Assembly: GCA_903868595.1 (NCBI GenBank)
Contig: CAIPVV010000060.1
Coordinates: 1-64,000, forward strand
Length of the DNA: 64,000 bases
Direction: 5' to 3'
DNA from: an uncultured Pseudomonadota bacterium
GTDB taxonomy: Bacteria; Pseudomonadota; Gammaproteobacteria; Steroidobacterales; Steroidobacteraceae
In this document: in pieces, positions 1 through 64,000 of the stretch
How positions within the stretch are numbered: position 1 is the stretch's first letter
Layout of the letters: each line of letters starts with the position of its first letter
Translations under genes and position numbers: made by a program
Notes under the pieces: model-generated
What the model was told of the DNA's origin: nothing
The model's input: only the letters and a program-made list of their open reading frames with translations
The model's database searches: none

Positions 1-1016
1 AGGTCGTAGGGCGTCGCGGTGGGATTGGCCTGACGGTAGGCTCTGATCAGGGCGTCGGCATCGCCTTTCGGGAAGCCTGCCTTGATTCTCGCCCGCAGGC
101 CCGCCTCGTCTAGGTGGACCAGTGTCGCCAGCTGTGGCAGGAATGGCGGAAAGGTTGCCTCGGTACGGTTGCTACCGATCAGCAAGGGGACGTCCTCGGA
201 CACGGCCGGGGCATCCGGGTCGAAGGGGTGGCGGGGCAGGGCAAGGCCATCCACCACCGGCCCAAAGCTGCCGGAGACACCCGCCGCGCGCAGCTTGGGC
301 TGGATTGTGAAGTACGCCTTCAGCAGCACGTCGGCCGGGGTCTGCTGCAGCCCACGAACGTCGGTGGGCTTGAGCGAGAGCTCGCTGGAGAGGATCGCGG
401 AGGCGCGCGTTGCATCCTCGGCCGCGATGGAACGCAGACCCGGGCCGCTCTGGATGATCGCGCGATGGAACAGGCCCTTGGCAGCCGGCATCGCCAGCAG
501 CGTGGATACCTTGCCGCCGCCGCCGGACTCACCGAAGATCGTCACATTGCCCGGATTCCCGCCAAAAGCGGCAATGTTCGTGCGTACCCATTGCAGCGCC
601 TGCACGACGTCAAGGATGCCGGCATTGCCTGAACTCGCAAAGGGATCACCGCCCGTGGCCGCAAGGTGCGTGAAGCCGAATACGTTTAGGCGGTGGTTCA
701 CACCCACGAACACGATGTCGCCGCGACGTGCCATGTTCCCGCCGTCGTACAGTGGGTAGGACGCCGAGCCGGAGGAGTACCCGCCGCCGTGCAGCCAGAG
801 CATCACGGGGCGCTTGCCGGCAACCGAGGGTGTCCAGACATTCACCACCAGGCAGTCCTCACCCTCGCTGACGCCGGGTGGATCCTGCGGCAGCGCCGCG
901 CGCATGATCACGTTGGGGTCGCCGCCGGACGGGTCCCTCTGCGGTGAGCTAGAACCAAACAGCACGGCATCGCGAACCCCGCGCCACGGCTTTACGGGCC
1001 TACCCAGCTGAATGCC
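1..1016 (-). CDS. carboxylesterase type B, 3' end off window and N-terminus damaged
   Basis: Read on the minus strand, this frame encodes the core of a type B carboxylesterase of the para-nitrobenzyl esterase kind. It shows the oxyanion-hole stretch LWLHGGG, the segment GVNHRLNVFGF, and the nucleophile elbow TIFGESGGGGK, where the serine of GESGG is the expected catalytic residue. The C-terminal half, with the acid and histidine, lies beyond base 1. The N-terminus is abnormal. Family members normally have a signal peptide and then a GIPYA-type segment about 25 residues before PVKPW. Here GIQLGRPVKPWRGVRDA follows directly, and the only upstream ATG that opens a signal-peptide-like stretch (about 1083) is in another frame and stops at 992. 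I infer a 5' deletion or frameshift, so the gene may be inactive. An in-frame GTG at 965 is the only plausible late start seen. Confidence 0.8.
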
Positions 1017-1390
1017 ATAACCAGCACCAGGCCGAGCAGTGCCTCGCCAATCGCGCGCAGATCGGACTGCTGGACGCTCTTCATGGGGGAAATAAGGGGA
1101 CGCCGGTCCGGTGAAGCCGCAGAGTGTATGACAGTAGGGTGAAGCTTTTCCCCGTCTCCTGCCGCACCCTCACACGGTGCGAGAAGACTCACCGTTCGGC
1201 GTTGACGCCTGATCGCCCCTGCCGGGCAGCAACTCGCCTTACGCCCGTGCGCGAATGCGCGCGGATCCTCTCCCCGAGGCGCCTGACCCCGCACTGCCGC
1301 CGCCCGCGATCACGAGCCGGGCGTCGTCCACCTCGGTGGCGACGTCCCCTGCCAGCCTGCTCAGCGGGCCGGTCACGCGAGACACCGGCC
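1017..1390. other. intergenic, no convincing gene
   Basis: About 370 bases separate the damaged esterase from the ABC permease. The minus strand carries a short reading frame with a hydrophobic segment (start about 1083, end 992). It may be the remnant signal peptide of the esterase, now out of frame with it. Nothing else recognisable is seen. Confidence 0.5.
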
Positions 1391-2572
1391 TCAACCCAGC
1401 AGTGCCTCGCGCCGGTACAGTCGGCCCGCGATTAACACGAGCACGGCGCCCAGCAGCAGGCAGCTCCCCGCGGAGAGCGCCACCTGCAGGGGGTCCAGGG
1501 ACTCCGCGCGCAGGAGGCGCGTGACGAGAAAGTGCTGCGAGAGGCTGGGCACCGCCATGAGGCGGGTCGTCGGCACGACGTTGGCGACGCTCGCGAAGAC
1601 CAGCGGCAGGCTCGGCACCAGCTGCACGATGCCCAGCCACGCCTGCGCCTCCCGCACGCTGCGGGCAAATGCCGCCACGATCGTCAGGAGCGCGGCCGCC
1701 GCCGGCACCAGGGGCAGCGTCACGCCGATGACCTTCAGCGCCGTCAGGAGGCCCAGGTTGGCGCTCATCCCCAGGTCCTCCAGCCCCACGCGGCCCAGCA
1801 CCACGAAGAACATCGTCGTGGTCAGGCACAGCGAGAGTGACATGTAGCTGCAAGTGGCGAGCATCTTGCCGTAGAGCAGGACCTCGCGCGGCACCGGGGT
1901 CGTCAGCAGCGGCTCCAGCGTGCCGCGTTCGCGCTCCCCGGCGGTCGTGTCGATCGCCAGGTACAGGCCACCGGTCATCATCGCCAGGATCAGGAAGAAG
2001 CCCAGCATGCCCAGCACCAGTACGGAGCGGCTCGCGGGGGTTGAGACGTCCACGTCCTGCACCGGCACCGGGGAGAGCAGCACCGGGTCCACGCCCCGCA
2101 GCAGCAGGCGCTGCGCCGCCAGGCTGCGGTTGTGCTCGCCGAGCAGTGCCCGCAGGCGGCCGAGGAGCCGCTGGTCGGTGCTGCTGGAGCTGTCGACGTA
2201 GAGCTGCACCGGCGCGGGCAGGCCGCGCGCCAGGCGCTCGCCGTGGTCGGAGGGCACGGCCAGCACCACGTGCTCGCGCTGGCTGCGGATCGCCTCCCGC
2301 GCCGCCGTGTCATCACCGCTGAAGTCATGCAGGGCGACGCCATGCGCGGCAAGAAAGTCGCGCAGGTTGGGTGCGGCCGCGGCGTTGTGGATGGCGACCT
2401 CCAGCGGCTTGTCCGGCTCCTGCACGCCCTGCTTGAGCATGAACTTGAGCATGACGCCGAAGATCAGCGGGGCGAACAGCGGTCCCATCACCAGCGCCGC
2501 CAACACCGTGCGCCGGTCGCGCAGGTTCTCCACGAACTCCTTGGCAAAGACGATCAGCAGCGCGCGCCTCAT
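1391..2572 (-). CDS. ABC transporter permease, NatB-like
   Basis: A 393-residue integral membrane protein of the ABC-2/NatB type, which exports substrates together with a separate ATPase; Na+ is the known substrate in Bacillus. One N-terminal membrane segment (about residues 20-40) is followed by a large extracytoplasmic domain of about 150 residues. Several hydrophobic segments then run from about residue 185 to the C-terminus. The motif DTTAGERERGTLEPLLTTPV is the conserved coupling region of this family. The start chosen is the ATG at 2572, which overlaps the stop of the upstream ATPase gene by four bases (ATGA). A longer in-frame start upstream would lie inside the ATPase gene. The substrate cannot be deduced. 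Confidence 0.88.
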   Translation of the reverse strand: MRRALLIVFAKEFVENLRDRRTVLAALVMGPLFAPLIFGVMLKFMLKQGVQEPDKPLEVAIHNAAAAPNLRDFLAAHGVALHDFSGDDTAAREAIRSQREHVVLAVPSDHGERLARGLPAPVQLYVDSSSSTDQRLLGRLRALLGEHNRSLAAQRLLLRGVDPVLLSPVPVQDVDVSTPASRSVLVLGMLGFFLILAMMTGGLYLAIDTTAGERERGTLEPLLTTPVPREVLLYGKMLATCSYMSLSLCLTTTMFFVVLGRVGLEDLGMSANLGLLTALKVIGVTLPLVPAAAALLTIVAAFARSVREAQAWLGIVQLVPSLPLVFASVANVVPTTRLMAVPSLSQHFLVTRLLRAESLDPLQVALSAGSCLLLGAVLVLIAGRLYRREALLG

Positions 2573-3303
2573 GCCAGGCCTGCCGTCGCATCGCCCGTGA
2601 GCTCCAGGAACGCCTGTTCCAGGTCCGCCGCGCCCGTGCGCTCCAGCAGTTCCTGCGGCGTGCCGCGCGCCACCACTTCGCCCGCAGCGATCACGACGAT
2701 GTCGTCGCACAGCGTGGCGACCTCGTGCATGACGTGGCTGGAGAACAGCACGCAGTGGCCGGCCTCCTTGAGCGTGCGCAGCAGCGCGCGCAGCTTGCGC
2801 ACGGAGGGCACGTCCAGCCCGTTGGTCGGCTCATCCAGGATCAGGTTGCGCGGGGCGTGCACCAGCGCGCGTGCCAGGGCGGTCTTCAGGCGCTCACCCT
2901 GCGAGAAGCCCTTGGCCCGGCGGTCCTGGATGTCCTGCAGTTCCAGCTGCGTGAGGAGCGCGGCGGCGCGCGCGCGTGCCGCCGCGCGGGAGAGCCCCTG
3001 CAGCCGGCCGAAGTACTCGATGTTCTCCCGCGCGGTCAGCGAGTTGTAGAGCCCCGCGGCATGCGGCAGCACGCCCAGGCGAGCGCGCGCCGAGAGGCTG
3101 TCGCGGCCGATGACCTCCCCGTCGATGAGCGCGGTGCCGGCATCGGCCTGGAGGATCGTATAGAGGATGCGCAGTGTCGTGCTCTTGCCGGCGCCGTTGG
3201 GACCCAGGAGGCCCGTGATGCGCCCGTCGGCCGCGGCGAAGCTCACGTCCGTGAGCGCCTGCACGGTGCCGAAGCGCTTGGCCAGTCCCCGTGCCTCGAT
3301 CAT
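2569..3303 (-). CDS. ABC transporter ATP-binding protein, NatA-like
   Basis: A 244-residue cytoplasmic ABC ATPase that would energise the permease encoded immediately downstream. Walker A is GPNGAGKST, the signature loop is FSQGE, Walker B is LILDEPTNGLD, and the switch histidine lies in SSHVMHE. Start ATG 3303 overlaps the stop of the preceding hydrolase gene by four bases, and its own stop overlaps the permease start by four bases. The three genes are therefore probably translationally coupled in one transcript. Single-subunit ATPase plus single permease is the usual NatAB/ABC-2 layout. Whether it moves Na+, a drug or a lipid is not visible. Confidence 0.93.
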   Translation of the reverse strand: MIEARGLAKRFGTVQALTDVSFAAADGRITGLLGPNGAGKSTTLRILYTILQADAGTALIDGEVIGRDSLSARARLGVLPHAAGLYNSLTARENIEYFGRLQGLSRAAARARAAALLTQLELQDIQDRRAKGFSQGERLKTALARALVHAPRNLILDEPTNGLDVPSVRKLRALLRTLKEAGHCVLFSSHVMHEVATLCDDIVVIAAGEVVARGTPQELLERTGAADLEQAFLELTGDATAGLA

Positions 3304-4796
3304 GGCGCAGGCCCGGTGAGCGAGAGGAAGAACGGCGCGGGCTTCACAGCGTTCAGGCAGCGGGTGTCCAGCTGCGAGACCGAGGCCGGGTCCGCGGCGC
3401 GCGCGAGGAACTGCGCCATCACGCGGTCCATGCACGGCAGGCCCAGCTGGCCGTGGCCCTGGTCGGTGAGCTTCAGGTGCAGCGCGTGCGTGAAGCCGCG
3501 TGCGGCCAGCTCCCCGTAGGCGGCTGGTGTCACCGGGTCCGCGGTGCCGGAGAGCAGCAGCGCAGGCACCGCGCTGTGCAGGGGCTCGTGCAGGTCCTCG
3601 TCCATCACGCCGCGGGGCCAGAGGCGGCAGATCGTCCTCAGCGCATCGACCTGCGCGGTACCCAGGAAGGTCTTGCCCAGGGCGTCGCGGTCCACGTGGC
3701 CCTCGAAGAAGGGCACGTCCTCCGCGCAGACCACGCTGTTGTGCATGCCGAAGGCGAGCAGCTCGTCGTAGGTGCTGGTGGCCATCAGGAACTGCGCGGC
3801 CAGCGGCTGGAAATATCCCTCGCGGCTGGCCAGGTGCAGCGAGAGCGGCAGCAGCGCCGCCTGGTCGGCGCTGTAGCTGGCCAGCCGCAGCACGGTGGCC
3901 AGGGCCGGTATCGCAAAGTCCACGGTCAGCGGCTTGCCGGTGCGCGGATCCGGCAGGCTGACGGGGACGCCCTTGCGCTGCAGCTGCGCGCGCAGTTGCT
4001 CGTAGTCGGCCTGCGGGTCGCCGAACTGCTGCTGGCAGGGGGCCTGCTCGCGGCAGCGCGCGAGGATGCGGGTGAGGGCGCGCTGCGCTTGCAGCGCCGA
4101 GTCCGGCCCCAGCGCGAGCTGCGGCGGCACGACGCCGTCCAGGATCACGGCGCGCGTCTGCCCGGGGTGGCGCCGCGCGTAGTGCTGCGCGACGCGGGTG
4201 CCGTAGCTGCTGCCGTAGAGGTTGATGCGCGCGTAGCCCAGGGCGGCGCGCACGGCGTCCAGGTCCTCCACCGCGACGCTGGTGGTGAACTGCGCAAGGT
4301 CATTGCGCTGGGCGAGGACGGCCTGGCAGGCGCTGACCGCGCGGGCGATCTGTGCCTCGCCCGCGTCCCACAGCGAGGCCTCTTCTATGTCGCAGTTCAG
4401 GGGGTTGGAGCGCCCGGTGCCCCGCTGGTCGACCAGGATGATGTCGCGGTCGCGGTGGATGCGGGCAAAGACCCCGGCAACGTTGGGGTAGAAGTCGCTC
4501 GCCCCCAGGCCCGGGCCGCCGGCCAGCAGGAACAGCGGATCGGGCTGGTGCTCCCGGCTCAGCGCCGGGACGCGGGCGACGAAGAGGCGGAGCTGGCGTC
4601 CCTGGGGACGGGCCCGGTTCTCCGGGACGGTGAGCTCGCCGCACTGGGCGGCCACCTGCAGCAGGTGCTGGACCTGCTCCAGCTGGCAGGGCGCCAGGCG
4701 CAGCGCCGGCTCGGCCGCCGCCAGCGGCTGCGCCGCCGCGAGCAGCGCGGCCAGGCCCAGCAGCAGCGCCAGCGGAATTGGGATGTGGCCACGCAC
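3300..4796 (-). CDS. secreted alpha/beta hydrolase, TAP-like (tripeptidyl aminopeptidase family)
   Basis: A 498-residue exported hydrolase. The GTG at 4796 gives a clean signal peptide (hydrophobic run about residues 8-25, cleavage near AAA-EP), whereas the nearest ATG is in another frame. The fold markers are LLAGGPGLGA near residue 85, DQRGTGRS, and the nucleophile elbow YGSSYGTR, whose second serine is the expected nucleophile. The acid lies in SGTADPVTP and the histidine in DQGHGQ near the C-terminus, as in the TAP-like C-terminal domain. Members cleave N-terminal peptides or proline-containing substrates; the exact substrate is unknown. The gene is divergent from mnmG with only 18 bases between the starts, and it is coupled to the NatAB-like genes downstream. 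Confidence 0.87.
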   Translation of the reverse strand: MRGHIPIPLALLLGLAALLAAAQPLAAAEPALRLAPCQLEQVQHLLQVAAQCGELTVPENRARPQGRQLRLFVARVPALSREHQPDPLFLLAGGPGLGASDFYPNVAGVFARIHRDRDIILVDQRGTGRSNPLNCDIEEASLWDAGEAQIARAVSACQAVLAQRNDLAQFTTSVAVEDLDAVRAALGYARINLYGSSYGTRVAQHYARRHPGQTRAVILDGVVPPQLALGPDSALQAQRALTRILARCREQAPCQQQFGDPQADYEQLRAQLQRKGVPVSLPDPRTGKPLTVDFAIPALATVLRLASYSADQAALLPLSLHLASREGYFQPLAAQFLMATSTYDELLAFGMHNSVVCAEDVPFFEGHVDRDALGKTFLGTAQVDALRTICRLWPRGVMDEDLHEPLHSAVPALLLSGTADPVTPAAYGELAARGFTHALHLKLTDQGHGQLGLPCMDRVMAQFLARAADPASVSQLDTRCLNAVKPAPFFLSLTGPAP

Positions 4797-4814
4797 GGCA
4801 TAGAATAGTGCCCT

Positions 4815-6703
<1,889 letters not shown>

Positions 6704-6707
<4 letters not shown>

Positions 6708-6973
6708 GCCTTGGGGCCTTCCGCGGGAACCAGCGTGATGGCTTCCTCCGGGCACTCCGCCACGCAGCGCCTGCAGCCCTCGCACTGATCCGGCCGCGCG
6801 ACGATCGCCTGGCGGCCCCCGTGGAGGAGCTGGCGCAGCCGGCCGCCCAGGCCGAGCGGGCCGCGCTCCTCGGCCGTCAGCACCCGCACGTCGAACACGT
6901 CCCAGGGGCAGACGTGCGCGCACACGGCCTTGCCCTCGCAGCGGTTGTAGTTGATCAGCGGTCGCTGTGCCAT
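6704..6973 (-). CDS. ferredoxin-type 4Fe-4S protein
   Basis: An 89-residue protein with two cysteine clusters. [13 protein letters not shown] near the N-terminus is an atypical first cluster, and [12 protein letters not shown] near residue 65 is a canonical CxxCxxCxxxCP 4Fe-4S site. A 30-residue linker separates them. The start ATG 6973 was chosen because it places the first cluster near the N-terminus as in related ferredoxins. The stop overlaps that of the convergent mnmG. It is probably a small electron carrier; its partner is not evident from the neighbourhood. Confidence 0.85.
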
Positions 6974-7081
6974 GCGCGAAAGACTACCCCGCCGCGCCAC
7001 GCAAGACACGGCTGGCCCGGGCAGCGCGGGCGGTGTGCCCGCGCCGGGTCGATTCGCCGCCGCCGGCGCGGCGTGGATCCC

Positions 7082-7330
7082 TTAAGGGGCCGCGGCCTTC
7101 GCGTCCGCCTTGGCGGGTACGGGCTCGGTGCCCGCCGTGCCGCACTTGGCGAACTTCTTGGTCTTCATGTCGCGGCACTTGGCGGCCGGGGCGGCGGCCG
7201 GCGGCGGGCACTTGATGAACTTGCCCTTGTCGTCGCGGCACGGGGCGGCATCGGCGCTCAGGCTCGCGGCGGCCCCTGCGACGCACAGCAGCGCGGTGAA
7301 CAGGAACGTCTTCAGCGTTGTCTTAGGCAT
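7082..7330 (-). CDS. small secreted protein with two CRDxK...KC repeats
   Basis: An 82-residue protein with a signal peptide (hydrophobic residues about 8-27, cleavage near ADA-AP). The mature part has two similar elements, CRDDKGKFIKC at residues 31-41 and CRDMKTKKFAKC at 52-63, separated by a Pro/Ala linker and followed by an Ala/Lys-rich tail. The paired cysteines suggest two small disulfide loops in the periplasm. I recognise the motif as common in small hypothetical proteins of proteobacteria but know no function for it. Confidence 0.75.
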   Translation of the reverse strand: MPKTTLKTFLFTALLCVAGAAASLSADAAPCRDDKGKFIKCPPPAAAPAAKCRDMKTKKFAKCGTAGTEPVPAKADAKAAAP

Positions 7331-7453
7331 GGCGATTCTCCGGGAACGTTGCGGCATTGTTCCACTGCACGGGGAGCCTAGGGAAGCGCCATCTGCGGGC
7401 CCGCCGGCGCGTGCTATGTTGAGCCGCTCAGCGTGTAAACGGGGGAATTGATC

Positions 7454-8434
7454 ATGTTCGACGTCAGCTGGCTGCCCATCATCCTCGTCGTTGCCGCCGT
7501 CGTCGTGGCCTCCAAGGCCTGGCTGACCGTGCCGCAGGGTCATGAGTTCACGCTGGAGCGCTTCGGGCGCTACAAGAAGACGCTGGAGCCGGGGTTCCAC
7601 CTGATCACGCCGTTCTTCGAGCAGGTCGGCCGCCGCATCAACATGATGGAGCAGGTGCTGGACGTACCGCGCCAGGAAGTGATCACCAAGGACAACGCCA
7701 TGCTGGGCGTGGACGCGGTGGTGTTCTACCAGGTGCTGGATGCGGCCAAGGCGGCCTACGAGGTCGACAACCTGCGCCTGGCGGTGGTGAACCTCACGAC
7801 CACCAACATCCGCACCGTGGTGGGCTCGATGGACCTGGACGAGACGCTCTCCAAGCGCGACGAGATCAACCACCGGCTGCTGCGCGTGGTGGATGAGGCG
7901 ACCTCGCCCTGGGGCATCAAGGTGACCCGCATCGAGATCAAGGACATCCGGCCGCCGGCGGACCTGGTGGATTCGATGGCCCGGCAGATGAAGGCCGAGC
8001 GCGACAAGCGCGCCAACATCCTGGACGCCGAGGGCTTCCGCCAGGCGGCGATCCTGAAGGCCGAGGGCGAGAAGCAGTCGGTCGTGCTGGAGGCCGAGGG
8101 CCGCAAGGAGGCGGCGTTCCGCGACGCGGAAGCCCGCGAACGCCTGGCGCAGGCCGAGGCCGCCGCCACCAGCGTGGTGTCCCAGGCCATCGCCAACGGC
8201 GACGTGCACGCGATCAACTACTTCGTCGCGCAGAAGTACGTGGAGGCGCTCAAGGCCTTCGCGACCTCGCCGAACCAGAAGGTGTTCTTCATGCCGGTGG
8301 AGGCCACGAGCCTGCTGGCCTCGCTGGGCGGCATCGCGGAACTGGCCAAGGACGCACTGGCCAAGCCGGTGCCGCAGCCCAAGCCGCCCTCCCCGACGAC
8401 GCTGGGACCCGCGCATGGCGGAGAGAAGCGGTGA
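7454..8434 (+). CDS. qmcA: SPFH/stomatin-family membrane protein QmcA
   Basis: A 326-residue protein with one N-terminal membrane anchor (about residues 5-22), an SPFH/band 7 domain (about 25-200) and a long Ala/Glu-rich coiled coil (about 180-260). The run VPQGHEFTLERFGRYKKTL and the stretch WGIKVTRIEIKDIRPP are typical of the QmcA/YbbK group. Start ATG 7454 is preceded by GGGGGAA at 7440-7446; a TTG six bases earlier is less likely. Its stop overlaps the GTG of the NfeD-like gene, the usual partner. Such pairs form membrane microdomains and influence protease or lipid organisation. Confidence 0.93.
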   Translation: MFDVSWLPIILVVAAVVVASKAWLTVPQGHEFTLERFGRYKKTLEPGFHLITPFFEQVGRRINMMEQVLDVPRQEVITKDNAMLGVDAVVFYQVLDAAKAAYEVDNLRLAVVNLTTTNIRTVVGSMDLDETLSKRDEINHRLLRVVDEATSPWGIKVTRIEIKDIRPPADLVDSMARQMKAERDKRANILDAEGFRQAAILKAEGEKQSVVLEAEGRKEAAFRDAEARERLAQAEAAATSVVSQAIANGDVHAINYFVAQKYVEALKAFATSPNQKVFFMPVEATSLLASLGGIAELAKDALAKPVPQPKPPSPTTLGPAHGGEKR

Positions 8435-8877
8435 TCCCGTTCGTCCAGGGGCTGCAGTGGTGGCACTGGTGGATCGCCGCCGCCGCACTGGCCGCCGTGG
8501 AGACCTTCATGCCCGGCGCGGTGGCGATCTGGTTCGCCGCCTCGGCGCTGGCGGTGGGCGCACTGCTGCTGCTTGTACCGCTGCCCTGGCAGCTACAACT
8601 GGTGGTGTTCGGTGCGCTGGGCCTGGCCGCGCTGTTGTTGTGGCGGCGCTACCGGCCGTCAACGGACGCCGATTCCGACCAACCCGCACTGAATCACCGG
8701 GGCGTACACTACATCGGCCAGAGCTACACGCTGGTCGAGCCCCTGCACAACGGCAGCGGCAAGGTGCAGATCGGAGACGGTGTGTGGCTGGTGCGCGGTG
8801 CCGACCAACCCGTTGGAGCCCGTGTCCGCGTGGTGGCCGTGGATGGCGCCGTCCTGATAGTTGAACCGGAGCGCTAA
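8431..8877 (+). CDS. NfeD-like membrane protein
   Basis: A 148-residue protein with three hydrophobic segments in the first 75 residues and a C-terminal OB-fold-like domain (about residues 85-148) typical of short NfeD proteins. Start GTG 8431 overlaps the qmcA stop by four bases. NfeD and SPFH genes co-occur almost universally, and the NfeD OB domain is thought to assist stomatin assembly. The function here is inferred from that pairing. Confidence 0.9.
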   Translation: MIPFVQGLQWWHWWIAAAALAAVETFMPGAVAIWFAASALAVGALLLLVPLPWQLQLVVFGALGLAALLLWRRYRPSTDADSDQPALNHRGVHYIGQSYTLVEPLHNGSGKVQIGDGVWLVRGADQPVGARVRVVAVDGAVLIVEPER

Positions 8878-8907
8878 GCCGGAAGACCTTAACGAATCGG
8901 GGGCCTT

Positions 8908-9336
8908 ATGCGGACGTTGAACCAACTGTTGAACGACAAGGGTCGCGCCGTTTACTCGATCAGCCCAGACGCACCGGTCATCGACGCGGTGCGCATCATG
9001 GCCACCAGCCACGTGGGCGCGCTGCTGGTGATGCACGGGGAATCCCTGCAGGGAATCATTTCCGAGCGCGACTATGCGAGAAAGGTGGTCCTGCTGGGCC
9101 GTGCCTCCAGCGACACGCCGGTGCACGAGATCATGAGCACCCCGGTGCTCAGCGTGTCGCCGGACACCTCGGTGCACGATGCGATGCAGATCATGACGCA
9201 CCAGCGCGTGCGGCACCTGCCGGTCATGGTGGGCGCCCGCGTGCTTGGCGTCGTCTCCATCGGCGACCTGGTCAAGAGCGTCATCGAGGAGCAGCAGCAC
9301 CACATCGAGGAGCTGGAGACCTACATCCACGGCTAG
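8908..9336 (+). CDS. two-CBS-domain protein
   Basis: A 142-residue cytoplasmic protein made of two tandem CBS motifs, about residues 10-65 (with GIISERDYARKV) and 75-130 (with GVVSIGDLVKSVIEE). CBS pairs bind adenine nucleotides or SAM and act as energy sensors. As a stand-alone protein its target is unknown. The gene lies 30 bases downstream of the NfeD-like gene and may share its transcript. Confidence 0.9.
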   Translation: MRTLNQLLNDKGRAVYSISPDAPVIDAVRIMATSHVGALLVMHGESLQGIISERDYARKVVLLGRASSDTPVHEIMSTPVLSVSPDTSVHDAMQIMTHQRVRHLPVMVGARVLGVVSIGDLVKSVIEEQQHHIEELETYIHG

Positions 9337-9945
9337 TGGCCCGGTGGGACCGCCCCATAGCGCCGCGCCCGGCCGCGGCCATGCCCCCCTTTACGCGACC
9401 GCCCGCTCCTGCGGTCGTGTTGATTCCCCTTGTGACCCAGTGCCCGGACTGCACCGCGTTCCCCTTGGGGTTGGCGCCTGGACGTGCTCAAGTGGGGACC
9501 TGCCGGCGTCCGATGAGGGCCGCGGCGAGCTGTCGGAGTTCCCCAACGCGGTGATCCCCCACCGCATCTCGTTCTTTGCGCGAGCGCCACCACGTCGACT
9601 CCCTGCGCGACCCTAGCCTGAAGCCCCGCGTGGACGACCCGCACCTGCTGCGGCTGCGCGACGGCGTTCAACCGCTACAAGCCCTCGGTCGACCTGCGGT
9701 TCCGCTTGCTCGCCCAGCAGGCCGTCCGCAACGCGATCGGCGTGCTGCGGACCGGCAGGGTCAAGGACGGGGCGCCGGGCCTGAAGCACTGCGCGAGGCC
9801 GGCAGCGCCAGCACTGCGCAGGATGCGGCCACGAGCGTCGCAGGGGGGGTGCCGGGCGAGGCAGTCCGCAGCGGCGCGGCCGCCGGGGCGCTGCCGCTGC
9901 CGAGCAGTGCGCCCCGCGTGCTGACGCGCTCCCCGCAGCGGGACA
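9337..9945. other. 609-base GC-rich stretch without a recognised gene
   Basis: No frame here gives a recognisable protein. One plus-strand frame around 9668-9785 reads like coding sequence (FNRYKPSVDLRFRLLAQQAV and onward) but has no start or continuation, so it may be a decayed gene. No terminator with a T-run and no RNA gene is apparent. Confidence 0.5.
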
Positions 9946-11445
9946 TCACGCGCCAGAGCGTCCGCGGCCGACCGGCCGCGGGCCGTACTTGCGCCAGAAC
10001 GCCGGCGTGAACAGCACCAGCACCGTGAACAACTCGATGCGGCCCAGGAACATGGCCGCGGTGCACACCCAGGTCTGGAAGTCCGTCAGCACCTGGTAGT
10101 TGTGCGTGGGGCCCACGAGCCCCAGTCCCGGGCCTGCGTTGTTCATCGACGCGAGCACCGCCGAGAAGGCGGTGATGAAATCCAGGTTCGAGAGCAGCAG
10201 GGCGAAGGTCAGCACGACCACCGTCATGAAATACATGAAGATGAACGCCAGCACCGAGTAGACGGCGCGGTTGGGGATCACCGCGCCTGCGATCTTCAGG
10301 GGGGCCACCGCCTGCGGGTGCACCAGGATGAACATCTCGCGGAACGACTGCTTGATCAGCACCAGCGCGCGGAAGATCTTGATGCCGCCCCCCACCGAGC
10401 CGGTGCTGGGGATCAGGCAGCCCAGGAACAGCATCCACATCGGCGCAAACAGCGGCCAGAGCGAGTAGTCGGTGGTGACGAAGCCGGAGGTCGTGGCCGT
10501 GGAGATCAGGTTGAAGGTCACGTTGCGCAGCGACTCCCCGATCGTCGGGTACACGCCGCTCGCGTAGAGGTAGCCGGTCAGGCCCACGATGCTCACCGCG
10601 ATCCAGGTCACCATCCAGCGCGCCTCCGGGTCCCGCCGGTAGACCGAGAGATCGCCCTTGCGGATCGCCACGAAGTGCGTGGTGAAGTTCACCGCCGCCA
10701 GGATCATGAACACGCACATGACCATCTCGATGCGTGCGGAGTGGAACCAGGCGATGTTGGCGTCGTGCGTGGAGAAGCCGCCCAGCGAGACAATGGAGAA
10801 TGCATGGCACAGCGCGTCAAAGGCGCTCATGCCCGCCGCCAGCAGCGAGAGCATGCACAGCAGCGTGATCCCGCAGTACACCAGCCACAGCGCCTTGGCG
10901 GTCTGAGTGATGCGCGGCGTGAGCTTGGCATCCTTGACCGCCCCCGGCGTGTCGCCGCGGTGGATCTGCATGCCGCCTACGCCCAGCAGCGGCAGGATCG
11001 CCACGCCCAGCACGATGATGCCCATGCCGCCGAACCAGTGCAGCGCATGGCGCCAGAAGTTCACCGCGTGCGGCAGGTGGTCCAGGCCCGTCAGCGTCGT
11101 GGCACCCGTCGTGGTCAGCCCCGACATCGCCTCAAAGTACGCGTTCGTGAAGGAGAGCTCCGGCAGCTCCCTCATCAGCGGCAGGGCCGCCGCGGCCGTG
11201 ACCAGCAGCCAGCCCAGGGTCACCAGCAGGTAGCCGTCGCGCGGCTTGAGCTCCTCGCGGTAGCGGCGCGTTGCCAGCCGGACCACGAAGCCCGCCGCCG
11301 CGGTGCCCAGCCCCCCGGTAAGGAAGGTAAGGGCGGTGCCGTTCTCCCCGTAGACCACGCCGATCACGACGGGCAGCAGGTACAGCGCGCCGAACACCAT
11401 GAGCAGGGAGCCCAGGACGTTGAAGACGGCGAAGATCGATCGCAT
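9946..11445 (-). CDS. trkH: Trk potassium uptake channel subunit TrkH
   Basis: A 499-residue inner-membrane K+ transporter with the repeated M1-P-M2 architecture. The four pore-loop regions are visible as SGLTTTGATT, VSLGGFSTHD, ATTSGFVTT and MNNAGPG, each with the filter glycine. It needs the peripheral RCK protein TrkA, whose gene lies just upstream in the same direction with eight bases between them. Length and topology match the family. The C-terminus is short and basic. Confidence 0.96.
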   Translation of the reverse strand: MRSIFAVFNVLGSLLMVFGALYLLPVVIGVVYGENGTALTFLTGGLGTAAAGFVVRLATRRYREELKPRDGYLLVTLGWLLVTAAAALPLMRELPELSFTNAYFEAMSGLTTTGATTLTGLDHLPHAVNFWRHALHWFGGMGIIVLGVAILPLLGVGGMQIHRGDTPGAVKDAKLTPRITQTAKALWLVYCGITLLCMLSLLAAGMSAFDALCHAFSIVSLGGFSTHDANIAWFHSARIEMVMCVFMILAAVNFTTHFVAIRKGDLSVYRRDPEARWMVTWIAVSIVGLTGYLYASGVYPTIGESLRNVTFNLISTATTSGFVTTDYSLWPLFAPMWMLFLGCLIPSTGSVGGGIKIFRALVLIKQSFREMFILVHPQAVAPLKIAGAVIPNRAVYSVLAFIFMYFMTVVVLTFALLLSNLDFITAFSAVLASMNNAGPGLGLVGPTHNYQVLTDFQTWVCTAAMFLGRIELFTVLVLFTPAFWRKYGPRPVGRGRSGA

Positions 11446-11453
11446 GGGGCGCG

Positions 11454-12818
11454 CTATTCGGCCTGGAACAGCCGCTCGACGGCCTCGACCTGGCGCCGGT
11501 CGACCAGGAAGACGATCACGTGGTCCTCCTCCTCGATGCGCGTGTCGTGGTGGGCGATGATCACCTGCTCGCCGCGCACGATCGCGCTGATCGTGGCCCC
11601 GTCCGGCAGCGAGATCTCCTCCACCGTGCGGCCGATTACGCGCGAGCGGTCGGCCGGCCCGTGCACCACGGTCTCCAGCGCCTCGGCGGAGCCGCGCCGC
11701 AGCGAGTGCACGCGCACCACGTCGCCGCGCCGGACGTGCGCCAGGAGGCTGCCGATCGTGATCGTGGGCGGGGAGACGACGATGTCGATGCTGCGGTTCT
11801 CCATCAGCTCGCCGTAGGAGGGCTTGTTCACCAGCGCCACGACCTTGTGGGCGCCCAGCCGCTTGGCCAGCATCGCGGAGAGCACGTTGGCCTCCTCCGA
11901 GTTGGTCAGCGCCAGGAACACATCGGTGCTGTCGATGTTCTCCTCGACCAGCAGCTCCTCGTCCTGCGCGTCGCCCTGCAGCACGATCGTGCTCTCCAGC
12001 ACCTCGGAGGCGCGGCGCGCGCGCTTGGGGTCGCGCTCGATGAGCTTCACCTGGTAGTGCGACTCCAGGAGCTTGGCGAGGCGAAAGCCGATGTTGCCGC
12101 CGCCGGCGATGATCACCTTGCGCACCGGCTCCTCGGCGCGGCGGATTTCGCTCATCATGCGCTGGATGTGGTCGCGCGCGGCGATGAAGAAGATCTCATC
12201 GCCTTCCTCCACCTGCGTCTCCCCCGTGGGCTCGATCGCGCGCCCGTCGCGGTAGATCGCCGCGATGCGCGCATCGGCCTGCGGCATGTGGTCCTTGAGC
12301 GTGCGCAGCTGCTGGCCGACCAGCAGGCCGCCCTTGCGGGCGCGCAGGCCCACCAGCCGCGCCTTGCCGTCGGCGAAGTCCACGACCTGCAGCGCGCCGG
12401 GATTGTGGATCAGGCGCTCGATGTACTCGGTGACCAGCTGCTCGGGGTTGATCCACACGTCCACGGCGATGGCGCCATCGAGGAAGAGCTTGTCCCGCGA
12501 GGTGTAGTCGGAGGCCCGGATGCGGGCGATCTTGGTCGGCGTGCGGTAGAGCGCGTGGGCGATCTCGCAGGCGACGATGTTGACCTCATCGGAGCTGGTC
12601 AGCGCCACCAGGATGTCGGTGTCGACGATGCCGGCGGCCTCCAGTACCGAGGGGTAGGAGCCGGAGCCTGCCACCGTGCGCACGTCCAGCCGGTCCTGCA
12701 GTTCGCGCAGGGCCTCCTCGTTCGTGTCGACGATGGTGACTTCGTTCGCGGGTTCGCGCGAGAGATGGTAGGCCGCCGTGCGGCCCACCTGCCCTGCGCC
12801 AAGGATCAGCACTTTCAC
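11454..12818 (-). CDS. trkA: Trk system regulatory subunit TrkA
   Basis: A 454-residue peripheral protein that gates TrkH in response to NAD(H) and nucleotides. It has two RCK_N/RCK_C units. The first Rossmann motif is KVLILGAGQVGR at the N-terminus; the second, KVIIAGGGNIGF, is near residue 232. GTG 12818 is the start because it places the Rossmann strand at residue 2 and overlaps the uvrD stop by four bases (GTGA). An upstream in-frame ATG would extend into uvrD. Likely cotranscribed with trkH. Confidence 0.95.
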   Translation of the reverse strand: MKVLILGAGQVGRTAAYHLSREPANEVTIVDTNEEALRELQDRLDVRTVAGSGSYPSVLEAAGIVDTDILVALTSSDEVNIVACEIAHALYRTPTKIARIRASDYTSRDKLFLDGAIAVDVWINPEQLVTEYIERLIHNPGALQVVDFADGKARLVGLRARKGGLLVGQQLRTLKDHMPQADARIAAIYRDGRAIEPTGETQVEEGDEIFFIAARDHIQRMMSEIRRAEEPVRKVIIAGGGNIGFRLAKLLESHYQVKLIERDPKRARRASEVLESTIVLQGDAQDEELLVEENIDSTDVFLALTNSEEANVLSAMLAKRLGAHKVVALVNKPSYGELMENRSIDIVVSPPTITIGSLLAHVRRGDVVRVHSLRRGSAEALETVVHGPADRSRVIGRTVEEISLPDGATISAIVRGEQVIIAHHDTRIEEEDHVIVFLVDRRQVEAVERLFQAE

Positions 12819-15022
12819 CGGACGATCTCCAGGTTGGCGTACGAGAGCATGAGCCATTTGGCGCCGTGCTGCTCGAAATTGACCTGTATGCGCGCTTGCG
12901 CGCCCTGTCCCTCGATATGGAGGATGATGCCATCACCGAACTTGCCGTGCCTGACGCGCGTGCCGAGCTTCATGCCCGGCGCCACCGGCTCGGCCGCCGG
13001 CGCCCGGAAACTGCCGCCGCCGCCAACGACCGGGCGGTGGACCTGGGCCTTGGGGCGCACTTCCTCCAGGAGCTCCGCCGGGATCTCGTCGATGAACCGC
13101 GAGGCGGTCCCGTAGCGCTCCATGCCGTGCAGGATGCGCTTCTCGGCGTAGGTGATGTAGAGCTGCTGCATCGCGCGGGTCGTGCCCACGTAGGCCAGGC
13201 GGCGCTCCTCCTCCAGCCCATCCAGGTCCTCGGTAGAGCGCTGGTGGGGGAAGAGGCCTTCCTCCATGCCGCAGAGGAACACCACCGGGAACTCCAGCCC
13301 CTTGGCCGTGTGCAGCGTCATCATCTGCACGCAGTCCTCCCAGGCGTCGGCCTGGCCCTCGCCGGATTCCAGCACCGCGTGCGCGAGGAAGGCCTCCAGC
13401 GGCGGCAGCTGCTCCTCGGTGCTGCCGCGGGCGATCTCATCGGCGTCGAAGCCGCGGGCCGCCGAGACGAGCTCCTCCAGGTTCTCCACCCGGGCCTCGC
13501 CACGGTCCTGCTTGTCCTTCTTGTAGTGCTCGAGCAGCCCGGCGCCCTGGATCACACCGTCGATCTGCTCGTACAGCTCCAGGCCCCCGGTCTCCCGCGC
13601 CAGGCGCTCGATCAGCCCCAGAAAGCCGATCAGCGCGGCGCTGCCGCGCGCCCCCAAGCCCAGGTCCGGGCTTGCCGGGTTGCCGGAGAGCTGCAGCGTC
13701 GCGGTCTGCCAGAGCGAGAGCCCGGCGCTGCGCGCCGCGGCGCGCAGCGTATCCAGGGTCTTGGCGCCGATACCGCGCACCGGCAGGTTCACCACGCGCT
13801 CGAACGAGGGATCGTCGTCGCGGTTGGAGATCAGCCGCAGGTACGCCAGGGCGTCCTTGATCTCCGCGCGCTCGTAGAACCTCAGGCCCCCGTAGACCTT
13901 GTAGGGCACGCGGGCGGAGAGGAAGGTCTCCTCCAGCACGCGGGACTGCGCGTTGGAGCGGTAGAGCACGGCGACCTCGCGGCGCGCGCCGCCGTGCTGG
14001 GTCCACGCCAGGATCCGGTGGAGGATGAAGTCGGCCTCGTCGCGGTCGTTCCACGCGGCGTACAGGCGGATGGGCTCGCCCTTGCTGCCGCTGGTCCACA
14101 GGTTCTTGCCCAGGCGCCCCGTGTTGTGGGCGATCAGCGCGTTGGCGGCGGCGAGGATGTTGCCGGTGGAGCGGTAGTTCTGCTCCAGGCGGAACAGGTT
14201 CGCGCCGGGGTAGTCGCGGCTGAACTGGTGCAGGTTCTCCACCTTCGCGCCGCGCCACCGGTAGATCGACTGGTCGTCGTCGCCGACGACGAACGGGGCC
14301 CCCTCGGGACCGGCGATCAGGCGCGTCCAGGCGTACTGGATCGTGTTGGTGTCCTGGAACTCATCCACCAGCACGTGCGTGAAGCGGTTGCGGTAGTGCG
14401 CGAGCAGCGAGGGGTTGTCGCGCCAGAGCTCGAAGGCGCGCAGCAGCAGTTCCGCGAAGTCCACCACGCCGGTGCGACGGCAGCTGTCCTCGTAGTCCTG
14501 GTAGAGCTTGCGCAGCACCGACTGCATCGGGTCGTGGGTGGCCTTCACCTGCTCGGGCCGGATCCCCTCGTCCTTGCGATGGTTGATGAAGTACTGCACC
14601 TCGCGCGGCACGAAGCGCGTGTCATCCAGGCCCTCGGCCTTGATGAGCTTCTTGATGATGCGCAGCTGGTCCTCGCTGTCCAGGATCTGGAAGCCCCGCG
14701 GCAGGCCCACTTCCGCGTAATGCAGGCGCAGCAGCCGGTGCGCGATGCCGTGGAAGGTGCCCACCCACATGGCGGAGCTGGGCACGTCCAGCAGCGGCTC
14801 GATGCGGTGGCGCATCTCGGCGGCGGCCTTGTTGGTGAAGGTCACGGCCAGGATGTTGTACGGGGAGGCGCCCAGTGCGCGCACGGCCCAGGCGATGCGG
14901 TGCGTGAGCACGCGAGTCTTGCCGCTGCCCGCGCCGGCCAGCACCAGCGTCGGCTCGTGCGGCGCCGTGACGGCGGCACGCTGCTCGTCGTTGAGCGGAT
15001 TGAGGATTTCGGTCAGGTCCAT
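12815..15022 (-). CDS. uvrD: DNA helicase II (UvrD/Rep family)
   Basis: A 735-residue superfamily 1A 3'-5' helicase acting in nucleotide-excision and mismatch repair. Walker A AGAGSGKT lies at residues 29-36. Motif II is LVDEFQDTN, motif III contains GDDDQSIYRWRGA, motif IV LEQNYRS and motif VI VGTTRAMQ. The C-terminal tail carries the HxKFGDG-type tudor-like segment of UvrD (GTRVRHGKFGDG). Start ATG 15022 gives the normal MDLTEILNPLNDEQ N-terminus. Its stop overlaps the trkA start, an uncommon coupling of a repair gene with K+ uptake. Confidence 0.97.
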   Translation of the reverse strand: MDLTEILNPLNDEQRAAVTAPHEPTLVLAGAGSGKTRVLTHRIAWAVRALGASPYNILAVTFTNKAAAEMRHRIEPLLDVPSSAMWVGTFHGIAHRLLRLHYAEVGLPRGFQILDSEDQLRIIKKLIKAEGLDDTRFVPREVQYFINHRKDEGIRPEQVKATHDPMQSVLRKLYQDYEDSCRRTGVVDFAELLLRAFELWRDNPSLLAHYRNRFTHVLVDEFQDTNTIQYAWTRLIAGPEGAPFVVGDDDQSIYRWRGAKVENLHQFSRDYPGANLFRLEQNYRSTGNILAAANALIAHNTGRLGKNLWTSGSKGEPIRLYAAWNDRDEADFILHRILAWTQHGGARREVAVLYRSNAQSRVLEETFLSARVPYKVYGGLRFYERAEIKDALAYLRLISNRDDDPSFERVVNLPVRGIGAKTLDTLRAAARSAGLSLWQTATLQLSGNPASPDLGLGARGSAALIGFLGLIERLARETGGLELYEQIDGVIQGAGLLEHYKKDKQDRGEARVENLEELVSAARGFDADEIARGSTEEQLPPLEAFLAHAVLESGEGQADAWEDCVQMMTLHTAKGLEFPVVFLCGMEEGLFPHQRSTEDLDGLEEERRLAYVGTTRAMQQLYITYAEKRILHGMERYGTASRFIDEIPAELLEEVRPKAQVHRPVVGGGGSFRAPAAEPVAPGMKLGTRVRHGKFGDGIILHIEGQGAQARIQVNFEQHGAKWLMLSYANLEIVR

Positions 15023-15050
15023 GGGGGCGCGGATTCTAGCAGCTGGGCGC

Positions 15051-16118
15051 TCACTCCCGACGCGCCAGTGACCCCTCCGCAAAGCGCACCAGCTCGGTCG
15101 CCAGCACCAGGATCACCGGGCCGAAGATAAAGCCGATGAAGCCGAAGGCCGTGACCCCGCCGATCACGCCCAGGAACACCAGCAGCGTCGGCACCGGCGT
15201 CTGGTGGGAGATGATCGCCGGGCGCACCACGTTGTCGGCGGCCGACAGCAGCAGGCCCCAGATCACCATGAACACACCCCAGCCGGTGCTGCCGGAGAGC
15301 AGCAGCCAGCCCGCCGCCGGGACCCACACCAGCGCCGCCCCGCCGAAGGGCAGCAGGGCCAGCACGCTCGCCAGCACGCCGAAGACGACCGGCCCGGAGA
15401 GTCCCGACAGCGCGAACGCCACGCCGACCAGCGCCCCCTGGCCCAGGGCGGTGAGCCCCGCCCCGTAGACCACGGCGCGCGTCACTCGCGCCAGGCGGTC
15501 CAGCAGCTGCTCGCGGCGCTGCGGGGCCAGCGGCAGCAATCGCGCGGCGCGCGTGAAGGTGGCCGGGCCGTCGCGCAGCATGAAGAACAGGATGAACAGC
15601 GTGAGGAAGAAGCGCAGGAAGCCGCCGGCCGCGTTCAGCACGATCTGGCCGCTGGCGGAGGCCAGCGCGCTGGCATAGCGCTGCAGCGTGGCCACCAGGT
15701 AGCGATGGATCTCCTCCGGCGCGATGTTCGTGTGGTGCTGCACCCACAGGCTCGCCTGGGCGATGCGCGGGTGCGTTGCCGGGTCCAGCCACGCGTTCAG
15801 GTCCCACAGCGGCGCACCGGCCTGCAGCGGTCCCACCAGCACGCTGATCTGCTGTGCGAACGCGAGGCCAATAAGGCCCAGGGGCACCAGCAGCACGATC
15901 GGCGCGAGCGCGGTGAGCACGCCGGCCGCGAGGGTCGGCGACTGGAAGCGCCGCGTGAGCGTTCGCTGCAGCGGCAGCAGCAGGAAGGCCAGGAACGCGG
16001 CCCAGGCAATGCAGGTGCGCACCGGGGCCAGGATCATCACGACCGCCCCGAGGATCACGGCGATCAGCGCGAGCGTGAACCACTGCCGCAGGCCCGTCCG
16101 GTCAGTGGGTTCGCTCAT
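15051..16118 (-). CDS. AI-2E family transporter (PerM-like)
   Basis: A 355-residue membrane protein with about eight hydrophobic segments: two at the N-terminus, a central amphipathic region of about 100 residues, then a cluster ending in PVPTLLVFLGVIGG and GFIGFIFGPVIL, the conserved C-terminal signature of the family. Members include TqsA (autoinducer-2 efflux), YdiK and Na+/H+ antiporters, so the substrate should not be assumed. It is followed in the same direction by uvrD after 28 bases. Confidence 0.88.
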   Translation of the reverse strand: MSEPTDRTGLRQWFTLALIAVILGAVVMILAPVRTCIAWAAFLAFLLLPLQRTLTRRFQSPTLAAGVLTALAPIVLLVPLGLIGLAFAQQISVLVGPLQAGAPLWDLNAWLDPATHPRIAQASLWVQHHTNIAPEEIHRYLVATLQRYASALASASGQIVLNAAGGFLRFFLTLFILFFMLRDGPATFTRAARLLPLAPQRREQLLDRLARVTRAVVYGAGLTALGQGALVGVAFALSGLSGPVVFGVLASVLALLPFGGAALVWVPAAGWLLLSGSTGWGVFMVIWGLLLSAADNVVRPAIISHQTPVPTLLVFLGVIGGVTAFGFIGFIFGPVILVLATELVRFAEGSLARRE

Positions 16119-16120
16119 GG

Positions 16121-16912
16121 CTACCAGCTGTTGCGCAGTTCACGCAGTCGCAGGAAGACCTCGCACGGCGCGGGGTCGGGCGGCAGGTCCGCGAAGCGCT
16201 CGCGCAGTCTGGCGATGAGCAGCGGGTTCTGCAGACGGAAGAAGCTGTTGAAGGTCTTCTCCTCGCCCAGCGTCGTGATCGGCATGTCCAGGGCAGGCAG
16301 GGCCTGGGTCGTGGCCAGCAGCGAGGTCGCCGCGGCGTTGCCCGGCTCCCGGTCCAGCGTGAAGGCCAGGTTGTGGTTCAGGTAGTCGTGGCCCGCGTAG
16401 AGGCGCGTCGCATCGGGCAGCCGCGCGAGCTGCATCGCGAAGGTCTCGTAGAGCGCCTGCGGGTCCCCCCCGTTGCGGCAGTTGCCGGCCCCGGCATTGA
16501 ACAGCGTGTCGCCGGAGAACAGCGCGGGCGTATCCCCGTGCGCGAGCAGGCAGATGTGCGACATCGTGTGGCCCGGCGTGTCCAGGCACTCCAGCTCCAC
16601 CGTGCGGCCGACGCGCACCACGTCGCCCCGCGAGAGGCCCTGGTCCACGCCGCCGATCGTGCTCGCGGCGCCGGCATGCGCCAGGATGCGCGCGTGGGTC
16701 GCGGCCTTGAGCGGGCCGTTGCCGGCGCAGTGGTCCAGGTGGTGGTGGGTGTTGAGGATCTGGGTGATGGTCCAGCCACGCTGCTGGGCCGCGTCCCGCA
16801 TCAGCTGCCAGTCGAGCGGATCCACGGCCAGCGCCTCGCCGGTCTGCTCGCAGGCCACGAGGTAGTGGTAGTTGCGCAGCCGGTTGTCCGGCCAGAGGCG
16901 CTCGACCAGCAC
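16121..16912 (-). CDS. gloB: hydroxyacylglutathione hydrolase (glyoxalase II)
   Basis: A 263-residue metallo-beta-lactamase-fold thioesterase that hydrolyses S-lactoylglutathione in the methylglyoxal detoxification pathway. The dinuclear metal motif THHHLDH lies at residues 55-61; further ligands are in DTPGHTMSH and FSGDTLF, and the YAGHDYLNHNL stretch binds glutathione. The C-terminal helical domain specific to GloB is present. The dsbA stop lies one base upstream of this start, so the two genes are probably cotranscribed. Confidence 0.95.
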   Translation of the reverse strand: MLVERLWPDNRLRNYHYLVACEQTGEALAVDPLDWQLMRDAAQQRGWTITQILNTHHHLDHCAGNGPLKAATHARILAHAGAASTIGGVDQGLSRGDVVRVGRTVELECLDTPGHTMSHICLLAHGDTPALFSGDTLFNAGAGNCRNGGDPQALYETFAMQLARLPDATRLYAGHDYLNHNLAFTLDREPGNAAATSLLATTQALPALDMPITTLGEEKTFNSFFRLQNPLLIARLRERFADLPPDPAPCEVFLRLRELRNSW

Positions 16913-16913
16913 G

Positions 16914-17594
16914 TTACGGTGCCGCCTTGGCGTGCTCCAGGCCCACCAGGTAGTTCACCACGCGGATCATCTCCTCGTTGGTGCGGATGCCGGGGCCGGT
17001 GCGGTAGTGGCCGTTCACGACGAAGGCGGGCGTGCCCGGGATGCCGTAGGCCTTCACCAGCTGGTCGGACTTGCGCACGGCCTCATCGATGTCCGGCTGC
17101 GTGGAGCGGGCGAGGAAGTCCTCGGCCTTGATGCCGGCGTGGCGGGCATAGAACTTGGCGGCATCGGCGATCGTGGGCAGCGGCTGGGCGATGCGCTTGG
17201 TCTGGGGATCCACCAGCTGCAGTTCGTTGCTCTGCCAGATCGCCTCGAACATCGCCTGGTGGTTGGCATCGGCAATGCCCATGGCCTTGGCCGTGAGGTA
17301 GGCACGCTGGAACATCGGCCAGGCCTCCGACGGGTTGAAGGCCGCGTGCACGTAGTTCATCTGGGCGTAGGCCGGCAGGCTCGCCTTGATCTTCTCCGCC
17401 AGCGGCAGGGCGCTGAAGCAGTACGGACAGCCGTAGCTGAAGACCTCGGTGACCTCGATCTTGCCCGGCGTGGCGGTGGGCACGGCCGGCCTGATCTCCT
17501 CGAAATGCACGCCGGGCTGCCACAGCATCTGGGCCAGGGCGGGGGCGGTGGGGAGGGCCAGCAGGGCGAGGAGGAGGAGCGCGAGGCGTTGCAT
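16914..17594 (-). CDS. dsbA: periplasmic thiol:disulfide oxidoreductase, DsbA-type with CPYC
   Basis: A 226-residue periplasmic protein with a signal peptide (about residues 1-21), a thioredoxin fold with a helical insertion, and the cis-proline loop GIPGTPAFVV. It would oxidise cysteines in exported proteins. The active site is CPYC at residues 56-59. Classical DsbA has CPHC; CPYC is the glutaredoxin-type dipeptide and is expected to give a less oxidising enzyme. It is otherwise of DsbA length and layout. DsbL or another DsbA subgroup is possible. Confidence 0.88.
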   Translation of the reverse strand: MQRLALLLLALLALPTAPALAQMLWQPGVHFEEIRPAVPTATPGKIEVTEVFSYGCPYCFSALPLAEKIKASLPAYAQMNYVHAAFNPSEAWPMFQRAYLTAKAMGIADANHQAMFEAIWQSNELQLVDPQTKRIAQPLPTIADAAKFYARHAGIKAEDFLARSTQPDIDEAVRKSDQLVKAYGIPGTPAFVVNGHYRTGPGIRTNEEMIRVVNYLVGLEHAKAAP

Positions 17595-17642
17595 GGGAAG
17601 GGTTCCTGCGTCAGGGCTGCGGCGGGGAGCGGGGCGGCGGTG

Positions 17643-18563
17643 CTAGAAGCTCTGCAGTTGGGTGGTCTGCAGGTAGTGATCGACCAGCAGGGCCAGGAAG
17701 AGATACATGAGGTACTGGATCGAGAAGCGGAAGAGCTTCATCGGCAGTTCCGGGCGGTCGGTCACCTTCAGGGCCACCGCGTAGTAGAGGAAGCGGCCGT
17801 TGAGCCCGAGCGCGGCCGCCAGGTACAGCAGCCCGCTCATGCGCGTGAGATACGGCAGCAGCGTCACCAGCACCATGATCACGGTGTAGAGCAGCACGTG
17901 CAGGCGCGTGAACGCGACGCCGTGGGTCACCGGCAGCATCGGGATGCCGACCTTGGCGTAGTCGTCGCGCCGCGCGATCGCCAGGGCCCAGAAATGCGGC
18001 GGCGTCCACGCGAAGATAATGAGGAAGAGCAGCAGCGCATGCGGGTCCACCGTGCCGGTGACCGCGGCCCAGCCCAGCACCGGGGGCGCCGCGCCCGCCG
18101 CCCCGCCGATGACGATGTTCTGCGGGGTCGCCCGCTTGAGCCACACCGTGTAGATGATCGCGTAGCCGATCAGCGAGGCGAAGGTCAGCATGGCCGTCAG
18201 GACGTTCACGCCGACGGACAGGATGAGCATCGAGGCCGCGCCGAGGATGGCGGCGAAGGCCAGCGCCTGCCGTTCGGTCAGCCCGCCGGTGGGCAGGGGG
18301 CGGGAGCGCGTGCGCAGCATCCGCGCGTCGATGCGCTGGTCCAGGAACTGGTTGATGGTGGCGGCGGAGGCCGCGGCCAGGCCGATCCCGAGGTTCCCCA
18401 GCAGCAGCGCGTCGAGCGGCGGCCACCCCGGCGAGGACAACAGCGTACCGACGATCGCCGTCAGGATGATGAGGGCGACGACCTTCGGCTTGGTGAGCTC
18501 GAGGTAGAGCCGCCAGCGCGCAACGGGCGCTGCCGGCGCGATTGGGGAGTCGGTGATCGCCAC
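17643..18563 (-). CDS. cyoE: protoheme IX farnesyltransferase (heme O synthase)
   Basis: A 306-residue polytopic UbiA-superfamily enzyme that farnesylates heme B to heme O, the precursor of heme A. The first Asp-rich motif is NQFLDQRID at residues 71-79, and the second catalytic region includes [15 protein letters not shown]. About nine membrane segments are visible. The start is GTG 18563, giving [10 protein letters not shown]; no in-frame ATG fits. The gene is usually next to ctaA in the oxidase cluster but here lies apart, upstream of the biotin operon on the other strand. Confidence 0.95.
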
Positions 18564-19120
18564 GGGGCCGCAAGGGTAGCAGACTTGCTGGGGCCACTCA
18601 CGCCGCCGCCGGGCCCCGGCGCCGCGAACCGGTCGAGCGCCGCCCCGAGGCCGGCATCGCGGCCCGCCACCAGCTGCTACGCGAGGCTGCCCCGTCCGGC
18701 CAATGGACGGTGCAGGCGTCCCCCAGGGTGCAGGCCCGAAGGCGGAGCGTCCCCCGCGGGCCCGGGCGGCGGCCTTGAGCTCCCCCCTCACCGGGCCCGT
18801 GAGCGCCCTCGGCCCGATCTCGATGCAATCCCAGCGCGCGGCGTGGCGCCCTGCAAGTCCTGGGGCCTTGCGGACGGGGCGTTCCTGGGCGCCCCGGCCG
18901 CGACGCCCCCCGCGGCCTCAGCTCCTCCGCCCGGCCTCCGGGTGGCCAGTATTTGATCAAGCGTCGACCTGGCCTGTGCCCCTTGGTTGACAGGCACGGC
19001 CGCGGACCCGGAACATCCCCTCCCTATCGCGGCGCAACCCGCGGTGCGGGGCTGCAAGGCCTGCCCGGACCGGTTGCCGCCCCTGCCACGGCCGCACAGC
19101 CCCTTATAAAGAGAGTCCGT
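18564..19120. other. cyoE-bioB divergent intergenic region
   Basis: A 557-base GC-rich gap between divergent genes. A comF gene is often found here next to bioB in related genomes, but I could not find CxxC motifs or the phosphoribosyltransferase signature in any frame. The last 40 bases contain CTTATAAAGAGAG just before the bioB ATG, which may include its ribosome binding site. No BirA-type inverted operator was identified. Confidence 0.5.
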
Positions 19121-20137
19121 ATGAACGCCGTCGTCACCGAGAACAGCCTGCGGAGCCCCGATGGACTGCGCCACGACTGGCGCCTGGCGGAAGTGGAGGA
19201 GCTGTTCGAGCTGCCGTTCCTGGACCTGCTGTTCCGGGCCCAGCAGGTGCACCGCGCCCACCACACCCCCAACACCGTGCAGATGAGCACGCTGCTGTCG
19301 ATCAAGACCGGTGCCTGTCCCGAGGACTGCGGCTACTGCCCGCAGAGCATCCATTACGAGACGGGCGTGGCGCGCGAGGCGATGATGCCGCTGGCGGACG
19401 TGGTGGAGGCCGCGCGCAAGGCCAAGGAGGCCGGTGCGACGCGCTTCTGCATGGGCGCGGCCTACCGCTCCCCGAAGCAGAAGGACATCGAGCAGATCAG
19501 CCACATGATCCGCGAGGTGCGCTCGCTGGGCCTGGAGACCTGCGCGACGCTGGGCATGCTGAGCCCCGAGCAGGCGCGGGACCTGAAGGATGCGGGCCTG
19601 GACTACTACAACCACAACGTCGACTCCTCCGAGGAGTACTACAAGAAGATCATCAGCACGCGCACCTACCAGCACCGCCTGGATACGCTGGAGGCCGTGC
19701 GCAACGCGGACCTGAAGGTGTGCAGCGGCGGCATCGTGGGCATGGGGGAGACGCGCACCGACCGCGCCGGCATGCTGGTGACGCTGGCGAACCTCCCCGA
19801 GCACCCGCAGAGCGTGCCGATCAACCAGCTGGTGCAGGTCAAGGGCACGCCGCTGCATGGCGGCGAAGGCGTGGACAGCTTCGAGTTCATCCGCACCATT
19901 GCGGTGGCGCGCATCGTGATGCCCAAGGCCCAGGTGCGGCTCTCCGCCGGCCGGCAGGAGATGTCCGATGAGACGCAGGCGCTGGCCTTCCTGGCGGGCG
20001 CAAGCTCCATCTTCTACGGCGAGAAGCTGCTGACCACCGGCAACCCGGACGTGGAGCGCGACCGCGCGCTGCTGGCGCGCCTGAAGATCGCCCCCGAGAC
20101 CGCCCACCAGACGCAAGCCCGTTCGGCCTGCGGCTGA
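19121..20137 (+). CDS. bioB: biotin synthase
   Basis: A 338-residue radical SAM enzyme that inserts sulfur into dethiobiotin, the last step of biotin synthesis. The 4Fe-4S/SAM motif is CPEDCGYC at residues 66-73 (Cys 66, 70, 73), preceded by the conserved [10 protein letters not shown]. The 2Fe-2S region and [20 protein letters not shown] and VPINQL motifs are all present. ATG 19121 is chosen because it gives the usual length; an upstream extension would add 56 residues with no family similarity. First gene of bioBFHCD. Confidence 0.98.
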
Positions 20138-20152
20138 GCGGGCGGAGTCGGC

Positions 20153-21343
20153 ATGCGCCGTGATCCGCAGGCCGCGCACCATGCGCTGCAGGCGATGCAG
20201 CGAGACCACCTGCGCCGCGTGCGACGCACGGTGGAGGACTACGCGGGCGAGGACCTGATCACCCATCCCGTGGTCGAGGGGCGCGCGCTCGTCAATTTCT
20301 GCAGCAACGACTACCTGGGCCTGGCACGCGATCCGCGCCTGGTGGCGGCGATGACGCAGGCCGCGCAGCGCTACGGCGTCGGCAGCGGCGCCGCGCACCT
20401 GGTCACCGGCCACACGCACGAACACCACGCGCTGGAGGAGGAGCTGGCCGCCTTCACTGGCCGCGAGTCGGCGCTGCTGTTCTCCACCGGCTACATGGCC
20501 AACCTCGGCGTCGTCGGTTCCCTCGCGAGCCGCGGCGACCTGGTGCTGCAGGATCGCCTGAACCACGCCTCGCTGATCGACGGCGCGCTGCTCTCCGGCG
20601 CGCGCTTCTCGCGCTATCGCCATGCGTCGCTGGACGATGCGGCGCGCCGCCTGGAGGGCGGGGATGAGCGCGGCCGGCTGATCGCCACCGACGGCGTGTT
20701 CAGCATGGATGGGGATATCGCGCCGCTCGCCCGGCTTTCGCTGCTGGCGCGCAAGAAGAATGCGTGGCTCCTCGTCGACGATGCGCACGGACTGGGCGTG
20801 CTGGGCGCGACCGGCGGCGGGGTGCTGGAGCAGGCCGGCCTCTCGCAGGGCGAGGTGCCGCTCCTGGTGGGCACGCTCGGCAAGGCCTTTGGCAGCTTCG
20901 GCGCCTTCGTGGCCGGCGAGCGCGACCTCATCGACTACATCCTGCAGCGGGCGCGCTCCTACCTCTTCACCACCGCGCTGCCGCCGGCGGTGGCGGCCGC
21001 CACGCGCGCCGCGCTGCGCATCGCGCGCGAGGAGGGCTGGCGGCGCACGCAGCTGAACGCGCTGATTGCCCGCTTTCGGGCCGGCGCCGCGGCCGCGGGG
21101 ATCACGCTTGCCGACTCGCAGACGCCGATCCAGCCGCTGCTGCTCGGCGATGCGGCCCGGTGCCTCGCGGCCTCGGCCGCGCTGCGCGAGGCCGGGTACT
21201 GGGTCTCCGCGATCCGCCCGCCGACCGTGCCACCGGGCACCGAGCGGCTGCGCGTCACGCTGTCGGCCGCGCACACGGCCGAGGAAGTCGATGGCCTGCT
21301 CGCCGCGCTCGCGGCGACGCTGCCCCGGCACGCCGCGCCATGA
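20153..21343 (+). CDS. bioF: 8-amino-7-oxononanoate synthase
   Basis: A 396-residue PLP enzyme condensing pimeloyl-ACP (or -CoA) with alanine. The Schiff-base lysine is K244 in TLGKAFGSFG. The conserved FCSNDYLGLA (49-58), GSGAAHLVTGHTHEH and DDAHGLGVLG segments are present. It lies 15 bases after bioB, and its stop overlaps the bioH start by four bases. Confidence 0.97.
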   Translation: MRRDPQAAHHALQAMQRDHLRRVRRTVEDYAGEDLITHPVVEGRALVNFCSNDYLGLARDPRLVAAMTQAAQRYGVGSGAAHLVTGHTHEHHALEEELAAFTGRESALLFSTGYMANLGVVGSLASRGDLVLQDRLNHASLIDGALLSGARFSRYRHASLDDAARRLEGGDERGRLIATDGVFSMDGDIAPLARLSLLARKKNAWLLVDDAHGLGVLGATGGGVLEQAGLSQGEVPLLVGTLGKAFGSFGAFVAGERDLIDYILQRARSYLFTTALPPAVAAATRAALRIAREEGWRRTQLNALIARFRAGAAAAGITLADSQTPIQPLLLGDAARCLAASAALREAGYWVSAIRPPTVPPGTERLRVTLSAAHTAEEVDGLLAALAATLPRHAAP

Positions 21344-22113
21344 GGCTGCATGTGGAAGCCAGTGGCACGGGCGCCGTGCCGCTGGTCTGCCTGCACGGCT
21401 GGGGGCTGAACCTGCGGGTCTTCGATGGCCTGCGCGAGCAGCTCCCGCCGGGGCAGGCGGTGATCGGCATCGACCTGCCCGGGCATGGCGGCAGCGGCTG
21501 GGATGCCGCGCGCGCGAGCTTCGAGGCCCAGGCCGAGTGGTTGCTGGAGCACCTGCCCGAGCGCTGCCACCTGCTCGGCTGGTCGCTGGGCGGGCAGCTG
21601 GCGCTGCAGCTGGCAACACGGGCTCCCGCCCGCGTGGCAACGCTCATCCTCATCGCAACCACGCCGCGCTTTGCGGCCGGCGCGGACTGGGTGCCTGGCC
21701 TTGCGCAGCCGGTGATGCAGCGCTTTGCCGAACACCTCGCCCGGGACTGGCAGGGCACGGTGCGCGAGTTCCTGCAGCTGCAGGTGCGCGGCAGCCGCGA
21801 TGCGCAGGGCGTACTCGCGCTGCTCGAGCAGGCCCTGCAGGCGCAGGGCCAGGCGCGGCCCGCGGCGCTGCGCGCGGGCCTTGAGATCCTGAACGCGGTG
21901 GACCTGCGGGCACGGCTGCCCGCCGTCACGGCGCCGGCCCTGCTCATCACGGGCCAGCACGACCGCATCACGCCGCCGGCGGCGGGCGTGTACCTGGCCC
22001 AGGCGCTGCGCACGGCGCGCCTCGCGGAGCTCAAGCGCGCGGGCCATGCACCGTTTCTCTCCCATCCGGCGGCGGTCTCGCAGCTGGTGCGCGACTTCCT
22101 GGCGGCGGCCTGA
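21340..22113 (+). CDS. bioH: pimeloyl-ACP methyl ester carboxylesterase
   Basis: A 257-residue alpha/beta hydrolase that removes the methyl cap from pimeloyl-ACP methyl ester, ending the BioC-BioH route to pimeloyl-ACP. The oxyanion stretch is LHGWGLN, the nucleophile is Ser82 in GWSLGG, the acid is Asp in TGQHDRI, and the histidine is in RAGHAPF. ATG 21340 overlaps bioF, and its stop overlaps the bioC start (TGATG). Having both bioH and bioC in the operon indicates the E. coli-type pathway. Confidence 0.96.
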   Translation: MRLHVEASGTGAVPLVCLHGWGLNLRVFDGLREQLPPGQAVIGIDLPGHGGSGWDAARASFEAQAEWLLEHLPERCHLLGWSLGGQLALQLATRAPARVATLILIATTPRFAAGADWVPGLAQPVMQRFAEHLARDWQGTVREFLQLQVRGSRDAQGVLALLEQALQAQGQARPAALRAGLEILNAVDLRARLPAVTAPALLITGQHDRITPPAAGVYLAQALRTARLAELKRAGHAPFLSHPAAVSQLVRDFLAAA

Positions 22114-22994
22114 TGGGCGGGTCGCTGCAGCGCGCCGCGATCGCGCGCGCCTTCAGCCGGGCCAGCGGCAGCTACGATGCGGCCGCGCGCCTGCAGGCCG
22201 TCGTGCGCACGGAGCTGCTCTCGCGCCTGGACGGCGTGAGCGTCGCGCCTGCGGTGGTCGTGGACCTGGGGGCCGGCACCGGCATCGCCACGCAGCAGCT
22301 GAAGGCCCGCTACCGCAAGGCGCAGGTCCTCGCCGTGGACATCGCGCCCGGGATGCTGGCCGCCGTGGGCCGGCGCAGCCGCTTCTGGCGGCCGCTGCGC
22401 CGCGTCGCCGCCGATGCGATGAGCCTGCCGCTGCGCGCGCAGAGCGTGGACCTCGTGTTCAGCTCGCTGATGTTCCAGTGGTGCGAGGAGCCGGATGTGG
22501 CCTTCGCCGAGGTGCAGCGCGTGCTCAAGCCCGGCGGGCTCTTCCTCTTCAGCAGCTTCGGACCCGATACGCTGCGCGAGCTGCGCGAAGCCTGGGCCCA
22601 GGTCGATCGGGCCGTGCACGTGAACGCGTTCATCGACATGCACGACCTGGGCAGCGCGCTACAGCGCGCGGGCTTCGCCGAGCCGGTCCTGGATGTGGAC
22701 CGCCATGTGCTGCGCTACGCGGATGCCCGCGCGCTCATGCGCGAGCTCAAGGCGATCGGCGCGCACAACGTGAACGCCGACCGCGCCCGTACGCTGACCG
22801 GGCCCGGGCGGTTAAAGCGCATGGAGGCCGCGTACGAGGCCCGGCGCGAGCCGCAGGGCCTGCCGGCCACCTACGAGGTGGTCTATGCGGCCGCCTGGGG
22901 CGCGGGCACCGCGCCGTCGCGCGCCGCCATCGCGGCGGAAACCGCGGTGAGCCTGGCCGCGTTCACCGCCGCCGTGCGCGGGCCGCGCGCATGA
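22113..22994 (+). CDS. bioC: malonyl-ACP O-methyltransferase
   Basis: A 293-residue SAM-dependent methyltransferase that caps malonyl-ACP so fatty-acid synthase can build the pimeloyl chain. The SAM-binding motif I is VVDLGAGTGIATQQL near residues 49-63. The family markers FSRASGSYDAAARLQ at the N-terminus and FSSLMFQWCEEP in the middle are BioC-like. It overlaps both neighbours by one to four bases. Confidence 0.95.
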   Translation: MGGSLQRAAIARAFSRASGSYDAAARLQAVVRTELLSRLDGVSVAPAVVVDLGAGTGIATQQLKARYRKAQVLAVDIAPGMLAAVGRRSRFWRPLRRVAADAMSLPLRAQSVDLVFSSLMFQWCEEPDVAFAEVQRVLKPGGLFLFSSFGPDTLRELREAWAQVDRAVHVNAFIDMHDLGSALQRAGFAEPVLDVDRHVLRYADARALMRELKAIGAHNVNADRARTLTGPGRLKRMEAAYEARREPQGLPATYEVVYAAAWGAGTAPSRAAIAAETAVSLAAFTAAVRGPRA

Positions 22995-23647
22995 TCGACA
23001 TCGCCTGCAGCGTGTTCCTCACCGGCACCGACACCGGCGTGGGCAAGACCCACGTCGCGGTGGCGCTGCTTCGGCAGTGGGCCGGGCAGGGGCTGCGGGT
23101 CGCGGCGATGAAGCCGGTGGCGGCCGGGAGTTTCGAGACGACCCACGGCCCGCGCAACGACGATGCGCTCGAGCTGGCCGCCGCGGCGAGCCTGCGCCTG
23201 CCCTACGAGCGCGTGAACCCCTGCTGCCTGGAACTCGCCAGCTCCCCGCACCTGGCCGCCCGCGCGGCCGGCCGCCGCATCGACGTGCCGGCGCTCGTGG
23301 CGGCCTACCAGCGGATCGCCGCCCAGGCCGAGCGCGTCGTCGTGGAAGGGGCGGGCGGCTGGCTGGTGCCGATCGGGGAGCCGGCGGTGCCTGGCACCCC
23401 GGGGCCCACGATGGCGGATCTGGCAGAGGCGCTGGGACTGCCGGTGGTGCTGGTGGTCGGCGTTCGCCTGGGGTGCCTGAACCACGCGCTGCTCAGTGCG
23501 GCGGCCATCCGCGCCAGCGGGCTGGAGCTCGCCGGCTGGGTCGCCAACTGCCTGGACCCGGGGTTTCCCGGGTCCGAGGACTACGTGGCGTCGCTGGATG
23601 CGCGGCTGCCCGCCCCGCGCCTGGGTCTGCTGACGCAGGGCGGATAG
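22991..23647 (+). CDS. bioD: dethiobiotin synthetase
   Basis: A 218-residue ATP-dependent carboxylase that closes the ureido ring of biotin. The P-loop is GTDTGVGKTHVA near residues 11-22. MKPVAAG and VEGAGGWLVPI are the substrate and Mg2+ motifs. ATG 22991 overlaps the bioC stop. It is the last gene of the biotin operon; bioA is not in this window. Confidence 0.96.
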   Translation: MIDIACSVFLTGTDTGVGKTHVAVALLRQWAGQGLRVAAMKPVAAGSFETTHGPRNDDALELAAAASLRLPYERVNPCCLELASSPHLAARAAGRRIDVPALVAAYQRIAAQAERVVVEGAGGWLVPIGEPAVPGTPGPTMADLAEALGLPVVLVVGVRLGCLNHALLSAAAIRASGLELAGWVANCLDPGFPGSEDYVASLDARLPAPRLGLLTQGG

Positions 23648-23667
23648 GCTTTGATACCCTAGGGACC

Positions 23668-24156
23668 ATGGACGCCCAGGGCCAGCGCATCGAACTCTCC
23701 CCGCACTGCTCGCTGACCCCGGTGCAGGCCCGGCGCTTCTTCCTGGGCCTGTGTGCGGGGTGCTTCGGGTTCGCCGGGATCTTCGCGCTGCTGGGTTTCT
23801 GGCCCGTGCTGCCGTTTGCGGGACTGGAGATGCTCGTATTGGGCCTCGCGCTCAAGTTCAACCTCGACCGCAGGCATCAGCTGCAAACCATTCTCATTTC
23901 AGAGAATGAAGTCCGCATTGAATGTCGCCAAAAGCATCGCCCAGATACGCAGGTAGTGTTCCCGCGGTACTGGGCACGCGTTAAACTCCAGCGGTCCTTT
24001 GCCCCCTCCCATCCCAGCCGGCTCGTCATCGAGTCCTCCGGCCGAGCTCTGGAGGTCGGGCAGTTCCTGACAGAAGAGGAGAGACGAGGTGTCGCGCGAC
24101 AGCTGGACCGGCTGATTGGCCGGACCGGGGAGTCGCCGCCGATGGGCAGCGCCTGA
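23668..24156 (+). CDS. DUF2244 membrane protein
   Basis: A 162-residue protein with two adjacent hydrophobic segments (about residues 22-62) and a C-terminal soluble beta-rich part. Such DUF2244 proteins are regularly found just before cytochrome oxidase genes in proteobacteria, as here. Function is unknown; involvement in oxidase assembly is inferred from position only. It lies 20 bases after bioD and 37 before coxB. Confidence 0.82.
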   Translation: MDAQGQRIELSPHCSLTPVQARRFFLGLCAGCFGFAGIFALLGFWPVLPFAGLEMLVLGLALKFNLDRRHQLQTILISENEVRIECRQKHRPDTQVVFPRYWARVKLQRSFAPSHPSRLVIESSGRALEVGQFLTEEERRGVARQLDRLIGRTGESPPMGSA

Positions 24157-24193
24157 GGTCTTGTTGCAAGGTTTTAATTTTTAAGGTCATTCG

Positions 24194-25039
24194 ATGCTCC
24201 GCAAACCTGGATCCCTTTGCCTCGTCGCGACGCTCGTCGCGGCGCTCGCTGCCCCCGCCGCACACGCGAACTGGGCGTTGAACATGCCCAAGGGCGTCAC
24301 CTCCATGTCTAAGGAGATCTACTCCCTGCACATGTCGATGTTCTGGTGGTGCGTGGCCATCGCCTTCTTCGTCTTCGGCTGGATGATCGTCTCGCTGGTG
24401 AAGTTCCGTAAGTCGCAGGGCGCGGTCCCCGACACGGCGCTGCTGCACAGCACCAAGGCCGAGGTCATCTGGACCGTGATCCCCGTGGTCATCCTGGTGG
24501 TCCTGGCGATCCCGGCGACGCGCACCCTGATCAAGCAGGAAGACGCCACCGGCACCCAGCTGACCATCAAGATCACCGGCTACCAGTGGAAGTGGCAGTA
24601 CGAGTACCTGGACAAGGGCGTGAGCTACTTCTCCACGCTCTCGCGCAACAGCGATGCCGCCCGCCAGCTGGGCTCCGGCATCGACCCCGACTCGGTGCCC
24701 AACTACCTGCTGAGCGTCGACAACCCGCTGGTCGTGCCGGTCGGCACGAAAGTGCGGCTGCTGCTGACCGCCCAGGACGCCATCCACGCCTGGTGGGTGC
24801 CGGAATTCGCCGTCAAGAAGGACGCGATCCCGGGGTTCGTGAACGAGGCCTGGTTTGAGGTCGACGCCGACAAGCCCGGCACCTACCGCGGCCAGTGCGC
24901 CGAGCTATGCGGCCGCGACCACGGCTTCATGCCGATCGTCGTGGTCGCCAAGACCCGGGACGAGTTCGAGGCGTGGCTGAAGAGCCAGCAGACCTCGCAG
25001 AAGCAGGCCAGCGCGGCCGGCGCCAGCACCACGGGCTGA
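24194..25039 (+). CDS. ctaC: cytochrome c oxidase subunit II
   Basis: A 281-residue CuA-bearing subunit of an aa3-type oxidase. A signal peptide (cleavage near AHA-NW) is followed by two membrane helices (about 45-70 and 90-110) and the periplasmic cupredoxin domain. The CuA ligands are visible as His in DAIHAWWVPEF and the cluster CAELCGRDHGFM. The aromatic patch YQWKWQYEY for electron entry is also present. No fused cytochrome c domain; the C-terminus is a short Ser/Ala tail. Confidence 0.97.
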   Translation: MLRKPGSLCLVATLVAALAAPAAHANWALNMPKGVTSMSKEIYSLHMSMFWWCVAIAFFVFGWMIVSLVKFRKSQGAVPDTALLHSTKAEVIWTVIPVVILVVLAIPATRTLIKQEDATGTQLTIKITGYQWKWQYEYLDKGVSYFSTLSRNSDAARQLGSGIDPDSVPNYLLSVDNPLVVPVGTKVRLLLTAQDAIHAWWVPEFAVKKDAIPGFVNEAWFEVDADKPGTYRGQCAELCGRDHGFMPIVVVAKTRDEFEAWLKSQQTSQKQASAAGASTTG

Positions 25040-25095
25040 GCGCCGCTTCCCGCCTGAACCCATAATCCGAATTTACGACTGCAAGAGATTTCTCC

Positions 25096-26715
25096 ATGGC
25101 CAACAGCGCACACACTGCCCACGCGGGGCATGACGATCACCACGGTGCTCCGAAGAGCTTCTGGCAGCGGTGGGTCGTCACCACCAACCACAAAGACATC
25201 GGCACGCTCTACCTGATCTTCGCCGGCATCATGTTCTTCGTCGGCGGCGCCATGGCGATGGTGATCCGCCTGGAGCTCTTCCAGCCGGGCCTGCAGTTCG
25301 TCGACCCGCAGTTCTTCAACTCGATGACGACGGTCCACGCGCTGGTCATGATCTTCGGCGGCATGATGCCGGCGTGGGTGGGTCTTGCGAACTGGATGAT
25401 CCCGCTGCAGATCGGCGCGCCCGACATGGCGCTGCCGCGCATGAACAACTACAGCTTCTGGATCATGCCGTTCGCCTTCATCCTGCTGCTCTCCACGCTG
25501 TTCACGGGCAGCGGCGCGCCGGCCGGTGGCTGGACGCTGTACCCGCCGCTGGTGCTGCAGGGTGGCGACAGCTTCCCGATGGCGATCTTCGCGATCCACA
25601 TGATGGGCGCCTCCTCGATCATGGGCGCGATCAACGTGCTCGTGACCATCATGAACATGCGCGCCCCCGGCATGACGCTGCTGCGCATGCCGCTGTTCTG
25701 CTGGACCTGGCTGATCACCGCGTACCTGCTGATCCTGGTGATGCCGGTGCTCGCCGGCGCCGTCACCATGCTGCTGACCGACCACTTCTTCGGCACGAGC
25801 TTCTTCAGCGCGTCCGGCGGTGGCGACCCGGTGATGTTCCAGCACATCTTCTGGTTCTTCGGCCATCCCGAGGTGTACGTCCTGATCCTGCCGTCCTTCG
25901 GCGTGGTCTCGGAGATCCTCCCGACCTTCTCGCGCAAGCGCCTGTTCGGCTACGAGTCGATGGTCTATGCCTCGGCGGCGATCGGCTTCCTGTCCGTCAT
26001 CGTGTGGGCGCACCACATGTTCACCACCGGCATGCCGCTGGCCGGTCAGCTGTTCTTCATGCTGACGACCATGCTGATCGCCGTGCCCACGGGCGTGAAG
26101 GTGTTCAACTGGTCGGCCACGATGTGGAAGGGTTCCCTGTCCTTCGAGCCGCCGATGCTGTTCGCGATCTCCTTCCTGTTCCTGTTCACGATCGGCGGCT
26201 TCTCGGGCCTGATGCTCGCGATCGCGCCGGCAGACTTCCAGTACCAGGACACCTACTTCGTGGTGGCACATTTCCACTACGTGCTGGTGCCGGGCGCACT
26301 GTTTGCCATCATCGGCGCGGTGTACTACTGGCTGCCGAAGTGGAGCGGCCACATGTACAACATGACCGCGGCCAAGTGGCACTTCTGGCTCTCCACGATC
26401 TTCGTCAACGTGCTGTTCTTCCCGCAGCACTTCCTGGGCCTGGCCGGCATGCCGCGCCGCATCCCGGACTACTCGACGCAGTTTGCCGACTGGAACATGG
26501 TCTCCTCGATCGGCGGTTTCGGCTTTGGCCTGGCGCAGCTGATGTTCCCGGTGATCATCTGGAACTGCGTGAAGGGCGGCGCGAAGGCCACCGACCACGT
26601 CTGGGAAGGCACGCATGGCCTGGAGTGGGAAGTGCCGTCGCCGGCGCCGTACCACACCTGGGAGAGCGCGCCGTCCGAGGCCCTGATCGCCGCCGGCAGC
26701 CCGACCGGACATTGA
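25096..26715 (+). CDS. ctaD: cytochrome c oxidase subunit I
   Basis: A 539-residue, 12-helix catalytic subunit. Heme a and a3/CuB ligands are recognisable: His in [25 protein letters not shown] (CuB His and the cross-linked Tyr), WAHHMFTTG (two CuB His), and [10 protein letters not shown] (heme a3 and heme a His). The N-terminal tail is His-rich. Its stop overlaps the start of a 38-residue ORF. It is not fused to subunit III. Confidence 0.98.
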
Positions 26716-26831
26716 TGAACGAGCAGACCGACAACCGCCGCAAGGTACGCAACGCCGCCATCGCGCTGGGGTGCTTTGCCGTGGCGCTGTACCTGGGCTT
26801 CATCGTCTGGTCGGTCCACAAGGCCGGTTGA
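26715..26831 (+). CDS. small single-pass membrane protein between ctaD and ctaG
   Basis: A 38-residue protein with a basic N-terminus (NRRKVR) and one hydrophobic segment (about residues 14-33). ATG 26715 overlaps the ctaD stop and its TGA overlaps the ctaG ATG. Tiny one-helix proteins at this exact place are common in gammaproteobacterial oxidase operons and are annotated as assembly or subunit IV-like proteins. The coupling on both sides supports that it is translated. Confidence 0.8.
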
Positions 26832-27385
26832 TGAGCCTGCAGCGCCAGGACCGCCCCGAACGCCACGGACGCACGGCTTGGAAGCTGGGTCTGGTGGCAC
26901 TGGCTGCGTTCGGCTTCGGCTGGGCGCTGGTGCCGCTGTACGACGTGATGTGCTCCATCACCGGTTTTGCGGACAAGGCGAACCTCACCAAGGCCTCCCA
27001 GATCGCGCTGCACCCGGACGATAAGCGCGTGGTGACGGTGGAGTTCCTGGGTGACCTGCCGACGGTGGGCAGCTGGGACTTCCATCCGGTGGTGCACTCG
27101 ATGCAGGTGCACCCGGGGCGCCTGTACGAGGCCCAGTTCTTCGCCCACAACCTGACCGGACACGACACCTACGGGCAGGCCGTGCCCGACATCGCGCCCT
27201 CCAAGGCCGCGTTCTATTTCCACAAGACCGAGTGCTTCTGCTTCACGCCGCAGCATTTCACCAACGGCGAGGAACGGGCGATGCCCGTGCGCTTCATCGT
27301 GGACCCGGCCCTGCCGAGCTACGTGGATCGCATCACCCTGGCCTACACCTTCTATGACACCCAGGCGCCCTCGGCCAAACGTTAA
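26831..27385 (+). CDS. ctaG: cytochrome c oxidase assembly protein CtaG/Cox11
   Basis: A 184-residue copper chaperone that inserts CuB into subunit I. One N-terminal membrane segment is followed by the periplasmic Ig-like domain. The copper motif is ECFCFTPQ (Cys-x-Cys), and MCSITGF supplies the upstream conserved cysteine. ATG 26831 overlaps the preceding small gene. Confidence 0.95.
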
Positions 27386-27408
27386 AGACCACAAGACAGA
27401 GTGAGCTC

Positions 27409-28299
27409 ATGAGCAGCAAGTCCGATTCACACGACGCAAGCATCTACTACGTCCCGCACGGCAGCCCGTGGCCGATCCTGGGGTCGGTGGCGCTGTTCTC
27501 CCTGATGATGGGCGCCGTCAGCTTCCTGAACGAGTGGGCCGGCGGCTGGGCCTTCCTGCCCGGTGCGCTGATGCTGGCGTTCATGTTCTTCGGCTGGTTC
27601 TCCACCGTCATCGGCGAGAACCAGCACGGCATGTACAACCTGCAGGTCGACAAGTCGTTCCGCATGGGCATGATGTGGTTCATCATGTCGGAGCTGATGT
27701 TCTTCGCCGCCTTCTTCGGCGCGCTGTTCTACGCCCGGCAGCTCTCGGTCCCCTGGATCGGCGGCGACGGCGTGAAGATCTTCAACAAGCTCCTGCTCTG
27801 GCAGAACTACTCCGCCGCCTGGCCGACCAACGGCCCGGCAAGGCTGGGTGGCCACGCGGACGGCAGCTTCGAGACGATCCATGCGTTCAGCCTGCCGGCC
27901 GTGAACACCGCGATCCTGCTGACCTCCGGCGTCACGATCACGATTGCCCACCACGCGCTGCGCGAGGGCAACCGCAAGATCCTCGGCATCTTCCTGGCGC
28001 TGACCTGGATGCTGGGCTTCACCTTCGTGTACCTGCAGGGCACCGAGTACCACGAGGCCTACAGCGAGCTGGGCCTGAAGCTCTCCACCGGCATCTACGG
28101 CTCGACGTTCTTCATGCTCACGGGCTTTCACGGCCTGCACGTGACGATCGGCGCGATCATGCTGCTGGTGATCTGGCTGCGCTGCATGCGCGGGCACTTC
28201 ACGCCGGAGCGCCATTTCGCCTTCGAGGCCGTGGCCTGGTACTGGCACTTCGTCGACGTGGTCTGGCTGATCCTGTTCGTGTTCGTCTACTGGATCTGA
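27409..28299 (+). CDS. ctaE: cytochrome c oxidase subunit III
   Basis: A 296-residue seven-helix subunit. Typical segments are ENQHGMYNLQVDKSFRMGM, MSELMFFAAFFGALFYAR, LTSGVTITIAHHAL and HGLHVTIGAIMLL, ending in WYWHFVDVVWLILFVFVY. It supports proton uptake and stability of subunit I. It is the last structural gene before a convergent small membrane-protein gene. Confidence 0.97.
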   Translation: MSSKSDSHDASIYYVPHGSPWPILGSVALFSLMMGAVSFLNEWAGGWAFLPGALMLAFMFFGWFSTVIGENQHGMYNLQVDKSFRMGMMWFIMSELMFFAAFFGALFYARQLSVPWIGGDGVKIFNKLLLWQNYSAAWPTNGPARLGGHADGSFETIHAFSLPAVNTAILLTSGVTITIAHHALREGNRKILGIFLALTWMLGFTFVYLQGTEYHEAYSELGLKLSTGIYGSTFFMLTGFHGLHVTIGAIMLLVIWLRCMRGHFTPERHFAFEAVAWYWHFVDVVWLILFVFVYWI

Positions 28300-28321
28300 C
28301 GAGCCGTCCCTGACGGGGCCT

Positions 28322-28346
28322 GCGGCGCGCTTTGGCAGCGCGCCGC
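28322..28346. terminator. hairpin between convergent ctaE and DUF2909 genes
   Basis: A perfect nine-base inverted repeat, GCGGCGCGC and GCGCGCCGC, with a seven-base loop lies between the two stop codons. It has no T-run on either side, so it is a weak or Rho-assisted bidirectional terminator candidate. Confidence 0.5.
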
Positions 28347-28366
28347 GGCGCCCGGCGACCCTGCCC

Positions 28367-28579
28367 CTAGCCGCCGATTCCGTGCGGCCGAATCAGCCCG
28401 AAATACCAGGCGACGAAGAGCAGCAGGAAGAGGCCCACGGAGAGGCCGATTCGCAGCGTCAGCGCGCGCAGCATCTTCTTGGAGTCGCCGCTGGCGGAGC
28501 TCACCTGGCGCAGCGCCGAGACCATGCTGGCGATGATGCCGATCACGACGAGGATGACGAGGATTCGAGGTAGGTCCAT
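28367..28579 (-). CDS. twin-helix membrane protein, DUF2909-like
   Basis: A 70-residue protein with two hydrophobic segments (about 5-23 and 44-64) joined by a loop of about 20 residues containing SALRQVSSASGDSKKM. This two-helix layout, opposite in direction to the oxidase genes and located between ctaE and surf1, matches the DUF2909 twin transmembrane family. Function is unknown; a role with the oxidase is inferred from position. Confidence 0.8.
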   Translation of the reverse strand: MDLPRILVILVVIGIIASMVSALRQVSSASGDSKKMLRALTLRIGLSVGLFLLLFVAWYFGLIRPHGIGG

Positions 28580-28588
28580 CCGCTTATT

Positions 28589-29323
28589 ATGCCGCTGCAA
28601 TTCCCCCTTGGAACACGCCGATTCAACGCCCGCTGGGTGATGTGCCTGCTGGCGGTGGCCGGCTGCACGCTGTTCACGTCCCTGGGGTTCTGGCAGTGGC
28701 ACCGCGGGCAGTACCGCCAGGGCCTCTGGGCGCAGTTTGAGGCCGACGCCAGCGTGCAGCGCGAGATCAGCGACTCCGCGCAGCTGGCGGGCGCGGCGCG
28801 CTATGCGCGCATCCGGGTGACGGGGCGGCTGGACGGGGCGCACCAGTTGCTGCTGGACAACCGCTCGCGCGAGGGCCGGCCGGGCTACGAGCTGCTCACC
28901 CCGCTGATCCTGCCGGATGGGGCCGTGCTCCTGGTGAACCGCGGCTGGCTGCCGTTCACGGGCTACCGCGACCGCCTGCCGGACGTCGGCCTGCCGGAAA
29001 ACCCCGCGCAGGCCCTCACCGGGCGGCTCGACCAGCTGCCCGTGGCGGGCCTGGCCGCCGGCCGCGTGCCCCCGCCCGCGGCCGGCCCCTGGCCCCGCCT
29101 CACCAGCTTCCCGACGGCCGCGGACCTCTCGCAGGTCCTGGGCCGGCGCGTGCCCAACCAGGTGCTCCTGCTGGATGCCGACTCGGGCCCGGGATTTGAG
29201 CGGCACTGGCTGCCTCCAGGCGTCGAGCCCGCGCGTAACTACTCCTATGCGATCCAGTGGTGGGCCTTTGCGGCCCTGACGCTGGGCCTGTTCCTCTTCC
29301 TGAACCTCGAGAAGCGCCGATGA
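28589..29323 (+). CDS. SURF1-family oxidase assembly protein
   Basis: A 244-residue protein with membrane helices at both ends (about 17-36 and 218-238) and a periplasmic domain between them. LGFWQWHRGQYRQ near the first helix and the closing YSYAIQWWAFAALTLGLF are the SURF1 signatures. It helps deliver heme a to subunit I. The start lies 9 bases from the divergent DUF2909 start, so a very compact bidirectional promoter or read-through from elsewhere is needed. Confidence 0.93.
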   Translation: MPLQFPLGTRRFNARWVMCLLAVAGCTLFTSLGFWQWHRGQYRQGLWAQFEADASVQREISDSAQLAGAARYARIRVTGRLDGAHQLLLDNRSREGRPGYELLTPLILPDGAVLLVNRGWLPFTGYRDRLPDVGLPENPAQALTGRLDQLPVAGLAAGRVPPPAAGPWPRLTSFPTAADLSQVLGRRVPNQVLLLDADSGPGFERHWLPPGVEPARNYSYAIQWWAFAALTLGLFLFLNLEKRR

Positions 29324-29871
29324 ACCCAGTGCTCCGCAATCGCCGCCAGCTCTACCTGCTGATCGTGCTGTTCTTCCTGCCCGTGGCCGTGGCCTTCTAC
29401 CTGTACTACGGCTCGGCCTGGCGCCCGGTGGGCCTGACCAACCACGGCGAGCTGCTCGCCCCGGTGAAGCCGCTGCCGGGCGACGTGCCGGCGCTGCACG
29501 GCGCCTGGTCCCTGGTGTACGTGGGCAACGGCCGCTGCGACGCGGACTGCCGCAACGCGCTGGTGTTCGCGCGCCAGACGCGCCTGTCCCTGAACCAGGA
29601 CATGAAGCGCGTGGAGCGGGTCTTCCTGGTCACCGGGGACTGCTGCGACCGCCCGTACCTGCAGACCGAGCAGCTGGGGCTGAAGGTCGTGGAGGTGCCC
29701 GATGCAGCCGGCGCCCCGCTCCTCGCCGCGTTCCCGCGCGCCGACCAGGCGCACGCGCTGTTCGTCGTGGATCCGCTGGGCAATCTGGTCCTGCGCTACG
29801 ACGTGCGCGAGAATCCCAAGGGCCTGCTGTCGGACCTGCAGAAATTGCTGAAGCTCTCGCACATCGGATAA
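29320..29871 (+). CDS. SCO-like membrane-anchored thioredoxin-fold protein
   Basis: A 183-residue protein with one N-terminal membrane helix (about 10-28) and a periplasmic domain. The CDADC (CxxxC) in GNGRCDADCRNAL is the copper-binding motif position of Sco proteins, and HALFVVDPLGNLVLRYD resembles the C-terminal thioredoxin-fold strand. It is shorter than classical Sco1, so I call it SCO-like. It overlaps the surf1 stop by four bases and precedes ctaA by two, fitting an oxidase assembly role. Confidence 0.8.
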   Translation: MNPVLRNRRQLYLLIVLFFLPVAVAFYLYYGSAWRPVGLTNHGELLAPVKPLPGDVPALHGAWSLVYVGNGRCDADCRNALVFARQTRLSLNQDMKRVERVFLVTGDCCDRPYLQTEQLGLKVVEVPDAAGAPLLAAFPRADQAHALFVVDPLGNLVLRYDVRENPKGLLSDLQKLLKLSHIG

Positions 29872-29873
29872 GC

Positions 29874-30890
29874 ATGAACCGCATCGCCCTGATCCGCAGA
29901 CTGGCCCTCGCGGGCGTCATCCTGGGTTTCTGTGTCGTGGTGTTCGGCGCCTATGTGCGGCTGACCTACGCGGGCCTGGGCTGCCCGGACTGGCCGGGCT
30001 GCTACGGGCACGTGACGCCGCTGGGTGCGCAGGCCGCCGATGCCGGCACGCTGGAGGCGCCGCTTGAGGTCGGCAAGGCGTGGCGGGAGATGATCCACCG
30101 CTATGCCGCCAGCACCCTGGGCCTGATCATCGTGGCGATCGCCCTGCTCTCGTTCCTGTGGCGCCGCGAGCGGCAGATGCCGCGCGGCCTGCCGCTCACG
30201 CTGGTCGCGCTGGTGGCGTTCCAGGGGCTGCTCGGGATGCTGACTGTCACCTGGAAGGTGAAGCCCCTGATCGTGACCGCCCACTTGGTGTTCGGCCTGC
30301 TCACGGTATCGGTGCTGTGGTGGCTGTACCTGGGCCTCAGCCGGCTGGGCGCCGCCGCCACGGCCGGGGGCGGAGCCCCCGCGATGCTGAAGAGCCCGGC
30401 CGGGGTGCTGGCCCGGCGCGCGGCGACGCTGGGCCTTATCGCGCTCGTCGTCCAGATCCTGCTGGGCGGCTGGACCAGCACCAACTACGCGGCCGTGTCC
30501 TGCCCGGACCTGCCCACCTGCCAGAACCAGTGGTGGCCCGAGGCGAACTTCCGGGAGGCCTTCGTGCTCTGGCGGGGCCTCGGGGTCAACTACGAGGGCG
30601 GCGTGCTGGAACTTAGCGCGCGCGTCGCGATCCATCTGACACACAGGCTGGGCGCGATCGCGGCGACCCTCGCGCTGCTGTTGGCGGCCTGGAGCGCGCT
30701 GCGCGCGCGCCTGGGGGGGGTGCGCGGGGCGGCGCTCGCGGTGCTGGCGGCGCTGGCGCTGCAGCTGTGCATCGGCAGTTTCATGGTGCTCAAGGGGTTT
30801 CCCCTGGTCCTGGCGACCGCGCACAACGCCGGCGCCGCGCTGCTCTTGCTGGCCACGCTCTGGCTGAATCGGACCGTAAGAAAGTCATGA
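29874..30890 (+). CDS. ctaA: heme A synthase
   Basis: A 338-residue, eight-helix enzyme of the CtaA/Cox15 family that oxidises heme O to heme A. Duplicated four-helix bundles are visible with the heme histidines in MIHRYAAS, TAHLVFG, LTHRLGA and ATAHNAG. Each extracytoplasmic loop carries a cysteine pair, CPDWPGC and CPDLPTC. Its partner cyoE lies about 11 kb away on the other strand. Confidence 0.96.
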   Translation: MNRIALIRRLALAGVILGFCVVVFGAYVRLTYAGLGCPDWPGCYGHVTPLGAQAADAGTLEAPLEVGKAWREMIHRYAASTLGLIIVAIALLSFLWRRERQMPRGLPLTLVALVAFQGLLGMLTVTWKVKPLIVTAHLVFGLLTVSVLWWLYLGLSRLGAAATAGGGAPAMLKSPAGVLARRAATLGLIALVVQILLGGWTSTNYAAVSCPDLPTCQNQWWPEANFREAFVLWRGLGVNYEGGVLELSARVAIHLTHRLGAIAATLALLLAAWSALRARLGGVRGAALAVLAALALQLCIGSFMVLKGFPLVLATAHNAGAALLLLATLWLNRTVRKS

Positions 30891-30911
30891 CCCACCACGG
30901 AGCCCGGAACT

Positions 30912-31790
30912 ATGGAGAACAAGGCTAGAACCGTCCTCTTGCTCCTGTCGGCGCTGTTTGCGGGGGCCGCGGGAGCGGCTGCGCCGCCGGCCGCGAACCC
31001 CGATTGGACCGCCCCGCAGGCGCCGTTCAAGATCTACGGCAACACCTACTACGTGGGCAGCAAGGGCCTGACCTCGCTGCTCATCACCTCCGAGTTCGGC
31101 CACGTGCTCCTCGACGGCGGCCTGCCGGAGAACGCCCGGCAGATCGCCGCCAACATCCAGGCCCTGGGCTTCAAGCTCAACGAGGTCAAGGCGATCCTCA
31201 ACTCCCATGCGCACCGCGACCACGCCGGCGGCATCGCTGAGCTACAGCGCCTCACCGGCGCGCCGGTCTACGTGCGCCGCCCGAGCGAGGCGGTGCTGCG
31301 CACCGGCAAGCTCGTGGCGAACGACCCGCAGTTCGGCACGAAGGGCGCGGACTTCCCCCCCGCCCAGACGGTCTGGATCGTCAGCGACGAGCAGTGGCTG
31401 GGCGTGGGCTCCAACCGCCTGCAGGCCTTCGCGACCGCGGGCCACACGCCGGGCGGCACGACCTGGACCTGGGAGGCCTGCGAGGGGACGAAGTGCCTGC
31501 ACCTGGTCTACGCCGACAGCCTCTCGCCGGTCTCCGCCAAGCCGTTCAAGTTCACTGCGAGCAAGGCCTACCCGGAGGCGCTGGCGGATTTCGAGCAGGC
31601 GTTCCAGCGGCTGGAGGCGCTGCCCTGCGACGTGCTGATCACGCCGCACCCGGAAGCCTCCGGCTTCTTCGAGCGCATCGCCCAGCGCGACGCGGGCAAG
31701 CCCGAGACGCTCAAGGCCGAGGGCGGTTGCAAGGCCTATGCGCAGGCGGCCCGCGCCAAACTTGCCGAACGTGTCGCGAGCGAGAAGTAA
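30912..31790 (+). CDS. subclass B3-like metallo-beta-lactamase
   Basis: A 292-residue exported MBL-fold protein (signal peptide about residues 1-23). The zinc motif is HAHRDHAGG starting at residue 99; additional ligands are the His of TAGHTPGGTTWTW and the His of LITPHPEA. YADSLSPVSA and the DVLITPHPEASGF region are typical of the B3 beta-lactamases (BJP-1, THIN-B, FEZ-1 group) rather than B1 or of glyoxalases. It should hydrolyse beta-lactams or a related cyclic amide; activity is not proven. It follows ctaA by 21 bases. Confidence 0.82.
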   Translation: MENKARTVLLLLSALFAGAAGAAAPPAANPDWTAPQAPFKIYGNTYYVGSKGLTSLLITSEFGHVLLDGGLPENARQIAANIQALGFKLNEVKAILNSHAHRDHAGGIAELQRLTGAPVYVRRPSEAVLRTGKLVANDPQFGTKGADFPPAQTVWIVSDEQWLGVGSNRLQAFATAGHTPGGTTWTWEACEGTKCLHLVYADSLSPVSAKPFKFTASKAYPEALADFEQAFQRLEALPCDVLITPHPEASGFFERIAQRDAGKPETLKAEGGCKAYAQAARAKLAERVASEK

Positions 31791-31882
31791 GGCGCGCCGT
31801 CCCGGCCCAGCTCAACCCCTTCGCTTTCCGGTAGACGGGCGCTTATCCTCCAGCCCATCACGACAACTAGAAAGGGGGACGT

Positions 31883-32593
31883 ATGAGCAATCGGCTGCTG
31901 GGACTGGTGCTGCTGGTCGGTGTGAGCCTGTCCGGTGTTTGTCAGGCGCAGGCGCCTGTTCCCGCGGGTGCTGCCGCCGCGCCGCCCGCCGCGCCGCGCT
32001 ACGTACCGGAGGATCATCGCCCGCCGCTGTTCTTCCGCGAGGACTTCACCAACGAACCGGAGGAAACCCCGGTGACACTGGCGAGCCTCACCAACAAGGA
32101 CCTGCTGATCGCAAGCTACGGCCCGGGCAAGGACCTGGTGGCCAAGAGCCACCACGCCTCCCCGAAGGACGACCCCTCCTATATCTGGCTGGGATCCTGC
32201 ACCCAGGTCTGCGGCTTCACGCTCCGGCACAGGGCGGCGTACGTGGACCTCACGGGCCTGGCCAAGGTCCGCTGGCGTACGAAGCAGACCGGCTTTCACC
32301 AGCTGCGCCTGCTGCTCAAGCTGGCCGACGGGACGCTCCTCGTGAGCGATCGCTACGAGGGCGCGAGCAACGACTGGCGCGAATCGGAGATCAGCTTCTC
32401 CGACGTGAAGTGGCGCAAGCTCGACGCCAAGGTCATGAACGACGGCGCGTGGGTCGACGGCCCGGACCTCACCAAGGTGGATGAGATCGGCTGGACGGAC
32501 CTGCAGCCGGGCAGCGGCCACGGCACCGGCGGTGCCGTGGGCTCCTCGCGCATCGACTGGGTCGAGGTCTATGGCCTGGCCGTCAAGCGATAG
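31883..32593 (+). CDS. secreted protein of unknown function
   Basis: A 236-residue protein with a signal peptide (about residues 1-22), an Ala/Pro-rich linker (about 23-40) and a beta-rich domain with a cysteine pair (GSCTQVCGF). The ending SRIDWVEVYGLAV resembles the closing strand of jelly-roll carbohydrate-binding domains, but I do not recognise the family. ATG 31883 is preceded by AAAGGGGGAC, a good ribosome binding site. No enzymatic motif is visible. Confidence 0.75.
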   Translation: MSNRLLGLVLLVGVSLSGVCQAQAPVPAGAAAAPPAAPRYVPEDHRPPLFFREDFTNEPEETPVTLASLTNKDLLIASYGPGKDLVAKSHHASPKDDPSYIWLGSCTQVCGFTLRHRAAYVDLTGLAKVRWRTKQTGFHQLRLLLKLADGTLLVSDRYEGASNDWRESEISFSDVKWRKLDAKVMNDGAWVDGPDLTKVDEIGWTDLQPGSGHGTGGAVGSSRIDWVEVYGLAVKR

Positions 32594-32794
32594 CGGTGAC
32601 ACCGCACACCCACAGCTGCTCGCCTGGCGGCGGGCGTGGCTCGGCGCTACCGGGGCACGGTAGCGCAGGGGCGCAGCCCTTGCGCGCAGCCTGCCCGCAG
32701 GCCCGAGGCGTCGTCATCCACCGCCGGTAGCCCGCCCTTCATGGCAGGATCGGTTCTCGCCCGGGCTTGTTCCCGTGCTCCGAAGGATCTAGCG

Positions 32795-33671
32795 ATGCTT
32801 GCGATACTGTGTGTGCTGGCTCTGGCGGCGCTGATCCTCGTGCCGCCGCCGCCGGTGCCGTTCCTGGCGCCCCTATCCACACCTCTACGCGGCGGTGGAG
32901 AACTCCGCCCATCCGCTGATCTTCGCAATCGTTGCCCTGATCGTGATCGGCAAGGTGCGCCCGTGGTGCCAACGCCGCGGCCGTCCACCATGGCACGCCT
33001 ACGCCGCGGCCCTTGGCACGGCGTTCATCTTGGGTGCCACGACGGAGCTCGCCCAGCTCCTTGAGGCGCGCGACTGTTCGCTGGAAGATCTCCTGAACGA
33101 CGTGCTGGGTGCGACGTTCGCGGCCTGCATCCACGCCTGGGTGTGCCGGCGGGGCGACCCAGCGCAGATCGGGAAGCGCCGCGGACTGCTGGTCGTTGCG
33201 ACTCTGTGTGCAATCCTCATCGGCTTGCCGCTGGTCTGGGCCGCTGCCGCCTACCTGCACCGCCAGTCACAACTACCGCTGCTGTGGCGCGCGGACGCAC
33301 GGTTGGATCGCTACTTCTCCAGTGACAACGGGCTGGACTATCCAGGCACCGCTATCGATGAGCCGTGGCCGGACTGGAGCGGATACCGCGAGTTGGCCGT
33401 AACCGTCAGCAACAACGCGCCAGCCCCGGTACATGTCGTGCTGCGGGTTCATGATCGCCAGCATGACTTCTCACTATCGGATCGCTACAACCAAAGCTTC
33501 GACCTGCTGCCCGCGAGCGAGCAGACCCTGCGCGTACCCATATCCCAGATAGAACATGCGCCCCGGGGTCGGCTGATGAACCTGCGCCGGATCGCCGGCG
33601 TGATCCTCTTCAGGGCGAAGGAGGACAGCGGCAACGAAGTCGTCCTGCAAGAGATCCGTCTGGTCCGCTGA
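32795..33671 (+). pseudogene. VanZ-like membrane protein, probable +1 frameshift
   Basis: A good start (AAGGA, eight bases, ATG 32795) opens a frame encoding a hydrophobic helix, MLAILCVLALAALILVPPPP. That frame loses sense after PFLA. In the +1 frame from 32874 the text continues as YPHLYAAVENSAHPLIF and then a VanZ-type region (TELAQLLEARDCSLEDLLND) with further helices and a C-terminal soluble domain ending at 33671. The switch falls in the run CCCC at 32870-32873, so one extra C explains it. Alternatively translation could begin at GTG 32895 without the first helix. The C-terminal part (about residues 130-258 from that GTG) is beta-rich and unassigned. Confidence 0.65.
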
Positions 33672-34115
33672 CCGGCCGGTCTGCACCGATCGCCAGGGCA
33701 ACAGTCATGCGTGGTTCGGCACTGGCGACGCCGGCCTGTGTCATCGGTCATGCCTCAGGCGAACTAGAGCGGCGCAGCCCCAGGGTGCCGGCGGGGCAGC
33801 GCCCTTTCAGATAACCTGCACGGTGTTGCTGTCCTTGGCGCTGGGCATGGACCACGGTATCGGTCAGACGAACGTCACCGGCCCCGGTGACCGCCACGTC
33901 CAGAGGGTCGGCCGCGCGGGTCAGCGGCAGCGACTGGCCTGGGTCCTTGAGGAACGCCTTGGGGGTAGCAACGCGGTCCAGTGCCGCGCCGCACCGGCGT
34001 GGCCCCGGATACTCCTGGCCCCGTATCCCTGTAAAACACAACGGTCCCCCGGGGGCTCTTGCTACGATAGTCACCCCTTCTCTTAAAATTCCCGACAAAC
34101 GCAACAGGGGCAGAA
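33672..34115. other. 444-base gap without a recognised gene
   Basis: The minus strand has an open frame here (34134 to 33748) containing a stretch starting DPGQSLPLTRAADP, but no start signal, family or codon pattern supports it. The 3' part is a little less GC-rich and probably holds the promoter of the secreted-protein pair that follows. No hairpin terminator with a T-run is seen. Confidence 0.4.
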
Positions 34116-34895
34116 ATGAACGGACGCATTGCACTGCTAACGGGCGTGGCTGCGTACAGCCTGCTGCCGGCGCTGGCGCTAGGCCAGGAAGCCGCAGGCC
34201 TGTATAGACCCGCCGCGCCGCTTCCCAAGCCGATCTACGCGCCGCAGTACTCCTCGATGGAAAACCAACGTGACCTATCCGGGGTCTGGTTTATCCGCGA
34301 CTATAACCGCCGTTTTCGCACGCCGATGAACACGCTGCCGCCGCTCACGCCCTACGGGCGCGCCGAGCTCGACAAGCGCATCAAGGCCGAGACCGACGGC
34401 AAGCCCTATGCCGATGCCTCCACGCACTGCTGGCCGCACGGTATCCCCCGGGTGATGAACTCGCCCTATCCGATCCAGATCATCCACTCTCCCGGCAAGC
34501 TCACGATCGTCCATGAGGTTGCGCACAACATCCGCCAGATCCACATGGACCAGCCGATGCCGGAGAAAGTGCCGACGAGCTTCCTGGGCTACTCCGTAGG
34601 CCATTGGGACGGCAGCACGCTGGTGATCGAGACCAAGGGCACCGATCCGCGCACCTGGATCGACGAGGAGGGGATCATCCACTCCGATCAGCTCTATACG
34701 ATCGAGCGGCTGCGCAAGACCGAGAACGGCGAGACGCTGGAGAACGAGGTCACGATGATCGACCCCGTGTTCTTCACCCGTCCCTGGGTGAAGAAGATCA
34801 ACTACTCGTGGCGGCCGGACATGCGCATCTCGGAGTACATCTGCGAGGAAAACAACCGCAACGCGCCCCAGAACGGCGTCACCGTGGCCAAGTGA
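34116..34895 (+). CDS. secreted protein, first of a tandem paralog pair
   Basis: A 259-residue protein with a signal peptide (about residues 1-23). The core has CWPHGIPRVMNSPYPIQI, HEVAHNIRQIHMD, a Gly-Trp-Asp-Gly segment GHWDGSTLVIETKG, and DPVFFTRPW near the end. The following gene has the same ordered motifs, so the two are paralogs. I recognise the pattern as a widespread but uncharacterised secreted family in soil and steroid-degrading proteobacteria. The conserved His/Asp/Glu residues could form a metal or substrate site, but no function is established. Confidence 0.75.
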   Translation: MNGRIALLTGVAAYSLLPALALGQEAAGLYRPAAPLPKPIYAPQYSSMENQRDLSGVWFIRDYNRRFRTPMNTLPPLTPYGRAELDKRIKAETDGKPYADASTHCWPHGIPRVMNSPYPIQIIHSPGKLTIVHEVAHNIRQIHMDQPMPEKVPTSFLGYSVGHWDGSTLVIETKGTDPRTWIDEEGIIHSDQLYTIERLRKTENGETLENEVTMIDPVFFTRPWVKKINYSWRPDMRISEYICEENNRNAPQNGVTVAK

Positions 34896-34912
34896 GCAGG
34901 AAGCACCCCCTC

Positions 34913-35593
34913 ATGATCAAAAAGACACTCCTGGCAGCCCTTGCCGCCGCCGCTCTGGCGAGTCCGGCTTTCGCGCAGAGCGTACCGTCGTTCGCGGGCA
35001 TCTGGCTCCTCAATGGCGATCACTCCACCATCACGACCGCGGACGGCAAGCTTCCGCCGATGAAGCCGGAGGCCCGCAAGCGCTACGACGCTGCGGTGGC
35101 CGCGCGCAAGAAGGGCACGCCGATCCATGACACGATTACCCGCTGTCTGCCGCATGGGCTGCCGCGGGTGATGTTCGCGCCGTTCCCGATCGAGATCCTG
35201 CAGGAGAAGAAGCAGCTGACGATGCTGCATGAGGCACACCACATACCGCACCTGATCTACATCGGTGACAAGCTGCCGCCCAATGACCAGCTCGATGGCA
35301 ACTACATGGGCTTCTCCGCTGCGCGGTGGGAAGGGGATACGCTGGTGGTGGACTCCGGCGGATTCAACGACATCACGACGATCGACACCGCCGGCGTCCC
35401 GCACTCCGAGGACATGGTGCTCAACGAGCGGCTGCGACTGATCGATGGCGGCGCCACGCTTGAGGACGTGATCACCGTGACCGACCCGCAGACGTTCACC
35501 AAGCCCTGGAAGACCCGCATCACCTTCAAGAAGCAGGATTCCTCCTACTGGCTCAAGGAACAGGTCTGCACGGACAAGAACCCGGGTGCCTGA
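34913..35593 (+). CDS. secreted protein, second of the tandem paralog pair
   Basis: A 226-residue protein with a signal peptide ending near AFA-QS. The shared motifs are CLPHGLPRVMFAPFPIEI, HEAHHIPHLIYIGD, ARWEGDTLVVDSGGF, VPHSEDMVLNERLR and DPQTFTKPW, in the same order as in the preceding gene. It begins 17 bases after that gene, so they are cotranscribed. The N-terminal region differs: FAGIWLLNGD replaces LSGVWFIRDY. The role is unknown. Confidence 0.75.
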   Translation: MIKKTLLAALAAAALASPAFAQSVPSFAGIWLLNGDHSTITTADGKLPPMKPEARKRYDAAVAARKKGTPIHDTITRCLPHGLPRVMFAPFPIEILQEKKQLTMLHEAHHIPHLIYIGDKLPPNDQLDGNYMGFSAARWEGDTLVVDSGGFNDITTIDTAGVPHSEDMVLNERLRLIDGGATLEDVITVTDPQTFTKPWKTRITFKKQDSSYWLKEQVCTDKNPGA

Positions 35594-35602
35594 AGGCCCG
35601 GC

Positions 35603-36499
35603 TCAGGACGGCCGCATGAAGTAGTCCAGGGCGACGCCTGCAAACACGGCCAGCCCGAACAGATTGTTGTTCAGGAAGGCCCTGAAACAGGCGTTGCGTT
35701 CGCGGCCGCGGATCAGCCACTGCTGGTAGGCGAACAGCGCTGCTCCGACGGCAATGCCTGCGTAGTACGGGCTGCCGCAGCCGACCAAATGGCCAGCCGA
35801 GACCAGTCCCAGCAGCACCATGGCCTGCATGGCCCCGATGAGCAGGCGATCCATGTCGCCAAACAGAATGGCGGAGGATTTCACCTCGAGCTTCAGGTCA
35901 TCGTCGCGGTCGACCATCGCGTAGATCGTGTCGTAGACGCCGGCCCACAGCACCGCCACCAAAAAGAGCGTCCAGCCTACGCGCGGCACGTGGCCTAGGG
36001 TTGCCATGAACGCCATGGGGATCGCCCAGCCGAACGCCGCGCCCAGGTACAGCTGCGGCAGCGGGAAGAAGCGCTTCATTAACGGGTAGCTCACGGTCAG
36101 CGCGGCGCCCACGAACGCGTAGCGCACGGTAAGGGCATCCAGCCGGGTCACGAACCAGAGCGCGAGTCCGATCAATGCCGCGAACAGGCCCAGGGCCTCC
36201 TGCGGCGAGAGCCGGCGCGCCGCCAGCGGGCGGTCGCGGGTGCGCTTCACATGGGGGTCGATGTCGCGGTCCGCGAAGTCATTGATGATGCAGCCCGCGG
36301 AGCGCATGACCACGGTGCCCGCCAGGAAGATCGCGAGGATCCGCAGGTCCGGTCGTCCCCGGCTTGCGATCCACAATGCCCACAGCAGCGGCCAGAGCAG
36401 CAGGAAGATGCCAATTGGCTTGTCCAGGCGCATCAGCCGGACGCCATCGACGAGGCGCCGTTTGACCGACTTAACCGACACGGCCGTAGGCCTCTGCAC
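35603..36499 (-). CDS. ubiA: 4-hydroxybenzoate polyprenyltransferase
   Basis: A 298-residue polytopic prenyltransferase that attaches the isoprenoid tail to 4-hydroxybenzoate in ubiquinone synthesis. The first Asp-rich motif is NDFADRDIDPHVKRT and the second is DTIYAMVDRDDDLK. The opening RLDKPIGIFLLLWP is typical of UbiA. ATG 36499 overlaps recG by 29 bases; a GTG at 36481 is an alternative start with a smaller overlap. Confidence 0.96.
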   Translation of the reverse strand: MQRPTAVSVKSVKRRLVDGVRLMRLDKPIGIFLLLWPLLWALWIASRGRPDLRILAIFLAGTVVMRSAGCIINDFADRDIDPHVKRTRDRPLAARRLSPQEALGLFAALIGLALWFVTRLDALTVRYAFVGAALTVSYPLMKRFFPLPQLYLGAAFGWAIPMAFMATLGHVPRVGWTLFLVAVLWAGVYDTIYAMVDRDDDLKLEVKSSAILFGDMDRLLIGAMQAMVLLGLVSAGHLVGCGSPYYAGIAVGAALFAYQQWLIRGRERNACFRAFLNNNLFGLAVFAGVALDYFMRPS

Positions 36500-38498
36500 C
36501 GCCGATCCAGCGCTGCTTCAAGGGGCCGATGCAGGCCGCGTTCTCGCGCAGCAGCTCCTCGGCGGTGTCGCGCACCTGCGGCAGCAGGTCCGCGTCGCGG
36601 ATCAGGTCCGCGACGCGAAGGTCCGCGAGCCCCGTCTGGCGCGTGCCCATGAGCTCTCCCGGCCCGCGCAGCTCCAGGTCCCGGCGGGCGATCTCAAAGC
36701 CGTCATTGCTGTCGCGGATCGTCGCGAGGCGCGCCCGGGCCATCGGGGAGAGTGGCCCGCGGTAGAGCAGCACGCAGCTGCTCTCCTGCGCGCCGCGACC
36801 TACGCGGCCGCGCAGCTGGTGCAGCTGCGCCAGGCCCATGCGTTCGGCGTTCTCGATCACCATGAGGCTGGCATTGGGCACGTCGACGCCGACCTCGATC
36901 ACGGTGGTGGCCACGAGCAGCTGCGTCTTGCCGGCCTTGAAGGCCTGCATCGCGCGCTCTTTTTCCTTGGACGTCATGCGGCCATGGACGATATCGACGC
37001 GGACCTCCGGCAGGGCCGCGGCCAGCGTGGCGGCGGTTTCCTCCGCGGCCTGGCAGCGCAGCTCCTCCGACTCATCGATCAGCGGGCAGACCCAATACGC
37101 CTGGCGCCCTGCCTGGCACGCGGCATGGATGCGCGCCACGACACTGGCACGCTTCTCCTCGGCGATCACGACGGTGCGCACCGGCGTGCGCCCGGGCGGC
37201 AGCTCGTCGATCACCGAGACGTCCAGGTCCGCATGGGCGGTCATCGCGAGCGTTCGCGGGATGGGCGTCGCCGTCATGATCAGCTGGTGCGGGACCAGAT
37301 CCTCGTGCCGGCCCTTCTCCTTCAGCTGCAGGCGCTGCTGCACGCCGAAGCGGTGCTGTTCATCGACAATGGCAAGCCTGAGCCTTGCGAACTGCACCCC
37401 TTCCTGGAACAGCGCGTGCGTGCCGATCACCAGCTGTACCTCACCCGAGGCCGTGGCCTCCAGCGCACTGCGCCGGGTGCGGGCCGGCAGCGAGCCGGTC
37501 AGGAGGGCCACGGTCACGCCCAGCGGCTTGAACCAACCGCTCAAGGAGCGGAAATGCTGCTCCGCCAGCAGCTCGGTCGGCGCCATGAGTGCCGCCTGGC
37601 CGCCGCTGCCGATGGCGCGTGCGGCTGCGGCCGCGGCGACGACCGTCTTGCCGCAGCCGACGTCGCCCTGGATGAGCCGCACCATCGGGCGGGCCAGCGT
37701 GAGGTCCGCATCCACTTCCGCGAGCACGCGGGCCTGGGCCCCGGTCAGCGGGAAGGGCAGGGAGGCGATGAAGCGCGGCGCGAGCCCCGCCGCGTCGGCG
37801 AGTGGCGCCGCCGGGTCGCTCTGGATCGTGCGCTTGAGCAGCTGCAGCGAGAGCTGGTGCGCGAGCAGTTCCTCGAAGGCCAGGCGGCGCTGCGCCGGAT
37901 GCGTGCCGGCCGCCAGCTCCTCCAGGCTCGTGCCCACCGGCGGGTGGTGCATGAAGCGCAGCGCCTCCCTGAGCGTCGGCAGCTGCAGCGACTCGACGAC
38001 GCGGCGGGGCAGCAGGTCCGTTGCACCGCTCGCCGCGAGCTTGCCGAGCGCGCGGTCCACCAGCTGGCGCACACGGCCCTGCGTCACGCCCTCGGTCAGC
38101 GGATAAATCGGGGTCAGCGCGGCCTCCAGGGGCTCCGGCTGCGCGGCGAGGCGCCGGTATTCCGGGTGCACGATCTCCAGCCCCAGCGGACCGCGGCGGA
38201 CCTCGCCGAAGCAGCGAAAGCGCGTGCCGCGGGCGAGCCCCTCGGCCTGGGCGCGGGAGAAGTAGAAGAAGCGCAGGTTCAGAAAGCCCGTGCCATCGGA
38301 GAGGCGGACCAGCAGCGCTCGGCGGCGCCGGAAGATCACCTCCGACAGCTGCACCTCGCCCTCGATGACCGCGCGCTGGCCCGGCAGCAGCGCGCCGATC
38401 GGCGTGACGCGCGTCCGGTCCTCGTAGCGCGAGGGCAGGATGAACAGCGCGTCGTCCGCCGACGCCAGGCCCAGCCGCGTCAGAAGCTCAGGATGCAC
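36471..38498 (-). CDS. recG: ATP-dependent DNA helicase RecG
   Basis: A 675-residue branch-migration helicase acting on stalled forks and Holliday junctions. The N-terminal wedge (about 1-230) is followed by helicase motifs: [11 protein letters not shown] (Walker A), [13 protein letters not shown] (motif II), [12 protein letters not shown] (III) and QLRGRVGRG (VI). The only reasonable start is GTG 38498, inside the 3' end of ridA (19-base overlap). This makes the extreme N-terminus about 20 residues shorter than E. coli RecG. Confidence 0.96.
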
Positions 38499-38860
38499 TC
38501 CATCTCCACGCGCGCGCCCCTGGGCAGCGCGGCAACGCCCACTGCCGCGCGGGCCGGGTAGGGCTTCGCAAAGTAGGTCGCCATGATTTCGTTAACGCGC
38601 GGAAAGTGCGTAAGGTCCGTCAGGAAGACGGTGAGCTTGGCAACGTCGGCAAAGTTGCCGCCGGCCGCGCGGGTGATCGCCAGCAGGTTGTCGAACACGC
38701 GGCGGATCTCCGCATCGATGTCGCCGCTGACCAATGCGCCGGTCGCCGGGTCCAGCGGGATCTGCCCGGAGACGTACACGGTGTTGCCGACGCGCACGGC
38801 CTGCGAGTAGGTGCCGATGGCGGCCGGGGCTTCGGCGGTCTGGATGATGCTGCGGGTCAT
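38480..38860 (-). CDS. ridA: RidA family reactive intermediate deaminase
   Basis: A 126-residue YjgF/RidA protein that hydrolyses 2-aminoacrylate and other reactive enamines. The active-site residues are in [16 protein letters not shown], and the C-terminal [21 protein letters not shown] with its conserved arginine. ATG 38860 gives the standard MTRSIIQT N-terminus. The spoT-ridA-recG order is common in relatives, but here brnTA and about 380 further bases lie between spoT and ridA. Confidence 0.95.
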
Positions 38861-38981
38861 GATGGGTGAAGGGCTCCTTGGGGATGCAGTCGACGATACG
38901 CTGGCCAAGAAGCGTTGTGGTCCAACCTAAACTACCCGTAAGGAGTCAGAACACGCAAGCCAGCACGGCAGGGGTGGGCGG

Positions 38982-39194
38982 CTAAGCCGCCCAGTCGATT
39001 TTTAAACGTTTCTTCTCGGACGCGCCGTCGCGCAAATAGAGGTTGATGATGTTTTGGTAGGGAATTCCCGTGCTCCCAGACAGCATCTTGAAGTAGCCAA
39101 TGGTGTCTTCATCCAGTCGAATGGTCACCTGCCTCCTCGGCTTTCGCGCGTAGGGGCTCGGAACAGACTTGGAAAAGTCATAGTGTCTTTTCAT
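38982..39194 (-). CDS. brnA: BrnA-like antitoxin
   Basis: A 70-residue DNA-binding antitoxin of the BrnA family. The basic N-terminal part leads into a ribbon-helix-helix-like segment, RRQVTIRLDEDTIGYFKML, and then IPYQNIINLYLRDGA, characteristic of BrnA. Its ATG 39194 overlaps the stop of the upstream brnT frame by four bases (ATGA), the normal toxin-first order of brnTA. It should repress the module together with BrnT. Confidence 0.85.
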   Translation of the reverse strand: MKRHYDFSKSVPSPYARKPRRQVTIRLDEDTIGYFKMLSGSTGIPYQNIINLYLRDGASEKKRLKIDWAA

Positions 39195-39485
39195 GGAAGC
39201 CACCGCGCATAGTCGCGCCGTTCAGACGGATCCGCCCTTCGCGCGGAAATAATTCGAATGGTCTGCTCGGATTCCCGGCAACACGGGCAGACCACCAAGA
39301 GCCGAAGTTGGAGGCTCAGGCCAGGCAGGACAAATGGCTCTTCCTGACCCCCCGTGTCCCGAGTCCGGAACGACCCGCGCATGGTCGTCAAGGAACGCTT
39401 TCCGCTCCTCTTCGAACGTAACACCCTGTTTGGTCCGGTTGGCCCGGTTTTTCCTGGCGTCCCATTCAAAGGTAAGCTCGACCAT
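39191..39485 (-). pseudogene. brnT: BrnT-type ribonuclease toxin, frameshifted
   Basis: The first half (ATG 39485) reads LTFEWDARKNRANRTKQG followed by VTFEEERKAFLDD, clearly BrnT, a RelE-like RNase toxin. After DSGHGG the frame becomes nonsense and stops at 39222. In the neighbouring frame the toxin continues as QEEPFVLPG, then IRIISARRADPSERRDY, ending at 39191 in perfect register with brnA. Removing one base from a run of six G (minus strand, about 39341-39346) restores a 97-residue toxin. It may be an inactivated toxin, phase variation in a homopolymer, or a sequence error. Confidence 0.8.
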
Positions 39486-39864
39486 AACTACAGTGCAATG
39501 GCCGAAGCCTGGGCGTCAAGCGAGGATTCCGACGGCCCATGCCGGTGCTGCGCAAGACATGCGCCGGTATGCTGCGATTCCCTTCCCGAAGGGCAACACC
39601 AGTAAGAAATGCAGGATCTGGCGCTCGGAGCCGCAAGGCGCCGGCAGAAGGTCTGTATGGGGGAAGGAGCGGTTGGCGCGAGGATCCACTCGGCGTGTGC
39701 GTGGGTACCACCACGCTGCTGTATTCGATGCATCACATCTGCGTTGGGCAGGAGCCTGCAGCCGCCGCCGATGGCTGAGCCAAATCGCGTTGGCAGCGGC
39801 CGGAATCTCCCAAACCCCGCCCCGGCGGCTGCTCCGGCGGCGCGCGTACAGTACGGGGTTGTCG
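39486..39864. other. intergenic between brnT and spoT
   Basis: 379 bases with no recognised gene on either strand. It must contain the brnTA promoter near 39486-39520. It also separates spoT from ridA, so part of it is probably sequence that arrived with the toxin-antitoxin module. Short GGCGGC-type inverted repeats occur around 39760-39840 but without a T-run. Confidence 0.45.
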
Positions 39865-42060
39865 TTACTTGGTCGGCGGCCGCCGTTTGTCGCGGCTCTG
39901 GTGGCGCGCCAGGGTGCGCCCGACATGCAGCACCTCGGGCATTCGGCGGATCGTGCGGACGATGCGCGCCAGGTGCCGTCGGTCCCGGACCTCGACCTCC
40001 AGCGTGATGAGGGCGACATCCCCATCGCGCTGTTCCACGTTCGCATGCCCGATATTGGTCTGCGTCCCGGCGATGGATGCCGATACGGCGGCCAGCATGC
40101 CGACCTTGTTCCGCGTCTCTACGCGCACTTCGGAGTTGAAGTAACGCGTAAGGTCCGGCTGCCAGGACACCGGCTGCCACTTCTCGGGATGCTTGTCGTA
40201 GCCCTCGACATTGGCGCAGGCATCGCGGTGGATGACGATGCCGCGACCCGTGCTCATGAACGCGATGATCGGGTCGTCCGGGATCGGGTGGCAGCAGCGC
40301 GCGTAGGTGACCAGCAGGCCCTCGGTGCCGGCCACGGCCAGCGGCAGGTGGGCATGGCTCGCATCGGTGCCGGAGGGCAGCAAGAGGCGCGCGGTGAGCG
40401 GCGCCAGGCGCTCGCCCAGGCCCACCTTCTCGAGCAATTCATCCCGGTCCCGCAGCGCGAATTCCGTCAAGGTCGCCGCGAGCGCCTTGGGATCGACCTT
40501 GTCGATGTCGAGCTCGAACTCGGCGAGCGACGCATTCAGCAACTGGCGTCCCAGCTCAATGGCTTCCGAGCGCTTGAGCGACTTGAGGTAGTGCCTTATC
40601 GCGCTGCGCGCCTTGGCGGTGACGACGAAGTTCACCCAGGAGGGGTTCGGCTGCGCGCCCTTGGCCGTGATGATCTGCACCGTCTGCCCGTTGCGCAGTA
40701 CCGTGCGCAGCGGCGTGAGCCGGCGGTCGATCTTCGCTGCGACGCAGCGGTTGCCGATGTCGGTGTGCACCGCGTAAGCAAAGTCCACGACGGTAGCGCC
40801 GCGTGGCAGGCGCAGGATCGCCCCCTTGGGGGTGAACACGTAGACCTTGTCCGGGAAGAGGTCGACCTTGACGCTCTCGATGAACTCTTCCGGGTTGCCG
40901 CTCTCCTGCATCTCCACCAGGTGGGAGAGCCAGGCGCGGGCCCGCTCCTGCTGCGCGGAATCCTTGTCCTGCGAGCCGGACTTGTACTTCCAGTGCGCGG
41001 CGATGCCCGACTCGGCGATGTTGTGCATGTCCTGCGTGCGGATCTGCACTTCGATCGGCACGGCGTTCGGCCCGAACAGCATCGTGTGCAACGACTGGTA
41101 GCCGTTCACGCGCGGGATCGCGATGTAGTCCTTGAAGCGGCCGGGCATCGGCCGGTAGACGCTGTGTACCACGCCCAGGGCGCGGTAGCAGGTGTCCGGG
41201 CTGTCCACGACGATGCGCAGGCCGTAGACGTCGACGATCTCGGCCAGCATCGAGCTCTTGCGGCGCATCTTGCGGTAGATGCTGTAGAGATGCTTCTCGC
41301 GCGAGGCGACCTTGGCGGGGATGCCCGCCTTCGCCAGCGCCGCGTTCAGCGCCACCTCGATCTTGGAGAGGAATTCCTTCTGGTTGCCGCGGGCGCGCTT
41401 CAAGGCGCGCTCGATGACGCGGTAGCGCTGCGGGTAGAGGGTCTGGAACCCCAGGTCCTCCAGCTCCAGCTTCATGCTGTAGAGGCCCAGGCGCTCGGCC
41501 ACCGGTGCGTAGATGTCGAGCGTCTCGCGGGCGATCTGGCGGCGCTTGGGCACGGACATGATGCCGATCGTGCGCATGTTGTGCGTGCGGTCGGCGAGCT
41601 TGACCATGATCACGCGCAGGTCGCGCACCATCGCCAGCAGCATCTTGCGGAAGCTCTCGGCCTGGGCTTCCTCGCGGCTCTTGAACTTGATCTGGTCCAG
41701 CTTGGTGACGCCATCGACGATCTCGGCCACGTCCTTGCCGAAGCGCTCGGCGATCTCCTCCTTGGCGATCGGCGTGTCTTCGATGACGTCGTGCAGGATC
41801 GCGCCGACGATCGTGTCGGCGTCCAGGTGCAGGTCGGCGAGGATCTCGGCGGCGGCGACCGGGTGGGCGATGTAGGGCTCGCCGGAGAGGCGCTTCTGGC
41901 CCTGGTGCGCGACGGCGCCGAACTCGGCGGCCTCGCGTACGCGTTCGACCTGGTCAGGGGGAAGGTAGGTCTCGACCTTGGCGAGCAGTTCCTTCAGCCC
42001 GGGAGTGCGCCTTGCTCCTGAACCGGGCAGCAGCCCGAGCAGCGAAGACGCGTAATCCAT
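39865..42060 (-). CDS. spoT: bifunctional (p)ppGpp synthetase/hydrolase
   Basis: A 731-residue RelA/SpoT homolog. The HD hydrolase domain is intact, with AILHDVIEDT (His90-Asp91) and VKLADRTHNMRT. The synthetase domain has DVYGLRIVVDS and NGYQSLHT. TGS (VYVFTPKG) and a zinc-finger-like CCHPIPDD follow, and a C-terminal ACT domain is present. An intact HD site and gene position after rpoZ identify it as SpoT. It controls the stringent response. Confidence 0.96.
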   Translation of the reverse strand: MDYASSLLGLLPGSGARRTPGLKELLAKVETYLPPDQVERVREAAEFGAVAHQGQKRLSGEPYIAHPVAAAEILADLHLDADTIVGAILHDVIEDTPIAKEEIAERFGKDVAEIVDGVTKLDQIKFKSREEAQAESFRKMLLAMVRDLRVIMVKLADRTHNMRTIGIMSVPKRRQIARETLDIYAPVAERLGLYSMKLELEDLGFQTLYPQRYRVIERALKRARGNQKEFLSKIEVALNAALAKAGIPAKVASREKHLYSIYRKMRRKSSMLAEIVDVYGLRIVVDSPDTCYRALGVVHSVYRPMPGRFKDYIAIPRVNGYQSLHTMLFGPNAVPIEVQIRTQDMHNIAESGIAAHWKYKSGSQDKDSAQQERARAWLSHLVEMQESGNPEEFIESVKVDLFPDKVYVFTPKGAILRLPRGATVVDFAYAVHTDIGNRCVAAKIDRRLTPLRTVLRNGQTVQIITAKGAQPNPSWVNFVVTAKARSAIRHYLKSLKRSEAIELGRQLLNASLAEFELDIDKVDPKALAATLTEFALRDRDELLEKVGLGERLAPLTARLLLPSGTDASHAHLPLAVAGTEGLLVTYARCCHPIPDDPIIAFMSTGRGIVIHRDACANVEGYDKHPEKWQPVSWQPDLTRYFNSEVRVETRNKVGMLAAVSASIAGTQTNIGHANVEQRDGDVALITLEVEVRDRRHLARIVRTIRRMPEVLHVGRTLARHQSRDKRRPPTK

Positions 42061-42075
42061 GGCGGCGCGAGGGCG

Positions 42076-42363
42076 TCAGTCTCCGAGACCGAACTGCGGG
42101 GCGCGGAAGTTGGCCAGCTGGGCGTCGATGTCGTTCTCGATCGGCTCGATGACCGGGGCCGGCTCCGGCTCGATCAGCATCTCGGGGGTGATGTTGCCTT
42201 CGGCGATCTCCCGAAGGGCAATGACCGTGACCTTGTCGTTGTCCAGGGGCACCGTGGCCTCGGCCCCATTGGCCAGGCGGCGGGCGCGGGCGGAGGCCAG
42301 CAGCACCAGCTCGAACAGGTTATCGACGTTGTTCAGGCAGTCTTCGACGGTGACACGGGCCAT
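42076..42363 (-). CDS. rpoZ: RNA polymerase omega subunit
   Basis: A 95-residue subunit starting [20 protein letters not shown], with the conserved [11 protein letters not shown] and [10 protein letters not shown] segments. It stabilises the beta' subunit and forms part of the ppGpp site of RNA polymerase, consistent with its position next to spoT. The C-terminal tail is acidic and Pro-rich. Confidence 0.96.
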
Positions 42364-42424
42364 GGCGGTTCGCTTCTGATTGGCAACGAGAATGGACCTG
42401 AAATTCTAATCGAAACAGGGCCTT

Positions 42425-43048
42425 TCACGCCAGCAGATTCGCCAGGACAGGCGTCAGGTCCGCCCGGTCGGTCCGGAAGCGGCTGCCGTGGCCCGCCACG
42501 ATCTGCCGCAGCTGCCCCAGGGTCTGCTGGAAGTCGTCGTTGACCACGACGTAGTCGAATTCGCGGTAATGCGACATGTCGCCGCGGGCCTCGGACAGCC
42601 GGTGGGCGATGACCTCGGCGCTGTCGCTCTGGCGCGCGGTAAGGCGCTGCTGCAGCGCCGCCAGCGACGGCGGGAGGATGAACACGCTCTCGGTGCCCGG
42701 GCGGGCGGCGCGCACCTGGCGGGCCCCCTGCCAGTCGATCTCCAGGATCACATCCCGGCCGGCCGCCAGCTGGGCCTCCAGCTGCTCCCGGCCAGTGCCG
42801 TACTGGTTGTCAAAGACCTGCGCATGCTCCAGGAAGCCCCCGGCCAGCACGAGCTCGGCGAACGCCTCCGGGCTCACGAAGTGGTATTCGCGGCCGTTCT
42901 GCTCGGTCGGGCGGGGCGCACGGGTCGTGTGGGAGACGGAGGCGGCCAGCCGCGGCTCGACCTCCAGCAGGGCCTTTACAAGGCTGGTCTTGCCGGCCCC
43001 CGACGGGGCGGCAATCACGAGCAGGCGGCCGGGTGTATCTGGGGTCAC
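42425..43048 (-). CDS. gmk: guanylate kinase
   Basis: A 207-residue enzyme phosphorylating GMP to GDP. P-loop APSGAGKTSLV lies near residues 14-24. The GMP-binding segment is SVSHTTRAPRPTEQNGREYHF, and ILEIDWQGARQVR is also typical. It heads the gmk-rpoZ-spoT group. yicC, normally just upstream, lies 6.5 kb away beyond an accessory island. Confidence 0.97.
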   Translation of the reverse strand: MTPDTPGRLLVIAAPSGAGKTSLVKALLEVEPRLAASVSHTTRAPRPTEQNGREYHFVSPEAFAELVLAGGFLEHAQVFDNQYGTGREQLEAQLAAGRDVILEIDWQGARQVRAARPGTESVFILPPSLAALQQRLTARQSDSAEVIAHRLSEARGDMSHYREFDYVVVNDDFQQTLGQLRQIVAGHGSRFRTDRADLTPVLANLLA

Positions 43049-43155
43049 AGGGCGACGTCAGCGGGCTGGAAAGGGGGCGCAAGGGTAGCGCATCCGACGG
43101 CCGGCGGGCGCGGGGCGACCGCCGGCCCTGTGCCCCCAAGGGCCAGGACCGCTCC

Positions 43156-43422
43156 TTACCGGGGCGCGCGGACCAGCTTGGCCATCGCGTCCTTGCACGG
43201 GGCGCTGACTTTCTCCGGGGCGGCCGCGCGCAGGCAGACCATCGACTCGTGGCCTTCCTTGCCCTGACAGAGGGCCTTCACGTCCGCCGCGCAGGAGTGG
43301 GTCACGTTCTCGCGGGCGGCCTGCATCTCCGGTGACGGCGGCCCGCCCGGCGGCGGGGCCTGGGCAAAGCTGGTGACAGAAGCCAGCAGGGCCAGGCTGG
43401 CGAGTGCAGCATGCATCTTCAT
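43156..43422 (-). CDS. small secreted Cys-rich repeat protein
   Basis: An 88-residue protein with a signal peptide (cleavage near SFA-QA), a Pro/Gly-rich linker and a single Cys-rich unit containing SCAADVKALC and later CLR and PC. The C-x8-C ... C-x11-C spacing resembles the cysteine-rich GLG1/FGFR repeat family seen in bacterial periplasmic proteins. Function is unknown. It is the first gene of the island on the gmk side. Confidence 0.72.
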   Translation of the reverse strand: MKMHAALASLALLASVTSFAQAPPPGGPPSPEMQAARENVTHSCAADVKALCQGKEGHESMVCLRAAAPEKVSAPCKDAMAKLVRAPR

Positions 43423-43686
43423 GGCAGGAATCCCCGATGTGTTGGTGTTCGCATCGACACGCGTCCCCGGCAGCCTACAACGGCTGCCCGGCCCGAGGCG
43501 AGGCACGCGCCGGGCGCGCCCCGGGGTCGAGGGCCCTGCGCCCCGACTCCGGCTCGCTCGGCGGTGGGCGGCGCTACAGGGACAGGCGTACCCAGAACGG
43601 CTTCCCGCCGCCAGGAACGCCCTGCCGGTGGCCGGCCCGGCGGCGCCATGACGCAGCAGGTCTTGCTCCCTGGCGGCGGGACCCCT

Positions 43687-44838
43687 TCAGTACCCCCGCC
43701 GGGGGTCCACCACCAGGAGCATCTTGTCGCCCCGCGCATAGCGCCGGAGGTTCTCGGTCGCCAGCGTCCAGCGTGCCTCGCCCGGCAGGTCCGAGCGCGA
43801 GGAGATATGCGGCGTCACGAGGACCCGCGGTGCCTGCCACAGCGGGTGATCCGGCGGCAGCGGCTCCGGATCGACGACGTCCAGGCCCGCGCCGCCTAGG
43901 CGGTGCTCGGTGAGGGCCTTCACCAGCTCGCCGGTGTCGACGCTGCCCCCGCGCGCGACGTTCACAAAGAGGGCCTGGGGCTTGAGCACCGAGAAGAACT
44001 GGGCGTCATAGAGCCCCGTAGTCTGCGGCGTCAGGGGAACGGCGCTGACAATGGCATCTGCCCGGGCGGCCAGGACCAGGAGCTCCCCGGGCTGCCCCAC
44101 GTAGTCGACGAAGTCCGGCTTGCCGCGGCCGCCCTCGCGCGTGGCGATGACTCTCATCCCCAGGCCATGGGCGCGCTGCGCGACCTCCGTGCCGATGCCC
44201 CCCAGGCCCACCACCAGGAGCGTCTTGCCGTCCAGCATCTGCATCGTGACGACGCCGGCGCTGCGCGGGCTCCACTGGCCGCGCGCCGTGTCGGCGGCGA
44301 ACGCGTCCAGCCCGTGCGCCAGGGCCAGGAGCAGGGCCACCGCATGTTCGGCAATGGCGGGCGCGTCCACGCCTCGCATGTTCGTGATCAGCAGGTCCGG
44401 GTCGCGCAGGGCCGGCACGGCCAGGCAGTTCTCCACGCCGGCGGACAGGGAGGCGACCCAGCGCAGCTTGCGCGCAGCGCCCAGGGTGCGCGCGTCGCAG
44501 ATGTCGGGGTTGTTGCCGATGATCACGTCGGCGTCAATCGCCTCGGTCGCCGCCGCGTTGGCATCGCCCGCGACCACGATGCGCGCGCCGGGCGCCGCGG
44601 CCGCGAAGGCCTCCGCCTGGGCGGCCAGCGCCGGGTTGCGGTTGCCCAGGAGCAGCACTTTGGAGGGGCGATGCCAGGTCGGGTTTTCGCGCTGCGCGCG
44701 CGGGGCCTCCTCGACGCGATAGCGGGCGATGGCCTCGGCCACGGCAGGCGTTGCCCCGCTGGCCCGCAGCGCCATCGCTGCGAGCAGGGCGAATGCCATC
44801 AGGGTGCACGGCGTGCGCGAATTGCGGGTTGTGTTCAT
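43687..44838 (-). CDS. exported D-2-hydroxyacid dehydrogenase
   Basis: A 383-residue protein combining a signal peptide (hydrophobic residues about 12-27, cleavage near ASG-AT) with a complete NAD-dependent D-isomer 2-hydroxyacid dehydrogenase. The dinucleotide motif is VVGLGGIGTEV (GLGGIG 211-216). The catalytic Arg296 lies in NVARGGSVD, Glu325 in DVVDPEPLP and His344 in VTPHISS. It should reduce a 2-keto acid or oxidise a D-2-hydroxy acid. Export is odd for an NAD enzyme, because the periplasm lacks NAD turnover. A cytoplasmic form from an internal start is possible but no good site is seen. Confidence 0.85.
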   Translation of the reverse strand: MNTTRNSRTPCTLMAFALLAAMALRASGATPAVAEAIARYRVEEAPRAQRENPTWHRPSKVLLLGNRNPALAAQAEAFAAAAPGARIVVAGDANAAATEAIDADVIIGNNPDICDARTLGAARKLRWVASLSAGVENCLAVPALRDPDLLITNMRGVDAPAIAEHAVALLLALAHGLDAFAADTARGQWSPRSAGVVTMQMLDGKTLLVVGLGGIGTEVAQRAHGLGMRVIATREGGRGKPDFVDYVGQPGELLVLAARADAIVSAVPLTPQTTGLYDAQFFSVLKPQALFVNVARGGSVDTGELVKALTEHRLGGAGLDVVDPEPLPPDHPLWQAPRVLVTPHISSRSDLPGEARWTLATENLRRYARGDKMLLVVDPRRGY

Positions 44839-44933
44839 GGCGCGAAGTCCCCCCAGTAACGGGCCCGCCGGGCAGGTCGCTCAGGCTCGGCCTTTTGCCC
44901 GGCTGGTCTTCTAGTTTCTCATGGCCCGCCGTG

Positions 44934-44973
44934 CCAAAAAGCAAAGAAAACCCCCGGCACGGGGCCAGGGTTT
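44934..44973 (-). terminator. intrinsic terminator downstream of the PEP-CTERM remnant
   Basis: On the minus strand a GC-rich hairpin (AAACCCTGGC against GCC...GGGTTT with one wobble and one bulge) is followed by TTCTTTGCTTTTT. It lies 23 bases after the stop of the PEP-CTERM remnant and insulates the dehydrogenase gene. Confidence 0.75.
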
Positions 44974-44995
44974 CGCGCGATCCCGCTACGCGGGC

Positions 44996-45672
44996 TTAAT
45001 TCGCCCGGTGACGCTTCGTGAGACCGCCTGTGGCCAGGCTCAATCCGGACAGTACGAGCGTGCCCGGCTCCGGAACGCTGCGGTAGGCGTGATGGGTGCT
45101 CTCGAACGCGTAGCCCGCGCTGGACAGGCGTACCTGATCGAAGGTGGCGCTACCGAAATCCAAATTGATGTCGTGATCGGAGGAGTCGCTGATCCGGCTC
45201 CCCTAGGCGAAGGCGCCGACCCGGTCGGTTCCCGAATAGGTGCTGATCAGCGCATCCGCCTCGTAGAACGAGATGCTGGGGTAGGAGTCGATCGAGCCCC
45301 AGTACGGGCCGAAGTAGTGGGCCTGGGTGCCCAGCGTCAGGAGCGCCGAGCCGTTGGCTACGGGGTCTGCAGCGGCCAGGTACGGGCTGGAGTCCCGCAG
45401 CGGGGCCCCGCACTGGCCGCTGTGCGAACCCTGGACAATCGGTAATCCCCGCTGGAGGACGCGTAGGTGCCCTGGAGGAGCTCAGCTGACCGAGCGCCGA
45501 CAGGGTCACGCCCGGAGAGAGCTGGGCCGCCGTGGCGGCAACGACCATCGCACCCCGCAGCAAAGACCGGCAAGTCCGCGCAGCACCTTCTGCAAACACG
45601 CACGGGTGCATCGCCGGGCATCGTCTGCAAGACCGCGGCGGTTCGCTCTGTGCGTTTCAGGCGGGCCTTCAT
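44996..45672 (-). pseudogene. PEP-CTERM sorting-domain protein, degenerate
   Basis: Pieces of a PEP-CTERM protein can be read in several frames. They are a start (about 45672, MKARLKRTERT), a hydrophobic leader, LQGTYASSSGDY, and the segment from SALLTLGTQAHYFGPYWG to ISFYEADALISTYSGTD. An in-frame TAG follows, then the same frame continues to DQVRLSSAGYAFES and a classic C-terminal sorting signal: VPEPGT, a hydrophobic run and a KRHR tail. At least two frameshifts and one stop separate them, so the gene is dead. Intact versions are exosortase substrates exported to the envelope. Confidence 0.8.
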
Positions 45673-46204
45673 ACCCCGCTTACCCCGCTCGCCTTGTCGA
45701 AAGTCCTTGGAAGCGGGTCGTCTCGAATTTTGCTGATGCCACAACAAACCTGCTGGCCTCGCGGTGGAACGGGTCCTGGGCGGGAGTTTCGGATCCGCCC
45801 GGCCTCATCAGGACAAGCCCGAAGTCTTGCGCGCCCGGTCACGCTGAGGGGCGTCGCCGCGCCGGCGTGGGGTGCGGACATCGCTTGGGCGAGGGCAACC
45901 TGGTCGTGTGCGGACACCGGCCGTTTGCGGCCCACGTTCGCCTGTGGGGGTGTCGCGCTGCGAGCAGGATGCCCCGGGACACGCCGCGGCTGGCTTGCCT
46001 GCGCCGCGGAATGGGTCCCACTGGGCGGTCCTCGCACACCGCAGGGCAGCAGGACCGCAAGAAGTGAGAGGCCCGTCACACCGGCGTGATTCAGCAGGCA
46101 AGAACCACATTCTTGGCACGGTTTCGTTATCGCAAAAAAACGCTGGGAAATGAGTAACAAGACACTCTTTGCAGGCCAGGGAACCTTGTACCTTCGCACC
46201 CAGT
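45673..46204. other. 530-base region upstream of the riboswitch
   Basis: No gene is recognised. The last 70 bases are less GC-rich and must hold the riboswitch promoter. TGGCACG at 46114-46120 matches a sigma-54 -24 element, but the -12 GC does not sit at the required spacing, so I do not call a promoter. Confidence 0.45.
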
Positions 46205-46284
46205 TGTTTAGCAAACCCGTCGAAAGGCGGGGACGCAAAGCCTCCGGTCTAAGGGTCAAGTGACCTACTGATAGCGGGGTTGCC
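46205..46284 (+). promoter_or_regulatory. cyclic-di-GMP-I (GEMM-I) riboswitch aptamer
   Basis: The RNA has the GEMM-I core in order. GCAAACC (46211) leads into a stem CCCGTC/GGCGGG closed by a GAAA tetraloop (46222-46225), then GGACGCAAAGCCTCCGG (46231-46247). A second arm GGTC/GACC follows, then the conserved closing AGCGGGGTTGCC. This matches the Vibrio Vc2-type consensus almost base for base. It lies in the 5' leader of the Ig/FN3 protein gene that starts at 46391, so that gene is very likely controlled by c-di-GMP. Confidence 0.92.
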
Positions 46285-46320
46285 TGCAGAGCGTCAGCCG
46301 TGAGCCTTGGACGCAGTCGT

Positions 46321-46347
46321 CAACCGTCGTGGTTGGTTTGTTTCTTT
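46321..46347 (+). terminator. candidate riboswitch expression-platform terminator
   Basis: CAACC and GGTTG form a five-base stem with a five-base loop, followed by GTTTGTTTCTTT, about 36 bases after the aptamer and ahead of the ribosome binding site. It is a reasonable conditional terminator. Which ligand state forms it cannot be told without folding. Confidence 0.5.
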
Positions 46348-46390
46348 GCTCTCTCATCGGCCGGCTTCGCGGACCTCGCGGAGAATGGTC

Positions 46391-47350
46391 ATGAAAGCTC
46401 TCACTACGTCCACGCGGATTTTCCCGCTCGCACTGCTCGCGCTGCTGGGCCTCGTTGCCATAGCCGCGCCTCAGGCTGCTCACGCGCGCCGCGGCGCTTG
46501 GCGGACCACCAGCACGAGCACCAGCACCACCACCAGCACGAGTACGCTCACCATCTCCGGCACGCCGGTGACGACGGACACCGCGGGCGCCGCCTACGGC
46601 TTTACGCCGACCGTGAGCGCCAGCAGCAGCACCTACAGCTTCTCCATCAGCAACAAGCCGTCCTGGGCGACCTTCAGCATCGCCACGGGCGCGCTGAGCG
46701 GCACACCGGGGACGGCCAACGTCGGCAGTTACAGCAACATCACGATCTCTGTCAGCGACGGCACCAGGGTCGCCTCTCTGCCCGCCTACACGCTGACCGT
46801 CAGTGCGCCGCTGGCCCCGCCGGTCATCAGCGGTACGCCGCCCGCGAGCGTTCTGGCCGCCAACCCCTACAGTTTCACGCCGACCGCCTCCGATCCCAAC
46901 GGTTATCCGCTGACCTTCAGCGTTTCCAACCTGCCGGCCTGGGCGAGCTTCAATACCGCCACCGGGCAGATCAGCGGCACGCCGGCCGCCACGCAGGTGG
47001 GGACCTACAGCAACATCGTCATTGCGGCCAACGACGGCAAATCCACGGCGAGCCTTGCCGCCTTCTCCGTGACGGTGAACGGCGCAGTACTCGGCGCTGC
47101 GACGCTGAGCTGGACGCCGCCGACCCAGAACACCGACGGCACGCCGCTGACGGATCTGGTCGGATACAACATCTACTACGGCACCAACAGCACGGCGCTG
47201 AGCAGCAAGGTCGCGCTGACCAATCCGGGACTCACCGCTTACACCGTCAGTAATCTCAGCACCGGAACCTACTACTTCGCGATCACCGCCGTGGACAGCG
47301 TCGGCGCGGAGAGCGCGCAGAGCAACGTCGGCAGCAAGACGATTCAGTAG
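46391..47350 (+). CDS. exported Ig-like/fibronectin III protein under c-di-GMP riboswitch
   Basis: A 319-residue protein. The ATG at 46391 has GGAGA seven bases upstream; an ATG six bases earlier is the alternative. A signal peptide (cleavage near AHA-RR) and a Ser/Thr repeat linker (about 40-55) are followed by two putative Ig (He_PIG) units containing YSFSISNKPSWATFS and LTFSVSNLPAWASFN with GxLSGTP/GQISGTP endings. A fibronectin III-like domain (about 235-319: LSWTPPTQNTDGTPLTD, YNIYYGTN) closes it. No anchor or PEP-CTERM signal is visible, so it is secreted or held through the matrix. A role in adhesion or biofilm matrix fits the riboswitch. Confidence 0.85.
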   Translation: MKALTTSTRIFPLALLALLGLVAIAAPQAAHARRGAWRTTSTSTSTTTSTSTLTISGTPVTTDTAGAAYGFTPTVSASSSTYSFSISNKPSWATFSIATGALSGTPGTANVGSYSNITISVSDGTRVASLPAYTLTVSAPLAPPVISGTPPASVLAANPYSFTPTASDPNGYPLTFSVSNLPAWASFNTATGQISGTPAATQVGTYSNIVIAANDGKSTASLAAFSVTVNGAVLGAATLSWTPPTQNTDGTPLTDLVGYNIYYGTNSTALSSKVALTNPGLTAYTVSNLSTGTYYFAITAVDSVGAESAQSNVGSKTIQ

Positions 47351-47379
47351 CGCGCTGCCGGCAATTCCTGCCCAACAGC

Positions 47380-47413
47380 AAGGCCCGTCGGTCGCAACCG
47401 GCGGGCCTTTTTC
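47380..47413 (+). terminator. strong intrinsic terminator
   Basis: A 13-base stem (AAGGCCCG-T-CGGT against ACCG-G-CGGGCCTT with one G-U pair) with loop CGCA runs into TTTTT, 29 bases after the Ig/FN3 stop. It ends the riboswitch transcript, so that unit is monocistronic. Confidence 0.9.
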
Positions 47414-47585
47414 AGGAGGGGCACCTGAACAGGGCCGGTACGCCGGGATCGCTTTGTCTCGGGAATCCTCCTTGAGGCCGGATTTCGCAGGTTGCAGTCG
47501 GCGGTGAGCCCCGCCGAGTGACCCCGTTGGCTGATCTATCCATCCGGGGGGGCTTGCGGGCGAGGTGGAAACGGGAAGACGAGGA

Positions 47586-48056
47586 GTGGTGGGCCGCGCT
47601 GCGCTCATCGCGCTGCTAGTCGTGAATGCCCTGGCATTGAGTGCTTGCGGCGGTGTTGGCGTCTCGAGTCAGGGCACGCAGTCGAGCGGTAGGGGTAGCA
47701 CAGCATCCGCCACCGTGGGGGCTACGGCGGGCTCCGGCAGCTCCGCTACCGCTTTAGGTTCTGCATCCAGCACTTCATCAAGGGCTCCGGCAGTAACGGC
47801 TGCCACTAGTTCTAACGCTGCGACGGGCACAACTTCGGTTACAACTGCCGTTGCTGCACCGACGATTTCTGGTTCCGGCGCGGCGACCGTTACGGCCGGT
47901 ACGGCCTACAGCTTCACACCGACAGTGGTGGCCTCCGCCACGACGCCGACCTTCTCGATCGCCAACAATCCTTCCTGGGCGAGCTTCAGCACCTCCACGG
48001 GTAAGCTCTCAGGGTCCTTGCTCGCGGTATTTCAATATTGTGTGTCAATACCTTAG
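47586..48056 (+). pseudogene. lipoprotein with a truncated Ig (He_PIG) domain
   Basis: A GTG start (47586, with GAAGACGAGGA upstream) gives a lipoprotein signal with lipobox LSAC. A long Ser/Thr/Ala linker follows, then an Ig-type unit with YSFTPTV and FSIANNPSWASFSTST, closely resembling the units of the preceding gene. Right after GKLSG, where family members continue with TP and another strand, the frame runs into unrelated sequence and stops at 48056. I infer that the 3' part was lost when the following segment (from about 48015) arrived. It has no riboswitch of its own. Confidence 0.7.
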
Positions 48057-48089
48057 CCTGACAGCTCAATCGAGAAACTCGCGTAGCCC

Positions 48090-48681
48090 ATGCCCCCGAA
48101 GCCTCAACCCGTCGCCCTACGTATTGAGCTGCTAGACATTGCGCCCCTGATTTGGCGCCGTGTGCTGGTGTCAAATCAGTGGACGCTAGGCAGCCTGCAC
48201 AACTACCTGCAGTGGGTCATGGGATGGATGGATACGCATGCCCATGAATTTGACGTTGGCGCCTGACTGGTGGATTCACGAAGTCGGCATGGATTCGGAC
48301 ACGTCCAAATACCGCGATGAGCGCCGAGTCCCGGTGGCGGCCGTCGCGGCGGAGGTGGGGCTCGGCGGAGAAGTGGAATACCGCTACGACATGGGCGACG
48401 GCTGGCGGCACCGGATCGTCATCGAGTCAACGCCTGCGCAATGCTCAACCGGCGAGTTGCCGCTCCCTACGTGCGTGGCGGGTGAGAACGCCTGCCCGCC
48501 CGATGACGTCGGCGGCCCGCATGGCTACGCGCTGTTTCTGGAAATCATAGGCGACCGTGACCACGAGCAACACGAAGACATGATCCGCTGGATCGGCGGG
48601 GTATTCGATCCGAAAGGATTCGACCTGAACCGACTCAACCGCGACTGGAAGGCTGCAAGGGCTCGCCGCTCCAGGGGGTAG
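48090..48681 (+). pseudogene. plasmid pRiA4b ORF-3-like protein, frameshifted
   Basis: ATG 48090 opens VALRIELLDIAPLIWRRV and later YLQWVMGWMDTHAHEFDVG, the N-terminal half of the pRiA4b ORF-3 family, then a TGA at 48264. In the next frame the family continues with DWWIHEVGMDSD, YRYDMGDGWRHRIVIE, CVAGENACPPDDVGGPHGY and WIGGVFDPKGFDLNRLN to 48681. One surplus base near GGCGCC (48259-48264) explains the break. The family is frequent on plasmids and genomic islands; its function is not known. Confidence 0.8.
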
Positions 48682-48685
48682 TCCA

Positions 48686-48715
48686 TTGGACATTCGCGGG
48701 GTCATATGCTATATG
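48686..48715 (+). promoter_or_regulatory. sigma-70-type promoter for the HTH-like gene
   Basis: TTGGAC (48686-48691) and TATATG (48710-48715) are separated by 18 bases. Transcription would begin about 48721-48723, only a few bases before ATG 48726, so the mRNA would be leaderless or nearly so. The -10 lies inside the palindrome described separately. Confidence 0.5.
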
Positions 48716-48728
48716 CATACAGCATATG
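48703..48728. promoter_or_regulatory. near-perfect 26-bp palindrome overlapping a start codon
   Basis: The arms CATATGCT (48703-48710) and AGCATATG (48721-48728) are exact inverted copies. The centre is symmetric apart from one position pair, and ATGCAT lies in the middle. The palindrome covers the -10 and the ATG of the following gene, the classic layout of an autoregulatory operator. Confidence 0.7.
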
Positions 48729-49298
48729 AACAGGCTTGCCCCCAAAAGTGACCCCGTCGCGCTGCGCCGCGGTGCTGCACGGCAATGGGTGTTGAAACCG
48801 CAGGACATCGCGGTCGCGCTCAAGCTGGTCGTCCTCGGGCCGGAACGACTGGCCTATTCCGCCTTGGGCAAGGCCATGCATCTCTCGCAATTCGAAGCGC
48901 ACGCCGCCGTTCAGCGCCTGATTGCTGCAAAGCTGGCGGTGTCGATTGACGGCGCAATTCGACCGGTCGCGGCAGCGCTGCGGCGCTTCCTGATAAACGG
49001 TGCTCCATACGCCTACCCGCCCATCCGTGGAGAGGTGGTGATCGGAACGCCCACCGCTTATGCGGTACAGCCCCTGAAAGACAAGTTCGGCACCACTTCG
49101 GACCTACCGCCTGTTTGGCCGGATCCAAACGGCAGTGTACGAGGCCAGACACTTTTGCCGCTCTACCCTGGCTTGCCAACGGCAGCTAAAGAAGACAGCC
49201 AATTGTATGAATTGGTAGCGCTGTTCGACGCTCTACGAATTGGCCAGGCACGTGAACGCGAGATGGCAGGAAAGATGCTCGAGGCGCGAATCAAGTGA
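48726..49298 (+). CDS. winged-helix-like regulator, hypothetical
   Basis: A 190-residue protein. The middle of the N-terminal half looks like a helix-turn-helix: LKPQDIAVALKLVVLG, YSALGKAMHLSQFEAHAAV, RLIAAKLAV, as in MarR-type winged helices. The C-terminal part (PTAYAVQPLKDKF, PPVWPDPNGSVRGQTLLPLY, LYELVALFDALRIGQARERE) belongs to a family I have seen next to toxin-like or nucleotidyltransferase genes, but I cannot name it. No ribosome binding site precedes ATG 48726, consistent with a leaderless start. It overlaps the next ORF by four bases (GTGA). Confidence 0.7.
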   Translation: MNRLAPKSDPVALRRGAARQWVLKPQDIAVALKLVVLGPERLAYSALGKAMHLSQFEAHAAVQRLIAAKLAVSIDGAIRPVAAALRRFLINGAPYAYPPIRGEVVIGTPTAYAVQPLKDKFGTTSDLPPVWPDPNGSVRGQTLLPLYPGLPTAAKEDSQLYELVALFDALRIGQAREREMAGKMLEARIK

Positions 49299-49492
49299 AC
49301 GCGAACGTGGGGCCTCACCCGAATACGGAATTGCTCGACACCATGGTCGGGCTACTCGGGGAGCAGGACCGGCTCGCCGGATCGATGAGCTCGCTCTACT
49401 GCCAGTGCCGTGAGTTTCGCGCGCGCCATTTCGCCCCCCTTGCTCGTCGATTAGTAGCTACAGGTTTAGCTACAGCTCAGCTACCTGCTTAG
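49295..49492 (+). CDS. short ORF coupled to the regulator, hypothetical
   Basis: A 65-residue reading frame starting with GTG 49295 inside the stop of the regulator gene. It contains NTELLDTMVGLLGEQDRLAG and then a basic segment, with the last 12 codons made by the AGCTAC repeats. The N-terminal helix faintly resembles the start of nucleotidyltransferase-type toxins found beside such regulators, so it could be a 3'-truncated partner. It could equally be a genuine small helical protein. Evidence for either is weak. Confidence 0.4.
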   Translation: MNANVGPHPNTELLDTMVGLLGEQDRLAGSMSSLYCQCREFRARHFAPLARRLVATGLATAQLPA

Positions 49493-49496
49493 CTAC
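49456..49496. repeat. four AGCTAC repeats at one-turn spacing
   Basis: AGCTAC occurs at 49456, 49468, 49479 and 49491, that is every 11-12 bases, in a locally less GC-rich stretch. The helical phasing suggests binding sites on one face of DNA or the scar of a mobile element. It lies at the yicC-side end of the island. Confidence 0.6.
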
Positions 49497-49605
49497 AAGT
49501 GCAGCCCATAAGCAGTTGGGGGCTAGTGGACGTTTCTGGTTAAAAAGCCAGGATAATCAGGGGGTTGCGGCGATTTCCCTGGACGCTCTCGGACGCCCCT
49601 GGAAG

Positions 49606-50481
49606 TCATTCGATGTTCTGCACCTGCTCGCGCATCTGCTCGATCAGCACCTTCATATCGACGGCGGTGCGCGTCGTCTCCAGGTCCTGGGACTTGGAGG
49701 AGAGGGTGTTGGCCTCGCGGTTGAATTCCTGCATCAGGAAGTCCAGGCGGCGACCGGCGGCCTCGGGGCTGGCGATGATCTTGCGCGTCTCGGTCAGGTG
49801 GCCGGCGAGACGGTCCATCTCCTCCGCCACGTCCAGCCGCTGCAGGCTCAGGGCGATCTCCTGCTCCAGGCGGTCGCTGTCCAGTTCCTGGCGCAGCTCG
49901 CCCAGCCGTTCGTTGAAACGCGCCCGGATCAGGGCATGGACCTCCGGCAGGCGCGCCCGCACGCGGCCCACCAGCGCCTCCAGCTGCGTGCAGCGCGAGA
50001 GGATGAGCTCGGCCAGCCGGCCGCCTTCGCTCAATCGCATGGCGCAGAGGTCGCGGATCGCCTCGCCGAAGAGCGTGCGGGCGGCCTTGAGCAGGGGTTC
50101 GTTGTCGCTGGCCACCTCCCGCAGCACCCCGGGGAAGCGCAGCAGGTCCACCAGGTCCACGCGCGACTGCACTTCGCCCACCGGCACGGCGGCCGCGATC
50201 TCGGCCAGCCGGGCCTTGAGCTGGGCTAGCAGGGCCGGATCGATCTCCAGCTGGCGGTCGGCCTGGTTGGCGGCGCGGAAGGTGAAGCTGCAGTCGACCT
50301 TGCCGCGGCGCAGGTCGCGCTGCAGCTGGGCCCTGAACTCACCCTCCAGGCTGCGCAGCTCCTCCGGCAGGCGCAGGCCGGCCTCCAGGTAGCGGTGGTT
50401 GACGCTGCGCAGTTCGCAGGCCAGGGACCCGGCGGGCAGGGCTAATTCGCGCCGGGCAAAGCCCGTCATGCTGGCGATCAT
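49606..50481 (-). CDS. yicC: YicC family endoribonuclease-like protein
   Basis: A 291-residue protein with the conserved opening MIASMTGFARRE, the stretch LRSVNHRYLEAGLRLPEELRSLE, and a C-terminal DUF1732 region (AAGRRLDFLMQEFNREANTLSSKSQD). E. coli YicC has RNase activity and affects sRNA turnover. It is normally followed by gmk; here the island 43.1-49.6 kb separates them. Confidence 0.95.
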   Translation of the reverse strand: MIASMTGFARRELALPAGSLACELRSVNHRYLEAGLRLPEELRSLEGEFRAQLQRDLRRGKVDCSFTFRAANQADRQLEIDPALLAQLKARLAEIAAAVPVGEVQSRVDLVDLLRFPGVLREVASDNEPLLKAARTLFGEAIRDLCAMRLSEGGRLAELILSRCTQLEALVGRVRARLPEVHALIRARFNERLGELRQELDSDRLEQEIALSLQRLDVAEEMDRLAGHLTETRKIIASPEAAGRRLDFLMQEFNREANTLSSKSQDLETTRTAVDMKVLIEQMREQVQNIE

Positions 50482-50626
50482 GTTTTTTGATTAAGTCACG
50501 TCGTAGAGTAGTAATTTCCGGTCCGCGGTGGCCGGATGCTATAAAGCGCGGCTAGTTTAGCCCAATCGGTCCGGCCCTTTAGGCGGTTGCCCAGCGCGCG
50601 TATCCGGAACGCGCGGGAGAAGGATC

Positions 50627-51367
50627 TTGCGCGTCGATTACGCCGAAGTCAGCCTGCTGGGTGCCCGCGAGGACAATCAGGACCGCGCCACCGCGGTCGT
50701 TTCCCCGCATGCGGCGCTGCTGGTCGTGCTCGATGGCATGGGCGGGCACGCGCATGGCGAGCTTGCCGCGGAGCTGGGCTGCAAGGTGATGGTGGAGCGC
50801 TTCGGCCAGCCCCAGCAGCCGCTGCTCGACCCGCTGGGTTTCCTGCACCTGGCCTTGGGGCAGGCGCACGAGGAAGTCACCGCGCTGGGCGCGGGCTTGT
50901 CGATCGAGCGCCGGCCGCGGGCCACCGTGGCCGCCTGCCTCGTCCAGGAGGGCACGGCGTGGTTCGGGCACATGGGCGACAGCCGCCTCTACCTGCTGCG
51001 CGCCGGCGAGGTGCTCCTGCGCACCCGCGACCACAGCCACGTGGAGCTGCTGCTGCAAGGAGGCCTGATCAGCCCCGAACAGGCGCTCACCCACCCGCTG
51101 CGCAACTTCGTGGAAGTCTGCATCGGCGGCGACCCGATGCTCCCGGAAATGAGCATCGGCCGGCTGCAGCGCGTGCAGAGCGGGGATGTGATCCTCGCCT
51201 GCACCGACGGCTTCTGGGCCAATCTCAACGACGCGGACATCACCTCCGCGCTGTACCCCGGCGAGAACCTCACGGCCTCGCTGGAAATGCTCGCCCGGCT
51301 CGCGGTGCAACGCGGCGGACCGGGCAGCGACAACACGACCGCGGCCCTGCTGCGGATCAAGGACTAG
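50627..51367 (+). CDS. PP2C-type serine/threonine phosphatase
   Basis: A 246-residue metal-dependent phosphatase. The PP2C motifs are ARENQD-like AREDNQDR, VVLDGMGGH, WFGHMGDSRLYLLR, ACTDGFW and GSDNTTAALL, including the Asp ligands for Mn/Mg. The start is TTG 50627, with AGAAGGA seven bases upstream; no in-frame ATG gives the complete first motif. It is divergent from yicC and precedes rph by nine bases. Its kinase partner is not in the window. Confidence 0.92.
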   Translation: MRVDYAEVSLLGAREDNQDRATAVVSPHAALLVVLDGMGGHAHGELAAELGCKVMVERFGQPQQPLLDPLGFLHLALGQAHEEVTALGAGLSIERRPRATVAACLVQEGTAWFGHMGDSRLYLLRAGEVLLRTRDHSHVELLLQGGLISPEQALTHPLRNFVEVCIGGDPMLPEMSIGRLQRVQSGDVILACTDGFWANLNDADITSALYPGENLTASLEMLARLAVQRGGPGSDNTTAALLRIKD

Positions 51368-51376
51368 ACGCCTCCC

Positions 51377-52123
51377 ATGACCGATACCGCCCCTGCGCTG
51401 CGCCACGACGGCCGCGCCCTCGATGCCCTGCGCGACGTGCGCTTCACCCGCGGCTTCACGCGCTATGCCGAGGGCTCCGTGCTCGTGGAGTTCGGCAACA
51501 CCCGCGTGCTGTGCACCGCCAGCATCGAGGAGGGCGTGCCCGCCTTCCTGCGGGGCAAGGGCCAGGGCTGGGTCACGGCCGAGTACGGCATGCTGCCGCG
51601 CGCGACCCACACCCGCGGCGCGCGCGAGGCCGCGCGCGGCAAGCAGTCCGGCCGCACGCAGGAGATCCAGCGCCTGATCGGCCGCTCGCTGCGGGCGGCG
51701 CTGGACCTCTCGGCGCTGGGCGAGCGCACGGTCACGCTGGACTGCGACGTGCTGCAGGCGGACGGCGGCACGCGCACGGCCTCGGTGACCGGCGCCTACG
51801 TCGCGCTGTCCGATGCCTGCAACCAGCTCATCGCCAAGCGCGGCATCAAGAACCCGCTGCACGGGCAGGTGGCCGCGGTATCGGTGGGTATTGTGGGCGG
51901 CCGGCCCGTGCTGGACCTGGACTATGTCGAGGACTCCAGCGCCGAGACCGACATGAACGTGGTCATGAACAACGGCGGCGGCTTCATCGAGGTGCAGGGC
52001 ACGGCCGAGGGCCATCCCCTGCGCCGCAGCGAGCTGGATGAGCTGCTGGAACTGGCCTCCCGGGGCACGGCGCGGCTGTTCGCGCTGCAGTCGCAGGCCC
52101 TGGCGCTGCCCTTGAGCCCCTGA
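51377..52123 (+). CDS. rph: ribonuclease PH
   Basis: A 248-residue phosphorolytic 3' exonuclease that trims tRNA ends. The motifs [51 protein letters not shown] and [19 protein letters not shown] are standard. It lies between the PP2C gene and rdgB in the common order. Confidence 0.97.
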
Positions 52124-52128
52124 TCGCG

Positions 52129-52743
52129 ATGCGCGTCGTCCTCGCCACCGGGAACGTCGGCAAGCAGCGGGAGCTGGCGGCGCTCCTGGCGCCGCAGGGC
52201 TATGAGCTGCGCTTGCAGAAGGACCTGGGCGTGGCCGCGGTGGAGGAGACCGGGGAGACCTTCGAGGCGAACGCGCTCCTGAAGGCACGCCACGCGGCCC
52301 GCCTCACCGGGCTGCCGGCGCTGGCGGATGACTCGGGGCTCGAGGTGGATGCCCTGGGCGGACGGCCCGGCGTGCGCTCGGCCCGGTACGCGGGGGAGAA
52401 CGCCTCCGATGCCGATAACGTGGCGCTGCTGCTCCGGGAGCTCGTGGGCGTACCCGACGCGGATCGGGGTGCGCGCTTTCGCTGCGTGATCGCGTTCGTC
52501 CGCGATGCGGCGGATCCGGACCCCGTGGTCGCCCACGGGGTGTGGGAAGGCCACATTGGGCACGCCCCCAAGGGGAGCGGCGGGTTCGGCTACGACCCGG
52601 TGTTCCTGCCGCAGGGGCCCTGGCAGGGGCGGTCGGTCGCCGCGCTGTCGGACCCGGAGAAGAACGGCGTCAGCCATCGCGCGCTGGCCCTGGCACAGCT
52701 GATGGCGCAGCTGCTGGCCCCGCCGCCCGGGAGCGGCCGCTGA
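52129..52743 (+). CDS. rdgB: dITP/XTP pyrophosphatase
   Basis: A 204-residue house-cleaning enzyme removing non-canonical purine nucleoside triphosphates. The ATGNVGKQRELAALL N-terminus, ADDSGLEVDALGGRPGVRSARYAG, and GFGYDPVFLP are diagnostic. It lies five bases after rph, and its stop overlaps the hemW start. Confidence 0.97.
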   Translation: MRVVLATGNVGKQRELAALLAPQGYELRLQKDLGVAAVEETGETFEANALLKARHAARLTGLPALADDSGLEVDALGGRPGVRSARYAGENASDADNVALLLRELVGVPDADRGARFRCVIAFVRDAADPDPVVAHGVWEGHIGHAPKGSGGFGYDPVFLPQGPWQGRSVAALSDPEKNGVSHRALALAQLMAQLLAPPPGSGR

Positions 52744-53909
52744 TCACCCCGCCGCTGTCGGTCTACCTGCACTTCCCGTGGTGCGTGCAGAAGTGCCCGT
52801 ACTGCGACTTCAACTCCTTCACCCTGCAGGAGACGCTGCCCGAGCAGCGCTACCGGGCGGCGCTGCGTGCCGACATCGCGCACCAGGCGCCGGCGCTCGC
52901 GGGCCGGCCGGTCCAGAGCGTGTTCCTGGGCGGCGGGACGCCGAGCCTGTTCTCCCCCGAGGCCATCGCACAGGTCCTGGCGGATCTTTCCCAGGCGTTG
53001 CCACTGGCCGCTGGGGCGGAGGTCACGATGGAGGCCAATCCCGCGACGGTGGAGCGGGGCCGCTTTGCCGAGTACCGGGCCGCCGGGATCAACCGCGTGT
53101 CGCTGGGCGCGCAAAGCTTCGATCCGGCCATCCTGAAGCTGCTGGGCCGCATCCACGTCCCGGCCGACGTGTACCGCTCGGCCGAGGAGCTGCACGCCGC
53201 GGGGCTCACCAACTTCAACCTTGACCTGATGTTCGCGCTGCCCACCCAGGATCGGGCGGGGGCCCTGGCGGATTTACGCGAGGCGCTCAAGCTTGAGCCC
53301 GCGCACCTCTCGCACTACCAGCTGACGCTGGAGCCGGGGACGGTGTTCGCCGCGCGACCGCCGGCGCAGATCCCCGACCAGGACCTGGCCTGGGACATGC
53401 AGGAGGACTGCCAGGCGCTGCTGGCCGACCAGGGCTTCGAGCAGTACGAGGTGTCCGCGTTCGCGCGGCCGGGGCGGCAGTGCCGCCACAACCTCAACTA
53501 CTGGCGCTTCGGCGACTACCTGGGCATCGGGGCGGGCGCCCACGGCAAGCTCACCGGGCCCGACGCGGGGCGCATCGAGCGCACGATCCACCAGCGCGAG
53601 CCGCGGCGCTACCAGGCCGATGCCGTGGCGAGCCTTACCCGTCGTACGGTGGAGCCGGAGGCGCTGCCGTTTGAATTCGCGCTGAATGCCTTTCGCCTTC
53701 GCGAAGGATTTGACCTGCAAACGTACGAGGAGCGCACTGGGCTGCCGGCCGGCGAACTGTTGCCGCGGCTCCTGCGGTTGGCCGAGCGGGGGCTGCTGGA
53801 GACCCACGAGGGGCGGTGGCGCGCCAGTCCCCGGGGCTTCGCCTTCCTCAATGACGTGGTGTCGAGCTTTTTAGACGGCGAAAAATCGCAAGCCGGGGCG
53901 GGGGCTTAG
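52740..53909 (+). CDS. hemW: HemW, radical SAM heme chaperone
   Basis: A 389-residue HemN-like protein. The radical SAM cluster CVQKCPYCDFN (CxxxCxxC) sits at about residues 15-25. GGGTPSLF, EANPATVE, RVSLGAQSFD and the C-terminal region all match HemW, which lacks coproporphyrinogen oxidase activity and delivers heme. The best start is a CTG at 52740 overlapping the rdgB stop (CTGA); no ATG, GTG or TTG lies in frame before the Cys cluster. Use of CTG is rare, and a sequence error nearby is the alternative. Confidence 0.92.
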   Translation: MITPPLSVYLHFPWCVQKCPYCDFNSFTLQETLPEQRYRAALRADIAHQAPALAGRPVQSVFLGGGTPSLFSPEAIAQVLADLSQALPLAAGAEVTMEANPATVERGRFAEYRAAGINRVSLGAQSFDPAILKLLGRIHVPADVYRSAEELHAAGLTNFNLDLMFALPTQDRAGALADLREALKLEPAHLSHYQLTLEPGTVFAARPPAQIPDQDLAWDMQEDCQALLADQGFEQYEVSAFARPGRQCRHNLNYWRFGDYLGIGAGAHGKLTGPDAGRIERTIHQREPRRYQADAVASLTRRTVEPEALPFEFALNAFRLREGFDLQTYEERTGLPAGELLPRLLRLAERGLLETHEGRWRASPRGFAFLNDVVSSFLDGEKSQAGAGA

Positions 53910-54290
53910 GCGATTCTGCCGCACCCGCGTCAGTTTCTATCCACAGCGAAAACCCGCCTTGCGGACTATTAAGGCATTACGGTGACTATCGCCCCCAGTA
54001 CGACATGATGTGCCGTCAACCTATTGATATATAGGGGTTAAACACCGTGGTCATAATTTGACCAAGCGCACAGAAACGCTGTTTTGCCGCAGATCCGTCA
54101 ATCGGCCCTAAGGACTGTGCACAGAGTTATCCACAGAAAATGTGGATAAGGCGGGCGGCTGCGGGAGGGGTTGTGGGGCGGGGCGGCGGGGGCTAGACTC
54201 CCCGACCCTTTGGCGGCGGTCCGGCCAGGTTTCTACGGGGAGACCCGCGAATCGATTCGCCAAACCACCCCGAGCAGACTGGAGATCGAC
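53910..54290. other. hemW-rpmE intergenic region with DnaA-box cluster and AT-rich stretch
   Basis: Two perfect TTATCCACA boxes lie in inverted orientation at 54127-54135 and 54141-54149, five bases apart. One-mismatch boxes are CTATCCACA at 53937 and CTGTGCACA at 54115. Between them, 54010-54060 is strongly AT-rich for this genome (for example TTGATATATAGG and CATAATTTGACC). This resembles a compact replication origin or a DnaA-controlled promoter for rpmE. dnaA, dnaN and rpmH are absent, so origin status is unproven. Confidence 0.5.
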
Positions 54291-54521
54291 ATGAAGACCA
54301 ACACCCATCCCGAGTACGCCGAAATCACGGTGACCTGCAACTGCGGTAGCGTCTTCAAGACCCGCTCCACGCTGGGCCAGAGCCTGGACCTGGATGTCTG
54401 CTCGGCCTGCCATCCGTTCTATACGGGCAAGCAGAAGATCGTCGACACCGCCGGCCGCGTCGACAAGTTCCGCAAGAAGTACGCGGCTGCCGCCGTCGCC
54501 GCGGGCGCGAAGGCTTCCTAA
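54291..54521 (+). CDS. rpmE: 50S ribosomal protein L31
   Basis: A 76-residue zinc-type L31. The metal ligands are C16 and C18 (CNCG) and C37 and C40 (CSAC), followed by HPFYTGKQK. It belongs to the zinc-containing paralog that is replaced by a non-zinc form under zinc starvation. ATG 54291 gives the normal MKTNTHPEY start with GGAGA upstream. Confidence 0.96.
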
Positions 54522-54536
54522 GTCCTGCTGCTTGCG

Positions 54537-54593
54537 TGCAGGCACCGCTACTCGTAGGTGCCTGCAACCTTCCGGGAACGTGCCGCAGGCACG
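54537..54593 (+). terminator. two hairpins between rpmE and gltA
   Basis: A perfect ten-base stem (TGCAGGCACC against GGTGCCTGCA, loop of ten) at 54537-54566 is followed by a six-base stem CGTGCC/GGCACG with a three-base loop at 54579-54593. Neither has a good T-run. They may end rpmE transcripts or protect their 3' ends. Confidence 0.5.
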
Positions 54594-54688
54594 GCCCCTT
54601 GCCTTGATTTGGATGCCGGACCGTGTAGGCTCGTGGCCGGTATGTCGCGACCCTGCGGCATGGCATCTTCCTATAAGGTTTGCGGCGA

Positions 54689-55984
54689 ATGTCAGATAAG
54701 AAGTTTGAGCTCACCGACCTGAGCTCCGGCAAGAAATCCCTCCTGCCCGTCCGTTCCGGCACCATCGGCCCCGATGTCTTGGACATCGCGTCGATCAACA
54801 AAGACCACGGCGTCTTCACCTTCGACCCGGGGTTCGGCGTCACCGCCGCCACCGAGAGCAAGATCACCTACATCGACGGCGATGCCGGCGTCCTGCTGCA
54901 CCGGGGCTACCCCGTCGAGCAGCTGGCCGAGAAGAGCAGCTTCATGGAGGTCGCCTACCTCCTGCTGAACGGTGACCTGCCCAAGCAGGAGCAGCTCGCT
55001 GAATTCACGAGCAGTATCCGCCGCCACACCATGATCAATGAATCGCTGCTGCGGTTCACCAACGGCTTCCACCACAATGCCCATCCGATGGCGATGGTGT
55101 CGGCCGTGGTGGCATCGATGTCGGCCTTCTACCACGACTCGATGGACATCAATAACCCGCGGCACCGCGAGATCTTCGCCCACCGCATCATTGCAAAGCT
55201 CCCGACCATCGCGGCGGCGGCGCACAAACATTCGCTCGGACAGCCCTTCGTCTATCCGCGCAATGATCTCGACTACTGCTCGAACATGCTGCACATGTTC
55301 TTCTCCGTGCCTTGCGAGGAATACGTCGTGGATCCGGTGGCAGCCCAGGCCCTGGACCTTTTGTTCATCCTGCACGCGGATCACGAGCAGAACGCCAGCA
55401 CCTCTACCGTGCGCCTTGCCGGCAGCACCGGTGCGAACCCCTATGCCGCGATCTCCGCTGGCGTTGCCGCCCTATGGGGCCCTGCGCATGGCGGTGCCAA
55501 CGAGGCCGTTCTCGCGATGCTCGAGCAGATCGGCACCGTGGAGAACATCCCCAAGTACCTGGCGATGGCCAAGGACAAGTCCAGCCACTTCAGGCTCATG
55601 GGCTTCGGTCACCGCGTGTACAAGAACTTTGATCCCCGCGCCAAGATCATCCGCACCGCCTGTCACAAGGTGCTGCAGAAGCTGGGGCGCACGGATAACC
55701 CCCTATTCGAACTGGCGCTGCGTCTGGAGGAGATTGCCCTGCAGGATGAGTACTTCATCCAGCGTAAGCTCTACCCGAACGTCGATTTCTACAGCGGCGT
55801 GATCTACAGCGCGCTGGGCATCCCGCGCTCGATGTTCACGGTGATGTTCGCGATCGCCCGTACCGTGGGCTGGGTCGCGCACTGGCAGGAGATGATCTCG
55901 GATCCGGCCATGCGAATCGGTCGCCCTCGTCAGTTGTATACAGGCTGTCCTGCCCGCGATTACACGAGCGTGGATAACCGCTGA
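54689..55984 (+). CDS. gltA: citrate synthase
   Basis: A 431-residue type II (NADH-sensitive, hexameric-type) citrate synthase. It has the long N-terminal domain. The active-site histidines lie in [17 protein letters not shown] and in [39 protein letters not shown] contains another. It catalyses entry of acetyl-CoA into the TCA cycle. It ends with a hairpin-like GCTGGG/CCCAGC at 55989-56006. Confidence 0.97.
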
Positions 55985-56547
55985 CCGTGCTGGGTATTCG
56001 CCCAGCGCGCTCCGGTTCGAATGGCAGGCATCTTGCGGACCGCCCATCGCCCCCGACCGAATGGCCCAATTCAAGGTTTGGGCTAGGAGAGGGCCTCCCG
56101 GCCGGGTGTTGCTGGGCAGCAGCGATACGGTGGTACCTCACTCAGGCGCCATACGGAGCAAGCTGAATAGGTGGCAGCCCTCTTCAACCATTAGAGCGGC
56201 AGCCATTGAGTGCCATGGTCGACCCTGCCGGACGCGGCTGAACACAGCTTCGGCGCGCTGAGCGCTTGCCCATAATCTGAATAAGGCAGAGCATCAATTG
56301 GGCGGCGATGTAACGCTAGCCGTGAAGGCTGGGCGCGAGAACTACGGCATAGACGTAATTGAGTCTCAAACTCATATGACGCGGGTAAAGTGAACGACGA
56401 CCTCAGTGAAGGCGCGTCTGAATCCAAACCAGCGCTGAGCGCCGCCGCCAAATTGACGTTGGCCAGGGATGTGCGATACCTCCCGCTCTCGAAAAAACCA
56501 CTGTTGTAGTATATGCCTCAGAATTTCCAGAAAATAATCGCAAGTCT
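55985..56547. other. gltA-EPS intergenic region
   Basis: 563 bases separate gltA from the exopolysaccharide locus. It starts with a hairpin (GCTGGG, six-base loop, CCCAGC) probably ending gltA. No gene is recognised in the middle. Base composition drops toward the EPS genes, and the 3' end carries candidate promoter elements. The long leader is where regulation of the EPS locus would be expected. Confidence 0.5.
56460..56475 (+). promoter_or_regulatory. candidate sigma-54 promoter of the EPS locus
   Basis: TGGC at 56460-56463 and TGC at 56472-56474 place the invariant GG and GC exactly ten bases apart. The XrtA/PEP-CTERM systems are known to use sigma-54 with the PrsK/PrsR pair. An overlapping sigma-70 reading (TTGACG 56453, ATACCT 56476, 17-base spacer) is also possible, so the call is tentative. 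Confidence 0.35.
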
Positions 56548-57162
56548 ATGATACGACTAAATTTGTCGTTGTTGTCGTTGGCCTTCCTGTGGCTGAGCTC
56601 GCCGGTACTGGCGGCCGAAGTCGCTCCACAACTGAACGCGCCCGCTGCCTCACAGGTAAGGGAGGACTATGTAATCGGCCCCGGCGATGTCATTCAGGTC
56701 TTCGTCTGGCGCAATCCCGAACTTACGGTGACAGTGCCGGTTCGGCCGGATGGCAAGGTTTCCACGCCGCTCATCGAGGACATGGTGGCCGTGGGCAAGA
56801 ATCCTTCCGCCCTCGCGAGAGATATGGAGAAGGTGCTGGCGGAATATGTTAAATCCCCGCAGGTAAACGTAATCGTTACTCAACCTGTCAGCGTGTTCAG
56901 TCAGGTGAAGATCATGGGGCAGGTCGTGCGCCCACAGGCGCTGGCTTTCCGCGACGGTATGACAGTGTTGGATGCCATTCTGTCCGTAGGCGGCCTAAGC
57001 CCGTTCGCAGCGGGCAATCGCGCCAAGCTGCTTCGCAACGAGAATGGCCATGCTACGAGCATCCCGCTGAAGCTTCAAAAGCTCCTGGAAGGTGGCGACA
57101 TGACCCAAAATATCGCTTTGAAGCCCGGGGATGTCATTTTGATTCCGGAAACGCGGTTCTGA
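56548..57162 (+). CDS. polysaccharide export protein, XrtA-system type
   Basis: A 204-residue periplasmic/outer-membrane export (Wza-like) protein. A signal peptide (cleavage near LAA-EV) is followed by the poly_export domain (about 40-115: YVIGPGDVIQVFVWRNPELT, VRPDGKVSTPLIEDM) and one SLBB unit (about 120-200), ending in LKPGDVILIPETRF. No lipobox cysteine is present, unlike Wza. Size and gene order match the export protein that opens exosortase A-linked EPS clusters. Confidence 0.88.
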   Translation: MIRLNLSLLSLAFLWLSSPVLAAEVAPQLNAPAASQVREDYVIGPGDVIQVFVWRNPELTVTVPVRPDGKVSTPLIEDMVAVGKNPSALARDMEKVLAEYVKSPQVNVIVTQPVSVFSQVKIMGQVVRPQALAFRDGMTVLDAILSVGGLSPFAAGNRAKLLRNENGHATSIPLKLQKLLEGGDMTQNIALKPGDVILIPETRF

Positions 57163-57165
57163 TCT

Positions 57166-58773
57166 ATGAATGAAATCCTGGAGCGGCTGCTGGATGAAGC
57201 GCGGGGCGCATGGCGATTTCGCTGGACCGGGCTTGCCGTTGCGGCCGTTGCCGCCCTCGGCGGCTGGCTGACCGTCTTCTCGCTGACCGACCTGTACGAA
57301 GCAAAGGCGAGTGTGTTCGTTGATGCACGGACAGCGCTCAAACCGTTACTGCAGGGCCTGACTGTTGAGCAGGATGTGGGAGTACAGCTTAGCTACGTGC
57401 GCCAATCGTGGCTAAGTGGAGCTGAGTTGGAAAAGGTGGCAACGGAATCAGGCATGCTGGATCCGAAGAATACGGATCCGCGCGTCAGGGCGTCCATAAT
57501 CAAGGACCTTTCAGACAAGATTGTGCTCGACAGCCACGGCGGCTATGGACGCGAAGCGGATCGAGATTCTTCCGGGACCACCTATACGTTCAGTTACCGT
57601 GGGCCGGACCGAAAGCTCGCGCTTAGAGTAGTAGATACGTTGGTTACGGCGTTTATCGAAGAAACGCTGGGAGGAAAGCGCAGTGGCACCGAACACGCGC
57701 AACGATTCATCGAGCAGCAGATCCATAGTTACGAGCAGCGTTTGCGCGAGGCCGAAAACCGCTTGGCGGAATTCAAGAAGACCAACCTGGGCTTGATGCC
57801 GACGGAACAGGGCGGCTACTTCACACAGTTGCAAAACGAGATAGACGCTGAAAAGAAGATCGAGAACGACCTTAATCAGGCGATATCGCGTCGTACGGAA
57901 CTCGCCAGGCAGTTGCGCGGCGACGCTGTCATGTCCGCCGCGGGTAGCAGCAATGCACTGGCGGCTGCAGGTGGCGATACCTTGGCCAGGATCAAGGAGG
58001 CGCAGGCACGCCTGGACGAGCTCCGCCTGCGCTTTACCGACAAACATCCGGACGTCACAGCCGCTCGTGCAACGTTGGCGGAATTGCAGGCGCGCCGGGA
58101 TGCGGAGATCGAAAGCCTCAAGCGAGGCGACCTGACCGCGCTGGCAAGCAGCGGTATCGGTAACAACCCCGTCTATCAAAGCATCCAGCTCGCACTGAAT
58201 CAGGCAGATGTCGAGATAGCAGCACTCCGTAGTCAGTTGACCCAGCACCACAGCAAGGCTTCCGAGCTACGTCAACGCCTGGACATCGCGCCCAAGGTGG
58301 AAGCGCAGTACGCGCAGCTAAATCGCGACTACGATATTAACAAAGCGCAGTACACGGCCTTGATGGCGAACTACGAGAAATCCCGCCTCGGCGAGCAAGC
58401 AGACAGCGCCGGTTCTGTTCGCTTCGAGGTGACGCAGGCGCCCACGGCGCCTTACGGAGCTGTCTATCCGGACCGGCCGACCGTGCTATCGGCCATCTTT
58501 GTCGTGTCGTTGCTCCTCGGTCTCGCGGCTTCTTTCGGCCTGCACCTGCTCAACCCGGTGGTAACGTCCCGGCGAAACCTCATGGAGCTCACTAGCATTC
58601 CCATCCTCGGGACGGTTAGCGCGGCATTCCCGCTTGTACGGCACATCCAGACGCGTCGTGAGGCATTAAGATTCGGCGTGGCGGCAAGCGGGCTGCTTGC
58701 CGCCTATGTGCTGGCAATTACAGTTAACTACATAGGGCTAAGGTTCATGCCTGAAGCCCTCTTATCTGGGTGA
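57166..58773 (+). CDS. polysaccharide chain-length determinant, XrtA-system type
   Basis: A 535-residue Wzz/GumC-like inner-membrane protein. The first helix is at about residues 22-44. A large periplasmic coiled-coil region spans about 170-390, with FTDKHPDVTAARATL and the tyrosine-containing LNRDYDINKAQYTALMANYEKSR. The Pro-rich ERPTAPYGAVYPDRPTV-like part precedes the second helix at about 437-460, and a further C-terminal helix is present. It sets chain length and works with the downstream kinase. It starts three bases after the export gene. Confidence 0.88.
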   Translation: MNEILERLLDEARGAWRFRWTGLAVAAVAALGGWLTVFSLTDLYEAKASVFVDARTALKPLLQGLTVEQDVGVQLSYVRQSWLSGAELEKVATESGMLDPKNTDPRVRASIIKDLSDKIVLDSHGGYGREADRDSSGTTYTFSYRGPDRKLALRVVDTLVTAFIEETLGGKRSGTEHAQRFIEQQIHSYEQRLREAENRLAEFKKTNLGLMPTEQGGYFTQLQNEIDAEKKIENDLNQAISRRTELARQLRGDAVMSAAGSSNALAAAGGDTLARIKEAQARLDELRLRFTDKHPDVTAARATLAELQARRDAEIESLKRGDLTALASSGIGNNPVYQSIQLALNQADVEIAALRSQLTQHHSKASELRQRLDIAPKVEAQYAQLNRDYDINKAQYTALMANYEKSRLGEQADSAGSVRFEVTQAPTAPYGAVYPDRPTVLSAIFVVSLLLGLAASFGLHLLNPVVTSRRNLMELTSIPILGTVSAAFPLVRHIQTRREALRFGVAASGLLAAYVLAITVNYIGLRFMPEALLSG

Positions 58774-58776
58774 GCA

Positions 58777-59685
58777 ATGAGCCTAGTCGAACGCGCCATT
58801 GGGAAAATAAAACGGGGCGGTAGCTCCACATCCGCAGGCGCCGGAACTGCCGGAACCGAAGCAGGGGCAGCACTGGGTCCACTGGCGAGCGAGCCGGCCC
58901 CGCCGCAGGCCGGACTTGCGGTGGAATTGCCGACCGCTGCTCCACCGCGAGTCTTGATCGACCGCGATGGTTTGTGTGCTGCGGGATACCTGCCTGAGGT
59001 CACCCAGAATAGGCAGTTCGCGGATCAATACAGAAGAATCAAGCGTCCCCTGACTGCGGCAGTGAAGACGGATAAGGAACCTGCCGTGGGCCATGCACGA
59101 GTCATTCTCGTGACCAGCGCTCTTCCGGGCGATGGCAAGACATTTACCAGCATTAATCTCGCGCTCAGCTTGGCTCGCGAAAAGGATACCTCCGTAGTTC
59201 TTGTCGATGCCGACGCCGCGAGGCCGCAGGTCAGCAGAATATTTGGAGTTGATGCCGAACCCGGTATTACTAACGCGCTCGTTGACCCAAACGTTAATGT
59301 GGAATCTCTGATCCTGCAGACGGATGTGGAAGGGCTATCGATCTTGCCCGCTGGCGAGCGAAGCGATCACGCCAACGAATTGTTCGCAAGTAAGCGCATG
59401 ACTGAGGTCATAACGCGGATTCTGGCTCGGGATCCGCGACGCATAGTGCTGTTTGATTCCTCGCCGCTGCTTGCGGCGACGGAGTCGCGGGTTTTGGCGG
59501 GACTGGCTGGGCAAATATTGCTGGTAGTTCGCTGCGGCAAGACACCGCAGCATGCGGTCTTGGATGCACTCAATCACATCGGATCGGAAAATGCGGTCAG
59601 CCTGATACTTAACGAGGCAAGGCCTAGCCTTGCCGAGGGGTTGAGCGGCTACGGCACGTATGGAGCTTATGGGCATGACGCTTAG
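58777..59685 (+). CDS. tyrosine-protein autokinase, XrtA-system type
   Basis: A 302-residue cytoplasmic BY-kinase. Walker A is SALPGDGKTFTSINLA (about 114-129), Walker A' VVLVDADAARPQ and Walker B IVLFDSSPLL. The C-terminus carries the tyrosine cluster GYGTYGAYG that is autophosphorylated. The N-terminal 60 residues are Ala/Gly/Pro-rich. It controls polymer length with the upstream co-polymerase. Its stop overlaps the next start by 11 bases. Confidence 0.9.
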   Translation: MSLVERAIGKIKRGGSSTSAGAGTAGTEAGAALGPLASEPAPPQAGLAVELPTAAPPRVLIDRDGLCAAGYLPEVTQNRQFADQYRRIKRPLTAAVKTDKEPAVGHARVILVTSALPGDGKTFTSINLALSLAREKDTSVVLVDADAARPQVSRIFGVDAEPGITNALVDPNVNVESLILQTDVEGLSILPAGERSDHANELFASKRMTEVITRILARDPRRIVLFDSSPLLAATESRVLAGLAGQILLVVRCGKTPQHAVLDALNHIGSENAVSLILNEARPSLAEGLSGYGTYGAYGHDA

Positions 59686-61039
59686 CCAACGACGCTGCTT
59701 GTATATCGTTGCCCTGACGATATTACCGATCTGCACCCAAAGCGCTGAATTGGCCTTGAGCGGCGATATTGGTGTCGGCCGAAGCGGAAACGTACAACGC
59801 GTTTCTTCGGGGGGTAGCAGTGACAACATCGAGACGCTGGGCGTCCAGTTCGCGGTGCTGCAGGACTCGGACAGGTACTCCTTGAATCTGCTTGGAGATC
59901 TCGCCGGCTATCGGTACGCAAATCGAACCTACAATGATCAGCTCTCCGGAACTGCCAACGGTTCGGCCGCGCTGCATATCATTCCCGAAGCATTGTCATG
60001 GGTTGTAGAAGATAACTTTGGCCAAGCTCGGCGTGACCTGTTCACAGTGGTAACGCCGATTAACTCCGAAAACATCAACTACTTTTCTACCGGTCCAGAC
60101 ATCAGCCTGCGATTTGACGCCAACATGCGACTCCTGGCGCACCTTCGTTATGGCCGTGTCGACTACGAACTCAGCCCCTATGGGACCGATGATTACGAGG
60201 CGCTAGTTGGTCTCGAGCGAAACCTCAGTTCCTCAAGTACTCTGTCCCTGGATCTTAGCGATCGGCATGTTGTACCTGAGCAGGCTTCCGGCTCTCCGAA
60301 ATACGACAGCGAGAGGGCGTTTATCCGCTACTCAGTGAGAGGTAGCGTGACCACCGCTGGTCTGGATGTTGGTGCGTCTCGCCTAGTCGAATACAACAAG
60401 ACCGATACGGGGCCGTTAATACTGGCAACTGTTACCCGGAAATTGAGCGGATATTCGTCAGTAACGCTTCAGGCCGGGCGTGAATATACGGACGCAGCCG
60501 GGGCGCTGGCGACAACTACCGGTGCGCCAGCTCTCACGGCAATAAGCAATCTGACGGCGGTCGGGGGTAGCGGAGTCCTTGCGATCACGCAATCCGCTAC
60601 ACCATATGTCCATAATTTTGGGCAATTGTCGCTGAACATGGATGGGCTAAGGACGCATGTTCGGTTTGGTTTGTCTGGAGCAGACGACCGGTATCTAGGC
60701 CAAGCTCAATTGGACCGGAAGACATATGCCGCAACGGGCATTGTCACTCGAGCGCTGACGCCGAAACTTACGATTCGTGTCGATGGCAGTTATACGAGAA
60801 ACGAATTCCAAACCAGATCTAATGACTACCGGGAGGCCAGCGGAATACTGTCGCTAAATTGGGCCGTAGGCCGCCTGCTGTCGCTCCAACTGTCAGGTGA
60901 AGAATATCGCTACTCCAGTAGCGGCGCAGGTAACTCGGTAACAGAGCCTAGGGTCTGGCTGAAATTGACGTATGGGCAACGGGCGCTACGTCAGTTTGCG
61001 CCATCCCGCGCGCAGTTTGCCTCGTTCGCAACGAACTGA
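59675..61039 (+). CDS. outer-membrane beta-barrel protein, PEP-CTERM system-associated type
   Basis: A 454-residue protein with a signal peptide (cleavage near TQSA-EL). The mature sequence is made of alternating hydrophobic strands rich in Tyr, Asn and Ser (for example YRYANRTYNDQLSG, LMPY-free turns, LSLQLSGEEYRYSSS), as in large outer-membrane barrels. Such a barrel gene follows the kinase in XrtA EPS loci and is thought to form the outer-membrane exit or anchor. ATG 59675 is preferred over 59660 because the signal peptide then begins normally. Confidence 0.78.
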   Translation: MTLSQRRCLYIVALTILPICTQSAELALSGDIGVGRSGNVQRVSSGGSSDNIETLGVQFAVLQDSDRYSLNLLGDLAGYRYANRTYNDQLSGTANGSAALHIIPEALSWVVEDNFGQARRDLFTVVTPINSENINYFSTGPDISLRFDANMRLLAHLRYGRVDYELSPYGTDDYEALVGLERNLSSSSTLSLDLSDRHVVPEQASGSPKYDSERAFIRYSVRGSVTTAGLDVGASRLVEYNKTDTGPLILATVTRKLSGYSSVTLQAGREYTDAAGALATTTGAPALTAISNLTAVGGSGVLAITQSATPYVHNFGQLSLNMDGLRTHVRFGLSGADDRYLGQAQLDRKTYAATGIVTRALTPKLTIRVDGSYTRNEFQTRSNDYREASGILSLNWAVGRLLSLQLSGEEYRYSSSGAGNSVTEPRVWLKLTYGQRALRQFAPSRAQFASFATN

Positions 61040-61043
61040 GCAT

Positions 61044-61901
61044 ATGATTAATGCGATGACGGTAGACGTGGAAGACTACTTCCACGTCGCCGCACTGTCC
61101 AAGGTCATCCATCCTGACCAATGGGACACGCTTGAATACAGGGTTGAACGATCAACGGATAGGCTGCTTGGCATCTTTTCCGACGCCGGCATTACGGCCA
61201 CGTTCTTCGTCCTTGGATGGGTCGCAAAGAAGAGTCCGCAGCTTGTCAGGGCGATTCATGCGGCCGGTCACGAAGTAGCCAGCCACGGGATGTCCCACAA
61301 GCTTGTCTATAACCAGAGCGAAGCTGAATTCCGCGAAGAAACTCAAGAGTCCAAAGCTTGCCTTGAGGACCTAATAGCAGGACCCGTTCTCGGCTATCGA
61401 GCATCGACATATTCAATCACCAGCCGCTCTCTATGGGCACTCGACGTGCTTCACGAGCTGGGTTTTGAGTACGATTCAAGCATATTCCCGATAAGGCACG
61501 ACCTATACGGAATTCCCGATGCCCCTAAGAGGCCGGGCTACGTGACGACACCCAGAGGGCATAAGATCGTCGAATTCCCTATGTGCGCTGCCAAGCTCCT
61601 TGGGCTCGACGTACCTGTATCGGGCGGCGGATATTTTCGGTTGTTGCCATACCAAGTGACGCAGTGGGGATTGCGCAAGCTCAACAACCATGAGCAGCGT
61701 CCGTTTGCCTTCTATCTCCACCCTTGGGAAATCGATCCAGGCCAACCGCGGATACGAGCCAGCCTGTTGTCACGATTTCGCCACTACACGAACCTATCAG
61801 TCACCGAGCAACGGTTGAGAGTCCTGCTGCGGGAGTTCAAGTTCTCTTCCATGTCTGCTGTCTTGTGCGAACTCGGCCTCCTAGCGCCATCTGCGCGATA
61901 A
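61044..61901 (+). CDS. polysaccharide deacetylase, XrtA-system type
   Basis: A 285-residue NodB-type deacetylase. MTVDVEDYFHV at the N-terminus supplies the catalytic and metal Asp residues; GHEVASHGMSHKL supplies the metal histidines; YRASTYSITSRSLWALDVL and FAFYLHPWEIDP complete the NodB motifs. The DUF3473 tail typical of XrtA-linked deacetylases is present. It would remove N-acetyl groups from the EPS. It lies five bases after the barrel gene. Confidence 0.9.
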   Translation: MINAMTVDVEDYFHVAALSKVIHPDQWDTLEYRVERSTDRLLGIFSDAGITATFFVLGWVAKKSPQLVRAIHAAGHEVASHGMSHKLVYNQSEAEFREETQESKACLEDLIAGPVLGYRASTYSITSRSLWALDVLHELGFEYDSSIFPIRHDLYGIPDAPKRPGYVTTPRGHKIVEFPMCAAKLLGLDVPVSGGGYFRLLPYQVTQWGLRKLNNHEQRPFAFYLHPWEIDPGQPRIRASLLSRFRHYTNLSVTEQRLRVLLREFKFSSMSAVLCELGLLAPSAR

Positions 61902-61903
61902 GC

Positions 61904-63055
61904 ATGCTCGGACTAACCTGCATATTCGCGCTAATTCTGGGCCTATATCCCTTCGTCCTTTACCCGTTCTTCGCAGCGCTTGTAGGGCGTCTGCTATACA
62001 AGCCCATCCACCGTGATAAGACCTATCTGCCTCGCGTTACAATAATAACTGCTGCCTACAACGAAGCGCGTCATATAGAAGCGACTATAAGGGACAAACT
62101 TGCCCAGGACTACCCGCCGAATCTGATCCAGATGATCGTCGTGTCCGATGAGTCGAGCGACGGTACTGACGAGATAGTTAGATCGATACATGCCGAGGAT
62201 GAACGCGTCACTCTTCTTCGCCAGGATCCAAGACAAGGAAAGACCGCGGCACTGAACCTCGCGGTGCCCTACGCGATGGGGGAAATTATCGTCTTCGCAG
62301 ACGCCAACTCTCTTTATCAGCCACACGCCATCCGCGCGCTAGTGAGCAACTTCGCAGATCCGCAGGTCGGCTACGTTTCCGGAAAGATGCAGTACGTGAA
62401 TCCTGACGGATCAGTAATCGGCGATGGCTGTTCCGCCTACATGCGTTACGAAAATTGGCTTCGCGATACGGAAACCAGAATTGGTTCAATTGTCGGGGTC
62501 GACGGTGGGATTGATGCCGTTAGAGCCGAATGCTACCAGCCCATGCGCCCCGACCAGTTGCCGGATTTCGTCTTGCCGCTGTGTGTTGTCGAGAAGAGGC
62601 TGCGTGTAATCTATGAGCCGGAAGCGATCCTGAGGGAAGATGCGCTGAACACACAAGCGTCCGAATATAGAATGCGCGTGCGCGTTGCGTTGCGGGCCTT
62701 CTGGGCACTGTGGGACAAGCGCAATCTTCTGAATCCCATTCGATACGGGATATTCTCCTGGCAGCTAGCCTCCCATAAATGGCTCAGATATCTCGCATTC
62801 ATTCCTCTAACCGTAGCTGCGCTAATCGACTGGGCTCTCGTCGGATCTGGTCCGGTATATCAACTTATGGCTCTCGGCCAGTTGGTATTCTTGGCGCTAT
62901 GGATAATGGCTGCACGAGGCAAGAGGGAAATATCAGGCGTACCGCTGCCCGCACTGTGCCAGTATTTTGCCTTGCTAAACCTCGCATCCGCTGTGGCGTT
63001 CTGGGAATTCATAAACGGCAGGAAGAGGACGCTGTGGCAGCCGCGGCAGGGTTAG
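61904..63055 (+). CDS. family 2 glycosyltransferase, membrane
   Basis: A 383-residue enzyme. One N-terminal helix is followed by a GT-A domain: VTIITAAYNEARHIEATI, VVSDESSDGTDEIV, RQGKTAALNLAV, IVFADANSLYQP (DxD-like), VDGGIDAVR. Three hydrophobic segments (about 290-380) form a C-terminal membrane region. It is likely a polymerising or priming transferase of the EPS pathway. It begins two bases after the deacetylase stop. Confidence 0.88.
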   Translation: MLGLTCIFALILGLYPFVLYPFFAALVGRLLYKPIHRDKTYLPRVTIITAAYNEARHIEATIRDKLAQDYPPNLIQMIVVSDESSDGTDEIVRSIHAEDERVTLLRQDPRQGKTAALNLAVPYAMGEIIVFADANSLYQPHAIRALVSNFADPQVGYVSGKMQYVNPDGSVIGDGCSAYMRYENWLRDTETRIGSIVGVDGGIDAVRAECYQPMRPDQLPDFVLPLCVVEKRLRVIYEPEAILREDALNTQASEYRMRVRVALRAFWALWDKRNLLNPIRYGIFSWQLASHKWLRYLAFIPLTVAALIDWALVGSGPVYQLMALGQLVFLALWIMAARGKREISGVPLPALCQYFALLNLASAVAFWEFINGRKRTLWQPRQG

Positions 63056-63187
63056 CGACCAAAATCGGATAAACGGCCTGATCGAGGTGGTCAGTGGCGG
63101 ATCCTCTGGCAAAGAGTCGATGACAAATCATTTCAACACGACCTACCTATGGCAGCCTGTATTTTCGCATCGTGCCAAGTCGCGGCC

Positions 63188-64000
63188 ATGAGAAAGAAAG
63201 TCTCGATTGTAATCCCCGCATACAACGCTAGCGCCTTCATCGAGAAGGCCATCAACAGCGTGCGCACCCAAACCGCGGAAGCAGAATTCCAGATTATAGT
63301 TAGCGACGACAGGTCCGCGGACAACACGCTGGAAATCGTCAGAGCAATGTCCGAGACCGACCCTCGGATAATTGCTGTTCCGAATCAGAGAGCCAAGGGG
63401 CCATCGGGTGCTAGAAACACCGCGCTGGATGCTGCGAACGGCGATTACATAGCGTTTCTCGACGCAGATGACTATTGGCTTCCCGACCATCTACAAAGCG
63501 CCCTGGATTTTCTCGAAGTCAACAGCAAGATGATTGGCGTCTTCTTTAACTCTAGAATTATCGAACTGGAGACCGGCCAGGTAGTCGGTGACTGGCTGTC
63601 CGCCAGGCGGTCGCCGGGAAGGCTCGGCGAGGAAGTGCTGAACGGAGGCTTTAATCTAATTACGGGAAACCTTACGTTAGCGCTACTGGAGGAGTCCTTT
63701 ATTCATCTCCAGTCGGTGGTGTTGCGGGCGTCCGTAGTGGAGGGCGTTCGGTTCAACGAGACCATTAGATACTCCGAAGATCGCGACTTCATGATACGAA
63801 TTACATCGCCGTACCCTGCGCAGTTGGCCTATCACCTGAAGGAGACCAACGTATATCTGCGGCGCATGGGAAGCCTTACTGCCGCGACAGCAGCGAACGC
63901 GTTGAACACTGTCAAAGATCACATCCGGCTATACCAGTCCTATAGTCAAGGTTTTGGTGGCGACGCGCTGCTACTGGCACCGATATCCCAAAGGCTATAC
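63188..64000 (+). CDS. family 2 glycosyltransferase, 3' end off window
   Basis: At least 271 residues are open to the end of the window. The GT-A fold shows VSIVIPAYNASAFIEKAINSV, VSDDRSADNT, GPSGARNTALDAANG and the DxD-type FLDADDYWLPDH. ISYSEDR-like RYSEDRDFMIRI follows. ATG 63188 is chosen over upstream codons because it starts directly at the first beta-strand. A 132-base gap separates it from the previous transferase. Confidence 0.9.
   Translation, partial: MRKKVSIVIPAYNASAFIEKAINSVRTQTAEAEFQIIVSDDRSADNTLEIVRAMSETDPRIIAVPNQRAKGPSGARNTALDAANGDYIAFLDADDYWLPDHLQSALDFLEVNSKMIGVFFNSRIIELETGQVVGDWLSARRSPGRLGEEVLNGGFNLITGNLTLALLEESFIHLQSVVLRASVVEGVRFNETIRYSEDRDFMIRITSPYPAQLAYHLKETNVYLRRMGSLTAATAANALNTVKDHIRLYQSYSQGFGGDALLLAPISQRLY

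Follow-up and report, generated by a model that had tools for sequence, protein, structure and literature searches.

A c-di-GMP-I riboswitch before an exported He_PIG/FN3 protein gene of a Steroidobacteraceae bacterium, with a probable translational OFF function

In which direction, and by what means, would a c-di-GMP-sensing RNA govern the gene of an exported surface protein? The question is raised by one locus in a stretch of 64,000 nucleotides (referred to here as the window) from an uncultured Steroidobacteraceae bacterium, where the initial annotation had placed a single-gene c-di-GMP switch in front of an Ig/FN3 protein and read it as a biofilm switch. We consider it probable that the leader is a c-di-GMP-I riboswitch acting on the translation of the gene behind it, which encodes an exported He_PIG/FN3 protein, and that c-di-GMP most likely switches this translation OFF. 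The computed support for this reading consists of the aptamer itself, its recurrence before the He_PIG/FN3 family, the complementarity between aptamer and expression platform, and a lower accessibility of the Shine-Dalgarno (SD) sequence with a folded aptamer in pooled leaders. The aptamer, the gene and its downstream flank lie as follows.

46200 to 46287, forward strand: c-di-GMP-I (GEMM-I) riboswitch aptamer (RF01051, 72.4 bits, E 3e-12, model positions 1-87)
46391 to 47350, forward strand: gene of a 319-residue protein, predicted to be exported, with two He_PIG units and an FN3-like C-terminal domain; orthologues begin MKGIT
46817 to 47080, forward strand: second He_PIG domain (PF05345), the best-scoring stretch, residues 143-230
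47099 to 47323, forward strand: FN3-like domain (PF00041, 23.8 bits), residues 237-311
47380 to 47413, forward strand: intrinsic terminator 3' of the gene, with a U run after its 13-bp stem (-24.8 kcal/mol)
47565 to 48056, forward strand: truncated paralogue that starts like a lipoprotein and stays homologous for about 66 residues

The covariance-model search that had been proposed as a check on the aptamer, run over the 64-kb window, returned a full-length RF01051 match well above the gathering cut-off of 35 bits. Two features on which the claim of a GEMM-I aptamer had been built, a GAAA tetraloop and a CAAAGCCTCCGG core, are present, and the start of the element moves from 46205 to 46200. 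In the same search, from which lower-scoring matches within a clan were omitted, Rfam at gathering thresholds gave no other match in the window, and c-di-GMP-I-GGC (RF03167) was rejected as the identity of this aptamer since it lost the clan competition to RF01051. The ligand-contact nucleotides, which we take to be G20, A47 and C92 in Vc2 numbering, are all kept by inspection and in the covariance-model alignment; as read from the sequence they fit c-di-GMP, and the aptamer would be expected to bind it. A cGAMP-type GEMM-I variant was also considered and set aside, as position 20 is a G, the c-di-GMP type. This position is described as a factor in selectivity and not as a hard filter (PMC9262584). 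The gene follows on the same strand, its AUG separated from the aptamer by 103 nt; no sigma-70-like promoter was detected for the leader.

The start codon was placed at 46391 because of the SD sequence CGGAGA (46379-46384) and the orthologues that begin MKGIT. Residues 1-32 read by inspection as a signal peptide, from which export is predicted, and the whole protein scores 70.8 bits for PF05345 (cut-off 24) in two stretches, in agreement with the exported protein with two He_PIG units that had been described. The FN3 domain claimed alongside them survives in part: an FN3-like end is present, but its score lies slightly below the PF00041 cut-off of 25, against 35.5 for a paralogue in the same genome. 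Anchoring through a PEP-CTERM sorting motif was considered and dropped, as Pfam gave no match to the motif up to E 1, and the protein ends in SNVGSKTIQ. A role in the matrix or in adhesion is suggested by the domains. The strong terminator reported past the gene was recovered. Beyond it, the truncated paralogue is 56% identical to the window protein over residues 40-105, has neither a Pfam match nor an aptamer of its own (no second Rfam match), and breaks near 48017, where unrelated sequence begins; the next open reading frame (48238-48681) resembles by eye the plasmid pRiA4b ORF-3 family proteins. A search for copies on plasmids yielded no near match. The EPS locus mentioned earlier does exist, as an EPS-type cluster at 57166-63055 (a chain-length (GNVR) protein, a ParA-like ATPase, a BBP2_2 porin, a DUF3473 polysaccharide deacetylase and a family-2 glycosyltransferase), but nothing ties it to the riboswitch.

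The idea of a single-gene regulon did not hold, as the genome contains four c-di-GMP-I aptamers, three of them before paralogous He_PIG/FN3 proteins and one before a SPOR-domain protein. Two lie only 990 bases apart on contig C43, each upstream of a paralogous He_PIG/FN3 lipoprotein; the SPOR-associated aptamer lies on contig C21 (G000:C21:14306-14393). The SPOR-domain protein carries an FVINLCASTTP stretch, and a similar arrangement is seen in many relatives; a GGDEF match (C21:15880-16347) is found about 1.5 kb from this aptamer. Near pilM of the same genome (C60:90313) there is none of the four aptamers. In other genera of the family this type IV pilus gene is a frequent c-di-GMP-I target, with aptamers some 230-340 bases 5' of it (loci L058, L059, L065, L074, L077, L091, L096 and L111).

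The pairing of aptamer and exported He_PIG/FN3 protein recurs in many relatives. c-di-GMP-I aptamers are present in 52 of 60 related genomes, and among the 78 He_PIG/FN3 loci in named public contigs, 72 of which have a readable upstream frame (gene start), an aptamer of the c-di-GMP-I or c-di-GMP-I-GGC type stands immediately 5' of the gene in 52. Loci that lack one belong mainly to more remote relatives, among them Thiodiazotropha and further symbionts of clams. The named matches for the family are largely Steroidobacteraceae, and cultured strains carry it as well (Steroidobacter agaridevorans, Peristeroidobacter soli and Povalibacter uvarum). Tandem aptamers, spaced by about 200-270 bases and frequently combining a c-di-GMP-I with a c-di-GMP-I-GGC aptamer, occur 5' of the He_PIG gene at L117, L123, L139 and L171 and 3' of it at L119, L124, L141, L144 and L149.

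How folding of the aptamer could reach the ribosome-binding site is suggested by the region between aptamer and gene, in which the following elements were recognised.

46313 to 46371, forward strand: expression platform antisense to aptamer nucleotides 35-88 (the zipper), 44 pairs
46316 to 46325, forward strand: GUCGUCAACC motif, kept in most leaders of the genus (alignment of seven leaders)
46319 to 46337, forward strand: weak hairpin with a U-rich tract (-5.9 kcal/mol), a doubtful terminator
46354 to 46394, forward strand: extended hairpin closing SD and AUG (minimum free energy fold with the aptamer locked)
46379 to 46384, forward strand: Shine-Dalgarno sequence CGGAGA (anti-SD duplex scan)

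Antisense pairing of the platform with the aptamer from about position 35 onward emerged in unconstrained folds of related leaders. In seven leaders of the genus it covers aptamer positions 35 to 87-91 with 38-45 pairs each and in near-identical register. The GUCGUCAACC motif is complementary to the 3' end of the aptamer, GGUUGCC(G/U)GC, and the aptamer core GCAAAGCC has its complement in GGCUUCGC (46364-46371), which forms the 5' arm of the SD hairpin. The inner stem of the extended hairpin (46365-46383, CUUCGCG-GACCU-CGCGGAG) is conserved as CUUCGC/GCGGAG in four further leaders of the genus (C62a, C62b, C67 and C197). The window duplex reaches -48.4 kcal/mol, where shuffled sequences average -37.2 (sd 4.0) and 20 in 2000 do as well, a moderate significance; expressed as z-scores against 2000 shuffles, the seven zippers stand at -2.8 (window), -4.9 (C62a), -5.0 (C62b), -1.6 (C67, a weak one, matched by 130 of the 2000), -4.5 (C197), -2.2 (G006) and -3.2 (C43b). 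Own aptamer-platform pairs are better than swapped ones over the whole 3' half (permutation p 0.0002) and over the variable P3 part alone (p 0.0097), which we take as evidence for co-variation between aptamer and platform within these seven leaders, a small set of related sequences that are not independent of one another. When duplex energies were compared in this way across the He_PIG leaders of the entire family, own and swapped pairs did not differ significantly (p 0.13); in other genera, many leaders show no zipper. The possibility that the platform conceals an aptamer on the antisense strand was discarded, as leader L037 gave no opposite-strand c-di-GMP match up to E 10.

These pairings suggest a simple exchange of partners. 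In the absence of c-di-GMP, the antisense strand of the platform would pair with the aptamer's 3' half; this pairing would take up GGCUUCGC and thereby keep both SD and AUG accessible. Once c-di-GMP is bound, the aptamer would fold and release GGCUUCGC, which could then pair with the SD, and translation would stop.

The predicted direction was assessed in 52 He_PIG leaders by computing how accessible the SD is in the free ensemble and again with the aptamer pairs enforced. With the aptamer locked, real platforms gave 0.227 and shuffled ones 0.326 (p 9e-5); the folding model takes no account of ligand, kinetics or tertiary contacts, the start codons of relatives were chosen partly by SD strength, and real and control leaders shared an identical SD. 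The free ensembles did not differ (0.310 against 0.327 shuffled, p 0.42). The free-minus-locked difference was 0.082 in real leaders versus 0.002 in shuffled ones (p 1.6e-4), and it was also larger than the 0.022 of swapped platforms (free 0.245, locked 0.223; p 3.8e-4). As the drop exceeds both controls, folding of the aptamer would close the SD, and an OFF switch is predicted; the biofilm-on direction implied earlier is thus reversed, with c-di-GMP expected to repress translation. The 12 GGDEF matches in the genome were counted in favour of this reading, and in cells, too, the switch would presumably be OFF. In two leaders of another genus (L104 and L105, G031:C72) the AUG follows immediately on the aptamer and the SD lies within it, an arrangement that points to an OFF switch and is hard to read otherwise. 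In L105 the conserved GCGGGG has become GCGGAG, making an SD inside the aptamer, and the opposite strand is changed to match (GCUUCC).

The leader of the window is a less clear case than the pooled set. Its SD and AUG are unpaired with probabilities of 0.17 and 0.05 when the aptamer is folded and of 0.77 and 0.86 in the zipper state, as the OFF reading would have it, and its unconstrained fold contains neither aptamer nor zipper and leaves SD and AUG closed (0.17 for the SD). Relative to the native-aptamer state, the zipper costs about 4 kcal/mol, or 1.2 when the core pairing alone is counted. The closed SD in the free ensemble and this energy gap suggest that the platform copy of the window may be weakened. 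A rival reading is a decayed switch, in which the aptamer is intact but the platform of the window has ceased to switch, leaving the gene weakly expressed or silent at all times: accessibility is the same in the free and native ensembles, the zipper is weaker than those of C62a, C62b and C197, and the adjacent paralogue is broken. We nevertheless regard decay as unlikely, given an aptamer that is fully conserved at its high score, a complementarity that beats 99% of shuffles, and an intact gene with its terminator in place; the window's own copy presumably still switches.

Two further readings accept a working switch and dispute its sign or its mechanism. An ON switch, by which c-di-GMP raises protein output, is what one would expect of a matrix or adhesion protein, since adhesion is often raised by c-di-GMP; Bc2 of Bacillus thuringiensis is such a switch, turning a collagen adhesion protein ON (PMC4933901), and in some individual leaders the modelled effect of locking the aptamer is nil or even reversed. 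Against this, locking closes the SD in the pooled leaders, and in relatives whose SD lies inside or right after the aptamer the ligand should block ribosomes, so that we find an ON switch quite unlikely. Still less probable, in our view, is transcription attenuation, in which the hairpin at 46319-46337 and its U-rich tract, likewise picked out by the initial annotation, would form an intrinsic terminator, with the ligand choosing between terminator and anti-terminator. The necessary parts can be found: a stem of 7-8 bp is followed by UUUGUUUCUUU, its 5' arm, CAACC, has a choice between a local partner and GGUUG of the aptamer (which would make the ligand an OFF signal here too), and terminator platforms are known in the c-di-GMP-I class (PMC9262584, PMC4933901). 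Yet the leader region holds two terminator-like sites where shuffled sequences lead one to expect 1.6, the hairpin is weak, and the leader alignment shows it to be unconserved in orthologous leaders; for these reasons a terminator platform was rejected. Control of translation, most likely by an OFF switch, remains our preferred reading.

If that reading is true, c-di-GMP would be tied in a conserved way to an exported Ig/FN3 family that has been little studied, in a direction opposite to the familiar "more c-di-GMP, more adhesin", through a platform that unzips nearly the whole 3' half of its aptamer and is easily testable. A more far-reaching proposal, which we put forward tentatively and would not yet back at even odds, is that the leaders of the genus represent an unreported kind of platform: a near full-length antisense of the aptamer 3' half that co-evolves with it even in the variable loop and unzips it to free the SD, as part of a conserved c-di-GMP OFF regulon for He_PIG/FN3 proteins in Steroidobacteraceae-like bacteria. 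The aptamer-length antisense platform may be a new variant, judged against a literature search that covered few subscription papers; within the same bounds, nothing relevant was found on c-di-GMP riboswitches with He_PIG/FN3 targets or in Steroidobacter.

Among known systems, the window case is a further member of the c-di-GMP-I class, and neither the aptamer class nor OFF control of translation is new. The sister Rfam model c-di-GMP-I-GGC (RF03167), which three papers name once each, one of them listing it only as a class, is the best model for several aptamers before the He_PIG/FN3 family in relatives, whereas the window aptamer scores best with RF01051. The cGAMP (c-AMP-GMP) variants of GEMM-I, for example that of Geobacter pilM, share the scaffold, and PilM genes are also c-di-GMP-I targets in the bacterial family of the window, but the window aptamer differs from them in its G at position 20 (Vc2 numbering). 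Bc2, which belongs to the same aptamer class and likewise stands upstream of a surface adhesion protein gene (B. thuringiensis cap), is a transcriptional ON switch acting through a terminator (PMC4933901), in contrast to the translational OFF control predicted here. The closest parallel in mode of action is Vc2 of Vibrio cholerae tfoY, an off switch of the same class, reported to restrict translation once c-di-GMP is bound (PMC7371385): it works as proposed for the window leader, but its target is a transcriptional regulator, while that of the window is a surface protein.
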